Positions 1 through 64,000 of a DNA stretch of 64,000 bases are shown one piece after another (the first letter of the stretch is position 1; every line of letters starts with the position of its first letter). Both the position numbers and the translations under genes were made by a program. The DNA is taken from NCBI RefSeq assembly GCF_001889405.1, contig NZ_CP017921.1, forward strand, positions 944,057-1,008,056, given 5' to 3'. The notes under the pieces are model-generated. The model ran no database searches, was not told the origin of the DNA, and saw only the letters and a program-made list of their open reading frames with translations. The DNA is from Methanohalophilus halophilus (GTDB lineage: Archaea; Halobacteriota; Methanosarcinia; Methanosarcinales; Methanosarcinaceae).

Positions 1-101
1 CTACCGTTGACTCCTGAAACCACAGTTACCCCATCGTTGAAATCAATCTCGAGATCACTGTAACTGCGTATGTTCTTCACTTTAAGCCGCTTAAATCTCA
101 A
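1..101 (-). CDS. rad50: DNA repair ATPase Rad50, N-terminal fragment (runs off window)
   Basis: The first 33 codons of Rad50, an SMC-like ATPase that works with Mre11 in double-strand-break repair, lie here; the rest is outside the window. Read on the minus strand from a TTG at 101, the peptide begins LRFKRLKVKNIRSYSDLEID and continues to VVSGVNGS, the usual N-terminal strand and the beginning of the Walker A loop. The TTG overlaps the Mre11 stop codon by 2 bases, which points to translational coupling in an mre11-rad50 operon. The short length limits proof, but the motif and the neighbour agree. Confidence 0.85.
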   Translation of the reverse strand, partial: MRFKRLKVKNIRSYSDLEIDFNDGVTVVSGVNG

Positions 102-1453
102 AGATAGTCCCCCAGATTGTATTGTCGTGGAACCTTTGTTTTCTGTGGTTTTTTCTCAACATCCTTGTCCACTGCATCGGTTTCCTTTTTCTTCTTCCTT
201 GAAGGTTGGGATTTTTTATCTTCTCCCTTTTCAACGAAAACAGTCTCCTTATTTTGGGGTGGCTCTTCCTTCCGGGTAGTTTCAACCTGTTTTTTACGAT
301 GAATGTTTAAGGGGATTTCCTGGCTGAAATCCAGTTGTTCTATCATCGTTGCTATAGAATTCTCTGTCTTGTGGTCGATTGTGGTTTTAGGTATGGACAG
401 GTCCCTTATGATTTCATCAATCAACAGGCCTGCATCTGTAAGATCCATTTTTTTGATTTCTTCCCTGGCAGCAATGTCGGGATCTGAGAATATTATTTCC
501 GGTTGATTTTCAGTCTCATCAGGGTAATTGTTTCGCAAATCGGATATGCGACTGACCAGTACTTCCTGTTTATCAAGAAATTCTTCTATCTCACTATAGG
601 CAATATCCGCCTGTGAATTGCCTTTTAATTCAATAAAAACAACCTTATCCTTCACATCATATTCGCGGATCGTATTGAAAATGTCGCGGTATGCATCATT
701 TTCATCTTTTATGTCCACGACGATGTGCAAAAATTCTCTCGTATTTATCTGTCGCCTGCCTATATCAATGCCCTTTTGGGAAACAGTGATTATATTATAT
801 CCTCTGGGTTCTTCCTCTGCAGCACTGTTCCTTTCTGTGCTTCCACAGTAGGTAACCCATGTATTTTCCACCTTTGTTTTTTCATACTTGTGGTAGTCCC
901 CGAGCAATATTGCATCCAGTGCACAGGGGAATGAATGGATTACTTCAGCCACATCCCATTCCCCAAAAGGAAACGGTTTCATTAGCTGATGCATTACAAG
1001 GATATTGTGTGTAGCTTCGCCGGTGGTTTCAAAAACGGAGTAGTCAAAAGACTGTATCTTCGGTCGGGGTATACTGTCTATACCGTAAATCGCAATTTTG
1101 CCTGCCATAAAAGGGCTGTTGCCCAGGCGCCTGACCAGACGCATGTTTTCCAGCAGATCGAGCCACTGGGTTTGCTGTTTGCTTTCATGGTTGCCCACAA
1201 TTCCCAGCAGGGGAATTTCGGCCATTTTTAATTTAGACATTATCTGAATTGTTTCGAGAATGTCTTCCAGGGTGGGATTGCGGGAATCGAACAGGTCTCC
1301 TGCATGAATTACAGCATCGACTTTCATGTCAATAGCATCATCAATGACCTTTTCAAAGGCTTCCAGAAAATCCCGGCGACGTACATCACTGTGATATTGC
1401 CGATAACCAATATGTGTATCAGCAGTATGTATTAACCTGATTTCTCTATCCAT
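98..1453 (-). CDS. mre11: DNA double-strand break repair nuclease Mre11
   Basis: This manganese-dependent 3'-5' exonuclease/endonuclease partners with Rad50. The 451-residue protein has the calcineurin-like phosphoesterase motifs in order: ADTHIG (Asp12, His14), AGDLFDSRNP (Asp53), VGNHES (Asn88, His89), MHQ near 155 and LLGDYH near 186. The capping domain follows to about residue 370. The last 80 residues are a Lys/Glu/Pro-rich, probably disordered tail ending YNLGDYL, a likely Rad50- or PCNA-contacting end. Its stop overlaps the rad50 TTG. Upstream it is divergent from the phosphoglucose isomerase gene, with about 130 bp of A+T-rich DNA between them. Confidence 0.95.
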   Translation of the reverse strand: MDREIRLIHTADTHIGYRQYHSDVRRRDFLEAFEKVIDDAIDMKVDAVIHAGDLFDSRNPTLEDILETIQIMSKLKMAEIPLLGIVGNHESKQQTQWLDLLENMRLVRRLGNSPFMAGKIAIYGIDSIPRPKIQSFDYSVFETTGEATHNILVMHQLMKPFPFGEWDVAEVIHSFPCALDAILLGDYHKYEKTKVENTWVTYCGSTERNSAAEEEPRGYNIITVSQKGIDIGRRQINTREFLHIVVDIKDENDAYRDIFNTIREYDVKDKVVFIELKGNSQADIAYSEIEEFLDKQEVLVSRISDLRNNYPDETENQPEIIFSDPDIAAREEIKKMDLTDAGLLIDEIIRDLSIPKTTIDHKTENSIATMIEQLDFSQEIPLNIHRKKQVETTRKEEPPQNKETVFVEKGEDKKSQPSRKKKKETDAVDKDVEKKPQKTKVPRQYNLGDYL

Positions 1454-1583
1454 TGCAGCATCCCGTTCAACATAATGTTGGCCTATGTTTAAAAAGGCAC
1501 TGGAGGAAAGTTTTAAATTCTTTTGTTTATTAATATTGCCGCTGGCATCTTAAAAGGGGAATATGTCTTGAAGGAGTATGATC

Positions 1584-2315
1584 ATGTCAAATGAAATTAT
1601 TTTCGGTGGGGTTGAAAGGGTACCAGATGTACGTATGCTTTATGATATGGCTGAAGTCGTTTATGACAAAAAATGGCTTGAAGGAAGGGAAAATAAAGAG
1701 CTCTATTATATGTACAGGGACCTGTCCAAAAATCCTGGCGATCTTGATAAAATAAAATCACATAACCTCAGGTATGATATCACAATAATACCTCCGGCAA
1801 TGTTGGGAGTGGAATATGTAAAAACAGCCGGTCATTATCATCCGCAGGTGCCGGGCAGCAATCTTTCCTATGCAGAGGTTTACCAGGTACATGAAGGCAC
1901 TGCTACCTATCTTCTCCAGAAAGTTAGTGATGACAGGGTTGAGGATGTTGTGGTTGTAAAAGCCAGTGCGATGGACGTGGTGGTTGTGCCTCCGGGATAC
2001 GGTCATATTACGATCAATGCATCGGATTCAACCCTCAAAATGGCCAACTGGGTATGTCGTGATTTTTCCTCGGTGTATGAGCCTGTAAGAAATAAAAGAG
2101 GTGGAGCCTATTATTTACTTGAAGATGGCTTTATACAGAATTCTGCATACTCGCAGGTGCCTGAAATACGTCACGTTAAACCTATGGATGTGCCTGAATT
2201 CGGCCTTTTCAGGGGGGAGGACATGTACGGATTGGTTGAAGATCTTTCAAGGCTGGAATTCCTGACAATGCCGGAAAAGTATACTGATATTTTCAGTCAG
2301 ATTATCAATGAGTAA
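1584..2315 (+). CDS. pgiA: Glucose-6-phosphate isomerase, archaeal cupin type
   Basis: It interconverts glucose-6-phosphate and fructose-6-phosphate in gluconeogenesis and glycogen metabolism. The protein belongs to the metal-binding cupin family, unrelated to the classical isomerase. The cupin motif is TAGHYHPQVPG followed by YAEVYQVHEGTATYLLQ, then a second cupin motif VVVPPGYGHITIN. I prefer the ATG at 1584 (MSNEII) because GGAG at 1573-1576 is 7 bases before it; an in-frame ATG at 1578 would almost touch that site. At about 243 residues it is longer than the ~190-residue Pyrococcus enzyme because of an extra C-terminal segment. Confidence 0.9.
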   Translation: MSNEIIFGGVERVPDVRMLYDMAEVVYDKKWLEGRENKELYYMYRDLSKNPGDLDKIKSHNLRYDITIIPPAMLGVEYVKTAGHYHPQVPGSNLSYAEVYQVHEGTATYLLQKVSDDRVEDVVVVKASAMDVVVVPPGYGHITINASDSTLKMANWVCRDFSSVYEPVRNKRGGAYYLLEDGFIQNSAYSQVPEIRHVKPMDVPEFGLFRGEDMYGLVEDLSRLEFLTMPEKYTDIFSQIINE

Positions 2316-2367
2316 ACATATAACCTATTGTGTATATTTTTCATAAAAACGATTTAAAGGTGTATCA

Positions 2368-3126
2368 ATGCAGGATAAACGTGGCGCTGTGCAGTTCACG
2401 TCTTCAAAGATCGAAGACCTTATGTTCAGGACCACACTGGACTTAAAAAGTATGGAGGGAGATATAATTGTCAACCTCTCCATTGCTGATGCGGATGATA
2501 TTGTCGATGTACTGGAGCTTTTGAGGCTTACTTCCAGCAGCGGCCTTTCAGTAAGTCCTTTCTTAAAGGTCCTGGAAAGCGGAGACGCTATAGGTGATCT
2601 GACCATGCCGGAGGGGAAGGTGGGTATCGCTACAATGTGTAGTATGACCATAGACGGGGTTTTATTAAAATCGGGAATTATGACAAATCCCAAATTTGGG
2701 GGAGTTGTGCAGATTCGCAATGGTTTGCCCGTCAGATTCACTGATGTCCTGACCTATACCAGCACCACAATAGATCCTCTTGAAGTACTCATGTCGCAGG
2801 ACATTACTTCTGTAACCCGGATGCTTCAGACCGGTTCGGGTAAGATTCTTGCAAACTTAAGGGAAGTCCATCTTGCAAAAAGGGATGAGATTAACAGTGT
2901 TCTTTCGGGAATGATGGATATTGGGATAAATGGTATTCTGGAGGTAGGGGATCCCAACAGCCGTGTACTTGATGTTCCTGTGGAACGTGACCATCTTGGG
3001 GTGGTGGTTATCGGGGGCACCAACCCGATGGCTATTATGAAAGAACAGGGAATCAATATCCGTACCAATGCAATGTCCACACTGATGGATATCAATTCCA
3101 TGGACAAAATCGAGGACTATTTCTAA
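2368..3126 (+). CDS. nrpRII: NrpR-family nitrogen regulator without DNA-binding domain (NrpRII type)
   Basis: The whole 252-residue protein is an NrpR regulatory domain (DUF128/NRD). NrpR represses nitrogen-assimilation genes and releases DNA when 2-oxoglutarate binds. Full-length NrpR of Methanococcus has an N-terminal winged helix and two regulatory domains. In Methanosarcina the functions are split: NrpRI carries the HTH and NrpRII is a partner with only the regulatory domain. No HTH is visible here, so this should be the NrpRII type, acting through an NrpRI encoded elsewhere. AAAGGTG precedes the ATG by 7 bases. It ends 2 bp before the convergent RecJ-like gene. A plausible target, glnA, lies 12 kb away in this window. 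Confidence 0.85.
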
Positions 3127-3128
3127 CT

Positions 3129-4496
3129 TCAGTTTTTCTGGAATTGGCTTCCTATTATTTCATCCAGCTTATTGAGGAACTCGTTTCTGCACGTTGCAGG
3201 TATTGTCGCTCCTGCTGCAATATCATGTCCTCCTCCTGCACCGTTCACGAAGCCGGCTGCATCTGACATTGCCTGTGATAGGTTGAGTCCCTTCCTGATA
3301 AGGTCCTGTGTTCCCCGGGCGGATACTTTTACACCATCATCTGAATCTGCAAAGGCAATTATGGGCTTGTCCCGCCTCCCGGCAGAAGTAATGCTCATAC
3401 CGGCGATAATGCCTACAATCGTTTCTTTGATCTTGTTTCCTGCATCAAAATACTGTATATGGTCCAGCTGTGTAATACCATTCTCTTTCACAAGTTTTAG
3501 GCCGTTGACAAGATTTTGCCTGTGTTCTCCAAGAAGTTTCTTTGCATCCTCGTAAGCTTTTCCCCGCTCTCCCATACATACGGCCAGTCCGGTCTCTGCG
3601 TGGTCATAGCGTGCAGTGGCATTGAGCAGTGTTGAAAATTCGGAAGCGTCCCGCATTTCAGTTCCTTCGCGTTCATTGAGCAGGACATAAACTTCCCCGA
3701 TTAATCTTTCAACCTTGAAGGGTTGAAGTCCGGCTTTGATACAATGTTGCATGACCCCGGATATTATTCTCTGTTTTTCTGGAGACTCAAGATCGATCCA
3801 GCGTCTCCACCGTTCATCGCCCCCGAAACGGATATTCATGTCATGGAGAAAGCCTATGCATGCATCCTCATCACCTGAAAGGCCCGGCAGGAATGGATCA
3901 GAAGAAAATTGAAGTAGTTTATATACCGGGCGGGTTTGTTTGCCAAAAAGGGTGATATCTTTTTCATAACTTAGATGGCCGTTTTTCACTCCTTCTTCAA
4001 GCAGCAGGCGGTTAACTCCGGTCAACTGTCCCTTTTTGAGGTGTTGCATGTCTCCGATAGCACCAACCATGGCTATATCCACCAGGTCTGTATTCTGGCC
4101 TATCTCATTTGCAAGGATATAGGTTGTTCCGGAGCCGCTTAACTGGTATGATCCATTAGCACCGAATAGATGGGGGTTGAGGTGATATTTCCCTTCTCCA
4201 CGAGGCTGGTGATGATCTGAAACAATGGCATTGATCCCTTTTGCATTTATGCTGTCCAGCATGCCGCTTCCCAGATCTGTGAAGATTGCAAGTTCCGGAT
4301 TTATGTTTGCGATGTCTTCTATGATATTGTCATCCAGCTGTTTTACAAACCTCATCTCATAATTGATACTTGCACGTTGCAGGGCTTTACATATTATTCC
4401 GGCAGAAGTCAGGCCGTCTGCGTCAATGTGGGAAACCACATATACAGATTCGTGTTTCTGTATTTCTGTATTACATTCTCTTGCATGTTCTTTCAT
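3129..4496 (-). CDS. DHH-family single-strand exonuclease, archaeal RecJ-like
   Basis: The 455-residue protein carries the DHH phosphoesterase motifs HIDADGLTSAG (23-33), IFTDLGSG (about 71-78) and SDHHQPRG (about 92-99), and a C-terminal DHHA1 motif GGGHDIAAGA. Archaeal members are single-strand-specific exonucleases; some (GAN) bind GINS at the replication fork, others act on RNA. Which of these this one does cannot be told from the sequence. It lies 24 bp downstream of an Hjc-like nuclease gene on the same strand, suggesting a two-gene DNA-processing operon. Confidence 0.85.
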   Translation of the reverse strand: MKEHARECNTEIQKHESVYVVSHIDADGLTSAGIICKALQRASINYEMRFVKQLDDNIIEDIANINPELAIFTDLGSGMLDSINAKGINAIVSDHHQPRGEGKYHLNPHLFGANGSYQLSGSGTTYILANEIGQNTDLVDIAMVGAIGDMQHLKKGQLTGVNRLLLEEGVKNGHLSYEKDITLFGKQTRPVYKLLQFSSDPFLPGLSGDEDACIGFLHDMNIRFGGDERWRRWIDLESPEKQRIISGVMQHCIKAGLQPFKVERLIGEVYVLLNEREGTEMRDASEFSTLLNATARYDHAETGLAVCMGERGKAYEDAKKLLGEHRQNLVNGLKLVKENGITQLDHIQYFDAGNKIKETIVGIIAGMSITSAGRRDKPIIAFADSDDGVKVSARGTQDLIRKGLNLSQAMSDAAGFVNGAGGGHDIAAGATIPATCRNEFLNKLDEIIGSQFQKN

Positions 4497-4520
4497 TAAT
4501 CTAAGTACTTTTTCTATATG

Positions 4521-5027
4521 TCATTCCCCCGTCTGCATCCAGTTATTTTGCTTGGCCCATTTTTCAGGTTCGATATGATATGCGTCACCCTTTCTTTCAA
4601 GCTTAGAATAAAGCTTGATTTCATCAATTGTGTATTTCAGTTCTCCTGATCCGTATTTTTCCTCGATGTCTTTCCAGGGGATAATATAGGCTTGCCGCGA
4701 CTTCCCGGATCCCTGTCGTAATTCAACAACCAGAAAACCGGCCCTTCCGGACCTTCTCAGGTATTCCGATATGCGTATTACCTGATGTGCCCCGTTCTTG
4801 TCTATGGTGAAATGCTGACTGAAATAAAGAGCATTGGCCCCTTTTTCAGTTGAAATACTCTTGCACTCTATCCCTAAATAAAAATCCGGGTTCAAAGAAT
4901 CTACCATTACATCCAGGAACTGGGGTGTGAAACGATGTTGTTTTATGCGGTGGGCTATCGCTTTTATATTGCAGTTTTCAAAATAATCGTTGAAAGACTG
5001 TACAAGTTTCCTTTCGAATTCTGTCAT
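4521..5027 (-). CDS. PD-(D/E)XK nuclease, Holliday-junction-resolvase-like
   Basis: The 168-residue protein has the layout of archaeal Hjc: an acidic residue early (Glu3), a basic stretch RIKQHRF (28-33), Asp39, then GIECKS (52-57), which supplies the Glu54-x-Lys56 pair of the PD-(D/E)XK core. A C-terminal helix-rich region of about 70 residues goes beyond minimal Hjc. It should cut branched or otherwise structured DNA, but the substrate is inferred. The RecJ-like exonuclease gene follows after 24 bp. Confidence 0.65.
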   Translation of the reverse strand: MTEFERKLVQSFNDYFENCNIKAIAHRIKQHRFTPQFLDVMVDSLNPDFYLGIECKSISTEKGANALYFSQHFTIDKNGAHQVIRISEYLRRSGRAGFLVVELRQGSGKSRQAYIIPWKDIEEKYGSGELKYTIDEIKLYSKLERKGDAYHIEPEKWAKQNNWMQTGE

Positions 5028-5131
5028 AACAGCTCTTTACCACCTTTTATGATACATTCCTTCGGTATTATTTTTATAGCTTGTCTTTATTTGCGTTAAT
5101 TTCATGTATGAAGTTGAACATGTAAGTTTTC

Positions 5132-5311
5132 ATGAGTAAAAAGAGCATTGAAATTCTGCTGGCTGTGGGCTCAGTAACCCTTTTCGCCGTTATGCTTATT
5201 CTTGTGCATTCCCTTGGAATGGCAAACGAGGGATACGGCTATGTGGTGTCACTGATGATTTTTGTACTTGTAGTTTCAGTGGTGGGGCTTAAACTTCCTT
5301 CACTGGGATAA
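5132..5311 (+). CDS. Small two-helix membrane protein, unknown function
   Basis: This 59-codon frame starts MSKKSIEILLAVGS and ends at TAA. It encodes two hydrophobic stretches, about residues 5-27 and 37-54, separated by a short polar turn (MANEGYGY). The basic N-terminus followed by a hydrophobic helix suggests insertion with a cytoplasmic N-terminus. It starts about 100 bp from the divergent Hjc-like gene and is followed by a clear hairpin terminator. The size, composition and clean punctuation argue for a real gene. I do not recognise the family. Confidence 0.6.
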   Translation: MSKKSIEILLAVGSVTLFAVMLILVHSLGMANEGYGYVVSLMIFVLVVSVVGLKLPSLG

Positions 5312-5345
5312 TTAGTATAAGGAAAGTTAAAAAGAGAAAGTTGAA

Positions 5346-5375
5346 GACCCCTTGAAGGGGTCCTTCTATCTTTTT
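5346..5375. terminator. Hairpin terminator between convergent genes
   Basis: A 7-bp perfect stem (5346-5352 with 5356-5362, GACCCCT/AGGGGTC) has a 3-base loop and is followed on the plus strand by a pyrimidine-rich TTCTATCTTTTT run. The minus side is also T-rich, so it may serve both the small membrane protein gene and the DUF1699 gene. Confidence 0.65.
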
Positions 5376-5381
5376 GTAGAA

Positions 5382-5783
5382 TCAGGAATTCTGTTTCATT
5401 AAGAAAGTTATGAAATCCGGGCTTAAACGGGTTTCTTTGACCATTTTGTCGGTAATTTCTTCTTCGGCAAGCCCTTCTTTCCTGTATTCTTCAATACGGT
5501 CATACACACTTCTGGAAACTTCGGAATACTCGTTTATGTCTTTCCTGTGTCCCCATACATCGCCTTCAAGTAAGTCAATACCTTGCATTTCAAGATACAT
5601 TCTTGCAGAGCTGGATATTGTTCTTTTATAGGAACTGGGTATGTGCAGGGCCTTTACGTTGGGACATTTCATCACAAGGGAAAAAATATCCGTATTAGAT
5701 GGCCTGAACGCGAGGTGAATGATTTCCTCATTTTCATCCAGGGTCTCGATTTCTTCTTTAGAACTGACGACTCTTATTTTCAT
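5382..5783 (-). CDS. DUF1699 family protein
   Basis: The 133-residue protein matches the methanogen-restricted DUF1699 family as I recall it: an N-terminal MKIRVVSSKEEI strand, a central LHIPSSYKRTISSSARMYLEMQGI segment and a helical C-terminus. I chose the ATG at 5783 because GAAGGGA lies 5-6 bases before it; an upstream in-frame ATG at 5810 has no such site. No catalytic motif is visible. The function is unknown, and the DDYD-poor, IDLLEGDVWGH-containing core gives no clue to a ligand. Confidence 0.7.
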   Translation of the reverse strand: MKIRVVSSKEEIETLDENEEIIHLAFRPSNTDIFSLVMKCPNVKALHIPSSYKRTISSSARMYLEMQGIDLLEGDVWGHRKDINEYSEVSRSVYDRIEEYRKEGLAEEEITDKMVKETRLSPDFITFLMKQNS

Positions 5784-5937
5784 TTTTGGTCCCTTCTTCT
5801 TTGATGTCAATTTTTTAAGCGGTATAAAATCCTTTCAAAACTGACTTCTAATTGTATATACATTAGTTATTCTATATAAATTTTGTTAGGTTGGATTTAA
5901 TTTAAATTCAAGGCGGTTTGTATTTATATTTCCTGAT

Positions 5938-5982
5938 GTTTCATTTTTAAAATGAAACTCCCATTTAATCTCTGATTAAATG
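5938..5982. repeat. Two adjacent perfect palindromes in an intergenic region
   Basis: The first palindrome (5938-5958) pairs GTTTCATTTT with AAAATGAAAC around a single T. The second (5962-5982) pairs CATTTAAT with ATTAAATG around 5 bases. Their centres are 24 bp apart. They sit in the 310-bp A+T-rich gap between DUF1699 and the metallohydrolase, about 112-156 bp before the latter's start. They may be operator half-sites for dimeric regulators or RNA hairpins. The rest of the 5784-6093 gap holds no convincing gene. Confidence 0.5.
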
Positions 5983-6093
5983 TGGCTGGAAAAAGTTGAA
6001 TTATAGGATATAAAGGATGTTTTCTTGTATTAGCTTTGATAAAAAGAAATGTTAATCAACTTGTTGCATTAAATATTCACAGGAGGTAAAAGA

Positions 6094-6765
6094 TTGAAAG
6101 GTATAGATATAGGAAAAGTGCACATTGATTGGCTGGGTCATGCAGGATTCAGGTTGCAGGGGGACAATCTGATAGTGTATATTGATCCCTATGATGTTGG
6201 TGGTTATATCGACTACGAAGATCAGGCCGATGTACTGCTTATAACTCATGAGCATTTCGACCATTGTTCGCCGCAGGACATTCAGAAGGTCAGGAAAAGT
6301 ACGGCTACGACCTTAATTCCGACAAATTGCAGTCTGCAGTTTCGTGGCGATGCAAGAAGAATTGAATCTGGTGATGTCCTCAGGGACGAACTTGCAATAA
6401 AGGGATTGAATATAGAGATAGTTGCAGCTTATAACGTAGACAAACCTTTCCATCCGCCCGGTGAAGGTGTGGGTTATGTGGTTGAGCTGGAAGGCTTGCG
6501 GATCTATCATGCGGGGGATACAGATTTGATTGATGAAATGGCTTCCATTGAAGCTGATATCGTCCTGCTTCCTATCGGAGGAAATTATACTATGGATGAA
6601 AAACAAGCTGCAGAAGCAGTTTCATGTATAGGGCCAGACTATGTCATACCAATGCATTATGGAAGTGTTGAGGGAACGGAAGCTGATGTGAATCTCTTTA
6701 AAAAACTTGTAGAAAAAAGAAGTGAAGCAAAGGTAATTATTCTTGAAAACAATATGGATTCCTGA
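6094..6765 (+). CDS. Metallo-beta-lactamase-fold hydrolase (UPF0173-like)
   Basis: This 223-residue enzyme has the metal-binding motif THEHFDH (about 50-56), then HAGDT near 140 and a C-terminal IPMHYGS, the arrangement of the short UPF0173/UlaG-like hydrolases. The substrate is unknown. The start is a TTG at 6094, supported by AGGAGG at 6081-6086 seven bases upstream; no ATG fits. The RNase P gene rnp4 starts 18 bp after the stop, so the two are probably cotranscribed. Confidence 0.85.
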   Translation: MKGIDIGKVHIDWLGHAGFRLQGDNLIVYIDPYDVGGYIDYEDQADVLLITHEHFDHCSPQDIQKVRKSTATTLIPTNCSLQFRGDARRIESGDVLRDELAIKGLNIEIVAAYNVDKPFHPPGEGVGYVVELEGLRIYHAGDTDLIDEMASIEADIVLLPIGGNYTMDEKQAAEAVSCIGPDYVIPMHYGSVEGTEADVNLFKKLVEKRSEAKVIILENNMDS

Positions 6766-6783
6766 ATATTTGAGGTAGTTTGT

Positions 6784-7104
6784 GTGTCTAAATCCCGAAA
6801 AAAGCAGAAAAATCTCATGAAGGATCTGGCAAAACAGAGAATTGAACGTCTCTTCAAACTTGCAGAATCATCATACAGTGTACACCCTTACAGAAGTGAC
6901 AGGTATGTTACACTTGCACGCAGGATTGGTATGCGCTACAGGATCCGTTTGCCCGCCTATCTTCGCAGAAGGGTGTGCCGTAGTTGTAATTCTTATCTCG
7001 TACCGGGTAGTAGTTCCAGGGTGCGGCTGAAAAAAGGAACGGTGTGTATAACCTGCCTTTCATGCGGCAGGAAAATGTGTATTCCTTACAAATATTTTTT
7101 TTAA
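6784..7104 (+). CDS. rnp4: RNase P protein component 4 (Rpp21/Rpr2)
   Basis: The protein is a subunit of archaeal RNase P, which trims the 5' leader from pre-tRNA. It has 106 residues, typical for the family, with a basic helical N-terminus (MSKSRKKQKNLMKDLAKQRI) and a zinc ribbon made by CRSCNSYL and CLSCGRKM. The start is GTG at 6784, with GAGGT about 8 bases upstream. The last 4 bases overlap a convergent small gene. A tRNA and the SRP RNA lie just downstream. Confidence 0.9.
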   Translation: MSKSRKKQKNLMKDLAKQRIERLFKLAESSYSVHPYRSDRYVTLARRIGMRYRIRLPAYLRRRVCRSCNSYLVPGSSSRVRLKKGTVCITCLSCGRKMCIPYKYFF

Positions 7105-7325
7105 AATGATGACAGTAGTGCTTTGATAAGCAGAGCTGCAATTATGACGACAATTCCCATTGTAAGATAAATTAATACATTGCGATATACTTCTTCTTTT
7201 TCAGAACCTGGTTTAATCCCCCAGTGATTGCAATTTCCTTTTGAATCACAACCGCCACAGGAAGGAGTTTTTTCTTCGTGCTCTGGTCTTTGGATAACCG
7301 GGAGTTTTTTCATGTTATCTGGCAT
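7101..7325 (-). CDS. Small Cys-containing membrane-anchored protein, unknown
   Basis: The 74-residue protein has a soluble N-terminal half with four cysteines and a histidine in CGGCDSKGNCNHWG (23-36), followed by one transmembrane helix (about 46-70, VLIYLTMGIVVIIAALLIKALL). The cysteine spacing could bind zinc or an iron-sulfur cluster. It converges on rnp4 with a 4-bp overlap. There is no strong ribosome site; ATG at 7325 and ATG at 7313 (MKKLPV) are both possible starts. I do not recognise the family. Confidence 0.55.
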   Translation of the reverse strand: MPDNMKKLPVIQRPEHEEKTPSCGGCDSKGNCNHWGIKPGSEKEEVYRNVLIYLTMGIVVIIAALLIKALLSSF

Positions 7326-7376
7326 TGTATTAACTTTCTATGTTCTCTTTGATAAAATGATTGAAAAAATAGTTAA

Positions 7377-7461
7377 CGACGAGAGGGGGATTCGAACCCC
7401 CGAGGTGGCGAGCACCACAGGATTAGCAATCCTGCGCCATACCGGGCTTGGCTATCTCGTC
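7377..7461 (-). tRNA. tRNA-Ser (anticodon GCT)
   Basis: The 85-nt gene has acceptor arms GACGAGA and TCTCGTC, a G discriminator, an anticodon stem AGGAT/ATCCT with loop TTGCTAA (anticodon GCT, serine AGY codons), a long variable arm as expected for serine, and a T arm GGGGGTTCGAATCCCCC. CCA is not encoded. A TATA-like GTTATATACATG lies about 30 bp upstream on the same strand (7488-7499). Confidence 0.97.
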
Positions 7462-7511
7462 CCGGGTAAGCAGTCCATAAGCCAGTCATGTATATAACTT
7501 TTTCCTTGTAT

Positions 7512-7835
7512 AAAGTGGCAGGCATGCTTCAGGTTGCCATCATTCTCATTTTCCAGGGGACTGTGACCTCGCCTCCACCCCGCAACCCTGAGAGCGATGT
7601 ATGTTCGCGGTAAGTCTGCTCCCTTCCGGGCCTCGACCGGTTTCCGCGGTAAAGATAGAGGGCCGATTCTCCAACCAACCTCTCTAGCAACATCATCCAA
7701 ACAGGACGGAGTTTCTTAGTTGAGGTCACAGGCTTGAAAATAATCCTGATGACTTCCTTCAGCTTCGTCTCCCGCATATCGGCGATTTCGGGTTACAGGT
7801 AACGCCGGCCTACCCAGACTAGCCTGCCACCCCCT
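7512..7835 (-). ncRNA. ffs: Signal recognition particle RNA (7S RNA)
   Basis: Read on the minus strand, the RNA carries the conserved SRP54-binding element CCGGAAGGGAGCAG (around 7618-7632) with the partner strand GGTTGCGGGG further on. The ends pair: GTGGCAGGC (7830-7822) with GCCTGCCAC (7523-7515), closing the long helix 5/1 of the archaeal form. The length of about 320 nt fits. The exact ends are set by the pairing and carry an error of a few bases. Confidence 0.92.
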
Positions 7836-7851
7836 AAATGTGGTTTGATGC

Positions 7852-7861
7852 TTATAAAATT
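7852..7861 (-). promoter_or_regulatory. TATA box of SRP RNA gene
   Basis: ATTTTATAAG on the minus strand is centred about 22 bp before the inferred 5' end of the SRP RNA, the normal archaeal TATA-to-start spacing. Confidence 0.6.
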
Positions 7862-7937
7862 ATTCCCACGCATATGCCTTCTCTAATATTGAAGAAAGTT
7901 AATTATAGCTGTAAACTTAATATTAAATGGTGATTTT

Positions 7938-8177
7938 ATGGAGGAAATGATGGGTTTTGTGACAGGCAACAGGAATCGACAAAAACTTCTTGAAATGCTG
8001 GGATCCAAAGGTGACCTTGAGACATCCCTTATTGCAAAGAATATGCATCTTGCACAGCCTTCTGTCAAAAGACTGGTTGAAGAGCTGGTGGAAAAGAAAT
8101 TGATAGTGGAAAAAGCAGGCAAATGCAGTCTTACTGAATTAGGGACAACAGTTGAGAGGAAAGTACAAAACCTCTGA
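7938..8177 (+). CDS. Small winged-helix DNA-binding protein
   Basis: The 79-residue protein is one winged-helix domain: helix 1 RNRQKLLEMLGS, a helix-turn-helix LETSLIAKNMHLAQPSVKRLVEELVEKKLI, and a wing ending in TELGTTVERK, as in MarR/ArsR-like archaeal regulators. GGTGA lies 5 bases before the ATG. It converges on the KaiC-like gene, whose stop begins 1 bp away. Its target is unknown. Confidence 0.75.
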   Translation: MEEMMGFVTGNRNRQKLLEMLGSKGDLETSLIAKNMHLAQPSVKRLVEELVEKKLIVEKAGKCSLTELGTTVERKVQNL

Positions 8178-8178
8178 T

Positions 8179-9543
8179 TTATATTATTACAATACCGCCT
8201 TCTTTTATCCCATATTCTTTAATAAGGGGTTCACTGGCGGTTCCTCTTGATTTGATGATCTGGAACTGCCTCTTTATTTCTTTTTCAGTATCTGTTTGTT
8301 TAAGCAGGATTACATTATCCATTATAAAAGACGACTCCTTGCTTCTTATCTTTTCAGGCCCGCCAAAAAGTTCCGTGGTAAAAAGTGTTGTAACATCATG
8401 GCTTTTCAGGTAACCTACAAGGGAATGCAAAAATCCTCTTCTCTTAACAGGGTCTATTATTGTGATTTCCACGTTCACAAGACCATCTATTAGCAGTCTG
8501 GCAGGCTTTTTTTCCTCAACAATATTACTTATACGGTTGGAATATTCTGCATAACAGACGTTTTCGGTATCATAAGTGATTATACTAAGTTTTCCCTCGT
8601 CAATATATGGTTGCAGATCCCAGCCAAGATCACCTGTGGCTTTTATTATCTGGTCTACACTTTCGTAAAAGGTGATGATAGCACAGTTTTCCCCGTTTTC
8701 GAGCCCCTGCTGTATAAATTGCCATCCCATTATGGTTTTCCCGGTGCCCGGTTCTCCTCCTACAAGAATAGAACTTCCAGCCGGGACGCCTCCGTTTAAC
8801 ATTTTGTCAACTTCATCGATGCCGGTTTCAACTTTTTTATCTTCAGGAGCCTGTTCCTCATATTTCAGATTGGGGTATGCACTGAATCCTCGTGTGCTCA
8901 CCAGATAATTGAATTTCTGGGTCATGCACTCATTACTGTAGGAGGGCTTAACTCCCGTCATCTTGAGAATTTCCATCTGGTTGGAGGTTTGCATGCCTTG
9001 GTTGGTTCTGGACAGATAAATTATTCCATCTGCAAGATGGCTGACTACATAACTGTGGATTTCATCTTTCATTAATTCGCCTGTCAAAAAAACCAGGGAG
9101 TTGGATTCACGCACCATTGAGTCCAGTGTGTAGAAGAAACGTCTTCTTTCCTGTTCCACAAATCCAAATCCTATGGGTGTTATAGGGTCTATTACAAGTC
9201 TGTCTGGTTTTGTGGATGATATAGTATTGTCCATTTCGATTAGGGTACTTAATGGATCTTTTTCTGCAATCGGTCTGTTAATCTCATGTACTTCCACGGA
9301 TTCATCCAGAAATTCAAAAGTGGACAGGTACATCTTCAGCCGATCGGAATTTTCCGTTGTAATTGGTATGTACAGGGTTTTTTCGCCGGCTTTTGCTGCA
9401 TTTGACAGCATCTGCAGTGCCATAGTTGTCTTGCCTACACCAGCTGTCCCCGCAATAAGAATGATCGAAGGGGACTTGAAACCACCCACAATTTCGTCCA
9501 TGCCATCAATATGGCAGGGGATTTCCCTCAATTCACTCATCAT
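8179..9543 (-). CDS. KaiC/RadA-superfamily ATPase with two P-loop domains
   Basis: Two RecA-fold domains are in tandem. The first has Walker A GTAGVGKTT (about 32-40) and Walker B RLVIDP; the second has GGEPGTGKT (about 258-266) and RLLIDG. This architecture is shared with KaiC and many archaeal KaiC-like signalling ATPases; archaeal members often sit near sensors or regulators. No sensor domain is fused here. The start is ATG 9543 or the next codon (MMSEL), without a ribosome site, so a short leader or leaderless transcript is likely. It converges on a winged-helix gene. The partner and output are unknown. Confidence 0.8.
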   Translation of the reverse strand: MMSELREIPCHIDGMDEIVGGFKSPSIILIAGTAGVGKTTMALQMLSNAAKAGEKTLYIPITTENSDRLKMYLSTFEFLDESVEVHEINRPIAEKDPLSTLIEMDNTISSTKPDRLVIDPITPIGFGFVEQERRRFFYTLDSMVRESNSLVFLTGELMKDEIHSYVVSHLADGIIYLSRTNQGMQTSNQMEILKMTGVKPSYSNECMTQKFNYLVSTRGFSAYPNLKYEEQAPEDKKVETGIDEVDKMLNGGVPAGSSILVGGEPGTGKTIMGWQFIQQGLENGENCAIITFYESVDQIIKATGDLGWDLQPYIDEGKLSIITYDTENVCYAEYSNRISNIVEEKKPARLLIDGLVNVEITIIDPVKRRGFLHSLVGYLKSHDVTTLFTTELFGGPEKIRSKESSFIMDNVILLKQTDTEKEIKRQFQIIKSRGTASEPLIKEYGIKEGGIVII

Positions 9544-9614
9544 AAGTTCTTATGAATAAAGAATTACTTATACTTTCTTGATTTCGTTATGCATAGAAGT
9601 TAAACAGGTTTGTT

Positions 9615-9851
9615 TCAGTTTTCCTGTTCAAAATCACAGCTCTCAATTTGTTCATTTCTTTCTATGAGTTGTTCTATGCGTTGTTCAGATTCTTGCAGAA
9701 TGTGATTGCAGATGCCTGCAAGTTTTATTCCTCTCTCGAACATTTCCATGCTTTCCTGAAGGGAAATCTGCCCGCTTTCAAGTTTTTCCACAATATCCTC
9801 GAGTTCGAGCAGGCTATCCTCAAAGTTCCTGTTTTCAGTGTTTGATGACAT
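9615..9851 (-). CDS. xseB: Exodeoxyribonuclease VII small subunit
   Basis: The 78-residue, all-helical protein has the XseB signature: FEDSLLELEDIVEKLESGQISLQESMEMFERGIKL, followed by a coiled-coil tail. It forms the filament subunit that decorates XseA in exonuclease VII, which degrades single-stranded DNA. It starts directly after the xseA stop with no spacer. The enzyme is typically bacterial, so an old transfer into this lineage is likely. Confidence 0.93.
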   Translation of the reverse strand: MSSNTENRNFEDSLLELEDIVEKLESGQISLQESMEMFERGIKLAGICNHILQESEQRIEQLIERNEQIESCDFEQEN

Positions 9852-11051
9852 TTAGCATCCCTCATCCAAATTTTCTTTATGCTTCACTCTGCAACACCCG
9901 TCCCAGAATTTCAATTGTAAACTCTCCCCCATCTCAATATCAATAATACCGGTTATGGTCCCTCCCTCATCGGACTGTGCCACACAGTATCCCCGTTCAA
10001 GAGTATTAAGGGGACTTACGGCATTCAATCGCCCTGCAAGGGCACCCAGTTCTGCAACTTTAGTTTGCATTATATATTCTGTTCTGGATGTCAGGCGATA
10101 TGTCATCTCATCCAGATGTTGGCTTCGCTGGTTGAGCAGTTCCCTGTATCTATCAGGACTAATTCGGCCCGAAAGGTATTCAAGATGTTTTTTCTGGTTC
10201 AGAATACGGTTTTTGAGTGCAGATTCCATTCTCTGCCTGAGGTCATCGATGTGCTTTACTATTTCTGTCCTGTCTGGCACTGCAATTTCTGCGGCTGCTG
10301 ACGGAGTGGGTGCACGCACATCTGCTGCAAAATCTGATATTGTGAAATCGGTTTCATGTCCGACTGCAGCTATAACTGGTATTCTGGAATTGTAAATAGC
10401 ACGGGCGACTTTTTCCTCATTGAATGGCCACAGGTCTTCAAGGGAACCTCCTCCCCTGCCGGCAATAATGAGGTCTGCATCTGTACGATTGAGCAATTCC
10501 AGGGATCTTATGATACTATCTGCGGAAGCCTCTCCCTGGACAGTTGTCGGACAGAGCAGGATATCTACAGGGTAGCGCCTTTGTAATACATGCAGTATGT
10601 CGTGTATAGCTGCTCCCGTGGCGGATGTAGCAACTCCTATCTTAAGGGGATAACGGGGAAGGGGTCTTTTGTGTTCGGGAGCAAACAAACCTTCTCCTTC
10701 AAGCCTTTTTTTGAGTTGTTCGAATGCTTTATACAATTCGCCCACACCATCAGGGCGGATGTCCAGCACCTGTAGCTGGTACTGTCCACGGATGGTGTAA
10801 ACATTTACCGATCCAAAAACCAGTACTTTCATATCCTTTTCAGGCTCAAATTTTAATTTGCGGTTTGTGGAGCGAAAACTAACACAGCTTACCTGGCTTG
10901 ATCCATCCTTTATGGAAAAATAGTAATGGCCTGATCGGTGTTTTGTGAGGTTGGATATTTCTCCTTCTACCCAGATATGCTGCAGGGCCCCTTCAGAAGT
11001 TAACACGTTTTTGATATAGTTATTAAGCCCAGTTACAGTATAGACGCCCAT
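9852..11051 (-). CDS. xseA: Exodeoxyribonuclease VII large subunit
   Basis: The 399-residue catalytic subunit has an N-terminal OB-fold domain (about 1-100, IWVEGEISNLTKHRSGHYYFSIKD) and the catalytic domain with the characteristic SATGAAIHDI, AGRGGGSLEDLWPFN and AVGHETDFTISDFAADVRAPTPSAAAE motifs. It cleaves single-stranded DNA from both ends into oligonucleotides. xseB follows immediately. Bacterial XseA proteins are usually nearer 450 residues, so the helical part is somewhat short here, but all motifs are present. Confidence 0.95.
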   Translation of the reverse strand: MGVYTVTGLNNYIKNVLTSEGALQHIWVEGEISNLTKHRSGHYYFSIKDGSSQVSCVSFRSTNRKLKFEPEKDMKVLVFGSVNVYTIRGQYQLQVLDIRPDGVGELYKAFEQLKKRLEGEGLFAPEHKRPLPRYPLKIGVATSATGAAIHDILHVLQRRYPVDILLCPTTVQGEASADSIIRSLELLNRTDADLIIAGRGGGSLEDLWPFNEEKVARAIYNSRIPVIAAVGHETDFTISDFAADVRAPTPSAAAEIAVPDRTEIVKHIDDLRQRMESALKNRILNQKKHLEYLSGRISPDRYRELLNQRSQHLDEMTYRLTSRTEYIMQTKVAELGALAGRLNAVSPLNTLERGYCVAQSDEGGTITGIIDIEMGESLQLKFWDGCCRVKHKENLDEGC

Positions 11052-11151
11052 CGTATTCTCCCCGCTGGTATATGCAAATCATGCTATTATAAATTGGTGC
11101 AGGCAGGATGAAAGTATTTGGATATCTGCAATATCCATAAAAGAGTAAAAT

Positions 11152-11172
11152 AAAGCAGTTATTAGCTGCTTT
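11152..11172 (-). terminator. Terminator of the glt-frhB operon
   Basis: AAAGCAG pairs with CTGCTTT (7 bp) around a 7-base loop a few bases after the frhB-like stop codon. On the minus strand it is followed by a T-rich tract (TTTATTTTACTCTTTTATG). Confidence 0.6.
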
Positions 11173-11177
11173 TTTAT

Positions 11178-12179
11178 TCATTTTTGCTGCTTTTTATTCC
11201 TGTATTTTGTGACAACTGCAGGGTCGGCTTCATCTGTTGCAATGAGCCTGCCGCTTTCAAGAGCTCTGGCAACTGCCAGTTTACCCGTATCGCTGCGCAC
11301 AATCAACGTTGTATATCCTTCCGGGCTTCCTACAGAACCTGCTGAAATATCAGCATACAGGGCATCGAAATCCTTGCATATATGACAACCTGGACGAATA
11401 GTATCCTCGATATCTTTCAGGGGTATGGTAATGTCCTCATTCTTGAGCTTGACAACAAGTTTTCCTCTTACATCCATGCGTTCGATGTCCAGTGGATCTA
11501 TATTCATTTCTGATTTGAGTTTACCTTCCATGAGTTTTTCATAATCGAAACTCTCTGTACAGAACAGGCCGATTACGTATTTTATCGATTTCGCAAAGGG
11601 TCCAAGCAATTCATTGTCACTTTTACGCAGTTTCTCCACTGCCTGGGCGGCACAAGGCAAGGCAACAATTGCTATATTTTTGGACTTTTTCCCTATTACG
11701 GCTTCCTTCATGGCTGCAAGCAGAGGGACCCACCAGTTGTACCGGCTTCCTGCACTGTTTATTAATGCCTCTGTTGACGTGATGACCGTGGATTTTGGTT
11801 TCAGGGTCCAGGGATCTTCTGTTACAGTTACGACAGCATCAATTATTCCTCTCTCCAGGCTATCAAGCAGGATTGCAGAAACAGCACCTCCGCTTTGTCT
11901 GCCTGGAATTTCCATTCCCGCTTTTGCAGTCATGTATTCTTCCCTGCAGCTGCTACTTTCGGGCATTTCTCCTTCTATGCGGGGGCATATGTCATAACAT
12001 GCTCCGCAGGGAACACCATCAGTGGCATCCTTGCAGTAGCCATTGCTGGAGGGATTTATGGATTCTTCCCCTTTTTTGAAATACAGGGCATCTGCAGGAC
12101 ATACTGCCACACAGCCTCCACATCCGCTGCAACGATTTGTATCCCAGACTTTCTTTTTGAGATCAAGGTAATTGGTCAT
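11178..12179 (-). CDS. F420-hydrogenase/dehydrogenase beta-subunit (FrhB) family protein, probable glutamate synthase partner
   Basis: The 333-residue protein has two N-terminal [4Fe-4S] motifs (CSGCGGCVAVCP and CGACYDICP with an added upstream Cys) and then the FrhB N and C domains (GGAVSAILLDSLERG, VALPCAAQAVEKL, GLFCTESFDYEKLM, CHICKDFDALYADISAGSVGS). This family binds FAD and oxidises reduced F420. It is the last gene of the glutamate synthase operon, 4 bp after gltB3, so it probably feeds F420H2 electrons to glutamate synthase. I start it at ATG 12179 because GGGAGTGA precedes it; the longer frame to 12209 has no such site. Confidence 0.8.
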   Translation of the reverse strand: MTNYLDLKKKVWDTNRCSGCGGCVAVCPADALYFKKGEESINPSSNGYCKDATDGVPCGACYDICPRIEGEMPESSSCREEYMTAKAGMEIPGRQSGGAVSAILLDSLERGIIDAVVTVTEDPWTLKPKSTVITSTEALINSAGSRYNWWVPLLAAMKEAVIGKKSKNIAIVALPCAAQAVEKLRKSDNELLGPFAKSIKYVIGLFCTESFDYEKLMEGKLKSEMNIDPLDIERMDVRGKLVVKLKNEDITIPLKDIEDTIRPGCHICKDFDALYADISAGSVGSPEGYTTLIVRSDTGKLAVARALESGRLIATDEADPAVVTKYRNKKQQK

Positions 12180-12183
12180 TATA

Positions 12184-12924
12184 TCACTCCCAGACATATT
12201 TGCCTGCAAAAGGCCTGCTGCTTGACGCGACTATTTTTGTGTATCTGGTATCCAGGTATTTTTCCGGGTCAATTTCAAAATATGCACAAAACTCTTCAAT
12301 ATAAGGACTTATCTTTTCCAGATCCTTTTCTGTGAATTCCGTGATCTTGGCACCCACGCCAAGCTGTCTTTCTTTTAATTCGCCTCGAAGGATGATCTCG
12401 CCACCATGAATTCCACTGCCAACACCTCTGCCTCCAAAAGTATTGCCGCTCTTGGACAGGACAATTATTACTCCCCCTGCCATGTATTCTCCCAGGAATG
12501 AACAGGCATTGTCTCCAATTACGAGGATGGGTTTATGGCCTGTTCCGTATTCCTTCATATGGATGCCTCCTCTGTAACCGATGTCATCCCTTACGAATAC
12601 TTTGCCACCTCTCATGCTGTGAGCTACAGCATCTCCTGCGCTTCCATGGATAACGATTTTGCCATTGTCCATTGTATTGCCGGGTGCGTGATCACAGTTG
12701 CCTTTAACGATACAGGTGGGGCCACTCATAAACATTCCAAGGTCCCCGCCTGGAACGCCGTTGATTCGGATGGTGACTTCTCCTTTTAACCCATCTGCTA
12801 TGAATCGCTGGCCAAGTACATTATCCACGATAATCTCTGTAGCACCTTCAGAAACAGCTTTGCGTATCTGCTGATTCAGGGGTGTATAATGGAGTGCTCT
12901 TGCATCTATGTGCACTGGTTCCAT
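12184..12924 (-). CDS. gltB3: Glutamate synthase, GXGXG (alpha-like C-terminal) subunit
   Basis: The 246-residue protein is the free-standing form of the C-terminal GXGXG beta-helix domain of large glutamate synthase. Repeats such as GGDLGMFMSG, GNTMDNGKIVIHGSAGD, GGKVFVRDDIGYRGG and GGRGVGSGIHGGEIILRG are visible. It is a structural domain linking the amidotransferase and synthase parts. Fusion in bacteria and splitting here are typical of archaea. It starts 4 bp after gltB2 and is followed by the FrhB-like subunit. Confidence 0.92.
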   Translation of the reverse strand: MEPVHIDARALHYTPLNQQIRKAVSEGATEIIVDNVLGQRFIADGLKGEVTIRINGVPGGDLGMFMSGPTCIVKGNCDHAPGNTMDNGKIVIHGSAGDAVAHSMRGGKVFVRDDIGYRGGIHMKEYGTGHKPILVIGDNACSFLGEYMAGGVIIVLSKSGNTFGGRGVGSGIHGGEIILRGELKERQLGVGAKITEFTEKDLEKISPYIEEFCAYFEIDPEKYLDTRYTKIVASSSRPFAGKYVWE

Positions 12925-12928
12925 GTGA

Positions 12929-14443
12929 TCAGGCCCCCACAGGTTTTACCTGCAGCACATCCAGGGTGCCTTCATCCAGCATATAGCCTCGCAGCCTGCT
13001 GCGGTTGCCTCTCAGGCTTTCTATACTGTTGATTCCGGCTGCTCCCATGAGTTCACTGAGTTCCAGTGTCCAGGAATTGATGAGGTTTGCAACATGTTCG
13101 GACTCAACTTCCGGGTCAAGCCGGCTGACAAGATCTTCCCTCTGGGTAGCAATACCCCAGGGGCACAAACCACGGTAACAGTTCCCACAAACCCGGCATC
13201 CCATGGAAATGAGGGCTGCGGTTCCAATATAAACTGCATCCGCACCAAGGGCTATGGATTTAGCAATATCTGCACTGTTGCGGATACCTCCACTGGCAAT
13301 TACCGATACCTTGTTGCGGATGCCCTGGTCATTGAGTTTCTGGTCAACACTGGCAATCGCTGCCTCTATAGGTATACCCACATTGTCCCTGAATACCTTC
13401 GGGGAGGCTCCTGTACCTCCACGGAAACCGTCTATTACTACCGCATCTGCCGAGGATCTTGCAATACCAGCCGCCACAGCTGCGACATTATGCACAGCTG
13501 CAATTTTTACGAAAACCGGTTTCTTCCATTCGGTTGCTTCCTTGAGGCCTCTTACCAGCTGTGCCAGGTCCTCTATGCTGTAGATGTCATGGTGGGGGGC
13601 GGGGCTTATCGCATCGCTGCCCGCGGGTATCATTCGTGTACAGGAAACATCAGTACACACCTTCTCGCCGGGCAGGTGTCCGCCAATACCGGGTTTTGCA
13701 CCCTGGCCAATCTTGATTTCTATGGCGGCTCCCCTTTCGAGGTAGTTGATGTCCACACCGAACCGTCCGGAGGCAACCTGCACGATCATATTATCCTGAT
13801 AGGGGTAGATGTCCTTATGCAGGCCACCTTCCCCGGTTCCCATGTATGTACCGGTTTTGGCTGCTGCCTTTGCAAGACTTAACTGGGCATTGAGACTGAT
13901 AGCACCATAACTCATATGTCCGATCATTATCGGGGTCTGTAATTCAAGATTGGGGGATAGTTTGGTATTGAGTTCAATGTCCCCATTTTCCTGCTTCCTT
14001 ATATCAAGTTTTGAAGGTTTTTGCCCCAGGTAGGTACGTAATTCCATAGGCTCACGCAGGGGATCTATACTCGGGTTGGTCACCTGGCAGGCATCCAGCA
14101 CCAACCTGTCGTAGATTATAGGGTAATCCTTGGCATTTCCCATTCCCGCCAGGACGATTCTGCCACTTCGTGACTGGTTTATGACATCCTCCCGGGCTTC
14201 CGGGGTCCATAAGGGATGGCTGCGGTAATCAACGGGTCTTTCACTGAGATTGATGGCATCCCGCGGACACATTGAAATGCAACGGTGGCATGCTGTGCAC
14301 TTGCGTGAATCGATCAGGATATTGCCGTCATCCTCTTCCCGGAATACACCATAGGAACAATTATCCACACATCTCATACATTGCATACATTGCTGTCTGT
14401 CTATCTGGATGCGGTATTTCAGGGGTACGCTTCCCAGGCTCAT
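12929..14443 (-). CDS. gltB2: Glutamate synthase, ferredoxin/FMN synthase subunit
   Basis: The 504-residue protein is the catalytic synthase half. It has two N-terminal [4Fe-4S] motifs (CMQCMRCVDNCSYG near 19-32 and CTACHRCISMCP near 49-60). The FMN-binding TIM barrel follows, with MSYGAISLNAQ, GTGEGG, IKIGQGAKPGIGGHLPG, VIDGFRGGTGASP and SGGIRNSADIAKSIALGADAVYIGTA. The 3Fe-4S motif CRVCGNCYRGLCPWGIATQ is near the end. It makes glutamate from 2-oxoglutarate and ammonia channelled from GltB1. Its ATG overlaps the gltB1 stop by 4 bp. Confidence 0.95.
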   Translation of the reverse strand: MSLGSVPLKYRIQIDRQQCMQCMRCVDNCSYGVFREEDDGNILIDSRKCTACHRCISMCPRDAINLSERPVDYRSHPLWTPEAREDVINQSRSGRIVLAGMGNAKDYPIIYDRLVLDACQVTNPSIDPLREPMELRTYLGQKPSKLDIRKQENGDIELNTKLSPNLELQTPIMIGHMSYGAISLNAQLSLAKAAAKTGTYMGTGEGGLHKDIYPYQDNMIVQVASGRFGVDINYLERGAAIEIKIGQGAKPGIGGHLPGEKVCTDVSCTRMIPAGSDAISPAPHHDIYSIEDLAQLVRGLKEATEWKKPVFVKIAAVHNVAAVAAGIARSSADAVVIDGFRGGTGASPKVFRDNVGIPIEAAIASVDQKLNDQGIRNKVSVIASGGIRNSADIAKSIALGADAVYIGTAALISMGCRVCGNCYRGLCPWGIATQREDLVSRLDPEVESEHVANLINSWTLELSELMGAAGINSIESLRGNRSRLRGYMLDEGTLDVLQVKPVGA

Positions 14444-15495
14444 GTTACAACCCTCCCGATTACCGGTTCCCCTGCACCCGGCATGTGGATGTCCTCCACC
14501 TGGGGATCCATGGTTCTGATTGCGGCTTCCTCACTGGAGATGTATAATCTTGAACCATGTTCCCCAACTACCAGTGGCCTGAGTTTTATCCTGTCAGTGA
14601 ATCCTACTATACCGTCATGGGTGGCCACAACTATTGCAAAGGGCCCGTTCATGAGAGCCGGGCCGTAGGTCAGGCGGATTGCCTTGTTGAGTTCACGCTT
14701 TTTATCGTCCATTTCATCAATCTCATCCCAGAAGGGTGGAGCCATTGCTTTTACAATGATCTCTGATGGTAATTCGTGATGTCTGCCAAGCAGATCAAAC
14801 AGGTATGCCACAACTTCCGTGTCGGTATACATTGTACACTGGTAACCATTACTTTCCACGTATCTCTGGTTGGTACCGTAGGAAGTAATCTCTCCGTTGT
14901 GCACCACCGACCAGTTCAGCAGATTAAAGGGATGTGCTCCTCCCCACCAACCGGGAGTGTTGGTAGGATAACGGTTATGTGCCAGCCAGATATAGCCTTC
15001 ATATTCATCAATTTTGTAAAAATTTGCCACGTCTTCAGGCCACCCCGCGGCCTTGAACACTCCCATATTTTTCCCGGAGGAAAATACCAGGGCGCCCTCG
15101 ATAGTGGATGAATTAATTTCCATGACCAGATATTTGACGATATCTTCATCCGGTGTGAGACTTCCGGTCATAAGATCAGTGTAGGGCTTGAAGAAGTATC
15201 TCCAGGGGACATGATTCCTTTTCAGGTTGGGTTGTTCCTTTGTAGGAATTTCTTCCTGATGGACGACGCGTCCCCACTTCTGGATGATATCATCAACTTT
15301 TGATTTTGGCTCCACAAGGTTATCAAAGAATATGTGCAGGGCATAACAGTCTTCAAAATCGGGGTATATGCCATATGCAGCATAACCTGCACCTTCGCCA
15401 CTGCCACGCTCATTCATGAGGCTGAGGGCTTCTTTGATTCCCGAACCATTCATTTTTTGTTTCTGTCTGTCAATAACTCCTATTATCCCGCACAT
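14440..15495 (-). CDS. gltB1: Glutamate synthase, class II glutamine amidotransferase subunit
   Basis: This subunit hydrolyses glutamine and supplies ammonia to the synthase subunit. I start it at ATG 15495 so that the protein begins MCGIIGVID, placing the catalytic cysteine at position 2 as this Ntn-hydrolase family requires; GGTGA lies just upstream. The frame continues 73 codons further but into the glnA terminator region, so that extension is not coding. Other motifs are LAHNRYPTNT, VVHNGEITSYGTN and DTEVVAYL. It overlaps gltB2 by 4 bp. Confidence 0.93.
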   Translation of the reverse strand: MCGIIGVIDRQKQKMNGSGIKEALSLMNERGSGEGAGYAAYGIYPDFEDCYALHIFFDNLVEPKSKVDDIIQKWGRVVHQEEIPTKEQPNLKRNHVPWRYFFKPYTDLMTGSLTPDEDIVKYLVMEINSSTIEGALVFSSGKNMGVFKAAGWPEDVANFYKIDEYEGYIWLAHNRYPTNTPGWWGGAHPFNLLNWSVVHNGEITSYGTNQRYVESNGYQCTMYTDTEVVAYLFDLLGRHHELPSEIIVKAMAPPFWDEIDEMDDKKRELNKAIRLTYGPALMNGPFAIVVATHDGIVGFTDRIKLRPLVVGEHGSRLYISSEEAAIRTMDPQVEDIHMPGAGEPVIGRVVT

Positions 15496-15560
15496 CGGCG
15501 TCACCTTGTTATGATATGTAAAAGTGTGTATAAAGTGTATGTATCGAAAAATATTTGGGC

Positions 15561-15580
15561 GGGATTTCCTGTGAAATCCC
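15561..15580 (-). terminator. Terminator/attenuator between glnA and gltB1
   Basis: A perfect 7-bp stem (GGGATTT/AAATCCC, 6-base loop) begins 4 bp after the glnA stop codon and is followed on the minus strand by a T-rich stretch ending ATATTTTT. It should end most glnA transcripts; a TATA-like CTTTATAC downstream could start the glt message. Confidence 0.55.
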
Positions 15581-15583
15581 TGC

Positions 15584-16930
15584 TTAAAGTACGCTAAGGT
15601 AGGTATCCAGTTCCCACTGGTGTACCCGCGCCTTATAATCATCCCATTCCTTATTCTTGGCACAGAGGTAGTTGTTGAAAAGGTGGTCTCCAACGGTCTT
15701 TTTGACAAATTCACTACCTGCCATCTCGTCTATCGCTTCCTTGAGGCTTCCGGGTAGGGAATTAATTCCCATGTCTTCCCTTTCCTGTCCGGAAAGGTTG
15801 AAGATATTGTGGGTTACTGCTTCTCCAGGGTCGGTTTTGTTCTTGATCCCATCCAGGCCAGCAGAAAGCATGGTTGCAAAGGCAAGATATGGATTACATG
15901 CCGGATCAGGGCATCTGAGTTCTACCCTTGTACCCTTGCCCCTGGTTGACGGTATGCGTATCAGGGAACTGCGGTTACTGTCTGACCAGGTTATGTAGAT
16001 GGGCGCTTCATATCCCGGGACGAGTCTTTTGTAAGAGTTGACAGTTGGGTTGGTTATTGCCGCAAATTCCCTGATATGTTCCAGCAGTCCACCGGTGTAA
16101 TACCTGGCTATGTCAGAGAGCTGGTTTGGAGTATTCGGATCAAAGAACACGTTTTCGCCATCTTGTGACATCAAGGATTGGTTGGCGTGCATACCTGAAC
16201 CGTTTACACCGTAGAGTGGTTTCGGCATGAAGGTTGCATAGTAGCCGTGATGGTTTGCTATGGATTTGACCACATACCTGAATGTGATTACATTATCAGC
16301 TGTAGTAAGGGCATCCGCGAACCTGAAATCGATCTCGTGCTGTGAGGGGGCAACTTCGTGGTGTGATGCCTCGAGTTTGAATCCCATGTGTTCCAGGGCA
16401 TAGTCAATCTCCCTGCGCACATCCTGTGCCATGTCCAGGGGTGCAAAGTCGAAATAACCGCCTTTATCGGTAAGCTCGGTTGTGGGATTGCCTTCACTAT
16501 CCAGTTTGAACAGGAAGAATTCAAGTTCCGGTCCCACATTCATGGAATATCCCATTTCCTGGGCTTCCTTGAGGGTCTTTTTGAGAATGTAACGCGGGTC
16601 TCCTTCGAAGGGTTTACCATCCGGTAATTTTACATCACCTATTATACGCGCAACAGCTCCTTCGGTTGGTCTCCAGGGCAGGATACGGAATGTTGAAGGG
16701 TCGGGCATTAGCATCATGTCCGATTCCTCAATGCGGGTGAATCCTTCGATTGAAGATCCATCGAACATCACTCCTTCATCGAATGCCTGATCCAGGTCTT
16801 CGGAAGGAATCGCCCAGCTCTTGATGATTCCCATTGTGTCGGTGAACTGCGTACGTATAAACTTTACATCATTTTCAACGACCGCTTCAAGTACGTCTTC
16901 TTTGGTCTGTATCTCTGGCTTATGTTTCAT
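15584..16930 (-). CDS. glnA: Glutamine synthetase, type I
   Basis: The enzyme makes glutamine from glutamate, ammonia and ATP. The 448-residue protein has GSI motifs: MFDGSSIEGFTRIEESDM, NVGPELEFFLF, ASHHEVAPSQHEIDFR, GVNGSGMHANQSL, and the glutamate-binding NRSSLIRIPSTRGKGTRVELRCPDP. The bacterial adenylylation-loop sequence is absent, so it is the alpha type, controlled by feedback and protein partners. I use ATG 16930 because GGTGAG sits 4-5 bases before it; a GTG at 16939 falls inside that site. A TATA box and a possible NrpR operator lie upstream, and the glt genes lie downstream. Confidence 0.96.
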   Translation of the reverse strand: MKHKPEIQTKEDVLEAVVENDVKFIRTQFTDTMGIIKSWAIPSEDLDQAFDEGVMFDGSSIEGFTRIEESDMMLMPDPSTFRILPWRPTEGAVARIIGDVKLPDGKPFEGDPRYILKKTLKEAQEMGYSMNVGPELEFFLFKLDSEGNPTTELTDKGGYFDFAPLDMAQDVRREIDYALEHMGFKLEASHHEVAPSQHEIDFRFADALTTADNVITFRYVVKSIANHHGYYATFMPKPLYGVNGSGMHANQSLMSQDGENVFFDPNTPNQLSDIARYYTGGLLEHIREFAAITNPTVNSYKRLVPGYEAPIYITWSDSNRSSLIRIPSTRGKGTRVELRCPDPACNPYLAFATMLSAGLDGIKNKTDPGEAVTHNIFNLSGQEREDMGINSLPGSLKEAIDEMAGSEFVKKTVGDHLFNNYLCAKNKEWDDYKARVHQWELDTYLSVL

Positions 16931-16947
16931 TTCTCTCACCTTTCACA

Positions 16948-16986
16948 GGAAGGCAGTAACCAATTACCGTGTTAATATTATATAAA
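16948..16986 (-). promoter_or_regulatory. glnA promoter with possible NrpR operator
   Basis: TTTATATAAT at about 16977-16986 (minus strand) is a good TATA box. About 25 bp downstream lies GGTT-ACTGCC-TTCC (16961-16948), one mismatch from the NrpR operator consensus GGAA-N6-TTCC. It would overlap the start site, the usual repressor position. Only one half-site is perfect. Confidence 0.45.
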
Positions 16987-17092
16987 ACATTTGGTAAATG
17001 GTATTTAATCATAAAAAATCAAACCAGAACTACAGGAAATGCCTTATCTTTATAACAAATGAAAATCTACTTTCGGATAGGTGAACATAATC

Positions 17093-17581
17093 ATGGCAGG
17101 TGCTCCTTCAATTGAGGAGGTTATAGAGGATTTCAATGTCCTGAAATGTATGCAATGCGGCGTATGCAGTGGTAGTTGTCCCTCCGGCAGGCAGGCCAGT
17201 CTGAATGTCAGGCGACTTGTACGCAAGATAGGCAGGGACCATGCAGCCATCTCCGATGAGTCCCTCTGGATGTGCACGACCTGCTACAACTGTCAGGAGA
17301 GGTGTCCCCGGGGTATTGGAATTGTGGATGCAATACTTGCTGTACGCAGTATTGCCGCACATGAGGGGCATATTCTGGAGCGACACAGGCATGTGGCCAA
17401 TCTCCTTCAGGAACATGGGCATGCTGTCCCTATTGATGACGCTCACAAAGAAAAACGCATGCAATTGAACCTGAATCCCCTGCCTTCCACGGTCCACAGC
17501 CATCCTAATGGCCTGAAAGATGTAAAGCGCCTGCTTTCAAGTTGTGGTTTCGGGGAAATTACAGGAGGTGAGGACCAATGA
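17093..17581 (+). CDS. hdrC: Heterodisulfide reductase subunit C-like protein
   Basis: HdrC carries two [4Fe-4S] clusters that pass electrons between HdrA or ferredoxin and HdrB. Here they are CMQCGVCSGSCPSG and CTTCYNCQERCPRG in a protein of 162 residues. I start it at ATG 17093 (MAGAPSIEE), 8 bases after GGTGA; the GTG at 17081 lies in that site. Its stop overlaps the hdrB start (ATGA). No hdrA is present nearby, as in the second, HdrA-independent copy (hdrC2B2) of Methanosarcina. Confidence 0.88.
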   Translation: MAGAPSIEEVIEDFNVLKCMQCGVCSGSCPSGRQASLNVRRLVRKIGRDHAAISDESLWMCTTCYNCQERCPRGIGIVDAILAVRSIAAHEGHILERHRHVANLLQEHGHAVPIDDAHKEKRMQLNLNPLPSTVHSHPNGLKDVKRLLSSCGFGEITGGEDQ

Positions 17582-18465
17582 AAATATCCCTGTTCCTGGG
17601 CTGTCTTGTTCCCAACCGCTATCCCGGAATCGAGAAGGCTACAAACCTCTGTCTGGATGAACTCGGTGTGGACTGGAAAGAGCTGGAAGGCGCATCCTGT
17701 TGTCCGGCACCCGGTGTTTTCCGCTCATTCGATGAATCCACCTGGCTGGCTCTGGCTTCCAGAAACATCACTTTGTCAGAAACGGATGAGAGAGATGTCC
17801 TGACAATCTGTAACGGGTGTTATGGGTCCCTGGCGGATGCCAATCTCAAACTGAAAAACAACCCTCTCCTGAAAGAGCAGACCAACAGTCACCTGTCACA
17901 AATAGGTCACCATTTTGAAGGTACTATTGATGTACGCCATATAATCGAATTCCTGTATTCTGAAATCGGTGTGCAAAAAATAAAAGAAAAAATTGTCAGG
18001 CCCCTGGATATGAAAGTGGCCGTACACTATGGATGCCACATGCTCAAACCCTCATCAAACAGGGCTACTGCCAGCGTGGAGCATCCTTCCGTTTTTGATG
18101 AACTGGTGGAAGCACTGGGCTGCACAAGTGTGGATTATCCCGATAAGATGGAATGCTGTGGTGCCGGTGGAGGTGTCAGGTCAGCCCTGGGTGACACGGC
18201 TCTTGCAATCACCAAACATAAACTGGGCAAGATTGAAGGTGCAGGTGTAGATTGCATCGTGGAAGCGTGTCCTTTCTGTCACATGCAGTTCGATGCGGGT
18301 CAGGTATCCCTTGCAGAGAAAGGCAGGAAATTTGGTATCCCCGTAATTCACTATTCCCAGTTGCTGGCCCTTTCACTGGGTTATTCTGCAGAGGATGTCG
18401 GCATAAATCTCAATGAAATGGATTGTTCGGATTTCTGTAATTTACTTGAAAATAAAAAAGACTGA
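17578..18465 (+). CDS. hdrB: Heterodisulfide reductase subunit B-like protein
   Basis: HdrB holds the noncubane iron-sulfur clusters that reduce the CoM-S-S-CoB disulfide. The 295-residue protein has two CCG domains: the N-terminal GASCCPAPGVF with CNGCYGSL, and the C-terminal HYGCHMLKP ... MECCGAGGGVRS ... EACPFCHMQFD. The cysteine count is complete, so it should be active. It is coupled to hdrC by a 4-bp overlap. Whether it works on the heterodisulfide or another disulfide cannot be told here. Confidence 0.9.
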   Translation: MKISLFLGCLVPNRYPGIEKATNLCLDELGVDWKELEGASCCPAPGVFRSFDESTWLALASRNITLSETDERDVLTICNGCYGSLADANLKLKNNPLLKEQTNSHLSQIGHHFEGTIDVRHIIEFLYSEIGVQKIKEKIVRPLDMKVAVHYGCHMLKPSSNRATASVEHPSVFDELVEALGCTSVDYPDKMECCGAGGGVRSALGDTALAITKHKLGKIEGAGVDCIVEACPFCHMQFDAGQVSLAEKGRKFGIPVIHYSQLLALSLGYSAEDVGINLNEMDCSDFCNLLENKKD

Positions 18466-18481
18466 GCGCCTTGGGCTCAGT
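18461..18481 (-). terminator. Hairpin over convergent stop codons
   Basis: ACTGAGC and GCTCAGT pair (7 bp, 7-base loop) across the stops of hdrB and the DUF4139 gene. On the minus strand the stem is followed by CTTTTTTATTTTC, a good terminator tail. Confidence 0.6.
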
Positions 18482-19946
18482 AATTGTAGAGGGATGTATA
18501 GGTAACTTCCACATCTCCCCCTGCAGGTACTTCCACCTCGAACTCGATGGTATTTGCATCCTGCTTGATGTAGGGATGGGATGATTCGGTGATTTCCCAG
18601 TCTCCATAGAGGCGTTCCACTATCACAACGTCCTCTGTTGTTTCCTTGTAGTTGGAAATCGTGATCTTGCTTGTGGTTCGGTATCTGTTTGTACCAATTC
18701 TATCATATTCGACCTGTTCTCTTTCACCTGTTATATCGAATGCATATCCAGATGTAAGGCGGATGTTGTCCCCTACAGGTGTATGATCTATCCTGTCCTC
18801 ACCTGCAAACTGGAGCTGGCCCCTACTACTAGGCTGGTAGAGTTTTGCAACCCCCGCAGGTAACGGAACTCCTGCCCCCTTTTCCTCTGAATTGTCCAGG
18901 GTGAAACTGATACTGATCCTGTCACCATTCCAGCTATCGTAAACCAGTTCTTTCTCCACGGGCACATTGTCCTTTGAGAACAGGGAGATCTGCTTGGATT
19001 GCTTATCCTGCAGGCTGGACGGGTGGTTCAAGGTGTACATGTGGTATTCCGAAAAACTTTCCCTGTCAAAGGAACCTGCAGCAGCTTCTTCAGCGGGAAC
19101 TTCGTATACCACTGAATCATAGGCTTTTTGTGCAGACTGCCTGTTAATGTCGCCAGCCATCAATTTGATTGTTGCATCATCAAATGATGTACCTGCATTG
19201 TTATTTATATTGACCCATCCCTCGATATCAGCCGTTGTTTCGCCAGCATCGGTCTTGATGACATAGCCGGCATTCCATCCAATTCCGTTTGTGAGATAGG
19301 ACGTGAGCATCTCCACATTACCGGAAATTGGAGAATACAGTTGCCAGATGAGAGTCGGGCTTGTGAGCAGGTCTCCTGAATCCGGATATTCAATCCTTGA
19401 AGTATCGGACAGGCTTATGACACCCTCTGTTGTCTGCAGTATCAGTCCGTCCCTGTAACTCAGGAGGGTTCCTGTATACTGTTTCCCATCGGGGTCATAT
19501 ACCGTTATTTCCCTGCCTGTATAAGTTTCCAGTAGGCCGGACTTACTGGCGACGTCATAGCGGTATATTTGTTCGATTAACGAGATGCCATTGTCACCGG
19601 TATCTTCCAGAATGACGGATGACGGGTCAATTCTTGTAGGCACATCCGAATACCGGATGTAATTATAACCCTCTTCCAGCTGTGCCTGTCTTTTTTCCTT
19701 GACAAGGGCAAAGTTGCCGGAGTAGATTGTCAGCTGGAGGCCATTGTTTGAATTTTCCATAGCTGTCATTTCCATCAGGTTTTCAAAAGAACCCGGGGTT
19801 GACGCCACGGAAGGCTGTACAGACTGTTCCTTATCGCCATTTCCGGATGTGTTGTATGTAGCCACCGAAAAAGCGATAGACAGCACAACAATTGTTAGTA
19901 AGGCATAGAGTAACATCTTGTTTTGCTTCATAAAAGAAATAGTCAT
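18477..19946 (-). CDS. Membrane-anchored or secreted DUF4139 protein
   Basis: The 489-residue protein starts with a basic segment and one hydrophobic helix (MLLYALLTIVVLSIAFSVA, about 11-29), a signal anchor. The exported remainder is beta-rich with the DUF4139 features (LLSYRDGLILQT, LTSYLTNGIGWNAGYVI, LTSGYAFDITGEREQVEYDRIG), ending in a Y-rich beta strand. Such proteins are predicted surface proteins of unknown role. ATG 19946 or the internal ATG 19931 (MKQNKM) could start it; neither has a ribosome site. It ends against hdrB. Confidence 0.75.
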   Translation of the reverse strand: MTISFMKQNKMLLYALLTIVVLSIAFSVATYNTSGNGDKEQSVQPSVASTPGSFENLMEMTAMENSNNGLQLTIYSGNFALVKEKRQAQLEEGYNYIRYSDVPTRIDPSSVILEDTGDNGISLIEQIYRYDVASKSGLLETYTGREITVYDPDGKQYTGTLLSYRDGLILQTTEGVISLSDTSRIEYPDSGDLLTSPTLIWQLYSPISGNVEMLTSYLTNGIGWNAGYVIKTDAGETTADIEGWVNINNNAGTSFDDATIKLMAGDINRQSAQKAYDSVVYEVPAEEAAAGSFDRESFSEYHMYTLNHPSSLQDKQSKQISLFSKDNVPVEKELVYDSWNGDRISISFTLDNSEEKGAGVPLPAGVAKLYQPSSRGQLQFAGEDRIDHTPVGDNIRLTSGYAFDITGEREQVEYDRIGTNRYRTTSKITISNYKETTEDVVIVERLYGDWEITESSHPYIKQDANTIEFEVEVPAGGDVEVTYTSLYNY

Positions 19947-20037
19947 GACAGTTATATGTAATTGCCTTTAACTTCGAATTCGTTTGAAGCCTTTTCCTCA
20001 GGTAATCCTTATTATTTTGCATAACATTGGGTTATCC

Positions 20038-20658
20038 ATGGACACAGAAGAAATATTCGACAGGTTAAAACCCCTTTATCCTCATGAGTACTTTTCCACC
20101 GAAAGGGACCCTTTCTACATATTGATATCAACGGTTCTTTCCCAGCGCACCAGGGATGAAGTTACAGAAGTTGCCTCCCGAAGACTTTTTGAGCACTATT
20201 CCACTCCTGTCCAGATGGTGGGAGCAGATGTGAAAAGTATTGAATCCCTTATCAGGGATGTGGGTTTTTACAGGGTGAAAGCCGGCAGGATTAAAGAGAT
20301 TTCCCAGATACTTATAGATGAATATTATTCACAGGTACCTGCTTGTATGGATGAGTTACTCAAACTTCCCGGGGTTGGAAGAAAGACTGCAAATTGTGTG
20401 CTTTCCTATGCTTTTCTGGAAAAAGCAATCGCAGTGGATACTCATGTGCACAGGATATCAAACAGGCTGGGTCTTGTGGATACCGTGACTCCTGAACAGA
20501 CCGAAATTGAGTTACAAAAACAGGTTCCTGTATCTTACTGGAGAGAAGTTAACGAATTGTTTGTCCAGTTTGGCAAAACGGTGTGCAAACCGCTGTCTCC
20601 GGATTGTGAGGTTTGTGTAATAGAAGATTTGTGTGCTAAAAAAGAAAAGAAAAAGTAA
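20038..20658 (+). CDS. nth: Endonuclease III (DNA glycosylase/AP lyase)
   Basis: It excises oxidised pyrimidines and nicks abasic sites. The protein has the helix-hairpin-helix [17 protein letters not shown], with the catalytic Lys in GRKTA, and Asp of AVDTHVHR, then the [4Fe-4S] cysteines in [18 protein letters not shown] start it at ATG 20038 (MDTEEIF), giving 206 residues as usual; the frame extends 18 codons upstream into the promoter region. It runs towards mtrH, with 15 bp between the stops. Confidence 0.93.
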
Positions 20659-20673
20659 AACCGATCTGAAATA

Positions 20674-21630
20674 TCAGACCAGTTTGTTGATTGGGTGGTT
20701 TTCGTCTTCGATCTCCAGGCCGAGTTCCTTGGCATTTTCTGCAAGGATGATATCGGTCATTGCGGTTGCCGGGAACACTGTGTTTGTGTTCTCGATTGGA
20801 CCGAAGAGCTGGAAGTTGGATCCGAGGATCTGTGGCACGAGGTTTGTACCAATATCGGAAGGCATGTAGATTGCCTTACGCTGTTCCTTGGTCTCGAACT
20901 GTTTCTTGTATGTTTTCATCCAGTCCCATGCTGAAGCCATGTTGTGATAACCTCCACCAACAGGCAGGCCAAAGTGGCCCTTTACAGCAATTACTGCACG
21001 AATGGATGAACCGGCACCGGCACCAAGGGGAGTTGCTGCAACATCGACAAGTGGTTTTGTGATTCCACAATCTTTGGCGATATCAAGCATACCCTGTGTC
21101 TGACCGGATGCACCCTTTTCGAGTACTTCGATCTTACCCTTAAGGGTGGGGTCAACTGCATTGAATGCAAGTACGATGGATGCTTCAATGTCGCTTCTTT
21201 TGACCGCTTCGATCTCTTCTTCGTGGATACTGGCGTTAATAGAGTTGTAGATTGCCCTGTCAGCAACACCGATCTCTGTAACATAATCAGCTGCTGCAGC
21301 ACGGACATCTCCTGCTGAAGAATCTATCAAGAACGGAGTCTTTTCATCGTACTCAACAAACCAGTCTATGTACTTTTTGATGGCTTCCGGGGTTTCACCC
21401 ACGATCTGGTTGACACAGGGGTTTCCTGTAGTTTCTGCCATCTCGAGCATGTTGTCCCAGAGTTTTTCTGCTGCTGGTCTGTCGAATTCTCCTGTGTCTT
21501 CGTCAGTGACAATGTTGTGCCTATTGTAGAACATTGACCCGACCAGGATGGTTGGGTATTGGCCGGGCTGTCCGCCGAATTTGACATTTCCGACCTCGAA
21601 TACTTCCTGTTTCTTATCAAATTTGAACAT
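20674..21630 (-). CDS. mtrH: Methyl-H4SPT:coenzyme M methyltransferase subunit H
   Basis: MtrH transfers the methyl group between tetrahydrosarcinapterin and the corrinoid on MtrA. The 318-residue TIM-barrel protein has KFGGQPGQYPTILVGSMFY, NPCVNQIVG, FLIDSSAGDVRAAA and LGAGAGSSIRAVIAVKGHFGLPVGGGYHNM. It is the last gene of mtrEDCBAFGH. Spacing to mtrG is 15 bp. Confidence 0.98.
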   Translation of the reverse strand: MFKFDKKQEVFEVGNVKFGGQPGQYPTILVGSMFYNRHNIVTDEDTGEFDRPAAEKLWDNMLEMAETTGNPCVNQIVGETPEAIKKYIDWFVEYDEKTPFLIDSSAGDVRAAAADYVTEIGVADRAIYNSINASIHEEEIEAVKRSDIEASIVLAFNAVDPTLKGKIEVLEKGASGQTQGMLDIAKDCGITKPLVDVAATPLGAGAGSSIRAVIAVKGHFGLPVGGGYHNMASAWDWMKTYKKQFETKEQRKAIYMPSDIGTNLVPQILGSNFQLFGPIENTNTVFPATAMTDIILAENAKELGLEIEDENHPINKLV

Positions 21631-21645
21631 GTTATTACCTCTATT

Positions 21646-21879
21646 TTAGAAAAGTATCGGTGATATCGAGATATAGAGCAAGAACATCAATATGCCTGCA
21701 ACTGCTCCATAGAGTATTCCTATATCCCTTCCTACTTTCTTGCCTATCTTCTGTGTGATTTCACTGTTGGCAAACTCGATTTTCTCGTCTATATCATTGA
21801 GTTTCTTGAGTATTTGGTCAAAATCGTCCGAGTCCACCACTACGGCTGGAATATTGTTATTCGTTTGTTCGTCAGCCAT
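21646..21879 (-). CDS. mtrG: Methyl-H4SPT:coenzyme M methyltransferase subunit G
   Basis: The 77-residue subunit has a soluble, partly coiled-coil N-terminus (FDQILKKLNDIDEKIEFANSEI) and one C-terminal membrane helix (IGILYGAVAGILMFLLYISISPILF). It helps anchor the peripheral MtrA/MtrH parts to the membrane core. Position and size fit mtrG in the operon. Confidence 0.95.
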   Translation of the reverse strand: MADEQTNNNIPAVVVDSDDFDQILKKLNDIDEKIEFANSEITQKIGKKVGRDIGILYGAVAGILMFLLYISISPILF

Positions 21880-21880
21880 C

Positions 21881-22117
21881 TTAAATCACCTGCCATACCA
21901 ATAGTGGTAGTATGATAACCATTATCAGTGCAAAAAGAAATCCGATTGTGAAACCGACTATTCCTGCGGCTGATACACCAGAATCAAGTTTTTGGCTCCT
22001 GGAAATCAGCTGGGCCCTGTAACGGATATCTTCGACCACTCGATCAATGGCGCCCATTTTTGGTTCAATGACCATTGGCACGCCTTTTCCATATTCTTCT
22101 TCCGCCATATCATTCAC
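21881..22117 (-). CDS. mtrF: Methyl-H4SPT:coenzyme M methyltransferase subunit F
   Basis: The 78-residue protein has an N-terminal soluble part ([26 protein letters not shown]) that resembles the end of MtrA, to which mtrF is fused in some methanogens, and a C-terminal membrane helix ([22 protein letters not shown]). It overlaps mtrA by 4 bp and is followed by mtrG after 1 bp. Confidence 0.95.
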
Positions 22118-22836
22118 CTCCCGAATAATATCAGGCCAAGCAGGGACAATGTAATGGTTAGTCCGATCATTATTCCTTCAATCTTGCCTGCGTGGATACC
22201 GGCATGGAATTTATTGAACTCTCCAATCCTGGCCATTTCCCTTTCGACATCAAGGATCCTGCCACGAATTACAGAGATTTCGGATGCCATTGGTTTAAGG
22301 CCGCCGACTTCTTCTTCCTCTTCTGCTTCACCGCCGACTTCTATCACAAGGGGATCTGCATCAAAAGCACCAGGGTCCTTAGCTGCAAGTTCCTTTATCT
22401 TGCTGCTGATAGTTCCCATGTCTTCAGTACCAATAAGATCGATACATTCGATCTGTTCCTGATACCTCTGTACAGCTTCTTCGGTCAGGTTCTCGACATA
22501 GGGAATAGCACCTGTAGCACCCACGATCCTGTTATCACTGACACCGTTTTTGTGCAGCATTATAAATGCTTCACCGGTTATGTGCCCTTTTACTTCAGAT
22601 CCGGTTACGACCAGGTACCTTATATTTGGGTTTGCAATAATGTGGGATACAACTTTTTCCAGACCGAGATTCTCTGTTTTACAGGGACCTGCAATTGAAG
22701 CTCCTGCATCCAGCAGAGGTCCTCCATCCAGATGTGAACCCAGAGTAATTACTGCAACACAGCTTTCCGGATCTCCTACGTCGTATTCTCCCTTGAGGAT
22801 TGGCCATCCTGGTGCTGGTTCTCTTTTTTCTGCCAT
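22114..22836 (-). CDS. mtrA: Methyl-H4SPT:coenzyme M methyltransferase subunit A (corrinoid protein)
   Basis: MtrA carries the cobamide that shuttles the methyl group. The 240-residue protein has a cytoplasmic domain with [25 protein letters not shown] and [15 protein letters not shown], where His85 is the expected cobalt ligand. A Glu-rich linker (EAEEEEEV) and a C-terminal membrane helix ([21 protein letters not shown]) follow. The whole family pattern is intact. Confidence 0.98.
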
Positions 22837-22837
22837 T

Positions 22838-23161
22838 TTACAATCCTCCGGTCATGCTAAGCATGTAGATCACAATTGCCAGAATTCCTGAGAATACCAG
22901 TCCTACAATGACACCATAGAACAGGTTGCTGTAGATACCGGCACTGTATGATGTATTTTCTCTTCCCGGGAAGGAACTGAGAAGTGGCCTGTCCGGGGCG
23001 AGGGAATTCACAAGGTCATCTGCGATCTTATCAAGGTCATCTATTCTTTCAACTATTGGATCCATGGAATATTGAATCACATCATCCCTTTCTGCTGCAA
23101 GCAGGGATGACATTGGATCCAGTACCAAATGTACTTCGGGTGCAACATGTACCATGCTCAT
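22838..23161 (-). CDS. mtrB: Methyl-H4SPT:coenzyme M methyltransferase subunit B
   Basis: The 107-residue subunit begins [30 protein letters not shown], the MtrB signature, and ends in one membrane helix ([19 protein letters not shown]). It overlaps mtrC by 4 bp and lies 1 bp before mtrA. Confidence 0.96.
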
Positions 23162-23973
23162 TCCGATTCCTCCTCTTCTTTTGGCAGGAGACCTGTTCCA
23201 ACCACATCATATGCGTCCCTGACAACATAGTTCCTGTACTGGCTGAAAGAAACATACCATATGGCCAGTCCGATGACGATTGTGGGGGCAGCGGATGCAC
23301 CGGCTGAAACTGCAGAGACGATACCGGCCATTATCATTGCAATAGCACCTTTCTCAAATCCAGTGGTAAGAGTCCTGTCCTGTTTTTCATCGGGTCCCAG
23401 ATTTGCATTGAACGGATGAAGGATAGCAATACCGGCGACAATGAAGATCAATGCGATGTAGCCTGTAGCGATTATCTCAGTAAGCACCACATCAAACATG
23501 AAAGTGCCTGTCATGGCGGTACTGAGTCCTACAATAGCCAGGGTACCCGCACCTGCGATCTCTGTGGTGGACTGTTCCATTATAGGAATGCCCATTCCAA
23601 TTATTCTGTTGGCAAGTGCACCGATGACCAGACCGATTACCATTGCGGTTACGAATGCAACTATGGGTCCGGCAATACCTCCGATTGCGAGGCCAAACAT
23701 TGTTGCCACGACTCCCATACCCAGAGCAAGCATACCGATGGAAGGTACACCTGTACCAAGTCCATAACTGGCTACTCTGCGTACTGCAGCTGCGCCCCAT
23801 ACGATAGCACAAATTGCACCCAGGGCGCCTATGAATGAGAAGGCTGGTCCTGCAAATTGTACCATGAAATAACTCAGATAGATTGCTATAAGTCCGCCTG
23901 CTGCTCCGAAAGCGATAAGTTTATTCTGGGGAATTGCCTCTGCGGCACCTCCGCCACTTCCTCCTGCAGACAT
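23158..23973 (-). CDS. mtrC: Methyl-H4SPT:coenzyme M methyltransferase subunit C
   Basis: MtrC is one of the three integral core subunits thought to form the sodium path. The 271-residue protein has about seven hydrophobic helices with many Gly/Ala residues ([35 protein letters not shown] in part) and an acidic C-terminus. It follows mtrD after 1 bp and overlaps mtrB. Confidence 0.96.
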
Positions 23974-23974
23974 T

Positions 23975-24694
23975 TTACAGACCTCCTATTGTAATTACAC
24001 TTACAATTGCACACATAAATGTGACAATTAAGGATGTTACTACTGCTTTTGGCCACTTCTTAAACTTAGGATCATGGAATCCTTCGATTGTACCTCCTAT
24101 GTTGTAGGAAGGAATTACCGCGTTGACGAAGAAAATTCCCACAGCGAAAATAGCCGCAAGACCCACAAAGTCTGCTGAAGCCATGCCGTTTGCAATACTC
24201 ATCAGGGAATAATAAACAAGTGCACCGCCGATACCACCCAGGCCTCCTCCGATGATACCACTTACAAATGATACAGTTGGAAGACCGTGTCCTTCGGTAC
24301 CCTGTGATACATAGATATCCTGTCTGTCCTTTGTGATTGGGTCATAGTCAACCTTTGCTGAAGCGGGAGGCACTCCCACACCGTAGACGTATACAAGGTT
24401 TCCGACCATCATAGTTACTCCAATCATTATCATTGCACCGACCATACCGGCTGCAAGGATCAGGACCATACTGTCTGTCAGGCTAAGCATTGCGCCTGCT
24501 GTTACAAGTCCTGTAAGACCTGCACCGGCAGCGAGCTGTACTGTACCTGTTCCAATACCTGTAGCCTGTGCCATTGCTGCGGGTGCACCACCCACAGGTA
24601 CGAAGTGGACACTTCCAGATACGAGCACTCCTCCAAGTGTGATGAGGATCACGTATAGGAAATTGGCTGCCAGTACTCCTGCAATATCTATCAT
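23975..24694 (-). CDS. mtrD: Methyl-H4SPT:coenzyme M methyltransferase subunit D
   Basis: The 239-residue integral subunit has about six membrane helices, with the conserved cytoplasmic [20 protein letters not shown] and [21 protein letters not shown] segments. It overlaps mtrE by 4 bp. Together with MtrC and MtrE it forms the sodium-translocating membrane core. Confidence 0.96.
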
Positions 24695-25599
24695 GCAGTC
24701 ACCTCTTCATCTTCTTTGTACGGGCCGTACTGGTTACGTGCGAAAACTTCCAGTCTGCGGTTCCATAATATCAGGATAAGTATGATTGCCAGTCCGGCGA
24801 ATATTGACAGCCAGCCGATATTGGTACCCATCGAAGGGTCAAATATCGTAGTAATCCAGCCACTGAGGAATACCACCATACCAAAAGCTAGACCGGTTGC
24901 AGGGCCACCGAATTTGGCGCAGAACCAGGAGTTGTCAATACCGTTTCTGAGTCCGCATTCTGCTTTCCTTACAATGTTACCGGAGTTTGCAGCGTTTAAA
25001 CCACACCCGAATTCCACATTCTGGAATTCACGTTCTGCACCATAGTGCACATCCCCTGTAGAAGAACCGATTGCTCCCACTGTGATACCCCATATGAATG
25101 CAAGCAGGGTAAGCGGGAAAGGATGTCCGAGAACAGATGTCATGAGATATGACACAACTAGGATACAAAATGTGGTAATATAGGCAAATCCCATCATAAC
25201 AGGTACATGTGAACGGACCATATCAAGATATATGGGTTGTCTGAATCTTTTCTGGCTTGCGCTCCTTCCCAAATATGCAGTTGTGCAGTATGTGCCGTGT
25301 ATACCGGCTGCAATGAGGGCTCCAACTGCGATGGCAAAGACCACTGACATACTATAGGCGCTCATAAGCACCGATGCAGATGCACCTCCGACCGCTGCCA
25401 GTAAGGCATTGGAGGGTGGTTCACCTGAAATGGCTTTGTTAAAAATCCTGTGTGGATACATCATCTGGGGTGCCAGCTGTACCTGGGAGTTCGGGTTACT
25501 CTGAGAACCGACATCGGATTCCAGATCTTCCGATGCACCGGCGATAGTTGCCGCTGCACCCATTAGTGCCAACACACCCATTCCTATGAGTGGTTCCAT
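24691..25599 (-). CDS. mtrE: Methyl-H4SPT:coenzyme M methyltransferase subunit E
   Basis: MtrE opens the operon. The 302-residue integral protein has about six membrane helices and the conserved loops [21 protein letters not shown] and [16 protein letters not shown]. MtrE supplies an acidic membrane residue implicated in sodium transport. A strong Shine-Dalgarno AGGAGG (25609-25614) lies 9 bases before the ATG, consistent with heavy expression. Confidence 0.97.
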
Positions 25600-25740
25600 A
25601 TCTTTTATCCTCCTTTTTTAATTAATTATAATAAATCCATGTATTGTTGTAGAACAACTCTCTGGAGTTTGTTCCGTATGTTATGAATTATAACATAGAC
25701 TCATCTAAGGTGGGTTTGGATTATTTAATATAATTCATAA
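25600..25740 (-). promoter_or_regulatory. Promoter region of the mtr operon
   Basis: The A+T-rich 170-bp space before mtrE holds AATTATATTAAA (about 25735-25724), a plausible TATA box implying a leader near 100 nt, and a second A+T block next to the Shine-Dalgarno. Which is used cannot be settled from sequence. Confidence 0.4.
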
Positions 25741-25769
25741 ACCTTTCGGATTTGTCTCCCGGAATCGAT

Positions 25770-26159
25770 TTATTTGTTCTTTTCTAGTTTGAGAATATAT
25801 ATATCAGGACGGGGCTGTTTCCCCTCGCCCCTTGCAAAATCCCTGTAGCAGCTGTCGCAGAGCATTCTTGCATTGAGTGAAGCTACTTCTGCTGTGCCGG
25901 GTATCAACCTGGCAAAAAGGAAAGACGGTTGTATCTCAAGTTTCAGGGTAGCCTCTTCCAGAAACTTAAGGATATGTTCTTCGAATACTTCGATATCATC
26001 TACCGTAAAACCCCTGATATTTATAGTAGCACCGCTGCACCCACAGGGCAATGCGAAAGCGTCCAATTCAATCAGATAAACAGGAATTCCAAGCAGGTTT
26101 CTCAGATTATCCTCAAGTTCAGTGCGCACTTTCAATAGGGAGTTGGTAATTGTCATCAT
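25770..26159 (-). CDS. Conserved Cys-containing protein paired with U32 gene, unknown
   Basis: The 129-residue protein contains ALPCGCSGATINIRGF (about 37-52) and a second pair LCDSCYRDFARG (about 100-111), so four cysteines in two CxC/CxxC groups could bind a metal. There is no membrane segment. ATG 26159 or the next codon starts it; GAGGA fits the second. The start overlaps the stop of the upstream U32 gene by 4 bp, implying a common function. I do not recognise the family. Confidence 0.7.
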   Translation of the reverse strand: MMTITNSLLKVRTELEDNLRNLLGIPVYLIELDAFALPCGCSGATINIRGFTVDDIEVFEEHILKFLEEATLKLEIQPSFLFARLIPGTAEVASLNARMLCDSCYRDFARGEGKQPRPDIYILKLEKNK

Positions 26160-27193
26160 ATGTCCTCTGGATTTCGAATGGAAGATAGTTTCTTATTTCC
26201 ATCTTCAGTCTGAATTTTAATAATATTTTCTGCCAGACGCTTGCAGTACCCGCATTTATGGCAATTCTTGTCGCATTTTTCCCATTGCTCAATGGCACCT
26301 TCCAGATCCCTGTTGGCAACGTAGAATGTATCTTTCAGGTCTTTTATGCTGTCAAGCAGATCCAGAAGGTTCCCGTCATAGGATTCGTTGTAGTAGGCAT
26401 TGATGTTATTGAGGATCCATTCTACAAAATGAGTTCTTCCGCCGATCTTGAACATGTCCGTGATGTGTTTGTATTCACTCAAGTCTTCAGGACGTATCCA
26501 GGGAGATTTGATGATCTGTTCTGGATTGCGAATGCGTAGCGAGAGGCATTTGTAATAATAATAATCGTCTATGACATTGGGTTTTGGGCCCGGACCGTTG
26601 GCGTGTGAGAAGAAGTTGAAATGGGCATACCTGAACGGGCACTGGTAAAGACACGCTTCGTTGACCAGCAGTTTCAGGTCGCCTGAAGTAACATCTCTGA
26701 TGGCTTCAAGTTTTCCAAAATCCCTGTTTACCACGGGATCAACAACAATGGTGTCTGCCCCCAGTCCTTCATAGAATTCAGCCTTTTGCGGAGAGTCTAC
26801 AAAAGAAAGTACGGATACCACTGTTTCCATGTCGTATTCATGGGCAATCATTTCTATGAGATAGGGATCTGCCACAGTAAGGGAATCTATTCCTATATCA
26901 TTGAGCCTGTCCAGATACCATCCGATGGCCCTGTACCCCTCAGGTGTAAGCTGCTGGCCTCCCATGCAGGAACTGTTGAGTACCATATCGATCTTAACAC
27001 CCTTCTCATGGGCGTACTCGGTTTGTTCTGCTATGGATTCCAGGGTGGGCGCACTCAGGTTTGTCCTGCCGGTACCAATATAGTCAGGTGAACCCGCCAT
27101 GTAGACAGAATGTATTTTGGATGGGTCTGCAAGTAATTTCTGCAATCCTTCCATATGTCCCACATGCGGCACGTAGAGTTTCATCGCTGGCAT
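26156..27193 (-). CDS. U32-family (UbiU/TrhP-like) protein
   Basis: The 345-residue protein matches peptidase family U32, whose better-studied members are [4Fe-4S]-dependent hydroxylases of tRNA, rRNA or ubiquinone precursors rather than proteases. Diagnostic pieces are VNEACLYQCPFRYAHFNFFSH (about 185-205) and an earlier NSSCMGGQQLTPEGY. The C-terminus has an extra cluster-like CDKNCHKCGYCKRLAENI. It is coupled to the 129-residue Cys protein. The substrate is unknown; the mtr operon lies downstream but 170 bp away. Confidence 0.8.
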   Translation of the reverse strand: MPAMKLYVPHVGHMEGLQKLLADPSKIHSVYMAGSPDYIGTGRTNLSAPTLESIAEQTEYAHEKGVKIDMVLNSSCMGGQQLTPEGYRAIGWYLDRLNDIGIDSLTVADPYLIEMIAHEYDMETVVSVLSFVDSPQKAEFYEGLGADTIVVDPVVNRDFGKLEAIRDVTSGDLKLLVNEACLYQCPFRYAHFNFFSHANGPGPKPNVIDDYYYYKCLSLRIRNPEQIIKSPWIRPEDLSEYKHITDMFKIGGRTHFVEWILNNINAYYNESYDGNLLDLLDSIKDLKDTFYVANRDLEGAIEQWEKCDKNCHKCGYCKRLAENIIKIQTEDGNKKLSSIRNPEDI

Positions 27194-27273
27194 TTATCCT
27201 GTATTTACAATAAGTATTTTGCTATCTTGCCTTACCAAAAGGATTATTTATTGCTTGCAGAACAGTATTCTAT

Positions 27274-28077
27274 ATGATTGGTGCATCTTCCTTTGCAGCC
27301 CCGCTGCCCGAACTCGATGAATATGTTGATTCTGTTGAACTCTATATTCCCAAGCTTGGTGTATATAACGGGAATACACTGGACAGGGAGCGACTCTCTT
27401 CAATACTTGATGAATTATCCACCTGTGATCTGGAGACATCGATCCATGCTCCTTATTTTGCCGATGTACCAACCTATCCTTCTGATCTTGTGGTTGATAC
27501 GGCAGCCATGGATAAACAGGATTTCAGACTCATGGAAGAGTCCATTGATCTTGCCGCAGAGATAGGGTCCCATGCCGTTGTCATCCATCCCGGTATCCAG
27601 GGGGGAGATTATGAAAAATCTTTCAACAAAATGATTGCAAACCTGAAAGAACTGGCAGCCTTTGCTTCGGATAGGGGTGTGGTACTGGGGCTTGAAAATA
27701 AGGAAAATACAGCTCCTGATAATCTCTGTTGTGGTGCAGAGGAAGTTGTAAGGGCAGTTCTTGAAGTTGATTCTCCTTCACTTGGTATCACTTTTGATGT
27801 GGGCCATGCCAATCTGACCTGCAGGGGGGACTGTGGACTGCTCAGGCATTTTGCTAGACATTTTGCAGAACATGTTGTCCATGTACACGTTCATGATAAT
27901 CACGGGGAGTGCACGGGTGATTATTTCGGAGATGCACACCTTGGCCCGGGTTCGGGTTGTATCGATTATACCGTACTCGAAGAATTGTCAGGATTTGGTG
28001 GAATATTCAATCTTGAAGTCTTTTCCCTGGATGATGTCATTGCAGGAAGGAAAAAATTGGATGAGATATTTCCCTGA
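27274..28077 (+). CDS. Sugar-phosphate isomerase/epimerase-like TIM barrel protein
   Basis: The 267-residue protein belongs to the AP-endonuclease 2/xylose-isomerase TIM barrel group. Metal-ligand motifs are visible: SIHAPYF, VIHPGIQGG, LGLENKENT, ITFDVGHANL, VHVHDNHGECTGDYFGDAHLGPGSG and FNLEVFS. These suggest a three-metal active site, for isomerisation or nucleic-acid hydrolysis; sequence alone does not decide. It is divergent from the U32 gene. Confidence 0.8.
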   Translation: MIGASSFAAPLPELDEYVDSVELYIPKLGVYNGNTLDRERLSSILDELSTCDLETSIHAPYFADVPTYPSDLVVDTAAMDKQDFRLMEESIDLAAEIGSHAVVIHPGIQGGDYEKSFNKMIANLKELAAFASDRGVVLGLENKENTAPDNLCCGAEEVVRAVLEVDSPSLGITFDVGHANLTCRGDCGLLRHFARHFAEHVVHVHVHDNHGECTGDYFGDAHLGPGSGCIDYTVLEELSGFGGIFNLEVFSLDDVIAGRKKLDEIFP

Positions 28078-28244
28078 GTTTCCGGCATACAGGCCAATCA
28101 TGTAAACATTTCTTTTAATTTTTTATGATCTGATCTGTGACTCCTTGTGTGCAGAGTGGGATGTTTCATTTTTCTTATGAAAAAACTATTAAAACATTAC
28201 AGCAATGAGTATGATGGTGGTTGCAATACAAAGAAGGTATCAGC

Positions 28245-28712
28245 ATGAATAGGTATGAGAAATTCAAGAAAATGGAAAACAAGACATACTCTGAAGTCAA
28301 CAGGTACCTAAAATCTACAACTCATTTGACAGCGCGTGAATGGATGATTGCTCGCCTCTGTGCAGACTTCAAAAATGTATCCGATCATTCGGAAATGACC
28401 TGGATAGGTGAAAACCTGCCGGATATTGTGCCATTTGCAGAAAGTCCATATTCCAGGCAGGAAGTATCCAATGCCCATTCAGCCTTCAAGAAAAAAATCA
28501 GACGTAGTGGCACAACTTTTTTTTACGCATATTATGCAGGCCTGATAGGCCAGGAAGAAATGCTTTCCATGATCCATAGTATGATAGGGGATATAGGAGA
28601 ACTGCTCAAGATTGAAGGTGGGGAATTATCCGAATCTCATTCAGAGGAAGTGCAGCTATTGATTGCACAAGTCCTCAAAAATATCAATGAAGCAGATGGA
28701 TTTGAGTACTGA
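28245..28712 (+). CDS. DUF5806 family protein
   Basis: The 155-residue protein matches a family shared by methanogens and haloarchaea, with MNRYEKFKKMENKTYSEVNRYL, TAREWMIARLCADFKN, EMTWIGENLPDIVPF and VSNAHSAFKKKIRRSGTTF. It is mostly helical without membrane segments. I start it at ATG 28245, after GAAGGT; the frame extends 8 codons upstream. The function is unknown. Confidence 0.7.
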   Translation: MNRYEKFKKMENKTYSEVNRYLKSTTHLTAREWMIARLCADFKNVSDHSEMTWIGENLPDIVPFAESPYSRQEVSNAHSAFKKKIRRSGTTFFYAYYAGLIGQEEMLSMIHSMIGDIGELLKIEGGELSESHSEEVQLLIAQVLKNINEADGFEY

Positions 28713-28911
28713 TATTGTTAGCTATCTGGATTACACACGTGATGCAAAATAGATGGTATTTATAATGCCGGTATCATTCTCTCAATTGCCGAATATCGGT
28801 GGGCTCCTGTCAACTTCCTTTCCATTATCCTGTTTCCCACAATTATTTGATGGGAGCTTACAACCTTTTAATGGCAATATGTATTTATCATTCCCTTTTA
28901 TAGTATAACCA

Positions 28912-30186
28912 ATGACCCTCAGAGATTTTCTTGACAGGATTCGTACTTCCGGCAGGCTTACCGTAATCAAAGAAAAGGTGAATGCCGAGTACGAGGCACC
29001 AATGATTGCAAAAAATACCGCCGGACCGGTCCTTTTCGAGAATATTAATGGCCACCGGGCGATCATGAACGTGCTGGGAAGCCGGGATGAGCTGGGAGCA
29101 ATGCTTAATGTCAATAGAAGGGACATTATCCAGAGCCTTTCAGGGATACAACCGGATGGTGAAATAAGGATGGTGGATTCTTCTCCTACAAAAGAAGTTT
29201 GTGTAGATGAAGTGGACCTCTATTCTCTTCCTATAATGACCCACTTTGAGAAAGACGGTGGTCCCTATATCACGGCAGGAATAGTTGTTTCCGAATATGA
29301 TGGTGTTACAAATGCCTCGATCCATCGCCTGATGGTTGTAGGGAAAAATAAACTGGCCGGGCGCCTCGTGCCTCCAAGACATACATATCTTCTGCAAAAG
29401 GAGGCTGAAAACAATGGGGATCCATTGCCTGTTTCCATAGTACTGGGAGCGCATCCTGCGGTTGCTTTTGCATCCACCACGCGGGTCGGGGAAGGCAAGG
29501 AATTTAATTATGCGGCCGCCCTGATGGGAAAGCCCGTGGAACTTTTTGAATGTGACAATGGTGTAAAGGTCCCACATTCTGAAATTGTCATGGAAGGTTA
29601 CATCTATCCCGAAGAAAGGACAGCCGAAGGGCCATTTGTGGATATCACGGGTACCTATGATCTTGTACGCCAGGAACCTGTCATAACGATTACAAAAATA
29701 TGGCACCGTAAAGACCCCATATATCATGGAATATTACCCGCAGGTCCTGAACACCTGTTGATGATGGGTGTTCCCTATGAACCCCGTATTTACGGGGCTG
29801 TCGGGGAAGTTACAAAGGTAAAAAATGTAATTCTGACCGAAGGGGGGTGCTGCTACCTTCATGCCATTGTCCAGATTGAAAAGCAGACAGAGGGAGATGC
29901 AAAAAACGCCATAATGGCCGCGTTTGCCGCCCACACCAGCCTCAAACATGTGATTGTTGTGGATGAGGATATAGATATATTTGACAGTGATGACATCGAA
30001 TTTGCTATGGCAACACGTGTGAAGGCGGATTCAGATGTTATGATAATTCCCGGAGTCCGGGGAAGTTCTCTTGACCCCCGTGGAGCATCCGATGGTACAA
30101 CTACTAAAATGGGTATTGATGCCACAAAGGTTCTGGCAGAAAAAGAGAAATTCGAAAGAGCAACGATGCCAAAAAACATTTACTGA
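28912..30186 (+). CDS. UbiD-family decarboxylase, probable anhydromevalonate phosphate decarboxylase
   Basis: The 424-residue protein is a prenylated-FMN-dependent decarboxylase: MTLRDFLDRIRTSGRL, VLFENINGHRAIMNVLGSR, NASIHRLMVVGKNKL, the Glu-rich VPHSEIVMEGYIYPEERTAEGPFVDITG, and C-terminal VVDEDIDIFDSDDIEFAMATR. In archaea this subgroup makes isopentenyl phosphate from anhydromevalonate phosphate. Both phosphomevalonate dehydratase subunits follow immediately, which makes that role very likely. The UbiX partner is not in the window. Confidence 0.88.
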   Translation: MTLRDFLDRIRTSGRLTVIKEKVNAEYEAPMIAKNTAGPVLFENINGHRAIMNVLGSRDELGAMLNVNRRDIIQSLSGIQPDGEIRMVDSSPTKEVCVDEVDLYSLPIMTHFEKDGGPYITAGIVVSEYDGVTNASIHRLMVVGKNKLAGRLVPPRHTYLLQKEAENNGDPLPVSIVLGAHPAVAFASTTRVGEGKEFNYAAALMGKPVELFECDNGVKVPHSEIVMEGYIYPEERTAEGPFVDITGTYDLVRQEPVITITKIWHRKDPIYHGILPAGPEHLLMMGVPYEPRIYGAVGEVTKVKNVILTEGGCCYLHAIVQIEKQTEGDAKNAIMAAFAAHTSLKHVIVVDEDIDIFDSDDIEFAMATRVKADSDVMIIPGVRGSSLDPRGASDGTTTKMGIDATKVLAEKEKFERATMPKNIY

Positions 30187-30207
30187 TCACATTTGAAGGT
30201 TAATTAT

Positions 30208-31398
30208 ATGTATCTCACACCTGAAGAAGAAAGAATACTCGCAGGAGAAAGGGGCCCGACCCTGCAAAAGGCCATGGAAATCCTGGTCGCACTGGGTGAT
30301 ATTTACGAAGCAGACCGCCTGATTCCCATTAAAAGTGCCCAGATTGCAGGCGTCTCCTATAAAACAATGGGTGATGCCGGTCTGGAATGGATATCCGACC
30401 TTGAAGGCAAGGTTCAGGTGCCTTCTATCCTCAACCCTGCCGGCATGGATCTTGAAAGATGGCAGGAGATGGGAGTATCTGCCCAATTTGCTGAAAAGCA
30501 GCAGGAGATCATCCAGGCATATAGGAGCTTGGGTATAGAGGTCCAGTGTACATGTACGCCTTACTATCTGCAAAGTTTCTCGGCTTCCTACGGTGATCAT
30601 CTTGCCTGGAGTGAATCATCAGCTGTATCCTACGCCAATTCCGTTATTGGAGCCCGTACCAACCGTGAAGGTGGCCCTTCTGCTCTTTGTGCAGCTCTTG
30701 TGGGTAAAACTGCAAACTATGGCTATCATCTGGATGAAAACAGGACGCCTGAACTTATGATCTCCGTGGACTGTGAACTGGATGCTTCGGACTATGCAGT
30801 CCTGGGCTATATCGCAGGCAAAGCAGCAGGTAAACGTGTGCCCCTATTCAGGATGCAATCTACACCTCACAGGGACCAGCTCAAAGCTCTGGGTGCTGCA
30901 ATGGCTGCATCGGGTGCGGTAGCCCTCTATCATGTGGAAGGCGTCACTCCTGAAAGTTGCAGGAAAGATTTCGAGCTGCCCGCAGAACAATTGACGATTG
31001 AAAGAAAGCAGATAGATGAAGTTTATGAAACAGTATCAGGTGATGGAATTACAGAATGTGACAGCGCTGCTGTGGGTTGTCCTCACTGTTCACCGGAAGA
31101 ACTGGAAGATGTTGCTGCAAAGCTTGAAGGTAAGGTCGTGGACAACAATGTCTGGATATTTACTTCAAGAGAAGTTGCTGCGTCCAATCCCAGGCTTGTA
31201 GAACGTATCGAGAAAAGTGGTGCAAAGGTTCTCTGTGACACATGTATGGTGGTCTCCCCGGCAACCGATAAGTTCTCTCACATGGCAGTAAATTCCGGAA
31301 AAGCCTATGCCTACCTGCCCGGAATGTGCAAGGTCGCCGCAACAATTGCCAATATTGAAAAGTGCATGGAAAAAGGGGGTGGAGCCCATTCGGATTAA
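30208..31398 (+). CDS. Phosphomevalonate dehydratase large subunit (aconitase X catalytic domain)
   Basis: This iron-sulfur dehydratase removes water from 5-phosphomevalonate in the archaeal mevalonate pathway. The 396-residue protein shows aconitase X motifs: KSAQIAGVSYKTMGDAGLEW, CTCTPYY, WSESSAVSYANSVIGARTNREGGPS in part, VGCPHCSPEEL and DTCMVVSP. The cysteines for the cluster are retained. I use ATG 30208 after GAAGGT; the frame also includes an upstream TTG at 30193. The small subunit overlaps its 3' end by 20 bp. Confidence 0.88.
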   Translation: MYLTPEEERILAGERGPTLQKAMEILVALGDIYEADRLIPIKSAQIAGVSYKTMGDAGLEWISDLEGKVQVPSILNPAGMDLERWQEMGVSAQFAEKQQEIIQAYRSLGIEVQCTCTPYYLQSFSASYGDHLAWSESSAVSYANSVIGARTNREGGPSALCAALVGKTANYGYHLDENRTPELMISVDCELDASDYAVLGYIAGKAAGKRVPLFRMQSTPHRDQLKALGAAMAASGAVALYHVEGVTPESCRKDFELPAEQLTIERKQIDEVYETVSGDGITECDSAAVGCPHCSPEELEDVAAKLEGKVVDNNVWIFTSREVAASNPRLVERIEKSGAKVLCDTCMVVSPATDKFSHMAVNSGKAYAYLPGMCKVAATIANIEKCMEKGGGAHSD

Positions 31399-31789
31399 AG
31401 GCAGGGGCATCTCAAAAGGAAGTGCTGGCGGTGAAGTATTGCTTTCAGAAGACCCCATCTCATTTCTGGGCAATGTTGATCCCCAAACCGGTAAAATAGT
31501 TGATCCAGAACATTGTCTTTTCGGGAAAAATATAGCTGGCAAGGTATTGGTATTTCCTCATGGGAAAGGCTCGACAGTGGGTTCCTATGTAATATACCAG
31601 CTTTTCAAAAATGGTGTTGCTCCGGTTGCAATGGTAAACCTGGAATGTGAACCGATAGTAGCTGTGGGAGCGATCATATCCGAAATTCCTCTGGTTGATG
31701 GCCTGGAAAGTAATCCATTTGAGATGCTGAAGGATGGTATGAACGTTAGTGTAGACGGCAATGAAGGCTGGCTGGAAATAAAGGATTAA
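31379..31789 (+). CDS. Phosphomevalonate dehydratase small subunit (aconitase X swivel domain)
   Basis: The 136-residue DUF126 protein is the swivelling domain that completes the dehydratase active site. GRGISKGSAGGEVLLSEDPISFLG, GKVLVFPHGKGSTVGSYVIY and a central EPIVAVGAIISEIPLVDG are typical. The start is GTG 31379 (MEPIRIKG), with AAAGGGG directly upstream; it lies inside the large-subunit gene. The longer frame to 31307 is only out-of-frame large-subunit sequence. The ORF ends 1 bp before the protease gene. Confidence 0.87.
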   Translation: MEPIRIKGRGISKGSAGGEVLLSEDPISFLGNVDPQTGKIVDPEHCLFGKNIAGKVLVFPHGKGSTVGSYVIYQLFKNGVAPVAMVNLECEPIVAVGAIISEIPLVDGLESNPFEMLKDGMNVSVDGNEGWLEIKD

Positions 31790-31790
31790 G

Positions 31791-32900
31791 ATGGGCTTAA
31801 AACGGAAATCTTCAGTAGACCCTCAGGTCAAACAGCTTATTGACTGGATGTACCTTCAGGTAAGTCCCTTTTTCAGGGTATATGAGGTGAACTACCATGC
31901 CGGGTCAGTCTATTTCTATGGGATGTCACGGGTTAGCCGCAAGGTCATACAGGAATCCCTCACAGCGCAGTTTGCCTCCAGGGGTTACAACCTTGATATC
32001 GAATCTAAGTTAGGAGAAGAGGTAATTGCAGCGATTCCCTTCAAACAAGGAAAAGACAGGATCTGGATTAATGTTGTGCTGGCAATAGCCACTTTTTTTA
32101 CAACCATGTTTGCCGGTGCAAGTATGTTTGGGGCAGATGTAATTGCAGATCCTATTTCTGCTTTTGAAGGATTACCTTTTACTATCGCTATAATGGGTGT
32201 GTTGGGTTCACATGAGATGGGACACTACCTCGCAGCTCGCAGGCATGGCATGAAAACTTCCCTGCCCTATTTTATTCCCTTTCCCTCCATAATCGGAACA
32301 ATGGGGGCGGTTATCAAACACAAAGGAATGATACCGGACAGGAAATCCCTGTTTGATGTGGCAGTTTCAGGCCCTCTTGTAGGGCTTGTGGCTTCAGTAA
32401 TTGTAACTATCATAGGTTTGATGCAGCCCCCGGTGGAGTTTTCCCCGCTGCCCGGGTCCATTATGATAGACCTGCAGATGCCTCCCCTATTTGCCTTCCT
32501 GCAATGGCTAATGGGTTCCAGTGGCCAAACCATTCACCCTGTGGCTTTTGCCGGCTGGGTGGGCATGTTTGTCACCCTGCTCAACCTGCTACCTTCAGGC
32601 CAGCTGGACGGAGGGCATGCCATGCGTGCAATGCTTGGCGAAAAAGCGAAATATATTTCTTCTACAATGCCGGTTGTACTCGGATTGATAGCCATTTATA
32701 TCGGTAATGTAATGGGCCAGAATGCCGGTATCTGGTTTTTCTGGGCGATTTTACTCTTCCTTTTCGCTGCTGCAGGCCATCCCCGGCCAATGGAAGACAG
32801 GCACGAACTTGGCAGTAGAAGGATGCTACTGGGAATAGTTACCTTCGTGCTGGGCCTGTTGTGTTTCACGCCGGTCCCTTTCACTGTAGTTACTGTTTAA
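31791..32900 (+). CDS. Site-2 protease family (M50) membrane metalloprotease
   Basis: The 369-residue protein has an N-terminal soluble domain (about 1-90) and about seven membrane helices carrying the zinc motif HEMGH (141-145) and the second motif NLLPSGQLDGGHAMRAM. Such proteases cut membrane-bound substrates within the bilayer. AAGGA is 5 bases before the ATG. It directly follows the mevalonate genes and precedes a radical SAM gene, but no functional link is evident. Confidence 0.9.
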   Translation: MGLKRKSSVDPQVKQLIDWMYLQVSPFFRVYEVNYHAGSVYFYGMSRVSRKVIQESLTAQFASRGYNLDIESKLGEEVIAAIPFKQGKDRIWINVVLAIATFFTTMFAGASMFGADVIADPISAFEGLPFTIAIMGVLGSHEMGHYLAARRHGMKTSLPYFIPFPSIIGTMGAVIKHKGMIPDRKSLFDVAVSGPLVGLVASVIVTIIGLMQPPVEFSPLPGSIMIDLQMPPLFAFLQWLMGSSGQTIHPVAFAGWVGMFVTLLNLLPSGQLDGGHAMRAMLGEKAKYISSTMPVVLGLIAIYIGNVMGQNAGIWFFWAILLFLFAAAGHPRPMEDRHELGSRRMLLGIVTFVLGLLCFTPVPFTVVTV

Positions 32901-32913
32901 GGAAGTGCACTGA

Positions 32914-34017
32914 ATGGATATAAATCTCCGGTGGCATCGAAAGAACTCATACAGTCTGGCTGCTCTTTATCCCTTACTTGAAAATGCAGGTTTTGTCAGG
33001 CATCCGGTTGAAGGTATAATGGTGTACAGTTTTTCCACCTCACAAAAATCCGGCATATTTGCGGAAGTATCCTCTTCAAACACCGATTCTGTTTATATAG
33101 CAGGAGGGCCGCACCCATCAGGATCAGTGGAAGAAACTCTTGAGTTTTTTGATTATGTGGTGATCGGAGAGGGAGAAGAAACCCTGCCACAACTTGTGGA
33201 TACCCTGCAGATAGATGGAGATGTTTCAAAAGTAGCCGGGATTGCCTACAAAACAAACGGCAGAATTGTGCACACGGCTGCCCGGCAACCGGTAAACCTT
33301 GATGATTATCCCTGTTTTGACTGTGATGGCCCCAGGTCACCAATTGAAATCAGCCGTGGATGTCCCTGGAATTGCAAATATTGCCAGACTCCCAGGCTTT
33401 TCGGTCACAAAATGCGTCATCGAAGTATTGATTCCATTGTTCGTCATGCACGCTGCTACAATGAACTGAGATTCACCTCTTCAAATGCTTTTGCATACGG
33501 GAGTGACGGAATTCATCCGAGGCTGGATAAAGTTGAGAAATTACTTTCCTCCCTCGCAAAACTTGAAGGAAGAAATATCTATTTTGGCACTTTCCCCTCG
33601 GAAGTGCGTCCTGAATTCGTGTCCAAGGATGCTCTGAACCTGGTAGATAAATACTGCACAAACAAAAGTATAAGCCTGGGTGGCCAATCAGGCAGTGATA
33701 GGATCCTCTGGCAAATTCGCAGGGGACATAGCAGTGCAGATATCTTTAATGCCGTTGAGCTTTGTGTGGACAAAGCTATCGTGCCGATGGTGGATTTTAT
33801 ATTCGGTTTTCCCGGTGAAAACGAAGAGGACCAGCGAATCACCCTGGATATGATCAACTGGATAATCAGTAAAGGTGGCAAGGTGCGGGCTCATTATCTG
33901 ACCCCACTGCCTTCGACTCCCTATGAAAATATAGTTCCTGCACCGATTGAACCGAATGTAAATAAGCTTCTGGGTAAACTGGCACTGGATGGGAAATTGA
34001 CAGGAAAATGGGCTTAA
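32914..34017 (+). CDS. B12-binding/radical SAM protein, MJ1487-like family
   Basis: The 367-residue protein has an N-terminal cobalamin-binding-like Rossmann domain (GGPHPSGSVEETLEFFDYVVIGEGEETL, about 67-95) and a radical SAM core with the cluster motif CPWNCKYCQ (about 149-157), preceded by ISRG. It resembles the MJ_1487 family as I recall it, of unknown substrate. The C-terminal part is a TIM-barrel with SLGGQSGSDRIL. Its stop overlaps the convergent Cys-cluster gene. Confidence 0.82.
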   Translation: MDINLRWHRKNSYSLAALYPLLENAGFVRHPVEGIMVYSFSTSQKSGIFAEVSSSNTDSVYIAGGPHPSGSVEETLEFFDYVVIGEGEETLPQLVDTLQIDGDVSKVAGIAYKTNGRIVHTAARQPVNLDDYPCFDCDGPRSPIEISRGCPWNCKYCQTPRLFGHKMRHRSIDSIVRHARCYNELRFTSSNAFAYGSDGIHPRLDKVEKLLSSLAKLEGRNIYFGTFPSEVRPEFVSKDALNLVDKYCTNKSISLGGQSGSDRILWQIRRGHSSADIFNAVELCVDKAIVPMVDFIFGFPGENEEDQRITLDMINWIISKGGKVRAHYLTPLPSTPYENIVPAPIEPNVNKLLGKLALDGKLTGKWA

Positions 34018-34721
34018 CTTCTATCTGCAATACGGTGAGTATGAAATTGTCCGCAGTGGTAGATGTTAACGACAATTTCTTTTCCTGAATTGTATTTTTT
34101 CATCTGTCTTTCGTACTGTCTCTGGGAAGGTTTGAGTTTATTTTCCCTGAAATGGGAGAGCAGGGTAGTAAGGAAATCTATTCGGTGCTGCAGGAAACCG
34201 GTTTCATATTCCACCACATCTTTTGCCATATACATGGCACCCTTCTCAGTCATTTCACAGTGGTAGTAACCGTGTTCATTCAATCCGGCCACATGTCTCC
34301 ACAGGAGTTTACCCCTTTTGTCGGGTTCACGATTGAGCATATACGGATATATGCTGCATATTGCGGGCCTCTGTTTGTATATGGTACAGAGGCCATCTTC
34401 TCCCAGGAAAACACAGGTGCCGTCATTCTTGTAGGTCAGGGCATACCCCTGTACATAGAAATTGCCCTTGTTATCACAGTAATCGAAATAAGGTGCAGGT
34501 GTGATTTTTGAAGGATCGATCATCTCGATTCTCTCAACATCCTTCTCCAGCAGGAAAACATGATCATTGTAATCACGGGTGCAACAGCGTGTACACCTGC
34601 TGCATTCAAAACCCACATCTTTGATTATATCAACCAGTTCTTCAAAAGGATATGCCTCTACAGCAGAAAGGTCTGATCTGGCCTGTGCGAGCTCTTTACT
34701 TATCAAAGCTATCTGCATCAC
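34014..34721 (-). CDS. YkgJ-family cysteine-cluster protein
   Basis: The 235-residue protein contains the zinc/iron-chelating CxxCxxCC pattern CSRCTRCCTRDY (about 55-66), with the second half CVFLGEDGLCTIYKQRPAICSIYPY (about 103-127). These proteins bind a metal cluster; the biological role is unknown. The N-terminus is helical and the C-terminus (HRIDFLTTLLSHFRENKL) is basic and helical. ATG 34718 or GTG 34721 starts it. It converges on the radical SAM gene. Confidence 0.8.
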   Translation of the reverse strand: MMQIALISKELAQARSDLSAVEAYPFEELVDIIKDVGFECSRCTRCCTRDYNDHVFLLEKDVERIEMIDPSKITPAPYFDYCDNKGNFYVQGYALTYKNDGTCVFLGEDGLCTIYKQRPAICSIYPYMLNREPDKRGKLLWRHVAGLNEHGYYHCEMTEKGAMYMAKDVVEYETGFLQHRIDFLTTLLSHFRENKLKPSQRQYERQMKKYNSGKEIVVNIYHCGQFHTHRIADRS

Positions 34722-34760
34722 CTGGGACTAACCGCGCTGGCATAGTATTTAAAAATATTT

Positions 34761-35186
34761 TTAACGGACCACATATACAGGTTTTTTAGAATTGCGTATC
34801 ACCTTCTCCGCAACACCGCCAAGCAGGAATTCTTTGGTGCTATGCTGACCCCTGGAACCAATGACGATCATATCAACACTCTTACGTTGAGCAAAATCCA
34901 TGATCTTATCTGACGGATATCCTTCCAGCATTTTTGTCTCGCAGGACAACCCTTTATCTTTTGCAATAGCCATTGCCTTCCTGAATGCGTCTTTGCCCAT
35001 CTCCTCCAGCACCCGGCGAGAAGGGCTCCAGGAATTAGGATTTGACAGGAGTGATGAACCGGGATGTACCACATAAACAACGTAAATACGACTATCCAAC
35101 CACTTTGCAATTTCCATTCCCGCATCAAGCACCTGTTTCGAATAATCGGAACCATCAATGGAAATAAGCATTTTTTTATAACTCAT
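34761..35186 (-). CDS. Universal stress protein (UspA family)
   Basis: The 141-residue protein has the Usp fold with MLISIDGSDYSKQVLDAGMEIA at the N-terminus and the ATP-binding pattern GSRGQHSTKEFLLGGVAEKVI near the end, followed by KKPVYVVR. The G-2x-G-9x-G spacing is conserved, so it is likely an ATP-binding form. It is probably a single-gene unit. Confidence 0.92.
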   Translation of the reverse strand: MSYKKMLISIDGSDYSKQVLDAGMEIAKWLDSRIYVVYVVHPGSSLLSNPNSWSPSRRVLEEMGKDAFRKAMAIAKDKGLSCETKMLEGYPSDKIMDFAQRKSVDMIVIGSRGQHSTKEFLLGGVAEKVIRNSKKPVYVVR

Positions 35187-35241
35187 TATCTACTCCCCCT
35201 TACAGTAAATTAGGACAGTATTTTTTATATAATTGTCGTGC

Positions 35242-37056
35242 TCATTTTTGTTCCCTGAGCTTTTCGGCAATACGCCTTGAGAGTGCCTTTCCGATACCTT
35301 CAATTTCTGCGATCTCTTTTTCCTCAGCCTCTCTGACCTTTTCCACAGATCCGAAATGTTGCAGAAGCTCTTTCTTTTTCTTTTCCCCTATTCCTTCAAT
35401 CCCATCCAGTTCGGAATGGGAAAGTCTTGCTGACCTTCTTTTCCTGTGGGAAGCCACTGCAAACCTGTGTGCTTCATCCCTGATCTGCATTAGTATTTTT
35501 AGTGCAGGAGATTTTTTTGGCAGAATCAGCAGTTTACGGGGATGGGTGTCTGGAAAAATTATATGTTCAAATTTCTTGGCAAGGCCGATTACAGGTATAT
35601 TCATCTGCAGTTTTTGTAATTCCCGGTTTGCGGCGTTGACCTGTCCTTCTCCCCCATCGATAAGTATGAGGTCAGGCATGGCTTGTTTATCTTCTTTCAT
35701 GCGGGAGTATCGCCTGTCAACAGCTTCGGCCATCATGGCAAAATCATCAATTCCTTCAACACCTTTGATATTGTAATGCCTGTAATCGGCTTTTGAAGGT
35801 GTACCGTTTTTGAACACCACCATCGAAGCTACCGGGTCACTTCCCGATATATTGGATATGTCAAAACCTTCTATGTGCCGGGGCAGTGTACCAATTCCCA
35901 GTTTTTCCTGCAGGGTCTCGAGCCCTTTCAGTGTCCCCTCCTTTTTTGCTTTCTCCGTGTTTGTCCTCTCTCGGGCCATTGTGGCATTTTTCATCGCCAT
36001 ATCAAGGAGTTTTTTCTTTTCCCCTATCCGGGGAATGTTCAGGGTGACTTTCCTGCCAGCCTTTTCAGAAAGCCATTTCAGGATTACTTCTTCTTCTGGA
36101 GGCATTTCCGGAACAACAATTTCGGGAGGTACAGGGGAATCCTGATAGTATTGCTTAATGAATTCGGCGATAATTTCAGAGGAAGTACTTTTACCCCGGT
36201 TCAATTCAAAATCCGCTCTCCCAACCATGTTGCCACTTCGGACATAGAAAAGCTGGACATAGATGTCTTTTTCATCCACATGCAACCCGATTACATCCCT
36301 GTCATCGATTCCTGCAGTTGTCCTTTGCTGTTTTGCAAGTTCCCTTAAGCCTTCAATCTGGTCCCGGATAACCGAAGCTGCTTCATATCGCTGTTTTTCT
36401 GCGTATTCCTGCATTTGCTGTCTGAGTTTGCCCAGCAGGTCACCGGTGTCCCCCCTGAGGTATTTTACTGCTGCCTTCACATTATCCCTGTATTCTTCCG
36501 CATCCACATCTCCTGTACAGGGTCCCATGCAGCGATTTATATGATAGTTCAGACAGGGCCTTTTCTTCTGGGCGGGATTGCCGTGACACCTGCGGATTTT
36601 GAAGATCTGGGATATCAGGTCAAGGGTGGTGCGCACCGGCTTTACACTGGTGTATGGACCAAAATACACAGCATCATCCATTAACCTGCGTCTGACCAGA
36701 TATATGCGCGGGTATCTGGAATTGACGGTGACCTTCACATAGGGATAACGTTTGTCATCCTTAAGGCTGATATTGTACCTGGGCCTGTTCTTTTTTATCA
36801 GGTTGGCTTCCAGGATCAGGGCTTCAACTTCTGTGGATGTAACTATGTATTCTATGTCCCTGATCTTGCTAACAAGGACCTTTGTTTTGGGACTCTTGTT
36901 TTTGTCAGTCTGGAAGTACTGACTGACCCTTTTCTTCAGGTCCCTGGCTTTACCGATGTAGATAATGGTATCATTTGCATCCTTCATCAGGTATACGCCG
37001 GGCAGGTGGGGGAAATCCGATATGTCCGGATGTCGCGGGGCAACATTTTCACTCAT
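35242..37056 (-). CDS. uvrC: UvrABC system protein C
   Basis: UvrC makes both incisions in nucleotide excision repair. The 604-residue protein has the GIY-YIG domain (PGVYLMKDANDTIIYIGKARDLKKRV, about 18-43), a conserved Cys-containing segment RRCHGNPAQKKRPCLNYHINRCMGPC, the UVR motif near 210, the RNase H-like C-terminal nuclease (EGFDISNISGSDPVASMVVF and LILIDGGEGQVNAA) and C-terminal helix-hairpin-helix repeats. Uvr genes in Methanosarcinaceae are of bacterial origin. It is coupled by a 4-bp overlap to the RNase H-like gene. Confidence 0.95.
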   Translation of the reverse strand: MSENVAPRHPDISDFPHLPGVYLMKDANDTIIYIGKARDLKKRVSQYFQTDKNKSPKTKVLVSKIRDIEYIVTSTEVEALILEANLIKKNRPRYNISLKDDKRYPYVKVTVNSRYPRIYLVRRRLMDDAVYFGPYTSVKPVRTTLDLISQIFKIRRCHGNPAQKKRPCLNYHINRCMGPCTGDVDAEEYRDNVKAAVKYLRGDTGDLLGKLRQQMQEYAEKQRYEAASVIRDQIEGLRELAKQQRTTAGIDDRDVIGLHVDEKDIYVQLFYVRSGNMVGRADFELNRGKSTSSEIIAEFIKQYYQDSPVPPEIVVPEMPPEEEVILKWLSEKAGRKVTLNIPRIGEKKKLLDMAMKNATMARERTNTEKAKKEGTLKGLETLQEKLGIGTLPRHIEGFDISNISGSDPVASMVVFKNGTPSKADYRHYNIKGVEGIDDFAMMAEAVDRRYSRMKEDKQAMPDLILIDGGEGQVNAANRELQKLQMNIPVIGLAKKFEHIIFPDTHPRKLLILPKKSPALKILMQIRDEAHRFAVASHRKRRSARLSHSELDGIEGIGEKKKKELLQHFGSVEKVREAEEKEIAEIEGIGKALSRRIAEKLREQK

Positions 37057-37817
37057 TTATGTGTTGTGCACCCCTTGTAGCAGTGTTCAACGAACCTCTC
37101 ATATGTAATATCCAGGATGGTTTCCAGATTCACTATATCTTCCCGGTTGTACTCAAGAAGCAGGTCAAGGGCTTCTTCTTTTCCTTTTTCATATTCCTTC
37201 CACAGGCGCACGGCTTCAAAACCGTCCATGCCTTCAGTCTCTTCGGAGCGGTTGATTCCCAGCATGTGTTCTATATTCTTCAGTCCGCCTTTCAAACCTA
37301 TTCTCCTTAATGGATACATAAGATCGGTATGCATTTGCTCCATTGTGATCTGAGGGAACTCTCTCTGTATAAAGGGAAGGTCAAAACGCGCACCATTGAA
37401 AGTCACCAGGAAATCGTATTGTTCCATCTCCTGTACTATTTCTTCCAGATTTATGCCCCGCACGAAACTTTTCACATCTTTGCCGTCATAAACTCCAATG
37501 ACAGTTATTTTAGAGGATGAAGGTGAAAGCCCTGTGGTTTCAATATCCACGTAGGCTACAGAGTCCGAAAAATTACGGAATCCTCTCCAGTGTTCGGATG
37601 CAGGTATCGATTTTGCAAAATAAGGGATATCGCGTATCTCCAGTTTTTCGATGGAGTTTTCAATTTCCATTGCAATTTTATCTTTTTTGGAACCCGGGAG
37701 TTTTATTGAGCTTTTATTCTGCAGGAAATCATTCCATGTGGTGATCCCACCGGACCATATCTTCCTCTCGGTTTCTTTCCCGATACCCGGGATGTGGATA
37801 TAAGTACTTGTAAGCAT
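37053..37817 (-). CDS. RNase H-like 3'-5' exonuclease (DEDDy, YprB-like)
   Basis: The 254-residue protein has a short helix-hairpin-helix segment at the N-terminus (HIPGIGKETERKIWSGGI) and a DEDD nuclease core: VAYVDIETTGLS, LVTFNGARFDLPFI and the final YNREDIVNLETI, where Tyr and Asp fit the DEDDy class. I start it at ATG 37817, 5 bases after GGTGA. Its stop overlaps the uvrC ATG, so both are likely part of one repair operon. Confidence 0.82.
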   Translation of the reverse strand: MLTSTYIHIPGIGKETERKIWSGGITTWNDFLQNKSSIKLPGSKKDKIAMEIENSIEKLEIRDIPYFAKSIPASEHWRGFRNFSDSVAYVDIETTGLSPSSSKITVIGVYDGKDVKSFVRGINLEEIVQEMEQYDFLVTFNGARFDLPFIQREFPQITMEQMHTDLMYPLRRIGLKGGLKNIEHMLGINRSEETEGMDGFEAVRLWKEYEKGKEEALDLLLEYNREDIVNLETILDITYERFVEHCYKGCTTHK

Positions 37818-37955
37818 TAATGTCACCAATATTTTATATGATGGATTCAGCTCATGTAATTAAATTTGCCAGAATATATATCATTTAAGAAAATGTATTT
37901 ATATATATGATCAACGTAAATTCTTATACAATATACAACTATAACAGGGAATAAC

Positions 37956-38219
37956 ATGCGCGCAGATATTACATCACTCTTTGGGTTAAACGTATATACC
38001 AACCTCGGTACTTATGTGGGTAAAGTTGACGATCTTGTAATGAACGTAGACGAGGGAGTAATAAGTGGTCTTGCTCTTTCTGACATCAGCCGTGATTTTT
38101 TCGATGTGCCTACAAGGGGTGTCATAATTCCCTATCGCTGGGTAGTCACAAGCGGGGACATCGTTCTTATCAGGGATGTTGTCAGCAAATTCAGGAAAAA
38201 AGAGCAAGTAGAAGACTGA
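37956..38219 (+). CDS. PRC-barrel domain protein
   Basis: The 87-residue protein is a single PRC-barrel: GLNVYTNLGTYVGKVDDLVMNVDEGVISGLAL, then GVIIPYRWVVTSGDIVLIRDVV, with a charged C-terminus. Archaeal PRC-barrel proteins include CdpB-type cell-division factors and proteins tied to RNA metabolism. AGGGA lies 5-6 bases before the ATG. thg1 starts 7 bp later, so the two are probably cotranscribed. Confidence 0.85.
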   Translation: MRADITSLFGLNVYTNLGTYVGKVDDLVMNVDEGVISGLALSDISRDFFDVPTRGVIIPYRWVVTSGDIVLIRDVVSKFRKKEQVED

Positions 38220-38226
38220 TCATCTC

Positions 38227-38958
38227 ATGAAAGAGCGAGAGATCTATGCCGATTTGCGTTGTGTATCTCCGGTAATTCTTCGCGTAGATGGCAGGAACTT
38301 CCAGCGTACCCTGAAAAAAGAAGGGTTTGAAAAACCCTATGATCTTTTCTTTGCCACCTGTATGGCCGATTCGATAGAGTTGTTTTTTAAAAAGAGCAAC
38401 ATGAACCCGGTTTTTGCATACACTTTTTCTGATGAGGCAAACATCGTATTCAAGGATTTACCCTTTGACAGAAGAGTGGAGAAACTTGATTCGGTTGTAC
38501 CTTCATTTTTGAGCAGTGCTTTTACCCTTTTTTCAGGAATTGCGGAACCTGTGGCTTTTGACTGCCGCGTGATTCCTGTATGCAATGACCATTTTACTGA
38601 ATATATGCAGTGGCGACAACAGGAAGCCTGGCGCAATTTTGTTAGTTCTTATGGTTATTATACTCTTATAGATGAAGGTATGGACAGAAAGAGTGCAGCT
38701 TCAGTAATGCATGGTAAGAAATCACAGGACATACATGAGATGATGTTTGAAAGAGGCACGAATCTGGCAAAGAAACCTGCATGGCAAAGGCGAGGTGTGG
38801 CTGTATACAGGGAAAAATATCCAATAGAAGGATATAATCCTCTTCTGGAGGAAATGACACATTCCACACGTACACGTATATCCCAGGATTGGGATTTGCC
38901 TCTTTTCAGTACAGAAGAGGGAGATAATTTCCTCAAAAGACATATATCTCTGGATTGA
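38227..38958 (+). CDS. thg1: tRNA-His guanylyltransferase (Thg1)
   Basis: Thg1 adds or repairs nucleotides at the 5' end of tRNA by reverse (3'-5') polymerisation. The 243-residue protein has the catalytic carboxylates in RVDGRNF (Asp21) and FSDEAN (Asp69), the HINN-like region replaced by NDHFTEYMQWRQQEAWRNF, and the C-terminal FERGTNLAKKPAWQRRGVAVY. Methanosarcina acetivorans Thg1 contains an in-frame TAG read as pyrrolysine; here the whole frame is open with no TAG. Confidence 0.92.
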   Translation: MKEREIYADLRCVSPVILRVDGRNFQRTLKKEGFEKPYDLFFATCMADSIELFFKKSNMNPVFAYTFSDEANIVFKDLPFDRRVEKLDSVVPSFLSSAFTLFSGIAEPVAFDCRVIPVCNDHFTEYMQWRQQEAWRNFVSSYGYYTLIDEGMDRKSAASVMHGKKSQDIHEMMFERGTNLAKKPAWQRRGVAVYREKYPIEGYNPLLEEMTHSTRTRISQDWDLPLFSTEEGDNFLKRHISLD

Positions 38959-39017
38959 ATAGAGATTGCACAATTATTGACCTTATTATCAGTTAAATTA
39001 TTTTATGCGGTGACTCC

Positions 39018-39971
39018 ATGGACAGAATAGATCTTGTTAAAAGGAATGCTCAGGAAATTGTTACAGAGAAGGAACTTTATGGACTGATGGAAACAAAAGC
39101 AGAGCCATCGGCCTACACCGGTTACGAACCAAGCGGTAAGATACATATGGGCCACGTGCTTACCGTAAACAAATTGATCGACCTTCAGAAGGCCGGCTTC
39201 AATATTACGGTACTACTTGCAGATGTGCACGCTTTCCTGAATCAGAAAGGTACTATGGAAGAAGTAAAACAAATTGCTGATTACAACAGGAGATGCTTCC
39301 TCGCACTGGGACTTGATCCCGATAAAACCAATTTTGTTTATGGTTCGGATTTCCAGCTGGGTGAGGAATATATGCTCAATGTACTCAAACTCACCTGTAC
39401 CACTTCCCTGAACAGGGCGCGCCGCAGTATGGATGAGGTCGGAAGGACAATGGATGATCCGCGGGTTTCCCAGATGGTCTATCCAATAATGCAGGCCATT
39501 GATATTGCTATGCTTGATGTTGATGTAGCTGTGGGAGGAATTGATCAGCGTAAGATACACATGCTTGCCCGTGAAGGACTGCCTGGCATGGGTTACAGGG
39601 CACCGATATGTCTTCATACTCCCATCCTGCTGGGACTTGACGGCGATAAAATGGCATCTTCCAGGGGTAATTATATTTCTGTGGATGATGATGAGGCAGC
39701 CATCAAGAAAAAGATGAAAAAAGCTTTCTGTCCTGCTGGTGAGGTAGTCGATAATCCTGTGTTACAGCTCTTCCGTTACCATATATTACCCCGTTATGAA
39801 GAGGTCGTGTTCGAAAGGCCTGAAAAATTTGGTGGCAATCTTACATGCAATGGTTACGAGGAACTTGTAAAAATCTTTGAAGATGGAACACTGCACCCAA
39901 TGGATCTAAAAAACGGTGCTGTAAAATACATGAGCCTGTTACTTGCCCCTGTCAGGGAAGTTCTCCTGTAA
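39018..39971 (+). CDS. tyrS: Tyrosyl-tRNA synthetase
   Basis: The 317-residue archaeal-type class I enzyme has the HIGH-like motif HMGH (43-46, after GYEPSGKI) and the KMSKS-like DGDKMASSRGNYISVDD. The tyrosine-binding pieces YGSDFQLGEEY and QAIDIAMLDVDVAVGGIDQRK are present. GGTGA lies 5 bases before the ATG. It follows thg1 on the same strand after 60 bp. Confidence 0.97.
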   Translation: MDRIDLVKRNAQEIVTEKELYGLMETKAEPSAYTGYEPSGKIHMGHVLTVNKLIDLQKAGFNITVLLADVHAFLNQKGTMEEVKQIADYNRRCFLALGLDPDKTNFVYGSDFQLGEEYMLNVLKLTCTTSLNRARRSMDEVGRTMDDPRVSQMVYPIMQAIDIAMLDVDVAVGGIDQRKIHMLAREGLPGMGYRAPICLHTPILLGLDGDKMASSRGNYISVDDDEAAIKKKMKKAFCPAGEVVDNPVLQLFRYHILPRYEEVVFERPEKFGGNLTCNGYEELVKIFEDGTLHPMDLKNGAVKYMSLLLAPVREVLL

Positions 39972-40032
39972 ATCCCCACAATAACATATATAATGTTTGC
40001 AGGCAGATATTTAGCATTAAACCGGGGGAAAC

Positions 40033-41187
40033 ATGAAATATACATTTCAGGATTCTACTGATCTGCCTGTACAGCGGGATTTCATTGAGGATTTAAAGAA
40101 CTTTGTGGATGCCTGTTCCAAAGTTCTTCCTGTAGAAAAGGAGGCTATTGAAAAAAATGAAAATTATCGTAAAAGCACCTATTCTCTTGAAAAGGCACTG
40201 GAGGAACTGAACAGTTCCAACGATAAAGTTGTGGACTGTGTCAAGTCCCTTGATTCTGATTTTGCCGGCCACCATCTGGATGAATATAAAAGATCAGTTC
40301 TGGACGCCTGTGATAGGGCTGCACAGGAAGGGTTGGAACAGGTAAATCTCTCCATCGAAAAGGAAAGAAATGACTATAACAAATTCATGAATTCTGTTGG
40401 CAGTCAGGTCCTTTCTATGTTGAATCCTCTTTTTGAAGGCGGAATTTATGGTTCTCATGAAAGCTATTCCATGGAAGCGGAAAATGGCCACTTAATCGGC
40501 AAGAAGATATCAACCCTGGGCTCAATGCAATCTTTCTTTGAATTGGGTTATAACAGGTCTTCTGTTGCGATAAAAGATCTGATTGATACTCTTTTCATCC
40601 CCACGTGGACACGTGCCGGATTAATATCCAAGGAAAAAAAGATCAAAATGGAAGACCTGTCCGAGTATTTACTGAAATCGTTTGAGTATGATGGCAATGA
40701 ACATGTGGAAGCCTCTTTCAGCAATAAAAAGGCAGACCATTCTCTGAAAATCATTTCAGATGGCGATGAGTATTCCGTGATTTTTGATGATACTGATATT
40801 ACTGCAGACCCTGCGCTTTTTAAATCAATAACTCTCGAAGAGATTGATTCACTTATCAAAAACCTTGTGGATTTTGCCCGGTCCAATATTGCTTCCCGCA
40901 AACTTGTCAATTTGATGGCCGGTGATGAGAGTGCAATTTACAGCAATGAGATATTTGACTGCTTAAAGGCCGTTGCAGAACAGTATTCAGACATTATAAC
41001 CCAATGTCGTGAAAGAGGATATGTTAAGGGTGAAATTACCATCAAGATCGAGCAAGAAGATGGAACACGCACTGAAAAATACGTGGATCGAAGCGAAATA
41101 TTCAACCGTCTTTCTGAACTTGGCAGTGAAGGATTGGAGATTGCGGGTATTCTCGGGGTTGAATCTTTCAAAAGCGGTTCCCATTAA
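40033..41187 (+). CDS. Hypothetical coiled-coil protein
   Basis: The 384-residue acidic protein has no motif I recognise. Residues 1-130 are helical with coiled-coil character (VEKEAIEKNENYRKSTYSLEK onwards and LEQVNLSIEKERNDYNKFM). A middle domain near 200-280 looks beta-rich (VEASFSNKKADHSLKIISDGDEYSVIFDD), and the last 100 residues are helical again. No signal peptide or membrane helix is seen. GGGGGAA precedes the ATG. It stands as a single gene after tyrS. Confidence 0.7.
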   Translation: MKYTFQDSTDLPVQRDFIEDLKNFVDACSKVLPVEKEAIEKNENYRKSTYSLEKALEELNSSNDKVVDCVKSLDSDFAGHHLDEYKRSVLDACDRAAQEGLEQVNLSIEKERNDYNKFMNSVGSQVLSMLNPLFEGGIYGSHESYSMEAENGHLIGKKISTLGSMQSFFELGYNRSSVAIKDLIDTLFIPTWTRAGLISKEKKIKMEDLSEYLLKSFEYDGNEHVEASFSNKKADHSLKIISDGDEYSVIFDDTDITADPALFKSITLEEIDSLIKNLVDFARSNIASRKLVNLMAGDESAIYSNEIFDCLKAVAEQYSDIITQCRERGYVKGEITIKIEQEDGTRTEKYVDRSEIFNRLSELGSEGLEIAGILGVESFKSGSH

Positions 41188-41263
41188 TTTTTCTTGCAGT
41201 CATGTATGATCTTTATTGCTGCTGCAAAAATAAAATGTAGACGGATATGTTATTGAATATATC

Positions 41264-41638
41264 TCAATCCTCTGTATCTGTATATTGATGTTCACATTCC
41301 GGATCCAGTTCACATATTATGTGAGCGGTTCCAAATACTTTTTCAACCGGTACTACAAATCCCATTCCACAACCAGGTTTGTCAAGACCCACGTCTTTTT
41401 GGATAAATTCCAATATGTTATCGGCATTTGAGGATTTGGCAACTGTTAGTACTATTTCCTTTTCAGGCTCAATTAAATTACCAAGAAAATGTTTCTTTTC
41501 ATGTACACCTGTGCCCCGCCCGAAAATAATTGTTCCACCCTTTGAACCTGCTTTACGGGATGCATTTATAACAGTATCTCCCCATCCCTTTTTCACGATT
41601 GTCACTATAAGGACAAGATCATCCACATCATTATTCAC
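41264..41638 (-). CDS. PII-like signalling protein
   Basis: The 124-residue protein has the ferredoxin-like PII fold: LIVTIVKKGWGDTVINASRKAGSKGGTIIFGRGTG (about 9-43), a short loop and EIVLTVAKSSNADNILEFI, then VGLDKPGCGMGFVVPVEKVFG. The T-loop tyrosine of GlnK is absent, so nucleotide or metabolite sensing without uridylylation is likely. Its start overlaps the upstream DUF1538 gene by 8 bp, which suggests it controls that membrane protein. Confidence 0.82.
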   Translation of the reverse strand: MNNDVDDLVLIVTIVKKGWGDTVINASRKAGSKGGTIIFGRGTGVHEKKHFLGNLIEPEKEIVLTVAKSSNADNILEFIQKDVGLDKPGCGMGFVVPVEKVFGTAHIICELDPECEHQYTDTED

Positions 41639-42365
41639 TGTCAGTTCCTCCTATGTATCTCATATATACACCTAACATCATGACAAATATAATAGGTGCC
41701 AGCGCTATCAATGCAATCATTCCAAATCCATCCACTATGGGATTGCTATCTGGTTGGGATGTGGCCACACCTACAGCCATTGACATAAGGAAGGTCACAG
41801 CCATTGGGCCGGTTGCCACACCTCCCGAGTCAAAAGCAATTGCTATAAAATCTTTATCACAAAACCATAATAGCACAAGGACAATCAGATAACCAGGAAC
41901 TATTATGTAAAGGAAAGGTATTCCATAAACCAGCTTGGTCATTGCGATGGCAACAAATGCAGCAACACTTACAGATAAGGTATAAAGCATTAAATTTGAT
42001 TTAATGTATCCACTTGATGATTCCTCTACCTGGTAGCATAATACTCTCACAGCGGGTTCTGCAAAAGTGGCCAGAAATCCCAACACAAAACCAACTGGTA
42101 TCAAAATCCACTTGGATTTTATTTGTCCAAAATAACTCCCAATCTCCAGACCAACCGGGAAAAATCCGTTGTAAACCCCATAGAGAAACAGTATCATTCC
42201 CATTGCAGTTATTGAAAGACCTGCCATGAGTTTTAGGAAATATGAGGAGGGAAATTTCAGATACAATAACTGGAATACAAGGAAAAAGATAACAAGTGGT
42301 AGCAGTGCTTCAAGAACTTCAAGAACCACGGCTAATAGGTCCTGGCTGTGTTCAACGGCAGTCAA
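41631..42365 (-). CDS. DUF1538 membrane protein (second copy)
   Basis: The 244-residue protein has about seven membrane helices and the DUF1538 signature IAFDSGGVATGPMAVTFLMSMAVGVA (about 175-200), with AEPAVRVL (about 100) as a second conserved spot. It is homologous to the gene just upstream, with which it overlaps by 4 bp, and to the PII-like gene downstream, with which it overlaps by 8 bp. It is probably a transporter half; the solute is unknown. Confidence 0.8.
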   Translation of the reverse strand: MTAVEHSQDLLAVVLEVLEALLPLVIFFLVFQLLYLKFPSSYFLKLMAGLSITAMGMILFLYGVYNGFFPVGLEIGSYFGQIKSKWILIPVGFVLGFLATFAEPAVRVLCYQVEESSSGYIKSNLMLYTLSVSVAAFVAIAMTKLVYGIPFLYIIVPGYLIVLVLLWFCDKDFIAIAFDSGGVATGPMAVTFLMSMAVGVATSQPDSNPIVDGFGMIALIALAPIIFVMMLGVYMRYIGGTDSE

Positions 42366-43054
42366 GGTACAAGTACCCCCAGGAGCATTACTGCGAGTAT
42401 GGGTCCAATAGAAGCAAGCCCTATCAGTCCAAAGCCTTCGGTAAGTGCAGATTTATCTCCGAGTACCGACACTGTACCTATTCCAAGTGCAAGGATTATA
42501 GGTACTGTCATGGGACCTGTAGTTACCCCACCTGCATCAAAAGCTATGGCCAGATAGTCGGGATTTGTAAAAAAGGATAATACCAGAATAATCAGGTACC
42601 CAACTGTAAATAGATATTTAATCGGGACTCCATAGGCGATTCTCAACATAGACACGGCCACAAAAAACCCAACCCCTGAGGCAATTGAGATAATCAGTAC
42701 ATTGCGAGAGATACTATCTTCTGAGACCGAATCTATCATTGAACTTAGTACCCTCACATCGGGTTCTGCAACAGTTGCCATAAATGATAAGATGAATGCA
42801 GAACCAAGGATGAACAATAAAGAATTGTGTTTTGATAATTCAGAACCAATTGATTCCCCAATGGGAAGCATGCCTATTTTGACACCCAGAAGAAAAAGAA
42901 TCATACCCAATATGACCATTAATGAACCCATAAAAAAAGATAGGAACATATCATGATTCATTCCAATTATGACCATGAGAAAAAATACTGCTACAGTTAA
43001 AGGAAGCACTGCCTGTATTACTTCCTTTGTAGTTTCTTTGAGGTCTTCTATCAT
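42362..43054 (-). CDS. DUF1538 membrane protein (first copy)
   Basis: The 230-residue protein is the first gene of the operon. Its motif IAFDAGGVTTGPMTVPIILALGIG parallels the AFDSGGVATGP motif of its neighbour, and AEPDVRVLSSMID parallels AEPAVRVL. About seven membrane helices are visible. Many bacterial DUF1538 proteins hold two such units in one chain, so the pair here probably forms one membrane complex, with the PII-like protein as regulator. Confidence 0.8.
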   Translation of the reverse strand: MIEDLKETTKEVIQAVLPLTVAVFFLMVIIGMNHDMFLSFFMGSLMVILGMILFLLGVKIGMLPIGESIGSELSKHNSLLFILGSAFILSFMATVAEPDVRVLSSMIDSVSEDSISRNVLIISIASGVGFFVAVSMLRIAYGVPIKYLFTVGYLIILVLSFFTNPDYLAIAFDAGGVTTGPMTVPIILALGIGTVSVLGDKSALTEGFGLIGLASIGPILAVMLLGVLVP

Positions 43055-43236
43055 TCGATCTCCAGGGATGTATCAATTAAAAAACACTTCTATCAGATTT
43101 ATGGTGCTAAATTATATGAGATTTTTGTTTTTTAAAAAGCACCGGGGGTTGAAATAATCAGGACATTTTTAATTTCAGGTTTAAAAACACCTTGAAATGA
43201 ATATATTTATTAGATATCTTCACATAATTCATTTTT

Positions 43237-45261
43237 ATGGAATCGGCTATACTTAATGATATTATAATCATTTTTGGAATATCTATTTTTGTGCTTTATG
43301 TATGTAACAAACTTCATATTTCCATTATAGTCGGTTTCCTAGTAACTGGTATTCTGGTGGGTCCTTATGGGCTGGGATTCATAAATAATCCTGATGATAT
43401 CAACATCCTTGCTGAGATAGGCATTATTCTTTTGCTGTTTACCATTGGAGTGGAATTATCTTTAAAAGAACTCTGGAACATGAAACGTTCTGTGGTACTT
43501 GGAGGGGGACTTCAGGTTCTTTTTACAACCCTTGGAACTCTTTTTGCAGCTACATATCTTGGTTTTGGTTTCAGTGAATCCCTTTTCCTGGGGTTTTTGA
43601 TATCTCTAAGCAGTACAGCAATTGTGCTCAAGACACTCCAAAAAAGAGCCGAATTGCATAGTTTGCATGGTCGCACAATCCTTTCTATATTATTGTTCCA
43701 GGATGTCATTGTAGTGGCAATGATTGTGGCAACTCCTTTCCTGGCAGGGGTTGGTGGAAATGATGCAAACTCAATTTTTATGATTCTTCTGAAATCCCTG
43801 GCAATTATTATATTCATAATGTTTTTTGCCAGATGGCTAATTCCCCATATCCTATATCACATTGCCAAAACCCGCAATCCTGAATTGTTCCTGCTGTCTG
43901 TGATTGTCATATGCCTATCTATTGCTATGCTTACTTACAGTGCGGGACTGTCCCTGGCATTGGGGGCCTTCCTTGCAGGTCTTGTGATATCTGAATCTGA
44001 ATACAGTCATCAGGCACTGAACAATATTCTGCCCTTTAAGGATGTTTTTTTGAGTATTTTTTTCGTATCAATAGGAATGTTGCTTAATGTACAATTTTTC
44101 CTGGAAAACCCTTTACTGATATTACTTGTGACCATTGGTGTTATGTTATTCAAGGGAGTTGTCAGTGGTTTTGTTTCTATGGTTCTGGGATATCCCCTTC
44201 GCAATTCCATTCTCACCGGTATGGCACTTGCCCAGGTGGGTGAATTCTCTTTCGTCCTTTCAAAATTCGGGGTTGAATATGGTCTCCTGGACAACTACCT
44301 ATACCAAATGTTTCTGGATATTTCCATTCTCACAATGGCAGTTACTTCCTTTTCCATTTCCTATTCTCCCTCTGTGGCTGCCAATGTTCTCAAACTTCCT
44401 ATACCACATCAGCTCAAATGCGGCTTTGCCCGTAAAGATGTAACAAAGATGTACGATAAAAAGGAAAAAATGTCTTCCCATCTTATCATCGTAGGTTTTG
44501 GTTTCAATGGTAAAACAGTGGCAAAAGCTGCAAAGGCAGCTGGTATTCCTTATCTGGTTATTGAAACCAATCCAGAGAGTGTAAGAGAAGGTATTTCAAA
44601 AGGCGAAAATATTTTTTATGGAGATGCAACCCAGGAAGGTGTACTTGAACAGGCGGATATTGATTCGGCAAAAATAATGATTGTTGGTATCTCTGATGCA
44701 ACGGCAACCCGCAGAGTGATCTGGCTTGCAAGGGAAATGAATCCCAATATTCATATCATCGCACGAACACGTTATCTACAGGAGATGGGTCCGCTCTATG
44801 AACAGGGGGCTAATGAGGTTATTCCGGAAGAATTTGAAACTTCTGTGGAAATATTTGTCCGCCTACTCAGACGTTACCTTGTACCGGAGGACCAGATAAA
44901 AAAGTTTATAGAAGATGCCAGGTCAGGTGGATATGACATGTTTCGCAGTGTCTCCTCTGATCCCCTGAATTTTGAACAGATGCAGTTTGATATCCCGGAT
45001 GTGAATATAGTCTCCCTCCGTGTACCTCTGGGAGCTGATGTGGTAGGGATGACACTTGAAGACCTTTCCCTCAGGCAACGATTCGGGATTACAGTCCTGG
45101 CAATCAGAAGAGGGTTGGAAACTATCACAAACCCCGGAGGGGATGTACGTATTCTGGAAGGAGATATTCTTGTGTTACTGGGAAGTCATGAAGATATGAA
45201 AGAAATAGGGGACTTTTTCACGGACCTAAGTGAAAAAAATACAAAAAATACTGAGGAATAA
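43237..45261 (+). CDS. Kef-type K+/H+ antiporter with RCK (TrkA) domains
   Basis: The 674-residue CPA2 transporter has about twelve membrane helices (to about 385), then a TrkA-N domain (HLIIVGFGFNGKTVAKAAKAAGIPYLVIE, about 408-436) and a TrkA-C domain at the end (VPLGADVVGMTLEDLSLRQRFG). The GFGFNG loop should bind NAD(H). A TATA-like ATATATTTA lies about 30 bp before the ATG with no ribosome site, so the message may be nearly leaderless. It is divergent from the DUF1538 operon and 1 bp before the marker-16 gene. Confidence 0.92.
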   Translation: MESAILNDIIIIFGISIFVLYVCNKLHISIIVGFLVTGILVGPYGLGFINNPDDINILAEIGIILLLFTIGVELSLKELWNMKRSVVLGGGLQVLFTTLGTLFAATYLGFGFSESLFLGFLISLSSTAIVLKTLQKRAELHSLHGRTILSILLFQDVIVVAMIVATPFLAGVGGNDANSIFMILLKSLAIIIFIMFFARWLIPHILYHIAKTRNPELFLLSVIVICLSIAMLTYSAGLSLALGAFLAGLVISESEYSHQALNNILPFKDVFLSIFFVSIGMLLNVQFFLENPLLILLVTIGVMLFKGVVSGFVSMVLGYPLRNSILTGMALAQVGEFSFVLSKFGVEYGLLDNYLYQMFLDISILTMAVTSFSISYSPSVAANVLKLPIPHQLKCGFARKDVTKMYDKKEKMSSHLIIVGFGFNGKTVAKAAKAAGIPYLVIETNPESVREGISKGENIFYGDATQEGVLEQADIDSAKIMIVGISDATATRRVIWLAREMNPNIHIIARTRYLQEMGPLYEQGANEVIPEEFETSVEIFVRLLRRYLVPEDQIKKFIEDARSGGYDMFRSVSSDPLNFEQMQFDIPDVNIVSLRVPLGADVVGMTLEDLSLRQRFGITVLAIRRGLETITNPGGDVRILEGDILVLLGSHEDMKEIGDFFTDLSEKNTKNTEE

Positions 45262-45262
45262 C

Positions 45263-46543
45263 ATGGAGCGGGAAGTAGGGCATATTCTTGAGAAAATTAA
45301 CCGTAAAGATGCAACAGTTTTCACCTCTCAGGAACTTTGTGATATGATCGATGCAGGTGATGATGTTGGTTTTGAGGATGTTGATGTGGTGACTGCTGCT
45401 ACCAGGGCGATTATGAGTGGAACTTATGCAGTCCTCTCATTTCCGGTAGCTACCGGGGAAAAATTCACCCGCGCTTCTGCTGTAACCATAAATGAAGTGG
45501 ATGCCCATGTGGGCCCCTGTCCCAATGAAAGGCTGGGTATACTGGACTTGATGGTTTTTGGTACTGCACACAGCCATGACAGGGAAAATTATGGAGGTGG
45601 CCATCTTTTCCGGGATATTGTGGAAGGCAACCCTGTGGATGTCGATGTAGTTACCGATGAAGGAAAGAAATATTCAGATACAGTGTCCATTGAGGATATG
45701 CCATACGCACAGCTGTTTGCAACGCGTCATGCATTTAAGAATTACAGTGCCTTTGTGAATTTTTCCCAGTCTCCCGTTTCCACGATTTTCCATGCAACCA
45801 CCTTTGCACCCGATGCCACTGAAGCCACTATGTCCGGATGTGGGCAAATAAACCCTGTAAAGAATGATCCGCATCTCCATGGTATCGGTGTGGGAAGTCG
45901 CATTCTTCTCAACGGTGCGGAAGGGTTCATCCTGGGTTCGGGGACGCGTAGCAGCCCGGGAAAACCCAATTTGATAGCAACGGCGGATATGCATTCTATG
46001 GTGGCTGATTATATGGGAGGTTTTGCTACATCTGCAGGTCCTGAATGTATTGTTTCCTGGGCAGTTGCAGTGCCTGTAGTTGATGATTCAGTATTCGATG
46101 CGGTCAGGCAAACGGACAGCGCAGTACCAATGCCTGTAATGGATGCTGATCGCAGGGTAAAGGTTGCAATGACAAGTTATGCAGATGCCTGGAAAGATGT
46201 AGATCTTGAGGTTGCTTTCAACCCCGGCAAATGTTGCATGTGTGATGTCTGTGAACCAATGGAAAAATGTCCGATGGACTCAATCTACTTCAAGGGGGAT
46301 AAAGTGGTACTGAACAGGCACACATGTTTTAACTGCGGTCTATGCTCCACTCTATGCAGTGATGTATTCAAGGCAGACCTGGGAAGTCTAAAATTTGATT
46401 ACGAAGGGAAAAGTATGAATGTCCCTATTGTTGTGCGCCAGTCTGATCGTAAACGTGCACTCATAATGGCTGAAAAATTAAGGGACAGTATAAAGAATGG
46501 AAGTTTCATCTTGAATGGAATGGTAGAGCGGATTTCTCCATAA
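45263..46543 (+). CDS. Methanogenesis marker protein 16 (DUF39 sulfur-incorporation family)
   Basis: The 426-residue protein has the DUF39 fold, whose members make homocysteine from aspartate semialdehyde and sulfide, plus a C-terminal pair of [4Fe-4S] motifs: CCMCDVCEPMEKCP and CFNCGLCSTLC. Conserved features are GPCPNERLGILDLMVFG, NYGGGHLF and SGCGQINPVKNDP. ATG 45263 follows GAGGA by about 6 bases and starts just after the kef stop; an earlier in-frame start at 45230 lies within kef. The 3' end overlaps comE by 38 bp convergently. Confidence 0.88.
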   Translation: MEREVGHILEKINRKDATVFTSQELCDMIDAGDDVGFEDVDVVTAATRAIMSGTYAVLSFPVATGEKFTRASAVTINEVDAHVGPCPNERLGILDLMVFGTAHSHDRENYGGGHLFRDIVEGNPVDVDVVTDEGKKYSDTVSIEDMPYAQLFATRHAFKNYSAFVNFSQSPVSTIFHATTFAPDATEATMSGCGQINPVKNDPHLHGIGVGSRILLNGAEGFILGSGTRSSPGKPNLIATADMHSMVADYMGGFATSAGPECIVSWAVAVPVVDDSVFDAVRQTDSAVPMPVMDADRRVKVAMTSYADAWKDVDLEVAFNPGKCCMCDVCEPMEKCPMDSIYFKGDKVVLNRHTCFNCGLCSTLCSDVFKADLGSLKFDYEGKSMNVPIVVRQSDRKRALIMAEKLRDSIKNGSFILNGMVERISP

Positions 46544-47075
46544 ACCGCTTAATTATATCTTCAGGACATAGCCGGATGACAGGAACCTTCTTGTTGCCGG
46601 CTTTTGTCTTTACTATGAGGACGCCGTTTTCCATTGTATCCAGTTTCTTTTTAAGGCCTGACTCATCGGACACCATGGCAACATTTTGTACACCGGCTCC
46701 TAAAGCAACTTTTTTGAGGTCTGTCAATCCTGCAGTTGCGGTTATTTGATTGCCCGTAGAGCCATATGCACCATTATCGATGATTACAAGGAGATAATTA
46801 TCCGGATGCTGGTTGGCTATTGTTGCCAGGCTTCCCATATTCATCAGTACCGACCCATCACCGTCAATTGCGATAACTTTCCTTTCAGGTCTTGCCAGGG
46901 CCAGCCCGAGTCCTATGGAAGAAGAAAGGCCCATTGAACCAAGCATGTAGAAATTTGCCTTTCTGTCATATATTTCGTGTAATTCTTTTGAGGGGAATCC
47001 GATGTTTGCAATTATCAGAGTGTCTTTATCTCCCTCTTTTTCAGCAAGAATCTCAAGTGCACCGTAGCGTATCAT
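46506..47075 (-). CDS. comE: Sulfopyruvate decarboxylase subunit beta
   Basis: ComE is the TPP-binding half of sulfopyruvate decarboxylase, which makes sulfoacetaldehyde for coenzyme M. The 189-residue protein has GSMGLSSSIGLGLALARPERKVIAIDGDGSVLMNMGSL with GDG and a DNGAYGSTG segment, the TPP motif. It is coupled to comD by a 4-bp overlap. Its 3' end crosses into the convergent marker-16 gene. Confidence 0.93.
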   Translation of the reverse strand: MIRYGALEILAEKEGDKDTLIIANIGFPSKELHEIYDRKANFYMLGSMGLSSSIGLGLALARPERKVIAIDGDGSVLMNMGSLATIANQHPDNYLLVIIDNGAYGSTGNQITATAGLTDLKKVALGAGVQNVAMVSDESGLKKKLDTMENGVLIVKTKAGNKKVPVIRLCPEDIIKRFMEKSALPFHSR

Positions 47076-47569
47076 GATTCCCTCCAGAAACCTATACTCA
47101 ATAGGATAGCTGCTTGTTTTCCTTCTTCAAAGGCTTTTTTAGTGGCTTTTTCGATGGTTTTCCTGGACTGTGCAAGATCTGGTTTGTATGCAGGAATATC
47201 CAGAACTTCGAGTAAGAGGGGTGTTTTTTCACCCATTGGTACCTGGGCGCAGATGGGTTCTCCTTCAACCCCCCTGTGGCTTATAATTATCAGTAATGGA
47301 ATGTTGTATAGGCGATTGAGAGATGCAAGGGCATTGATGGAATTGCCCATCCCGGAATTTTGCATCATTATGGCCGGTTTTTTCCCTCCCATGTAGGCCC
47401 CGGCGCAGATTCCTATGCCTTCCTCCTCCCTGGTGGCGGGTACGTGGATGATGTCCGGATCACTGTCGACCATGGGAATGAGTTTCTGTAGATTGGCACA
47501 CGGTACGCTGACTATAAAATCAATGCCGGATTCCTTTATAGCCTTGAATACTTCCTGAGACGGGTCCAT
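47072..47569 (-). CDS. comD: Sulfopyruvate decarboxylase subunit alpha
   Basis: ComD is the other half of the decarboxylase. The 165-residue protein has FIVSVPCANLQKLIPMV and EEEGIGICAGAYMGGKKPAIMMQNSGMGN, with the catalytic Glu that activates TPP. I start it at ATG 47569 (MDPSQEVF), 5 bases after AGGAG; an earlier ATG at 47587 overlaps the cysteate synthase gene and has no such site. Confidence 0.93.
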   Translation of the reverse strand: MDPSQEVFKAIKESGIDFIVSVPCANLQKLIPMVDSDPDIIHVPATREEEGIGICAGAYMGGKKPAIMMQNSGMGNSINALASLNRLYNIPLLIIISHRGVEGEPICAQVPMGEKTPLLLEVLDIPAYKPDLAQSRKTIEKATKKAFEEGKQAAILLSIGFWRES

Positions 47570-47583
47570 GTAGTCTCCTTCCT

Positions 47584-48825
47584 TCATTCGAATTTGCCTT
47601 CAGTTTTTTGTATGATCTTTGCTGGCGCTTCACTGTCATCAGGGGATACTAAGAGATCAGGTTCAAGCCTGATGGTGGGAAGTTCCTTTAAAGCCCTTTT
47701 AACTCCTCCACCAGTGATATTGAGCATTATGAGTTCTGATGCTGACACCTTTGTGTTCCTGACAGCTTTTATCAGAGCGGCTGTGGCTACAGCTGCTGAA
47801 TTCATAATATCGATGCCTTCAAGTTCTTCAAATAGCAACCTGGCTTCTTCTGCCTCTTCATTGGTAATCCCATAAAAATCCCCTTTTGTGGCTTCAAGGG
47901 TATCTCTCACTCCTCCGCCCACCGCATACGGAGGTTTGCGGTTAAACAATACAGTGTCGTACATTCTTTCAGGACATTTCGGATCTACTGGAACGCCCTC
48001 GTGTAAATGGATAAGGGGTGCACAGGGGAGGTTTTGGGCAAGATGTAACTGTGGTAATTTATCTCCATATCTGCCGTCCTCTTTCAGGCGCATAGCTGCT
48101 TCCCAGGCAGCAATCCCGCCGGTTCCACTACCCACTGCCTGGAAATAGTGGTCCGGCAGATGTTTCATGGTCAGTGTTGCATCCAGCATTACCGTTCCCA
48201 TTCCATCCCGGCGTGCTACGTTCTTAGCACCGCCTTCAGGTACGAATCCTTCTCTTTCGGTAATCCGGGAGGCTATGGATATGGCATCATAGTAATCTCC
48301 CTGTACAGCTGCAACACAGATTGATGATGCAGATCCTGCAGGAATCCAGAGTTTTTCAATAGCATTTGCAGGAACTACCAGAAGTAAAGGTAGGCCTGTT
48401 ATAGAGGATACATGTGCAAAGGCACGGGCAGTATTACCTGCAGAGGCTACTACCATTGTATTTTTTTCTTTCTGCTCGATTACCCTCTGCATTGTAGGGT
48501 ATGATTCAAGGTCCTTGAAGCTGCAGGTTCTCATAAAAGCCCCTTTTTCCGGCCAATAACCGTTGAAACTTATGTATAGTTTCTCAAGACCGAGTTTATC
48601 GGCAAGGTTCTCACTTTTGTAGGTTAATGTTTTTCCGCTTCCCTTTTTGATTATACCTTCCACGGGTAGCCAGTTATAGAATTTCCATATTCCCGGCAGA
48701 TCACATGGCTTAAACCTGGTTTTTGAGTATTCTGTTCTCAAAAGAGTTCCATCAGTGGGACATACCATGTCATATTTGCCATAAGTCTTGCCACATTTTG
48801 GGCAGATGAGTCTGTATTTGTCCAT
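47584..48825 (-). CDS. Cysteate synthase (threonine-synthase-like)
   Basis: This PLP enzyme makes L-cysteate from O-phosphoserine and sulfite, the entry to coenzyme M in Methanosarcinales. The 413-residue protein has a zinc-ribbon-like N-terminus (CPKCGKTYGKYDMVC), the PLP-lysine region FKDLESYPTMQRVIE, and VVASAGNTARAFAHV, VGSGTGGIAAWEA and a terminal NITGGGVKRAL. comD and comE follow, which fixes the assignment against plain threonine synthase. Confidence 0.9.
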   Translation of the reverse strand: MDKYRLICPKCGKTYGKYDMVCPTDGTLLRTEYSKTRFKPCDLPGIWKFYNWLPVEGIIKKGSGKTLTYKSENLADKLGLEKLYISFNGYWPEKGAFMRTCSFKDLESYPTMQRVIEQKEKNTMVVASAGNTARAFAHVSSITGLPLLLVVPANAIEKLWIPAGSASSICVAAVQGDYYDAISIASRITEREGFVPEGGAKNVARRDGMGTVMLDATLTMKHLPDHYFQAVGSGTGGIAAWEAAMRLKEDGRYGDKLPQLHLAQNLPCAPLIHLHEGVPVDPKCPERMYDTVLFNRKPPYAVGGGVRDTLEATKGDFYGITNEEAEEARLLFEELEGIDIMNSAAVATAALIKAVRNTKVSASELIMLNITGGGVKRALKELPTIRLEPDLLVSPDDSEAPAKIIQKTEGKFE

Positions 48826-48934
48826 AGAAGGGAGTTTGCTGGTGGTCTTATATATCTTGTCCTATTAGCCAGCAGGAATTTCTTTTAAGGAAAAAAGAAA
48901 GGGATTCTTTTGATAAATCATCCCCTATGTACTT

Positions 48935-49174
48935 TCAATGGTTATTCACAAATATGCCGATTATATCGAATTCATTGAATACGTCTTCCTCATGAGGTGC
49001 CTCTTCCATTTCTTCTGTAAGGTCGATGCCACCTTCATGCATGCCCTGATGATCTCCGGCCATCCATAACTCACTGTTTGTTACATCATAGACATTGCCT
49101 TTATAGGCAACATAGATCTCATCCCTGTCTTTCCCATTGTATTTGGCCAGACCATCCGGTGTAAATTCTCTCAT
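48935..49174 (-). CDS. Cytochrome b5-like domain protein
   Basis: The 79-residue protein starts FTPDGLAKYNGKDRDEIYVAYKGNVYDVT, the b5 domain entry, and keeps a first axial histidine in GMHEGGIDLT and a second in EAPHEEDVFNEF. The classical HPGG is altered to HEGG. Such single-domain b5 proteins occur in methanogens; whether it binds heme is not proven by sequence. A small zinc-finger-like gene follows upstream after 25 bp. Confidence 0.75.
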   Translation of the reverse strand: MREFTPDGLAKYNGKDRDEIYVAYKGNVYDVTNSELWMAGDHQGMHEGGIDLTEEMEEAPHEEDVFNEFDIIGIFVNNH

Positions 49175-49199
49175 GAAATCTCACTCCCCTGTATTGAAG

Positions 49200-49406
49200 T
49201 TAGTCTTCTACTTCCATTGCATTAATTATATCGTTGACCGATAGCTCCCCTTTTGCAGCCCTTTTGATCATAGGGTAAATGTAGCTGCAATCATCCATTG
49301 CACTCCAGCGTTTTTCACCGACACGGTGAATAATTTCATCCAGGATTTTCTCACACTTCTTACAGTATTCACTGTCTGCTTCTGCTCCGCAAATCGCGCA
49401 ACTCAT
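49200..49406 (-). CDS. Small zinc-ribbon protein
   Basis: The 68-residue protein begins MSCAICGAEADSEYCKKCEKI, two CxxC pairs that should bind one zinc, followed by a helical segment. The size suggests an accessory or nucleic-acid/protein-binding role. It lies immediately upstream of the b5-like gene on the same strand, so they may be cotranscribed. The family is not recognised. Confidence 0.65.
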   Translation of the reverse strand: MSCAICGAEADSEYCKKCEKILDEIIHRVGEKRWSAMDDCSYIYPMIKRAAKGELSVNDIINAMEVED

Positions 49407-49487
49407 AAAACTCCTCCATAATTCCTATTGGTTTTTAAGTTAAAGAGGTTTGTGGAAATTTATAGCTGGAAAGGTTACAAACCAATT

Positions 49488-49814
49488 TTAGCATTTAGGA
49501 TTTGATTTACCGGACTGGCAGTCGGAAAGCAACTCAATGCCCTTGTCCGTCAGCCTGTATTCACCATTTTCAATCCTGACCAGTTCCCCGTTGAGCAGGA
49601 AATCGATGTGGTATTTCAGTACAGAAGGTTCTTCATCGATGTTTGCGGACAATTCATCTGTGTTGATCCCAAAAGCTCCGATTGTTTTAACTATTTGCCT
49701 CCTTAACGGGTGGGATGCAGCCTTATTCAACATGTCATGCTCCTTTTTGACAGATTCACCTTTTGATGGTTTCTGCTTAATTACATCGTCGAGTTCATCG
49801 TAGTCGTCTTCCAT
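49488..49814 (-). CDS. ArsR-like winged-helix regulator
   Basis: The 108-residue protein has an acidic N-terminus, then a winged helix: NKAASHPLRRQIVKTIGAFGINTDELSANIDEEPSVLKYHIDFLLNGELVRIENGEYRLTDKGIELL. It has no obvious metal-binding cysteine apart from two near the end (DCQSGKSNPKC). It is 127 bp downstream of the sufE stop, probably a separate unit. Confidence 0.8.
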   Translation of the reverse strand: MEDDYDELDDVIKQKPSKGESVKKEHDMLNKAASHPLRRQIVKTIGAFGINTDELSANIDEEPSVLKYHIDFLLNGELVRIENGEYRLTDKGIELLSDCQSGKSNPKC

Positions 49815-49941
49815 TGTTTCAACCTCTGGATATCTGCAGATATTTATAACGATTAATAATTTATATTCTTGTTGGCTGTATTCTTGCTACTCATTGGAAT
49901 AGCAGATTCTGTATGACCTTTATTATGAAATTAGATTGTCA

Positions 49942-50364
49942 TTATTGAACGTTGCTCTGGCCACATTCATTTTCAGCGATTTCCTTTATTCGCTTGATGA
50001 TCGATTCCAATCCATTCGATCTTGCGGGTGAGAGATTTGATTTCAATCCGGTTTTTTCAATAAAGTACAGATCAATGTTTGCAATTTCCCGGGGATACCG
50101 ATTGTTTACGACCCTGAGTAAAAGGGCCATAATCCCCTTGGTTATCATGGCATCACTATCGAGATTAAAACTCAATTTGCCATCCTTCTTATAACTTTGA
50201 ATCCAAACTTTAGATTGACATCCGCTGATTGAATTTTCATCGGTTTTGGAATCTTCATCCATGGGTTCTAGTTTTTTGGCCGAAGTGATAAGAAGGTCAT
50301 ACTTGTCAAGCCATTCAAGGCCATCAAATTCCCTTATTATTTCATCCTGGATAGCATCTGTCAC
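49942..50364 (-). CDS. sufE: SufE-family sulfur acceptor protein
   Basis: SufE takes persulfide sulfur from SufS and passes it on. The 140-residue protein has the family motif SISGCQSKVWI with the accepting cysteine near 49, and the central GIMALLLRVVNNRYPREI helix. It is the last gene of a four-gene operon, overlapping sufS by 4 bp. Its likely target here is the rhodanese-like protein encoded first in the operon. Confidence 0.9.
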   Translation of the reverse strand: MTDAIQDEIIREFDGLEWLDKYDLLITSAKKLEPMDEDSKTDENSISGCQSKVWIQSYKKDGKLSFNLDSDAMITKGIMALLLRVVNNRYPREIANIDLYFIEKTGLKSNLSPARSNGLESIIKRIKEIAENECGQSNVQ

Positions 50365-51542
50365 GAGTACATCATCTCTACTTTTTCAATCCCTTCAACA
50401 AGCCTGTCTACATCTTCTTTTGTATTATACAATGCAAAACTTGCTCGTACTGTGCCTTCTATTGCGAAGGATTCCATCAATGGCTGGGCACAATGATGCC
50501 CTGTTCTGACAGCTACTCCCATCTTATCCATTATGAGGCCTGCATCATAATGGTGAACCGGATCTATATTAAAGGAGATTGACCCACACATTCGGTCTGT
50601 ATTTCCATAAACTGTCACATTATCCATCTCCAGCAGTCTGTCTCTTGCGTAAGAATAAACGTCACTCTCATACTTTTCTATTTTTCCCAGACCTATTTTT
50701 TCCATGTAATCAATTGCTGCACCCATGCTTATTGCTCCTGCAATGTGCGGTGTGCCTGCTTCATGTCTTAAAGGGGGTTCTTGATACGTTGTTTTTTCGA
50801 GACTTACTTTATCGACCATACCGCCTCCGCCCTTTGCCGGCATGAGATCACTGAAGCGATCGTTTGTATAAAGCACCCCAACTCCGGTTGATGCATACAT
50901 CTTGTGTCCTGAAGCAACCAAAAAGTCACAGTCAATAGCTTTTACATCCAGGGGCAAATGCTGTATTGATTGGGCTGCATCCACCAGTACCGGGACATCA
51001 TGGTCCTTTGCAATTTCAGTTATTTCCTTGATATCGTTTACAGAACCAAGAACATTTGAGACATGACTGATAGCAATCAATTTTGTATCCTTTGTGATAT
51101 CTATAGAGTCCAACAGCAAATTGCAATCCTCATCCATCTGAATTGCCCTTAGTTTTGCTCCTGCCATCTGCCAGGGAACGATATTTGAGTGGTGTTCCAC
51201 ACCTGTTACCAGGACTTCATTTCCCCTTAAGGAAGGTTCAAGTGAACGTGCAACCTGATTTATGGCATCGGTAGTCCCGGCAGTAAATGTCACTTCATCC
51301 GGGTTGCGAGCACCTATGAAGTCACTTACCTTTGTCCTTGCTTCTTCATATCTCTCACTTGATCTCTCACTCAGGTAATGTACACCTCTATGGATATTAC
51401 TGTAATCTGTCTTATAGAAATCAGATATGGTATCAATCACAGAGTTTGGTTTCTGGGTTGTTGCTGCGTTATCAAGATAAACCAATTGTTTTCCATAGAC
51501 TTCTTTTTCAAGTATAGGGAAATCTTTTGCAAAACCTGTCAT
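50361..51542 (-). CDS. sufS: Cysteine desulfurase, SufS type
   Basis: SufS removes sulfur from cysteine as an enzyme-bound persulfide. The 393-residue class V aminotransferase-fold protein has VYLDNAATTQKP, GVEHHSN, the PLP lysine in ASGHKMYASTGVGVL, and the catalytic cysteine in RTGHHCAQPLM. It overlaps the SufE gene on one side and the methyltransferase gene on the other by 4 bp each, so this copy seems dedicated to the operon rather than a general Suf system; no sufBC is nearby. Confidence 0.93.
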   Translation of the reverse strand: MTGFAKDFPILEKEVYGKQLVYLDNAATTQKPNSVIDTISDFYKTDYSNIHRGVHYLSERSSERYEEARTKVSDFIGARNPDEVTFTAGTTDAINQVARSLEPSLRGNEVLVTGVEHHSNIVPWQMAGAKLRAIQMDEDCNLLLDSIDITKDTKLIAISHVSNVLGSVNDIKEITEIAKDHDVPVLVDAAQSIQHLPLDVKAIDCDFLVASGHKMYASTGVGVLYTNDRFSDLMPAKGGGGMVDKVSLEKTTYQEPPLRHEAGTPHIAGAISMGAAIDYMEKIGLGKIEKYESDVYSYARDRLLEMDNVTVYGNTDRMCGSISFNIDPVHHYDAGLIMDKMGVAVRTGHHCAQPLMESFAIEGTVRASFALYNTKEDVDRLVEGIEKVEMMYS

Positions 51543-52501
51543 TGTTTCACCATTTCAACAAGGGAGAACCATTTCTTATCATCATTAAAGATGCTTTCTA
51601 CAGAAAGTCCTGCAGCATTTGCCATTTTATTGATACCATCAACAGTATATTTATGAGAGTTTTCTGTGTGTATGGTCTCGTCTTTTTTGAATACTATCTG
51701 ATCTTTTAAGAAGGGACTTGTTACTTCCAGGTCTTTCTTTGCCTTCAGATGCATCTCTATTCGGGAATGTTTTTTATTGAAGAATGCAACATGTTCAAAT
51801 TCTTCTGGATAGAAATCAGTCTCAATATGGTCGTTTACAACTTTTAAAATATTCTTATTAAACTCTGCAGTAATCCCCTGGCTATCATTATAGGCTTTTT
51901 CGATGATATCAATATCTTTTACCATATCCACTCCCAGGAGAAGCCTGTCGTTATTATTCATGACTTTGCCAAGGTCTGTCATGAATTTCATTGCTTGTAC
52001 TTCAGTAAGATTACCGATTGTACTTCCGAAGAAACAGAAGAACCTTCTCCTTTTTGCAGGGATTTTTTCAATATGTTCAAGGAAGTCAGCAGTAATCCCA
52101 TGGATATTCATTTCAGGATATGTGTCCTGAAGATTACAGGCAGATTTCTCTATAGCTTGTTTGCATACATCAACCGGGTAATATACTATAGTCTGGCGAA
52201 TCTCTTCTGGTATTTCATCGAGAAATACAGAAATTTTGGAACAGTCTCCGCTTCCAAGCTCTACAAGATCACAGTCTTTCAATTCTTGTTTCAATTTTTG
52301 GGCAGTTGACCTGAGCAATGGAATCTCAACTTTTGGAGGATAATATTCTTCTAAATTAGTGATCATTTCAAACAATTCCGAGCCATGATGGTCGTAGAAA
52401 AACATAGAAGGAAGTGTTTTAGGATTGGTTCTGAGACAGGCTATCATCTCTTCCCTGATGGAACTTTCTCCAACTTTTGGCATAAAATCTTCTATGATCA
52501 T
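51539..52501 (-). CDS. eanA: Histidine N-alpha-methyltransferase (EgtD/EanA type)
   Basis: The enzyme should methylate histidine three times to hercynine (trimethylhistidine). The 320-residue protein has the EgtD signature MFFYDHHGSELFEMITNLEEYYPP, the SAM motif LVELGSGDCSK, GSTIGNL and ETIHTENSHKY. Residues known to bind histidine in mycobacterial EgtD (Tyr56, Asn166, Tyr206, Met252, Glu282, Ser284) appear as Tyr54, Asn164, Tyr204, Met250, Glu280 and Ser282, a constant offset of two. That favours histidine over other substrates. It is coupled by 4-bp overlaps to the rhodanese gene before it and sufS after it. Confidence 0.88.
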   Translation of the reverse strand: MIIEDFMPKVGESSIREEMIACLRTNPKTLPSMFFYDHHGSELFEMITNLEEYYPPKVEIPLLRSTAQKLKQELKDCDLVELGSGDCSKISVFLDEIPEEIRQTIVYYPVDVCKQAIEKSACNLQDTYPEMNIHGITADFLEHIEKIPAKRRRFFCFFGSTIGNLTEVQAMKFMTDLGKVMNNNDRLLLGVDMVKDIDIIEKAYNDSQGITAEFNKNILKVVNDHIETDFYPEEFEHVAFFNKKHSRIEMHLKAKKDLEVTSPFLKDQIVFKKDETIHTENSHKYTVDGINKMANAAGLSVESIFNDDKKWFSLVEMVKQ

Positions 52502-53760
52502 TCTTTAGGGACCCCCGTCTCAAAAGGAAGATTGTTATTGCTCCACTCAAACCATCCACCATCATAAACTGCTGCTTTATCCCATCCCATAAGCCATGCA
52601 TTTAAAAAGGCTTCACTGCCTCTCCAGCCAGTCCCACAGTAGAATGCATTACGTTTATCAGGAGTAATTCCAAGTTTTTTCCAGTGTTCTGCAATTTCCC
52701 GGAATTCACGCATGGTGTGGTCCAGGTTCCTGTAGTTTTCCATGTGGTAGGCGTCTGTTCCGCAATCACCGAATACTGCTCCCGGAATCCTACCTTTCTT
52801 TTCAATATAATTATAACCACTTACTTCTCCAATGTACTCCTTCCAGCTTCTGACGCTCACCAGGTTCTTGTCAGGAGATGCAAGAATGTCTTTTGCTTCT
52901 TCAAGATCAACAGCAATTTCCGGCTTTTGCGGTATGTCAATTCCAAAAGATACTTTCTCGCTTTTAGAAGGAGATGTAGTGATTTCATAACCAGAATCCA
53001 GCCATGACTGAAGACCGCCATTGAGTATGCGCACATCTTTCACACCGGCATAAAGCATGATGAAAGCACATCTCATTGCACCGAGATGGCCTGCACTGCT
53101 TCCCGGGAACGGATCATCATTATTTGGTGAAGAGAATTTTCCATAAAGTATGACTGTTGTGTCATGTGTTATGCCTGCCTCTTCCAGTGCAGCCTTTAGT
53201 TCCTCTGGGGAGCGGCGATTCCATGTCTCTGGCGACTCAAGGGAGTTTGTGTCAATAGGGATAGCTCCGGGAATATGGCCTTCATCATAATCCGAAAGGT
53301 TCCTGTAATGAGAATGACAGATCACGAACTTATCATTGTTGTATTCCGCAGCATCATTTGTTGTGATCAATTGGTTAAGCCAATCCGCTGAAACCAGATG
53401 CTCATATCTTTCAAGATGCTCCATGGGCAAATCTTTTTCTGCCCATTCAAAAAAATCGTTGAAAACAGTTATATCAGGATACCCGGCTTTCTCAAACTGC
53501 CTTGCCACCTCTTCTGCCTTTTGTGGGTCATATCCATAAATGATAAGAGAATCTTCCGGCAGGATACCTTTATTTCTTACTATCTCTATCCAGTCAATAT
53601 AGTGTAACCATTTGTAAGGCAGAGTTTTTGCACCTTTGATGTGCCCTCCTCTTGCCTCTCCACTTTCTTTCCAGCCATTATAGGCATCAATGGATCTTAT
53701 ATCAATTACCTTATAGTTGTCTAAGTCTTCTGCTAACTTTTTAGTTGTAATTTTCCCCAT
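52498..53760 (-). CDS. eanB: Multi-rhodanese sulfur-insertion protein (EanB-like)
   Basis: The 420-residue protein has three rhodanese-like domains (about 5-115, 118-265 and 270-418). The active-site loop is YCGTGWRGSEAF with Cys375. EanB of Chlorobium, which puts sulfur into hercynine to give ergothioneine without oxygen, has as I recall Cys412 in the same loop, Tyr353 and Cys370. Here Tyr316 and Cys333 sit at exactly those distances from Cys375, and Cys148 fits Cys184 within one residue. ATG 53760 is used: TATA is 26 bp upstream and no ribosome site is seen, so it is probably leaderless. It heads an operon with eanA, sufS and sufE. Ordinary thiosulfate sulfurtransferases usually have two domains. 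Confidence 0.8.
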   Translation of the reverse strand: MGKITTKKLAEDLDNYKVIDIRSIDAYNGWKESGEARGGHIKGAKTLPYKWLHYIDWIEIVRNKGILPEDSLIIYGYDPQKAEEVARQFEKAGYPDITVFNDFFEWAEKDLPMEHLERYEHLVSADWLNQLITTNDAAEYNNDKFVICHSHYRNLSDYDEGHIPGAIPIDTNSLESPETWNRRSPEELKAALEEAGITHDTTVILYGKFSSPNNDDPFPGSSAGHLGAMRCAFIMLYAGVKDVRILNGGLQSWLDSGYEITTSPSKSEKVSFGIDIPQKPEIAVDLEEAKDILASPDKNLVSVRSWKEYIGEVSGYNYIEKKGRIPGAVFGDCGTDAYHMENYRNLDHTMREFREIAEHWKKLGITPDKRNAFYCGTGWRGSEAFLNAWLMGWDKAAVYDGGWFEWSNNNLPFETGVPKE

Positions 53761-53780
53761 ATAATACAATTGGTTTAAAT

Positions 53781-53790
53781 CTTTATATAT
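53781..53790 (-). promoter_or_regulatory. TATA box of the eanB-eanA-sufS-sufE operon
   Basis: ATATATAAAG on the minus strand is centred about 26 bp from the A of the eanB ATG, so transcription should begin at or within a few bases of the start codon. Confidence 0.6.
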
Positions 53791-53937
53791 TATTTGGGAT
53801 TTACTTTTTAGGGATCGTCTTTTACAGGATTTTCTGCTATCCTCTAAGTATATATTATGATATATCCCCGGTTGTCACAACTTCGGTAGCGATAAGGGCA
53901 TAGTTAGTGCAAGCAGTCTGAGTTGCCGGTACGCAGT

Positions 53938-54201
53938 TTACCCTTCGTGTTCCTTCTGTATCTGCTCCGGGGTAAATTTTTCTACTTTGACTGCACGTGC
54001 TTTGTCGCGCAGGGAAACTGGTACGTTCCCTAATGCCTCTGCTTCACTCTCGGCATCTACAATAGCCCAGCCGACGTGTACATCAACCCGGCAACCGAAA
54101 TAGTACTGATCTAATATGTCGCTCCCCAGCGCCAGTGTTTCATCTAATGCTTCAAGGCATTCTTCTGCTGTGTGTGGTGACTCCACAAGATATTTTGTCA
54201 T
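53938..54201 (-). CDS. Small conserved protein, dimeric alpha/beta-barrel-like
   Basis: The 87-residue protein (MTKYLVESPHTAEECLEALDETLALG ... VDVHVGWAIVDAESEAEALGNVP) alternates strands and helices like a ferredoxin-fold, dimeric alpha/beta-barrel domain. No catalytic motif is evident. GGAGG lies 7 bases before the ATG. Two palindromes lie 25-60 bp upstream, in its probable leader, and may be regulatory. The family is not identified. Confidence 0.7.
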   Translation of the reverse strand: MTKYLVESPHTAEECLEALDETLALGSDILDQYYFGCRVDVHVGWAIVDAESEAEALGNVPVSLRDKARAVKVEKFTPEQIQKEHEG

Positions 54202-54225
54202 ATTTTTTCCTCCAAACTCCCAATA

Positions 54226-54261
54226 GTGGTTATTTTAACCACCACGGTGCATTAATGCACC
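54226..54261. repeat. Paired palindromes upstream of the 87-residue protein gene
   Basis: GTGGTT/AACCAC (54226-54242, 5-base loop) is followed after 3 bp by a perfect 16-bp palindrome, GGTGCATTAATGCACC (54246-54261). They lie just before the ribosome site of the 87-residue protein gene. The minus-strand TATA (TATATATGATA, about 54281-54291) is upstream, so both would be near or in the 5' leader, suitable for an operator. Confidence 0.5.
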
Positions 54262-54297
54262 ATAATTTACTCTGTAATCTTATCATATATAGGTTGT

Positions 54298-54323
54298 GAA
54301 ACAGTGATTAGGATCACTGTTTC
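54298..54323. repeat. 11-bp perfect inverted repeat
   Basis: GAAACAGTGAT pairs exactly with ATCACTGTTTC around a 4-base loop. It lies between the 87-residue protein gene and the Cas1 remnant. It occurs once, is not followed by a T-run and does not recur, so neither a terminator nor a CRISPR repeat is proven. Confidence 0.45.
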
Positions 54324-54391
54324 GGACTACTTCAAGCTGGCAAAACTGCGGTTCTGAACTATTGGTTGGAGATTGTAGAAAAATTGGTTTA

Positions 54392-54646
54392 ATGATACAT
54401 ATGAAGCAGGCATTTTATCTTACTGGCAGAAGGAAGAACTTGGAATTTGTCAAGCCTGTCTATAAGTTTGAAAGGGATGATTCAGAGGAGTTGAGACAGA
54501 AGATCCTTGATATGTCTTATTCTGAATGGAAGAAGATGGGGTTCTCTAAAGGTACTTTGCATTATATGAAGCAGAATGCTAAATCTGGTAAACCTTTTAG
54601 TTTGAATGCTCATGTGAGGGAGAGGTTGGAGATGTGGGAAATATAA
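54392..54646 (+). pseudogene. cas1: C-terminal remnant of CRISPR integrase Cas1
   Basis: The last 50 residues (ILDMSYSEWKKMGFSKGTLH followed by YMKQNAKSGKPFSLNAHVRERLEMW) match the conserved C-terminal end of archaeal type I/III Cas1, the nuclease-integrase that inserts new CRISPR spacers. A complete Cas1 has about 320 residues, with catalytic Glu, His and Asp; here all of that is missing, and the sequence upstream in the frame is unrelated and stopped at 54305. No cas2 or CRISPR repeats are nearby. It is probably a decaying fragment of a lost locus, though expression as a small protein cannot be excluded. Confidence 0.7.
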
Positions 54647-54667
54647 TTAAATTTCCTTTAACTAAAT

Positions 54668-55231
54668 ATGTGTGATATGATAACAAATAATATTCAGATA
54701 AGGAAAGCAAAAGATTCAGATTTTAACAATATAATGGAAATTGAAAAAGAGGCTTTTGGATCCGAGGAAGAAGCAAATCTTGTATCTCAGCTTCTGGAAG
54801 ATAAAAGCGCAGAGCCAGTAATATCTTTGTTAGCTTTTAAGAATAGAGAAGCAGTTGGACATATTCTTTTCACAAAAGCAACTATTGATGGGAATACAAC
54901 ATCCCCATTAATTTACATTCTTGCACCTATGGCAGTTAAACCAAAACATCAGAGACAGGGAATTGGTGGCATGTTAATTAATGAGGGATTGAATTTGTTA
55001 AAAGGAATTGGTGCTGAAATGGTATTTGTTCTTGGACATGAAAGCTATTATCCAAAATATGGATTTAAGCAGGATGCAGGAAGTATGGGTTTTACTGCAA
55101 CTTATCCAATTCCTAAAGAACATGCAAATGGATGGATGGTCTATACTTTAACCTCAGGATCAACTGATGGATTTAGGGGCAGAGTTGTTTGTGCTGATGC
55201 TTTGAATAAATCGGAATATTGGAGTGAATGA
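54668..55231 (+). CDS. GNAT acetyltransferase (YhbS-like)
   Basis: The 187-residue protein has the GNAT fold: IQIRKAKDSDFNNIMEIEKEAFG, GHILFTKATI, the acetyl-CoA motif APMAVKPKHQRQGIGGMLINEGL, then VFVLGHESYYPKYGFKQ. The substrate is unknown. It follows the Cas1 fragment and uses more A+T-rich codons than most of the window, fitting an acquired patch. ATG 54668 or 54677 (MITNN) could start it. Confidence 0.85.
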   Translation: MCDMITNNIQIRKAKDSDFNNIMEIEKEAFGSEEEANLVSQLLEDKSAEPVISLLAFKNREAVGHILFTKATIDGNTTSPLIYILAPMAVKPKHQRQGIGGMLINEGLNLLKGIGAEMVFVLGHESYYPKYGFKQDAGSMGFTATYPIPKEHANGWMVYTLTSGSTDGFRGRVVCADALNKSEYWSE

Positions 55232-55300
55232 AAATTTGGGTATATGGAAAGTTGGGGGAAGTAACCCTTATAAATTAACTAAAAATGTAAGCACAAAGTG

Positions 55301-55450
55301 TATATACAATAACCATCTTTATTACAATTATTAAATGAGCGGGTAGTATCCAATATCTTTTTCTAGTACCCCCACTCCCCAACTACCCGCTCATACCACC
55401 CCACAGAAAATAAACGGGATTTATTACTTTAGTGTTAAGACTATGTCTTA
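55301..55450 (+). ncRNA. Candidate structured small RNA with its own promoter
   Basis: A TATA box (TATATACA, 55301-55308) lies about 27-30 bp before a 13-bp perfect inverted repeat, ATGAGCGGGTAGT (55335-55347) with ACTACCCGCTCAT (55382-55394), closing a C-rich 34-base loop. A smaller stem follows at 55436-55450 (TAAGAC/GTCTTA). There is no coding frame. The layout suggests an RNA of roughly 60-120 nt starting near 55331. The rest of the 55232-55600 gap is A+T-rich with no other signal. Confidence 0.45.
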
Positions 55451-55603
55451 TTCACATATATACTCTTTGTTTCGAAAGATAAAGTAGTGTACAAAAAAAA
55501 TAATTTTTTGAAATAAATTTTATGGTTTTAAAAATTCAAAGCACAATTTTAAAGAATTACAAGAGTTCTGTTTTTCAGAGATAACTATATCCCAAAAATA
55601 AGA

Positions 55604-55675
55604 TGCGACTGCCGGGATTCGAACCCGGGTTCTAAGCTTGGGAAGCTCAGGTCATAGCCACTAAACCACAGCCGC
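55604..55675 (-). tRNA. tRNA-Gly (anticodon CCC)
   Basis: The 72-nt gene has acceptor arms GCGGCTG/CAGTCGC with one G-U pair, an A discriminator, D arm GGTTTAGTGGCTATGACC, an anticodon arm TGAGC-TTCCCAA-GCTTA (anticodon CCC) and T arm CCCGGGTTCGAATCCCGG. CCA is not encoded. Confidence 0.96.
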
Positions 55676-55742
55676 TCAACTAAAAATTTATAGACTCTGT
55701 AGATAATAAAAGTTTCGAGGGAGAAGGTGTGACCCTCTGCCC

Positions 55743-57202
<1,460 letters not shown>

Positions 57203-57226
57203 GATAAATCTCCTGTCGCCGTTGTG

Positions 57227-58003
57227 TTAGATTATTCCTGTTCCATAATCAGCTGAAAGTTTACGCTTTTCAGTCTTGCCACAGGCGGGACATTTCAGTT
57301 TTCCCTCTTCAATAGCAAGGGGTTCACCACACCGGCCACAAACTGCGGACATAACTCCCAGTTCCTTGGCAGCAATGCTCAGGCGCATGCTATCAGTATC
57401 AATCACCTTTGCCTTAACAACATCCATAAGAGCAAGCTCATTGGCTATGTTTTTGACGTAATCTTCCTTGATATTTGATATGTGAATGGCGGCAATTCCG
57501 GGATTGTTGACTTCCCTTTCTCCATGGCCTTTAATGGCTGCTATCTGTACAAGTGCCATTGAGTCACGTACATTCACCACATTGCCAACTACAATATCAT
57601 CTTTCTTTATTACAGGTGGAAGTTCGGATGTAGCCCGCACGGAAACATTACGCTTTTTCCTGTCAACCTCAACATTTCCTGTCCTGGTTGAATATATGTT
57701 TCCTCTTAATGTATAGGTCCCTTCACCGGCTTCATACTCTTCATTAGTACCAACAATATCACCGGGCAGCACAAACTGCTCTTCAATGTGTTTTTCGGCT
57801 TCTTCTTTGAGATGCTTTTGGGGTTTCTCTTTTTTCAGGTTCTCAGTATTCTTCCCCTTGGCCTCTCCCTTTTCTTTTTGCTGGCCCTTAGTTTTGGGAT
57901 TTCGATTTTCTTCTTTTTCATCCTTCTTTGAAGAACCTTTAATTTTCCTTCTGGTGGCCTTCTTTTTGTTGCGTATCCTAATAATAATCCCTCTTAGTTT
58001 CAA
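57227..58003 (-). CDS. csl4: Exosome RNA-binding protein Csl4 with Lys-rich extension
   Basis: Csl4 caps the archaeal RNA exosome. The core begins at FVLPGDIVGTNEEYEAGEGTYTLRGNIYSTRTG (about residue 77), followed by an S1 domain (VVGNVVNVRDSMALVQIAAIKG) and a C-terminal zinc ribbon CGRCGEPLAIEEGKLKCPACG. Ahead of it are about 75 residues very rich in Lys/Glu, not part of the normal family, in an open frame with no ATG; the only evident start is TTG 58003, overlapping the stop of the methyltransferase gene. The extension may be a real disordered tail. Confidence 0.85.
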   Translation of the reverse strand: MKLRGIIIRIRNKKKATRRKIKGSSKKDEKEENRNPKTKGQQKEKGEAKGKNTENLKKEKPQKHLKEEAEKHIEEQFVLPGDIVGTNEEYEAGEGTYTLRGNIYSTRTGNVEVDRKKRNVSVRATSELPPVIKKDDIVVGNVVNVRDSMALVQIAAIKGHGEREVNNPGIAAIHISNIKEDYVKNIANELALMDVVKAKVIDTDSMRLSIAAKELGVMSAVCGRCGEPLAIEEGKLKCPACGKTEKRKLSADYGTGII

Positions 58004-58605
58004 TAATTATGATGTGATAAGGAGTTTATTCTGTATATTTCTACCTCAATTCGTTCTACATCTTTTTTATGGAATTTAAATGTTCTTTTTAGCGGGAAAG
58101 ATGTAGAATACCACTCGGTAATAACTGATGGATTTATGTATTGCCTTATAAAGTTAAAACTTCCGCTGTTATGAATCGAATAGATATTATTCCCTGCATT
58201 CAGGGCAGCTGAGAGGAAAGGTCTGTCATTTCCCTTACATTGGGCGCCAAACGGGGGATTCATAACAACAGTGTTCGCTTTTCCATTTACCTTTTCTATA
58301 GGGTAATTAACAAATTCAACTTCAACACCCATCAACAAGGCATTTTCTCTTGCAACATTTATTGCTTGCGGGTCACTATCATATCCGATGACCTCATGTG
58401 CTCCCAGCAGTGCGGCACCGATTGCAAGTATCCCGGTGCCACATCCCATATCAAAAACCTTTCCTTCAAGATCTCCCTTCATGTATGCAAAATGTAATAA
58501 TTCAGCAGCAAGAGGTGCGGGTGTGGCATATTGTTCCAGTGCAGGATCGGGATCATCAAATCCCCTGACCTTTTGCAGTAGCATCTCGAGTTTTCGCTGT
58601 TTCAT
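58000..58605 (-). CDS. METTL5-like N6-adenine RNA/DNA methyltransferase
   Basis: The 201-residue protein has the SAM motif VFDMGCGTGILAIGAALLGAHEVIGYDSD and the catalytic NPPFGAQ, diagnostic for N6-adenine or N4-cytosine methylation. Length and layout fit METTL5, which makes m6A in small-subunit rRNA in eukaryotes; the archaeal target is inferred. It lies between dph2 (3 bp) and csl4 (overlap). Confidence 0.85.
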   Translation of the reverse strand: MKQRKLEMLLQKVRGFDDPDPALEQYATPAPLAAELLHFAYMKGDLEGKVFDMGCGTGILAIGAALLGAHEVIGYDSDPQAINVARENALLMGVEVEFVNYPIEKVNGKANTVVMNPPFGAQCKGNDRPFLSAALNAGNNIYSIHNSGSFNFIRQYINPSVITEWYSTSFPLKRTFKFHKKDVERIEVEIYRINSLSHHNY

Positions 58606-58608
58606 CTA

Positions 58609-59592
58609 TCATTCCCTTATCTCATCAAAAACCAGTTCTTCCCATTCACGTATTCCCAGTACGATCTCAAATTCAGGAGGAGTTAACATGGGAGCCGGGA
58701 ATCTTCCTGCCTCGTCGATTGCAATCCTGGGGCATGCAGTATTTACGTATGCATCCGCCTGGAATTGCAAGAGCTGGTCGGGTGTTATGAGATCCATTGT
58801 TACAATGTATGCCTCTTTTCCATTTTCCCTGGCAATGTCCCTTATATCCCTGGCAAGTTGCATTCTTTCCTGACCGGGTTTTGTGGACACCAGTATGCAG
58901 AACCTCTTTTTTTCCATGGTTTTTGCAATTGCTGCATATCGCTGTTTCATGATTTGCCTGAGGTCGATGTACTCGATGGATGAAGAAAATGGATTTGCAC
59001 AAAGTACAGGTTTGCCTGTTGAAAGGGCTATGCCCAGCGGATGAAACTTCCCGCCGCCAATATACAGGTATTCTTCACAGGTTATGTCATATGCAGCTGA
59101 AAAATTGCACCCAAGTACCTGGCCTGGATGTACTATCCTTCCATCTCCTTTTCCAATAATGGTTTCGAATCCGTTTTCTTCAAGGATTTTCCTGACTTCT
59201 TCCAGTTTATGCACGTGCTGTACAGTCGTAAGGAGGCCAATCCTTTTTCCTTTAAGTTTGTCTGCAGCCTGAAAAACCACATCACTTATATCGAGATGTG
59301 AGGGTGCCTCAATATAAACTACATTTTCAGAGGGCTCGAGTCTGGAATGGCCGAAGTGGAATACAAGATCAGTATCCTTGATAAGCTGCATATCAAGATC
59401 GCATGCCCCATAACAGGGATTGCCTGAGATGAGGGTTTCTGCATCGGTATTATCCTCTATATATCCTGCAATCTCCATTGCCTGACGCTTGAAGCCTTCG
59501 GGTAGCTGGAGGCCGACCTTTGTGGCTTTTTCCTGAATAATCATATTAATAATGGATTCCAGGTCAATATCAAAATTCTCAATTAGTTTCAC
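58609..59592 (-). CDS. dph2: Diphthamide biosynthesis enzyme Dph2
   Basis: This noncanonical radical SAM enzyme attaches the 3-amino-3-carboxypropyl group to histidine of elongation factor 2. The three cluster cysteines appear in [18 protein letters not shown] and [11 protein letters not shown] start it at GTG 59592 (VKLIENFD), with GGAGG 6 bases upstream; the longer frame to 59625 overlaps hpt heavily. The GTG overlaps the hpt stop by 14 bp. Confidence 0.92.
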
Positions 59593-60151
59593 CGGTGTCC
59601 TCCAGTATTGAAACTCCGTCCTCACTCACAGCTATATCCACAAGTGTTTTGACCCTTATTCCTTCCCCTGCAAGTTGCTGTACACCATCTCCCCTGCCTA
59701 CAATAACTATTATATCGCTTATAGTAACGCCTTTTTTTTCCAGGGCCTTTACCAGAAAGCGCAGGGTTCCTCCTGTGCTGATCACATCATCAACAAGCAG
59801 TATCCGGTCTTTCTTTTCAACACCATTTATGTAGAGTTCGCCTTTAGAATATCCTGTGCTCTGGGATATCTTAATTTCATCGGGCAATTGGTATTGTCTT
59901 TTGCGCACGATAGAAAATGGGATGCCGGTTTTCAGGGAGATTGCTGTTGCAAGGGGAATTCCCATCGCTTCAATAGACAGGATCCGGTCGACGTTCATAT
60001 CGCAGTACTCTATGATGTAGTCACTGATCTCATCAAGCAGTTTGGGATCTATTGCAGGTACACCATCTGTAATCGGATGTATGAAATAGGGGTATTTACC
60101 GCGTTTTACAATAGGGGCTTTTTTCAGGGATTTCTTGAGGATTTCTAACAT
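59579..60151 (-). CDS. hpt: Hypoxanthine/guanine phosphoribosyltransferase, archaeal type
   Basis: The enzyme salvages purine bases to nucleotides with PRPP. The 190-residue protein has [28 protein letters not shown] and the PRPP motif [14 protein letters not shown]. It belongs to the archaeal Hpt/Apt-like subgroup; base preference (hypoxanthine versus adenine) is from family knowledge. It is the first gene of the run hpt-dph2-mettl5-csl4 and divergent from a GNAT gene. Confidence 0.9.
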
Positions 60152-60300
60152 GTTTTACCCCGACAATGAGAAGAATTGTCTTCCTGATGGAAGGAAGGTT
60201 GAAGGCAGGAATAAATGGATTTGTATTTATAACTGGCGGATGGTATCTGCAACATCTATTTATATAAATCCCCTCTCCTCAGGGACAGGATTCAGAGATC

Positions 60301-60729
60301 ATGCATCTTACCCAGGACATTACAATTTGTCAGGCTGCTCCGGATGATAGGGCAACGATAGATTCTTTGCTCTCTACCTATTTTCTCGATGGGGAAGATC
60401 TGGATACAGGAGATTTTTTGCTGGCAAGAGTTGATGATAAGATAGTGGGCACAGTAGCATTTGTAAGGGATAACATTGAGGAGTTACATAGTGTTGCAGT
60501 TCACCCTTCATTCAGGAAAAAAGGAATAGGTGCTTTGCTGGTCTCAAGTGCTCTGGACCTCTCATTGAGCAGTGCAGTATATGCAAGAACCACGGCCACA
60601 TCCTTTTTCAGGAAATCAGGTTTTATTGAAGTAATCCTTCCTTCCAGAGAAGAATTGTGGGATGATTGTGCATACTGTGAATACCTGGAAAATTGCAGCC
60701 AGCATGTGATGGTGTGGAGGAGAGAATAA
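60301..60729 (+). CDS. GNAT acetyltransferase (N-acetylglutamate-synthase-like)
   Basis: The 142-residue protein has a short GNAT domain: ICQAAPDDRATIDSLLSTYF, LARVDDKIVGTVAFV, and the acetyl-CoA motif ELHSVAVHPSFRKKGIGALLVSSAL, then FFRKSGF. It resembles small ArgA-like acetyltransferases but the substrate is not fixed. The DUF531 gene follows after 1 bp. Confidence 0.8.
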   Translation: MHLTQDITICQAAPDDRATIDSLLSTYFLDGEDLDTGDFLLARVDDKIVGTVAFVRDNIEELHSVAVHPSFRKKGIGALLVSSALDLSLSSAVYARTTATSFFRKSGFIEVILPSREELWDDCAYCEYLENCSQHVMVWRRE

Positions 60730-60730
60730 C

Positions 60731-61321
60731 ATGCAGACCCTTGGAATTGTCAATACTTATGATCGTATAAAGGTCCTTGATGCCCATTATAGGGCCATTG
60801 CCCGGGCAGCCCCGATTTGCAAGATATTCGGCTTTAGTCTTGCCCTTTTTGATTTTCCTTTTGATATGGAAAAAGATGAACTTGTGAAGTACGTTGTGGA
60901 AAAAACAACAATAGGAGAATCAGGAGCCTATCTGCAACAGCTCAATGAAGACCATCATTTTTTTGTACAGGACCTTGCGAAAAAAGGTTTTCCGGCACAT
61001 TTTGGTAAACCTGTTGCAACCACTTCCAGGGCCGATGAATCAAAGAGAATGACAGCTATGGATGCTGCACAGGGAATAATGCATCACGATTCCTATCTTT
61101 TCCTTGTAGGCCTGGGCAGGAAAGGATTGCCAAAATCAATTACAAAACAGGCTCCTAACCACCTTGATATAAGTAGTGAGGGTACTTCCTGTGAGACTTG
61201 CACGGCTATGGGGGCAATCCCTGCATATATCATGGGCGTAGTCGAGGGAATAAAGAGTACTAACCATAAATCCCATAACTCTTTTAAGCACTTTCCTGAT
61301 TATTCATACAATGAATCCTAA
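60731..61321 (+). CDS. DUF531 family protein
   Basis: The 196-residue protein matches archaeal DUF531: MQTLGIVNTYDRIKVLDAHYRAIARAAPICKIFGFSLAL, FPAHFGKPVATTSR, YLFLVGLGRKGLPKSITK, then a Cys-containing CETCTAMGAIPAYIMG. The glycine-rich last part is reminiscent of SPOUT methyltransferases, suggesting an RNA methylation role; that is inference. It overlaps the next gene by 11 bp. Confidence 0.82.
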   Translation: MQTLGIVNTYDRIKVLDAHYRAIARAAPICKIFGFSLALFDFPFDMEKDELVKYVVEKTTIGESGAYLQQLNEDHHFFVQDLAKKGFPAHFGKPVATTSRADESKRMTAMDAAQGIMHHDSYLFLVGLGRKGLPKSITKQAPNHLDISSEGTSCETCTAMGAIPAYIMGVVEGIKSTNHKSHNSFKHFPDYSYNES

Positions 61322-62420
61322 CCGGGTAGCATTAGTCAGATGTGTGGATTATTCCACCTCCAAACAGGCAGTAAGGGAGGCAATAGACCTGCTTGGTTGT
61401 TTTGATGAAATCAAAGCAGGTATGCGCATCCTGATTAAACCCAATGTACTTGCTGCCCGCAAACCAGAAGATGCGGCTACAACCCATCCTTCTCTTGTTC
61501 GTGCAGTATGTGAACTTGTAAGGGAGGCGGGTGCTCATCCTGTTGTAGGGGATTGTGCCGGTATTACATCTGCCGGAGCAACCGCAGAAGCGCTAGAGGG
61601 ATCCGGTATAAAACAGGCTGCTCTGGAAGGCGGGGGAGAAGTTGTAAATTTCCAGACTGCAGGTTTTAGTAAAGCAGAACCTGAAAATCCCCTGCGTTTG
61701 AATGAGATCTATGTGAGTGACAGTGTATTGGATGCTGATTATATTATTAACCTGCCCAAACTCAAGACCCATGAACTCACAACGATGACCGGTGCAGTGA
61801 AAAATATGTTCGGTGCCGTTCCCCTGCGCATCAGGAAGGAAGCACATATGATGGCCGATCCTCTGGTTTTCAGTGAAATCCTTCTGGATATTTACAATGT
61901 GGCAACCCCGCAACTATCCCTTATTGATGCAGTTGTGGGAATGGAGGGGGATGGTCCCTCCCGGGGTAAACCAATTAATGTAGGTGCAATCCTTGCCTCA
62001 AAAGATGGTATTTCCCTGGATATTGTTGCGGCACAATTAATGGCCTTAGATCCCCTTTCAATACCTTCCAACCGTGTAGCAGCCAGAATTTACGGTGATA
62101 TTTCCCCTCAAATAGTCGGTGTAAACGTGGATGATATTGCAGTCCCTTTCAAAAAACCGGGTCCCAGCCTGTTGAGAATGCTGCCTTCCAGGGTCGTTCA
62201 GAAAGCGGGTGATTTTTTCACGATACGGCCTGAAATAGATGCTAATAAGTGTACTGCCTGTGGAGCATGTGTGAGAAATTGCCCTGCAGAAGCCATACAT
62301 ATGGAAAAGGGACACGCTGTCATAGATGATAGTAAATGTATCCTGTGTTATTGCTGCCGGGAATTGTGTCCGGCAGCGGCTGTAAAACCCAGGAAGTCAC
62401 TGCTAGCCCGACTGCTTTGA
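61311..62420 (+). CDS. DUF362 protein with two [4Fe-4S] motifs
   Basis: The 369-residue protein has the DUF362 region (RILIKPNVLAARKPEDAATTHPSLVRAV, LPKLKTHELTTMTGAVKNMFGAVP, DAVVGMEGDGPSRGKP) and a C-terminal ferredoxin domain (CTACGACVRNCP and CILCYCCRELCP). Its role is unknown; similar proteins are thought to be redox or metal-handling. It overlaps the DUF531 gene and converges on pheS, with 1 bp between stops. Confidence 0.85.
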   Translation: MNPNRVALVRCVDYSTSKQAVREAIDLLGCFDEIKAGMRILIKPNVLAARKPEDAATTHPSLVRAVCELVREAGAHPVVGDCAGITSAGATAEALEGSGIKQAALEGGGEVVNFQTAGFSKAEPENPLRLNEIYVSDSVLDADYIINLPKLKTHELTTMTGAVKNMFGAVPLRIRKEAHMMADPLVFSEILLDIYNVATPQLSLIDAVVGMEGDGPSRGKPINVGAILASKDGISLDIVAAQLMALDPLSIPSNRVAARIYGDISPQIVGVNVDDIAVPFKKPGPSLLRMLPSRVVQKAGDFFTIRPEIDANKCTACGACVRNCPAEAIHMEKGHAVIDDSKCILCYCCRELCPAAAVKPRKSLLARLL

Positions 62421-62421
62421 A

Positions 62422-63897
62422 TCAGAGTTTGCAGACAGGGCTTTTGCGCAACCATTCAATGTCGGACTGGTATAATTCGCGCAGGTCCTTCAGACCCAAT
62501 CTCAGCATTGCCAGGCGGCTGACACCCAGGCCCCATGCCAAAACCGGTTCTTTGATGCCAAGGGGCTCAGTAACCTCTTTCCTGAATATTCCGGCACCGC
62601 CGAGCTCAACCCAACCCAGTTCCTCAATATAAACCTCGGGTTCGACACTGGGCTCTGTATAGGGGAAGTATCCGGGCCTGAACCTGACGTTCTCGAATCC
62701 CATCCTGTGATAGAATTCCTTCAGGCATCCCAGCAGGTTGGCAAAGGACATGTTCCTGTCCATTACCACACCTTCCAGCTGCTCGAATTCAGGGGTATGT
62801 GTGGGATCAATTGTTTCCCGGCGATAGGCCCGGTCTATACAGAAAGCTTTGACCGGTGGCTCGGGATTATCTGCCAGGTGTTTGATACTGACCGAGGTGG
62901 TATGGGTGCGCAAGACGTTGCGTTTTGCGACATCACTATCCCATTTGCCGCCCCATCCCCTGGATTCAATGTCACCGCCCTTTTCGTGCATGGAACATAC
63001 CGTTTCCAAGTATTCGTCAGGCAACTCTGACCGGGATTCCAGGTGGAATGTATCCTGCATTTCCCGGGCAGGGTGGTCCTGTGGCTGGAATAGGGCGTCA
63101 AAATTCCAGAATGAGCTCTGTATAATATCTCCCTTGATTTCAGTGAATCCCATTTCCAGGAATATCTGGCGCATCTGGTCTATCAGGCGCTGGTAGGGAT
63201 GGACCTTTGCTGCAAAAACTTTTTTTGGCGGTTTGTCGATATTGTAGGGGCGAAAAGTCTTGTTCTTCCATTCCCCGCTCTTGAGCAACCTGGAGGTCAG
63301 CTGGGTGATATCGTCGGTGAGCTCAAGGCCTGATGCAGCGATTTTTTCCCCCTCGGCTGTAATTGTTATAGTACGGCTTTTTGTTTCTTCTTTTTCTACC
63401 AGCTTGCGTTTGACCAGGTCCTTCATAACCTTCTGGTCAATTCCGGTTTCTTCAAGGGTAAATGCTGTCTCACCGAGTTTTGTCAGGGCAATCTCGTCAT
63501 CGGTTTCGGATACATCTGCTGCAGGTATGATATTTCCTTTCTCAATGGATGCCCAGCCTTTTCTCTTAAGCCACCCGGTTGCAATTCCCACCATCTGGGG
63601 GGAAAGCATTTCCTGCAAGTCCTTTATAGCAGTGGGCCCGTCGATCCTGTTGAGCACCTGTCTTTCTGGGAGGCCCTTTTCAGCATATTGCACACCCTCT
63701 GAACTGAGGCAATACTTTTCCGATACTTCATCCTTTACTTCTGCAAGACCCTTTTCTTCAAGTAAAAAGGAGGCCTGTGTAGCATTCTCTATTTTCAGGG
63801 ATGTTCCCTCGGCTATGTCTGCGGGACTTGCAGTACCTTTTTGTTCGAGGAAGAGAAGTACTTCCTTTTCATTCAGTGTAAGATTGAGGTTTTCCAT
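62422..63897 (-). CDS. pheS: Phenylalanyl-tRNA synthetase alpha subunit
   Basis: The 491-residue archaeal-type subunit has N-terminal winged-helix modules ([24 protein letters not shown] onwards) for tRNA binding and a class II catalytic domain with [75 protein letters not shown] and [15 protein letters not shown] lies 5 bases before the ATG. It follows the end of a probable TrpRS gene after 18 bp. Confidence 0.96.
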
Positions 63898-63915
63898 AGT
63901 ATCTCCCTTTAAGTA

Positions 63916-64000
63916 TCAGAGTCCGTATTCTTCAAGTCTCTCGCGTGCCAGTTCCCTTTTTTCCTGATGGTCTTTTAAAAATCCTGCCATGCGTTCTGCT
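63916..64000 (-). CDS. trpS: Probable tryptophanyl-tRNA synthetase, C-terminal fragment
   Basis: The last 27 codons before TGA at 63916 read AERMAGFLKDHQEKRELARE then RLEEYGL. This resembles the helical C-terminus of archaeal TrpRS, and trpS next to pheS is common in methanogens. The rest lies outside the window, so the assignment rests on a short piece. Confidence 0.55.
   Translation of the reverse strand, partial: AERMAGFLKDHQEKRELARERLEEYGL

Follow-up and report, generated by a model that had tools for sequence, protein, structure and literature searches.

A four-gene operon (eanB, eanA/egtD, sufS and sufE) in the window, a 64,000-nucleotide stretch of the genome of the halophilic methanogen Methanohalophilus halophilus, very likely directs anaerobic synthesis of ergothioneine, an antioxidant-like compound, with its own sulfur supply, a persulfide relay that would run from cysteine through SufS and SufE to EanB. 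The case for an EanAB-type pathway with a dedicated SufS/SufE supply is strong, drawing on homology, active-site residues, synteny, co-occurrence and phylogenetic trees. In the predicted route, EanA, an enzyme of the EgtD type, would trimethylate histidine to hercynine with the use of three SAM. SufS would draw sulfur from cysteine, holding it as a persulfide on its own active-site cysteine, and hand it to the acceptor cysteine of SufE. SufE would in turn charge EanB, either directly or by way of another of EanB's cysteines or of a small persulfide or polysulfide. Once on Cys375 of EanB, the persulfide would, assisted by Tyr316, sulfurate C2 of the hercynine imidazole, yielding ergothioneine without oxygen. 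What the operon makes, which way the sulfur flows and any SufE-EanB contact are inferred.

Gene identities, catalytic residues and operon structure

All four genes lie on the minus strand, running from position 53760 to 49942 of the window (Table 1), and each overlaps the next by 4 bp at the junctions ATGA, ATGA and GTGA. These coordinates, the strand, the overlaps and a single shared TATA box had been given in the initial annotation, and re-reading of the letters found all of them correct. Most of the methanogen loci displayed likewise have a TATA-like box ~27 bp upstream of the eanB start. With the transcription start predicted from this position, the mRNA would be leaderless or nearly so. 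An orphan ORF (53938-54201) considered as a further operon member was dropped, having neither a family nor a match in relatives.

Table 1. Features of the predicted ergothioneine operon, in window coordinates
Feature	Coordinates	Strand	Description
eanB	52498..53760	-	rhodanese-type hercynine sulfurtransferase (predicted), 420 aa, ATG at 53760
eanA/egtD	51539..52501	-	histidine N-alpha-trimethyltransferase (predicted), 320 aa; TIGR03438, PF10017, PDB EgtD
sufS	50361..51542	-	cysteine desulfurase, 393 aa; TIGR01979, E. coli SufS alignment, tree
sufE	49942..50364	-	sulfur acceptor/carrier, 140 aa, GTG start; PF02657, E. coli SufE alignment
operon TATA box AATATATAAAG	53782..53791	-	~27 bp upstream of eanB ATG

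The rhodanese protein matches the solved EanB of Chlorobium limicola (PDB 6ktv/6h98) with E=3.5e-176 and 62% identity; its nearest solved relative outside EanB itself is YnjE. PF00581 covers the protein in three rhodanese stretches, the last of which holds the catalytic Cys375 within a YCGTGWR motif. Tyr316, Cys333 and Cys375 align with Tyr353, Cys370 and Cys412 of C. limicola EanB at an offset of 37, Thr377 and Arg380 are the equivalents of Thr414 and Arg417, and Glu308 is also kept. Crystal variants of C. limicola EanB that show F for Tyr353 and V for Thr414 agree with this register. The alignment to Chlorobium EanB that had been proposed at the outset bears out the EanB-like assignment, with CGTGWR at Cys375, Tyr316 and Cys333 correctly spaced, and the Tyr/Cys pair present.

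The methyltransferase passed the EgtD equivalog model TIGR03438 (354.4 bits against a cut-off of 290.9), scored 354.6 bits with PF10017, and matched an EgtD in the PDB at E=3.7e-57. Tyr54, Asn164, Tyr204, Met250, Glu280 and Ser282 are all present and presumably correspond to the positions named in the EgtD literature at an offset of 2; Asn164 sits in a GSTIGN motif that aligns with M. smegmatis EgtD. The earlier identification of this protein as EgtD-type stands. Beliaeva and Seebeck have noted that some EanB-like enzymes may sulfurate other heterocycles (PMC9516567), and the operon could accordingly make another thioimidazole or a selenium compound in place of ergothioneine. We consider such a product very improbable: the histidine-binding residues are kept and the EgtD cut-off is passed; Glu308, Tyr316, Thr377 and Arg380 of EanB agree with the C. 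limicola site and do not vary among EanBs with and without genomic linkage to SufE or SufS (hereafter linked and unlinked); and an attempt at selenoneine synthesis with C. limicola EanB failed (PMC9103826).

SufS scored 506.2 bits with TIGR01979, above the cut-off of 475.1, and in alignment with E. coli SufS it keeps the PLP lysine (SGHK) and the persulfide cysteine (RTGHHCA). SufE scored 141 bits with PF02657 (cut-off 27). Alignment with E. coli SufE places its acceptor cysteine in a GCQS motif, which recurs in the SufE of all 27 methanogen loci compared (27/27). The window sufE is single copy, the sole SufE gene of the host genome, which encodes further cysteine desulfurase-like proteins besides the window SufS.

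Conserved linkage and co-occurrence

A genome search for the four-gene order, suggested in the initial annotation, recovered eanB-egtD-sufS-sufE uninterrupted in 28 of 28 methanogen loci on long enough contigs (in one of them the contig stops within SufE), spread over four genera. Conservation of the gene order and overlaps across these genera indicates that the arrangement is not due to chance. The cassette is not specific to methanogens; complete copies also occur in Thermoplasmata, Phycisphaerae, Syntrophomonadaceae, Aminicenantes, Omnitrophota and Elusimicrobia, a range that takes in at least five bacterial phyla. In seven further loci (Calditrichota, Gemmatimonadota, Ignavibacteriota and others), SufE directly adjoins EanB without SufS, and SufS is encoded elsewhere in all five of the corresponding genomes examined. 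EgtD was present in 23 of the 25 EanB genomes searched, at a separate site in those where it does not adjoin eanB, and the EgtDs from four-gene loci form one clade (support 99).

Within the Methanosarcinaceae, SufE (PF02657) was found in 30 of 112 members, exactly the 30 that carry EgtD, and in none of the 82 members without the pathway. Cassette SufS was found in 29 of the 30 EgtD-bearing members, a contig break explaining the one missing. The cassette SufS proteins form one clade (100/98), separate from second SufS copies in the same genomes (for example, G246 and G247). The linkage, the co-occurrence and a SufS clade of its own accompanying EanB are the pattern of a dedicated relay. SufS and SufE are classic Fe–S assembly proteins, located beside sufABCD in E. 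coli, and might serve Fe–S cluster assembly or some other sulfur need as mere neighbours of eanAB. This we judge highly unlikely, given 82 of 82 pathway-free family members lacking SufE, the phylogenetic separation of cassette SufS from the second copies, a gene order kept across archaea and many bacterial phyla, and the other cysteine desulfurase-like proteins of the host.

EanB lineages and the sulfur donor

Among the best 80 of 420 EanB matches, a single branch (SH-aLRT 97) splits 27 SufE/SufS-linked EanBs from 48 unlinked ones, and the C. limicola enzyme falls on the unlinked side. The linked EanBs stay one clade once YnjE is added (support 95). Branch support within the linked clade is modest. 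Of the 48 unlinked loci, 13 stop before linkage could be judged, and the 35 informative loci of this C. limicola-type clade show no sufS/sufE linkage. A class search centred on a Chlorobiota MAG yielded only two EanB genomes, and the neighbourhood of the C. limicola gene itself was taken from the literature. The Cys375 equivalent is kept in 27 of 27 linked and 48 of 48 unlinked proteins. Of the 20 residues that best separate the two groups, 16 lie in the second rhodanese domain. Applied to other splits of the tree, the same test gave 2-8 of 20 for most separate clades and 15-17 of 20 for neighbouring backbone splits. Because the second-domain signal is common to neighbouring branches, it marks a region of the tree rather than the SufE link exactly, and we treat it only as a lead. 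Cys148 and Cys231, in the second rhodanese domain of the window EanB, are enriched in the linked clade.

In vitro, C. limicola EanB has used sulfur taken from cysteine together with the cysteine desulfurase IscS. The part played by IscS was re-interpreted: polysulfide donates directly, and Cys412 sits at the bottom of a 13 A tunnel that IscS could not enter (PMC9103826). This buried cysteine and the use of polysulfide make direct transfer from SufE to Cys375 uncertain. They also favor an alternative in which EanA and EanB produce ergothioneine but inorganic polysulfide loads EanB, SufS and SufE merely raising the sulfane-sulfur pool with no EanB contact; the catalytic residues, identical in linked and unlinked EanBs, fit this too. 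We regard it as rather unlikely, because SufE, which takes the SufS persulfide and passes it on, adjoins eanB even where sufS does not, and is missing from every Methanosarcinaceae member without the pathway. The linked EanBs, moreover, form their own clade, with the second-domain differences and the caveat described above.

A tentative but quite possible extension of the SufS-SufE relay is that EanB comprises two lineages that differ in sulfur source. Free polysulfide would feed the C. limicola type, and protein-bound persulfide would reach the other from a dedicated SufS-SufE pair, which would perhaps dock on the second rhodanese domain and relay sulfur via its cysteines (Cys148, Cys231). 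As a cysteine-to-ergothioneine cassette, the four-gene unit may have spread through both archaea and anaerobic bacteria.

Relation to known systems and significance

EanA and EanB of C. limicola form an anaerobic ergothioneine pathway (reported by Burn in 2017, Leisinger in 2019 and Cheng in 2020). The window operon has the same two enzymes and catalytic residues; the in vitro donor of C. limicola EanB is polysulfide, or cysteine with IscS (PMC9103826), whereas SufS/SufE is proposed here. MES of Caldithrix abyssi likewise converts hercynine to ergothioneine without oxygen, using cysteine sulfur supplied by a cysteine desulfurase module (PMC9516567). However, MES is an unrelated metallopterin enzyme with the desulfurase fused in one chain and no SufE, in contrast to four separate proteins and a rhodanese; domain and family profile searches of the four window proteins turned up no metallopterin-binding module joined to a desulfurase. 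The SufS-SufE and CsdA-CsdE pairs of E. coli also combine a type II cysteine desulfurase with a SufE acceptor, their catalytic Lys and Cys aligning with those of the cassette, but the cassette SufS has its own clade, the operon lacks sufBCD, and the proposed client is EanB. In IscS-YnjE and ABA3-STR18, a rhodanese is charged by a cysteine desulfurase, both transfers having been described (PMC8931425). Those systems serve Moco, tRNA thiolation or general transfer, whereas the window rhodanese is predicted to form the C–S bond itself, with SufE in between.

The initial annotation had held a coupled cassette to be new in a methanogen. The EanAB half is already published: Methanohalophilus mahii is named for eanAB in a 2025 review citing Burn et al. 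2017 (PMC11993508), and Methanococcoides vulcani in a 2020 review (PMC7278568). For the SufS/SufE half, we found no description of coupling to EanAB in the searchable literature.

The physiological sulfur donor of EanB is debated, a cysteine desulfurase and polysulfide each having been proposed for C. limicola, whose EanB active site seems to lie too deep for a protein donor. An EanB lineage with SufE or SufS linkage at each of the loci sampled, together with a SufE tied to the pathway family-wide, points to a route through cysteine-derived, protein-bound persulfide, and the Methanohalophilus EanB, SufS and SufE are a ready set of proteins for testing the donor. The operon strengthens the case that strictly anaerobic methanogens make ergothioneine.

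Identity and layout of the four-gene operon

The EanB-like protein of the window matched the crystal structures of Chlorobium limicola EanB at E=3.5e-176, with 62% identity to that protein; YnjE was the next-best family (about 2e-83) and ordinary thiosulfate sulfurtransferases were much weaker, so that its best match is C. limicola EanB and not an ordinary rhodanese. The methyltransferase and SufS exceeded the cut-offs of TIGR03438 (354.4 versus 290.9 bits) and TIGR01979 (506.2 versus 475.1 bits), and SufE passed PF02657. Aligned with Escherichia coli SufS, SufE, CsdA, and CsdE, SufS retains the PLP lysine in SGHK and the persulfide cysteine in RTGHHCA, and SufE the acceptor cysteine in GCQS. 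Coordinates re-read in the window agreed with the position assigned in the initial annotation, which had proposed an ergothioneine operon, and placed the genes on the minus strand; the active-site residue numbers of that annotation proved right when checked on the window protein sequences.

Gene calls for the proposed ergothioneine operon (window coordinates)
Gene	Position	Strand	Basis
eanB	52498-53760	minus	gene call in window
egtD	51539-52501	minus	gene call in window
sufS	50361-51542	minus	gene call in window
sufE	49942-50364	minus	gene call in window

The eanB/egtD, egtD/sufS, and sufS/sufE junctions read ATGA, ATGA, and GTGA. A TATA box lies ~27 bp before the eanB ATG and at a similar distance in most methanogen relatives, the upstream DNA being otherwise diverged; its recurrent position is consistent with a single leaderless transcript. 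About 1.1 kb past the sufE end of the operon are coenzyme M synthesis genes (46506-48825), namely one for cysteate synthase (TIGR03844, 569 bits) and, after it, two that by eye resemble sulfopyruvate decarboxylase subunits. Also nearby (55743-56903) is a PLP enzyme resembling, as judged from its sequence, Sep-tRNA:Cys-tRNA synthase; tRNA-dependent cysteine synthesis may thus be encoded close to the cysteine-consuming operon.

Occurrence among methanogens

EanB was found in 29/112 Methanosarcinaceae genomes, in 4/14 genera, with named loci including Methanohalophilus, Methanolobus, Methanococcoides, and Methanosalsum. The 238 genomes searched for the class include no further carrier, and in the 392 of the phylum EanB is confined to these four genera. 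The order eanB-egtD-sufS-sufE, which the initial annotation had suggested seeking in other genomes, is kept in 28/28 sufficiently long methanogen loci, with sufE cut by a contig end in one. EgtD occurs in 30 of the 112 genomes, the 29 with EanB and one whose contig stops inside egtD. Using a Pfam model search, we detected SufE in exactly these 30 and in 0/82 Methanosarcinaceae lacking EgtD; cassette SufS is present in 29/30, the exception being a contig break. The genome sets match (nominal p = 6e-28, not to be taken literally because the genomes are related). The host genome encodes a single SufE and further cysteine desulfurase-like proteins.

Nonetheless, three genera (g1, g7, and g10) are each mixed, some of their genomes carrying the complete set and others lacking it. 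EanB, EgtD, and SufE are jointly absent from G034, G035, and G037, of the window's genus, and from several g7 and g10 genomes; such joint absence in close relatives points to an operon that is gained or lost in one piece.

At one conserved operon (L040, genome G021), the otherwise intact egtD carries an in-frame TAG at codon 127 (LQD-TAG-YPE). These archaea can decode TAG as pyrrolysine, and the triplet may be translated here, or it may reflect a mutation or an error. Methanogen sufE genes (L030-L057) stop in TAG in 10/27 loci, whereas eanB and sufS stop in TGA or TAA; pyrrolysine read-through of the SufE tail is possible at the TAG-ending loci.

Linked and unlinked EanB lineages

A scan of 84,980 species genomes recovered 420 EanB relatives, and neighborhoods were read for the nearest 80. 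Among these 80, the full four-gene order also occurs in Thermoplasmata (L081; L085 is truncated by its contig), Phycisphaerae, Syntrophomonadaceae, Aminicenantes, Omnitrophota (three), and Elusimicrobia. Three loci have EanB-SufS-SufE without adjoining EgtD, seven have EanB-SufE alone, and in the Bacteroidota loci EanB mostly adjoins EgtD, with no SufS or SufE there. Most linked genomes (SufE/SufS gene near eanB) without adjacent EgtD encode it at another site.

When 75 EanBs and the C. limicola protein were placed in one tree, one branch (SH-aLRT 97) parted the 27 linked from the 48 unlinked proteins, and C. limicola EanB grouped with the latter. The linked EanBs remained one clade (95) when YnjE was added as a distant outgroup. 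The absence of SufE is informative in 35/48 unlinked loci because these extend downstream for 2.7 kb or more. Cassette SufS likewise forms one clade (100/98), apart from other SufS proteins of the same genomes or similar ones; in G246 and G247, which both encode one cassette and one noncassette copy, the two copies fall apart in the tree. EgtDs from four-gene loci form one clade (99). Thermoplasmata EanBs join those of Aminicenantes (95) and not those of Methanosarcinaceae, which suggests that the two archaeal groups acquired EanB separately through horizontal transfer.

Bacterium BMS3Abin03 (G246), which encodes EanB-SufS-SufE (L082), has an egtD at a second site (L179) adjoining a gene that by eye is EgtB-like; aerobic and anaerobic routes to ergothioneine may coexist there. 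EanB also lacks adjacent egtD in flavobacteria (Salinimicrobium; L110, L132, L136, L138, and L141), with EgtD at another site in the four of these genomes searched. Salinimicrobium is aerobic; aerobes may use this oxygen-free enzyme.

Equivalents of C. limicola Glu345, Tyr353, Cys412, Thr414, and Arg417 are invariant in linked and unlinked EanBs. Of the 20 positions differing most between the groups, 16 lie in the second rhodanese domain, where window Cys148 (25/27 linked versus 22/48 unlinked) and Cys231 (24/27 versus 14/48) are commoner in linked proteins. Because control splits of the tree revealed a domain-2 signal at neighboring backbone branches too, these differences, the two cysteines included, serve as leads and do not establish a docking site.

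A proposed persulfide relay

In the proposed pathway, EanA would make hercynine, SufS would convert cysteine to persulfide, SufE would carry it, and EanB Cys375 would accept it from SufE and sulfurate hercynine. Published work supports each half of this relay: C. limicola EanB is active in vitro with IscS and cysteine, and also with polysulfide directly (PMC9103826), and charging of a rhodanese by a cysteine desulfurase is documented, for instance for YnjE and STR18 (PMC8931425). The catalytic cysteine of C. limicola EanB lies at the end of a 13 Å tunnel (PMC9103826); SufE might charge the equivalent Cys375 via an intermediate cysteine, via a small persulfide carrier, or through another tunnel mouth in this EanB lineage.

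The initial annotation regarded the coupled cassette as new in a methanogen. Its EanAB half was already a genomic prediction (PMC11993508; PMC7278568), whereas EanB together with SufS was not found in the open-access literature, to which the search was confined; open-access papers pairing ergothioneine with SufE concern other subjects, going by their titles. What is new is thus the linkage of EanB to a dedicated SufS-SufE pair, how widely this linkage occurs, and the split of EanB into two lineages.
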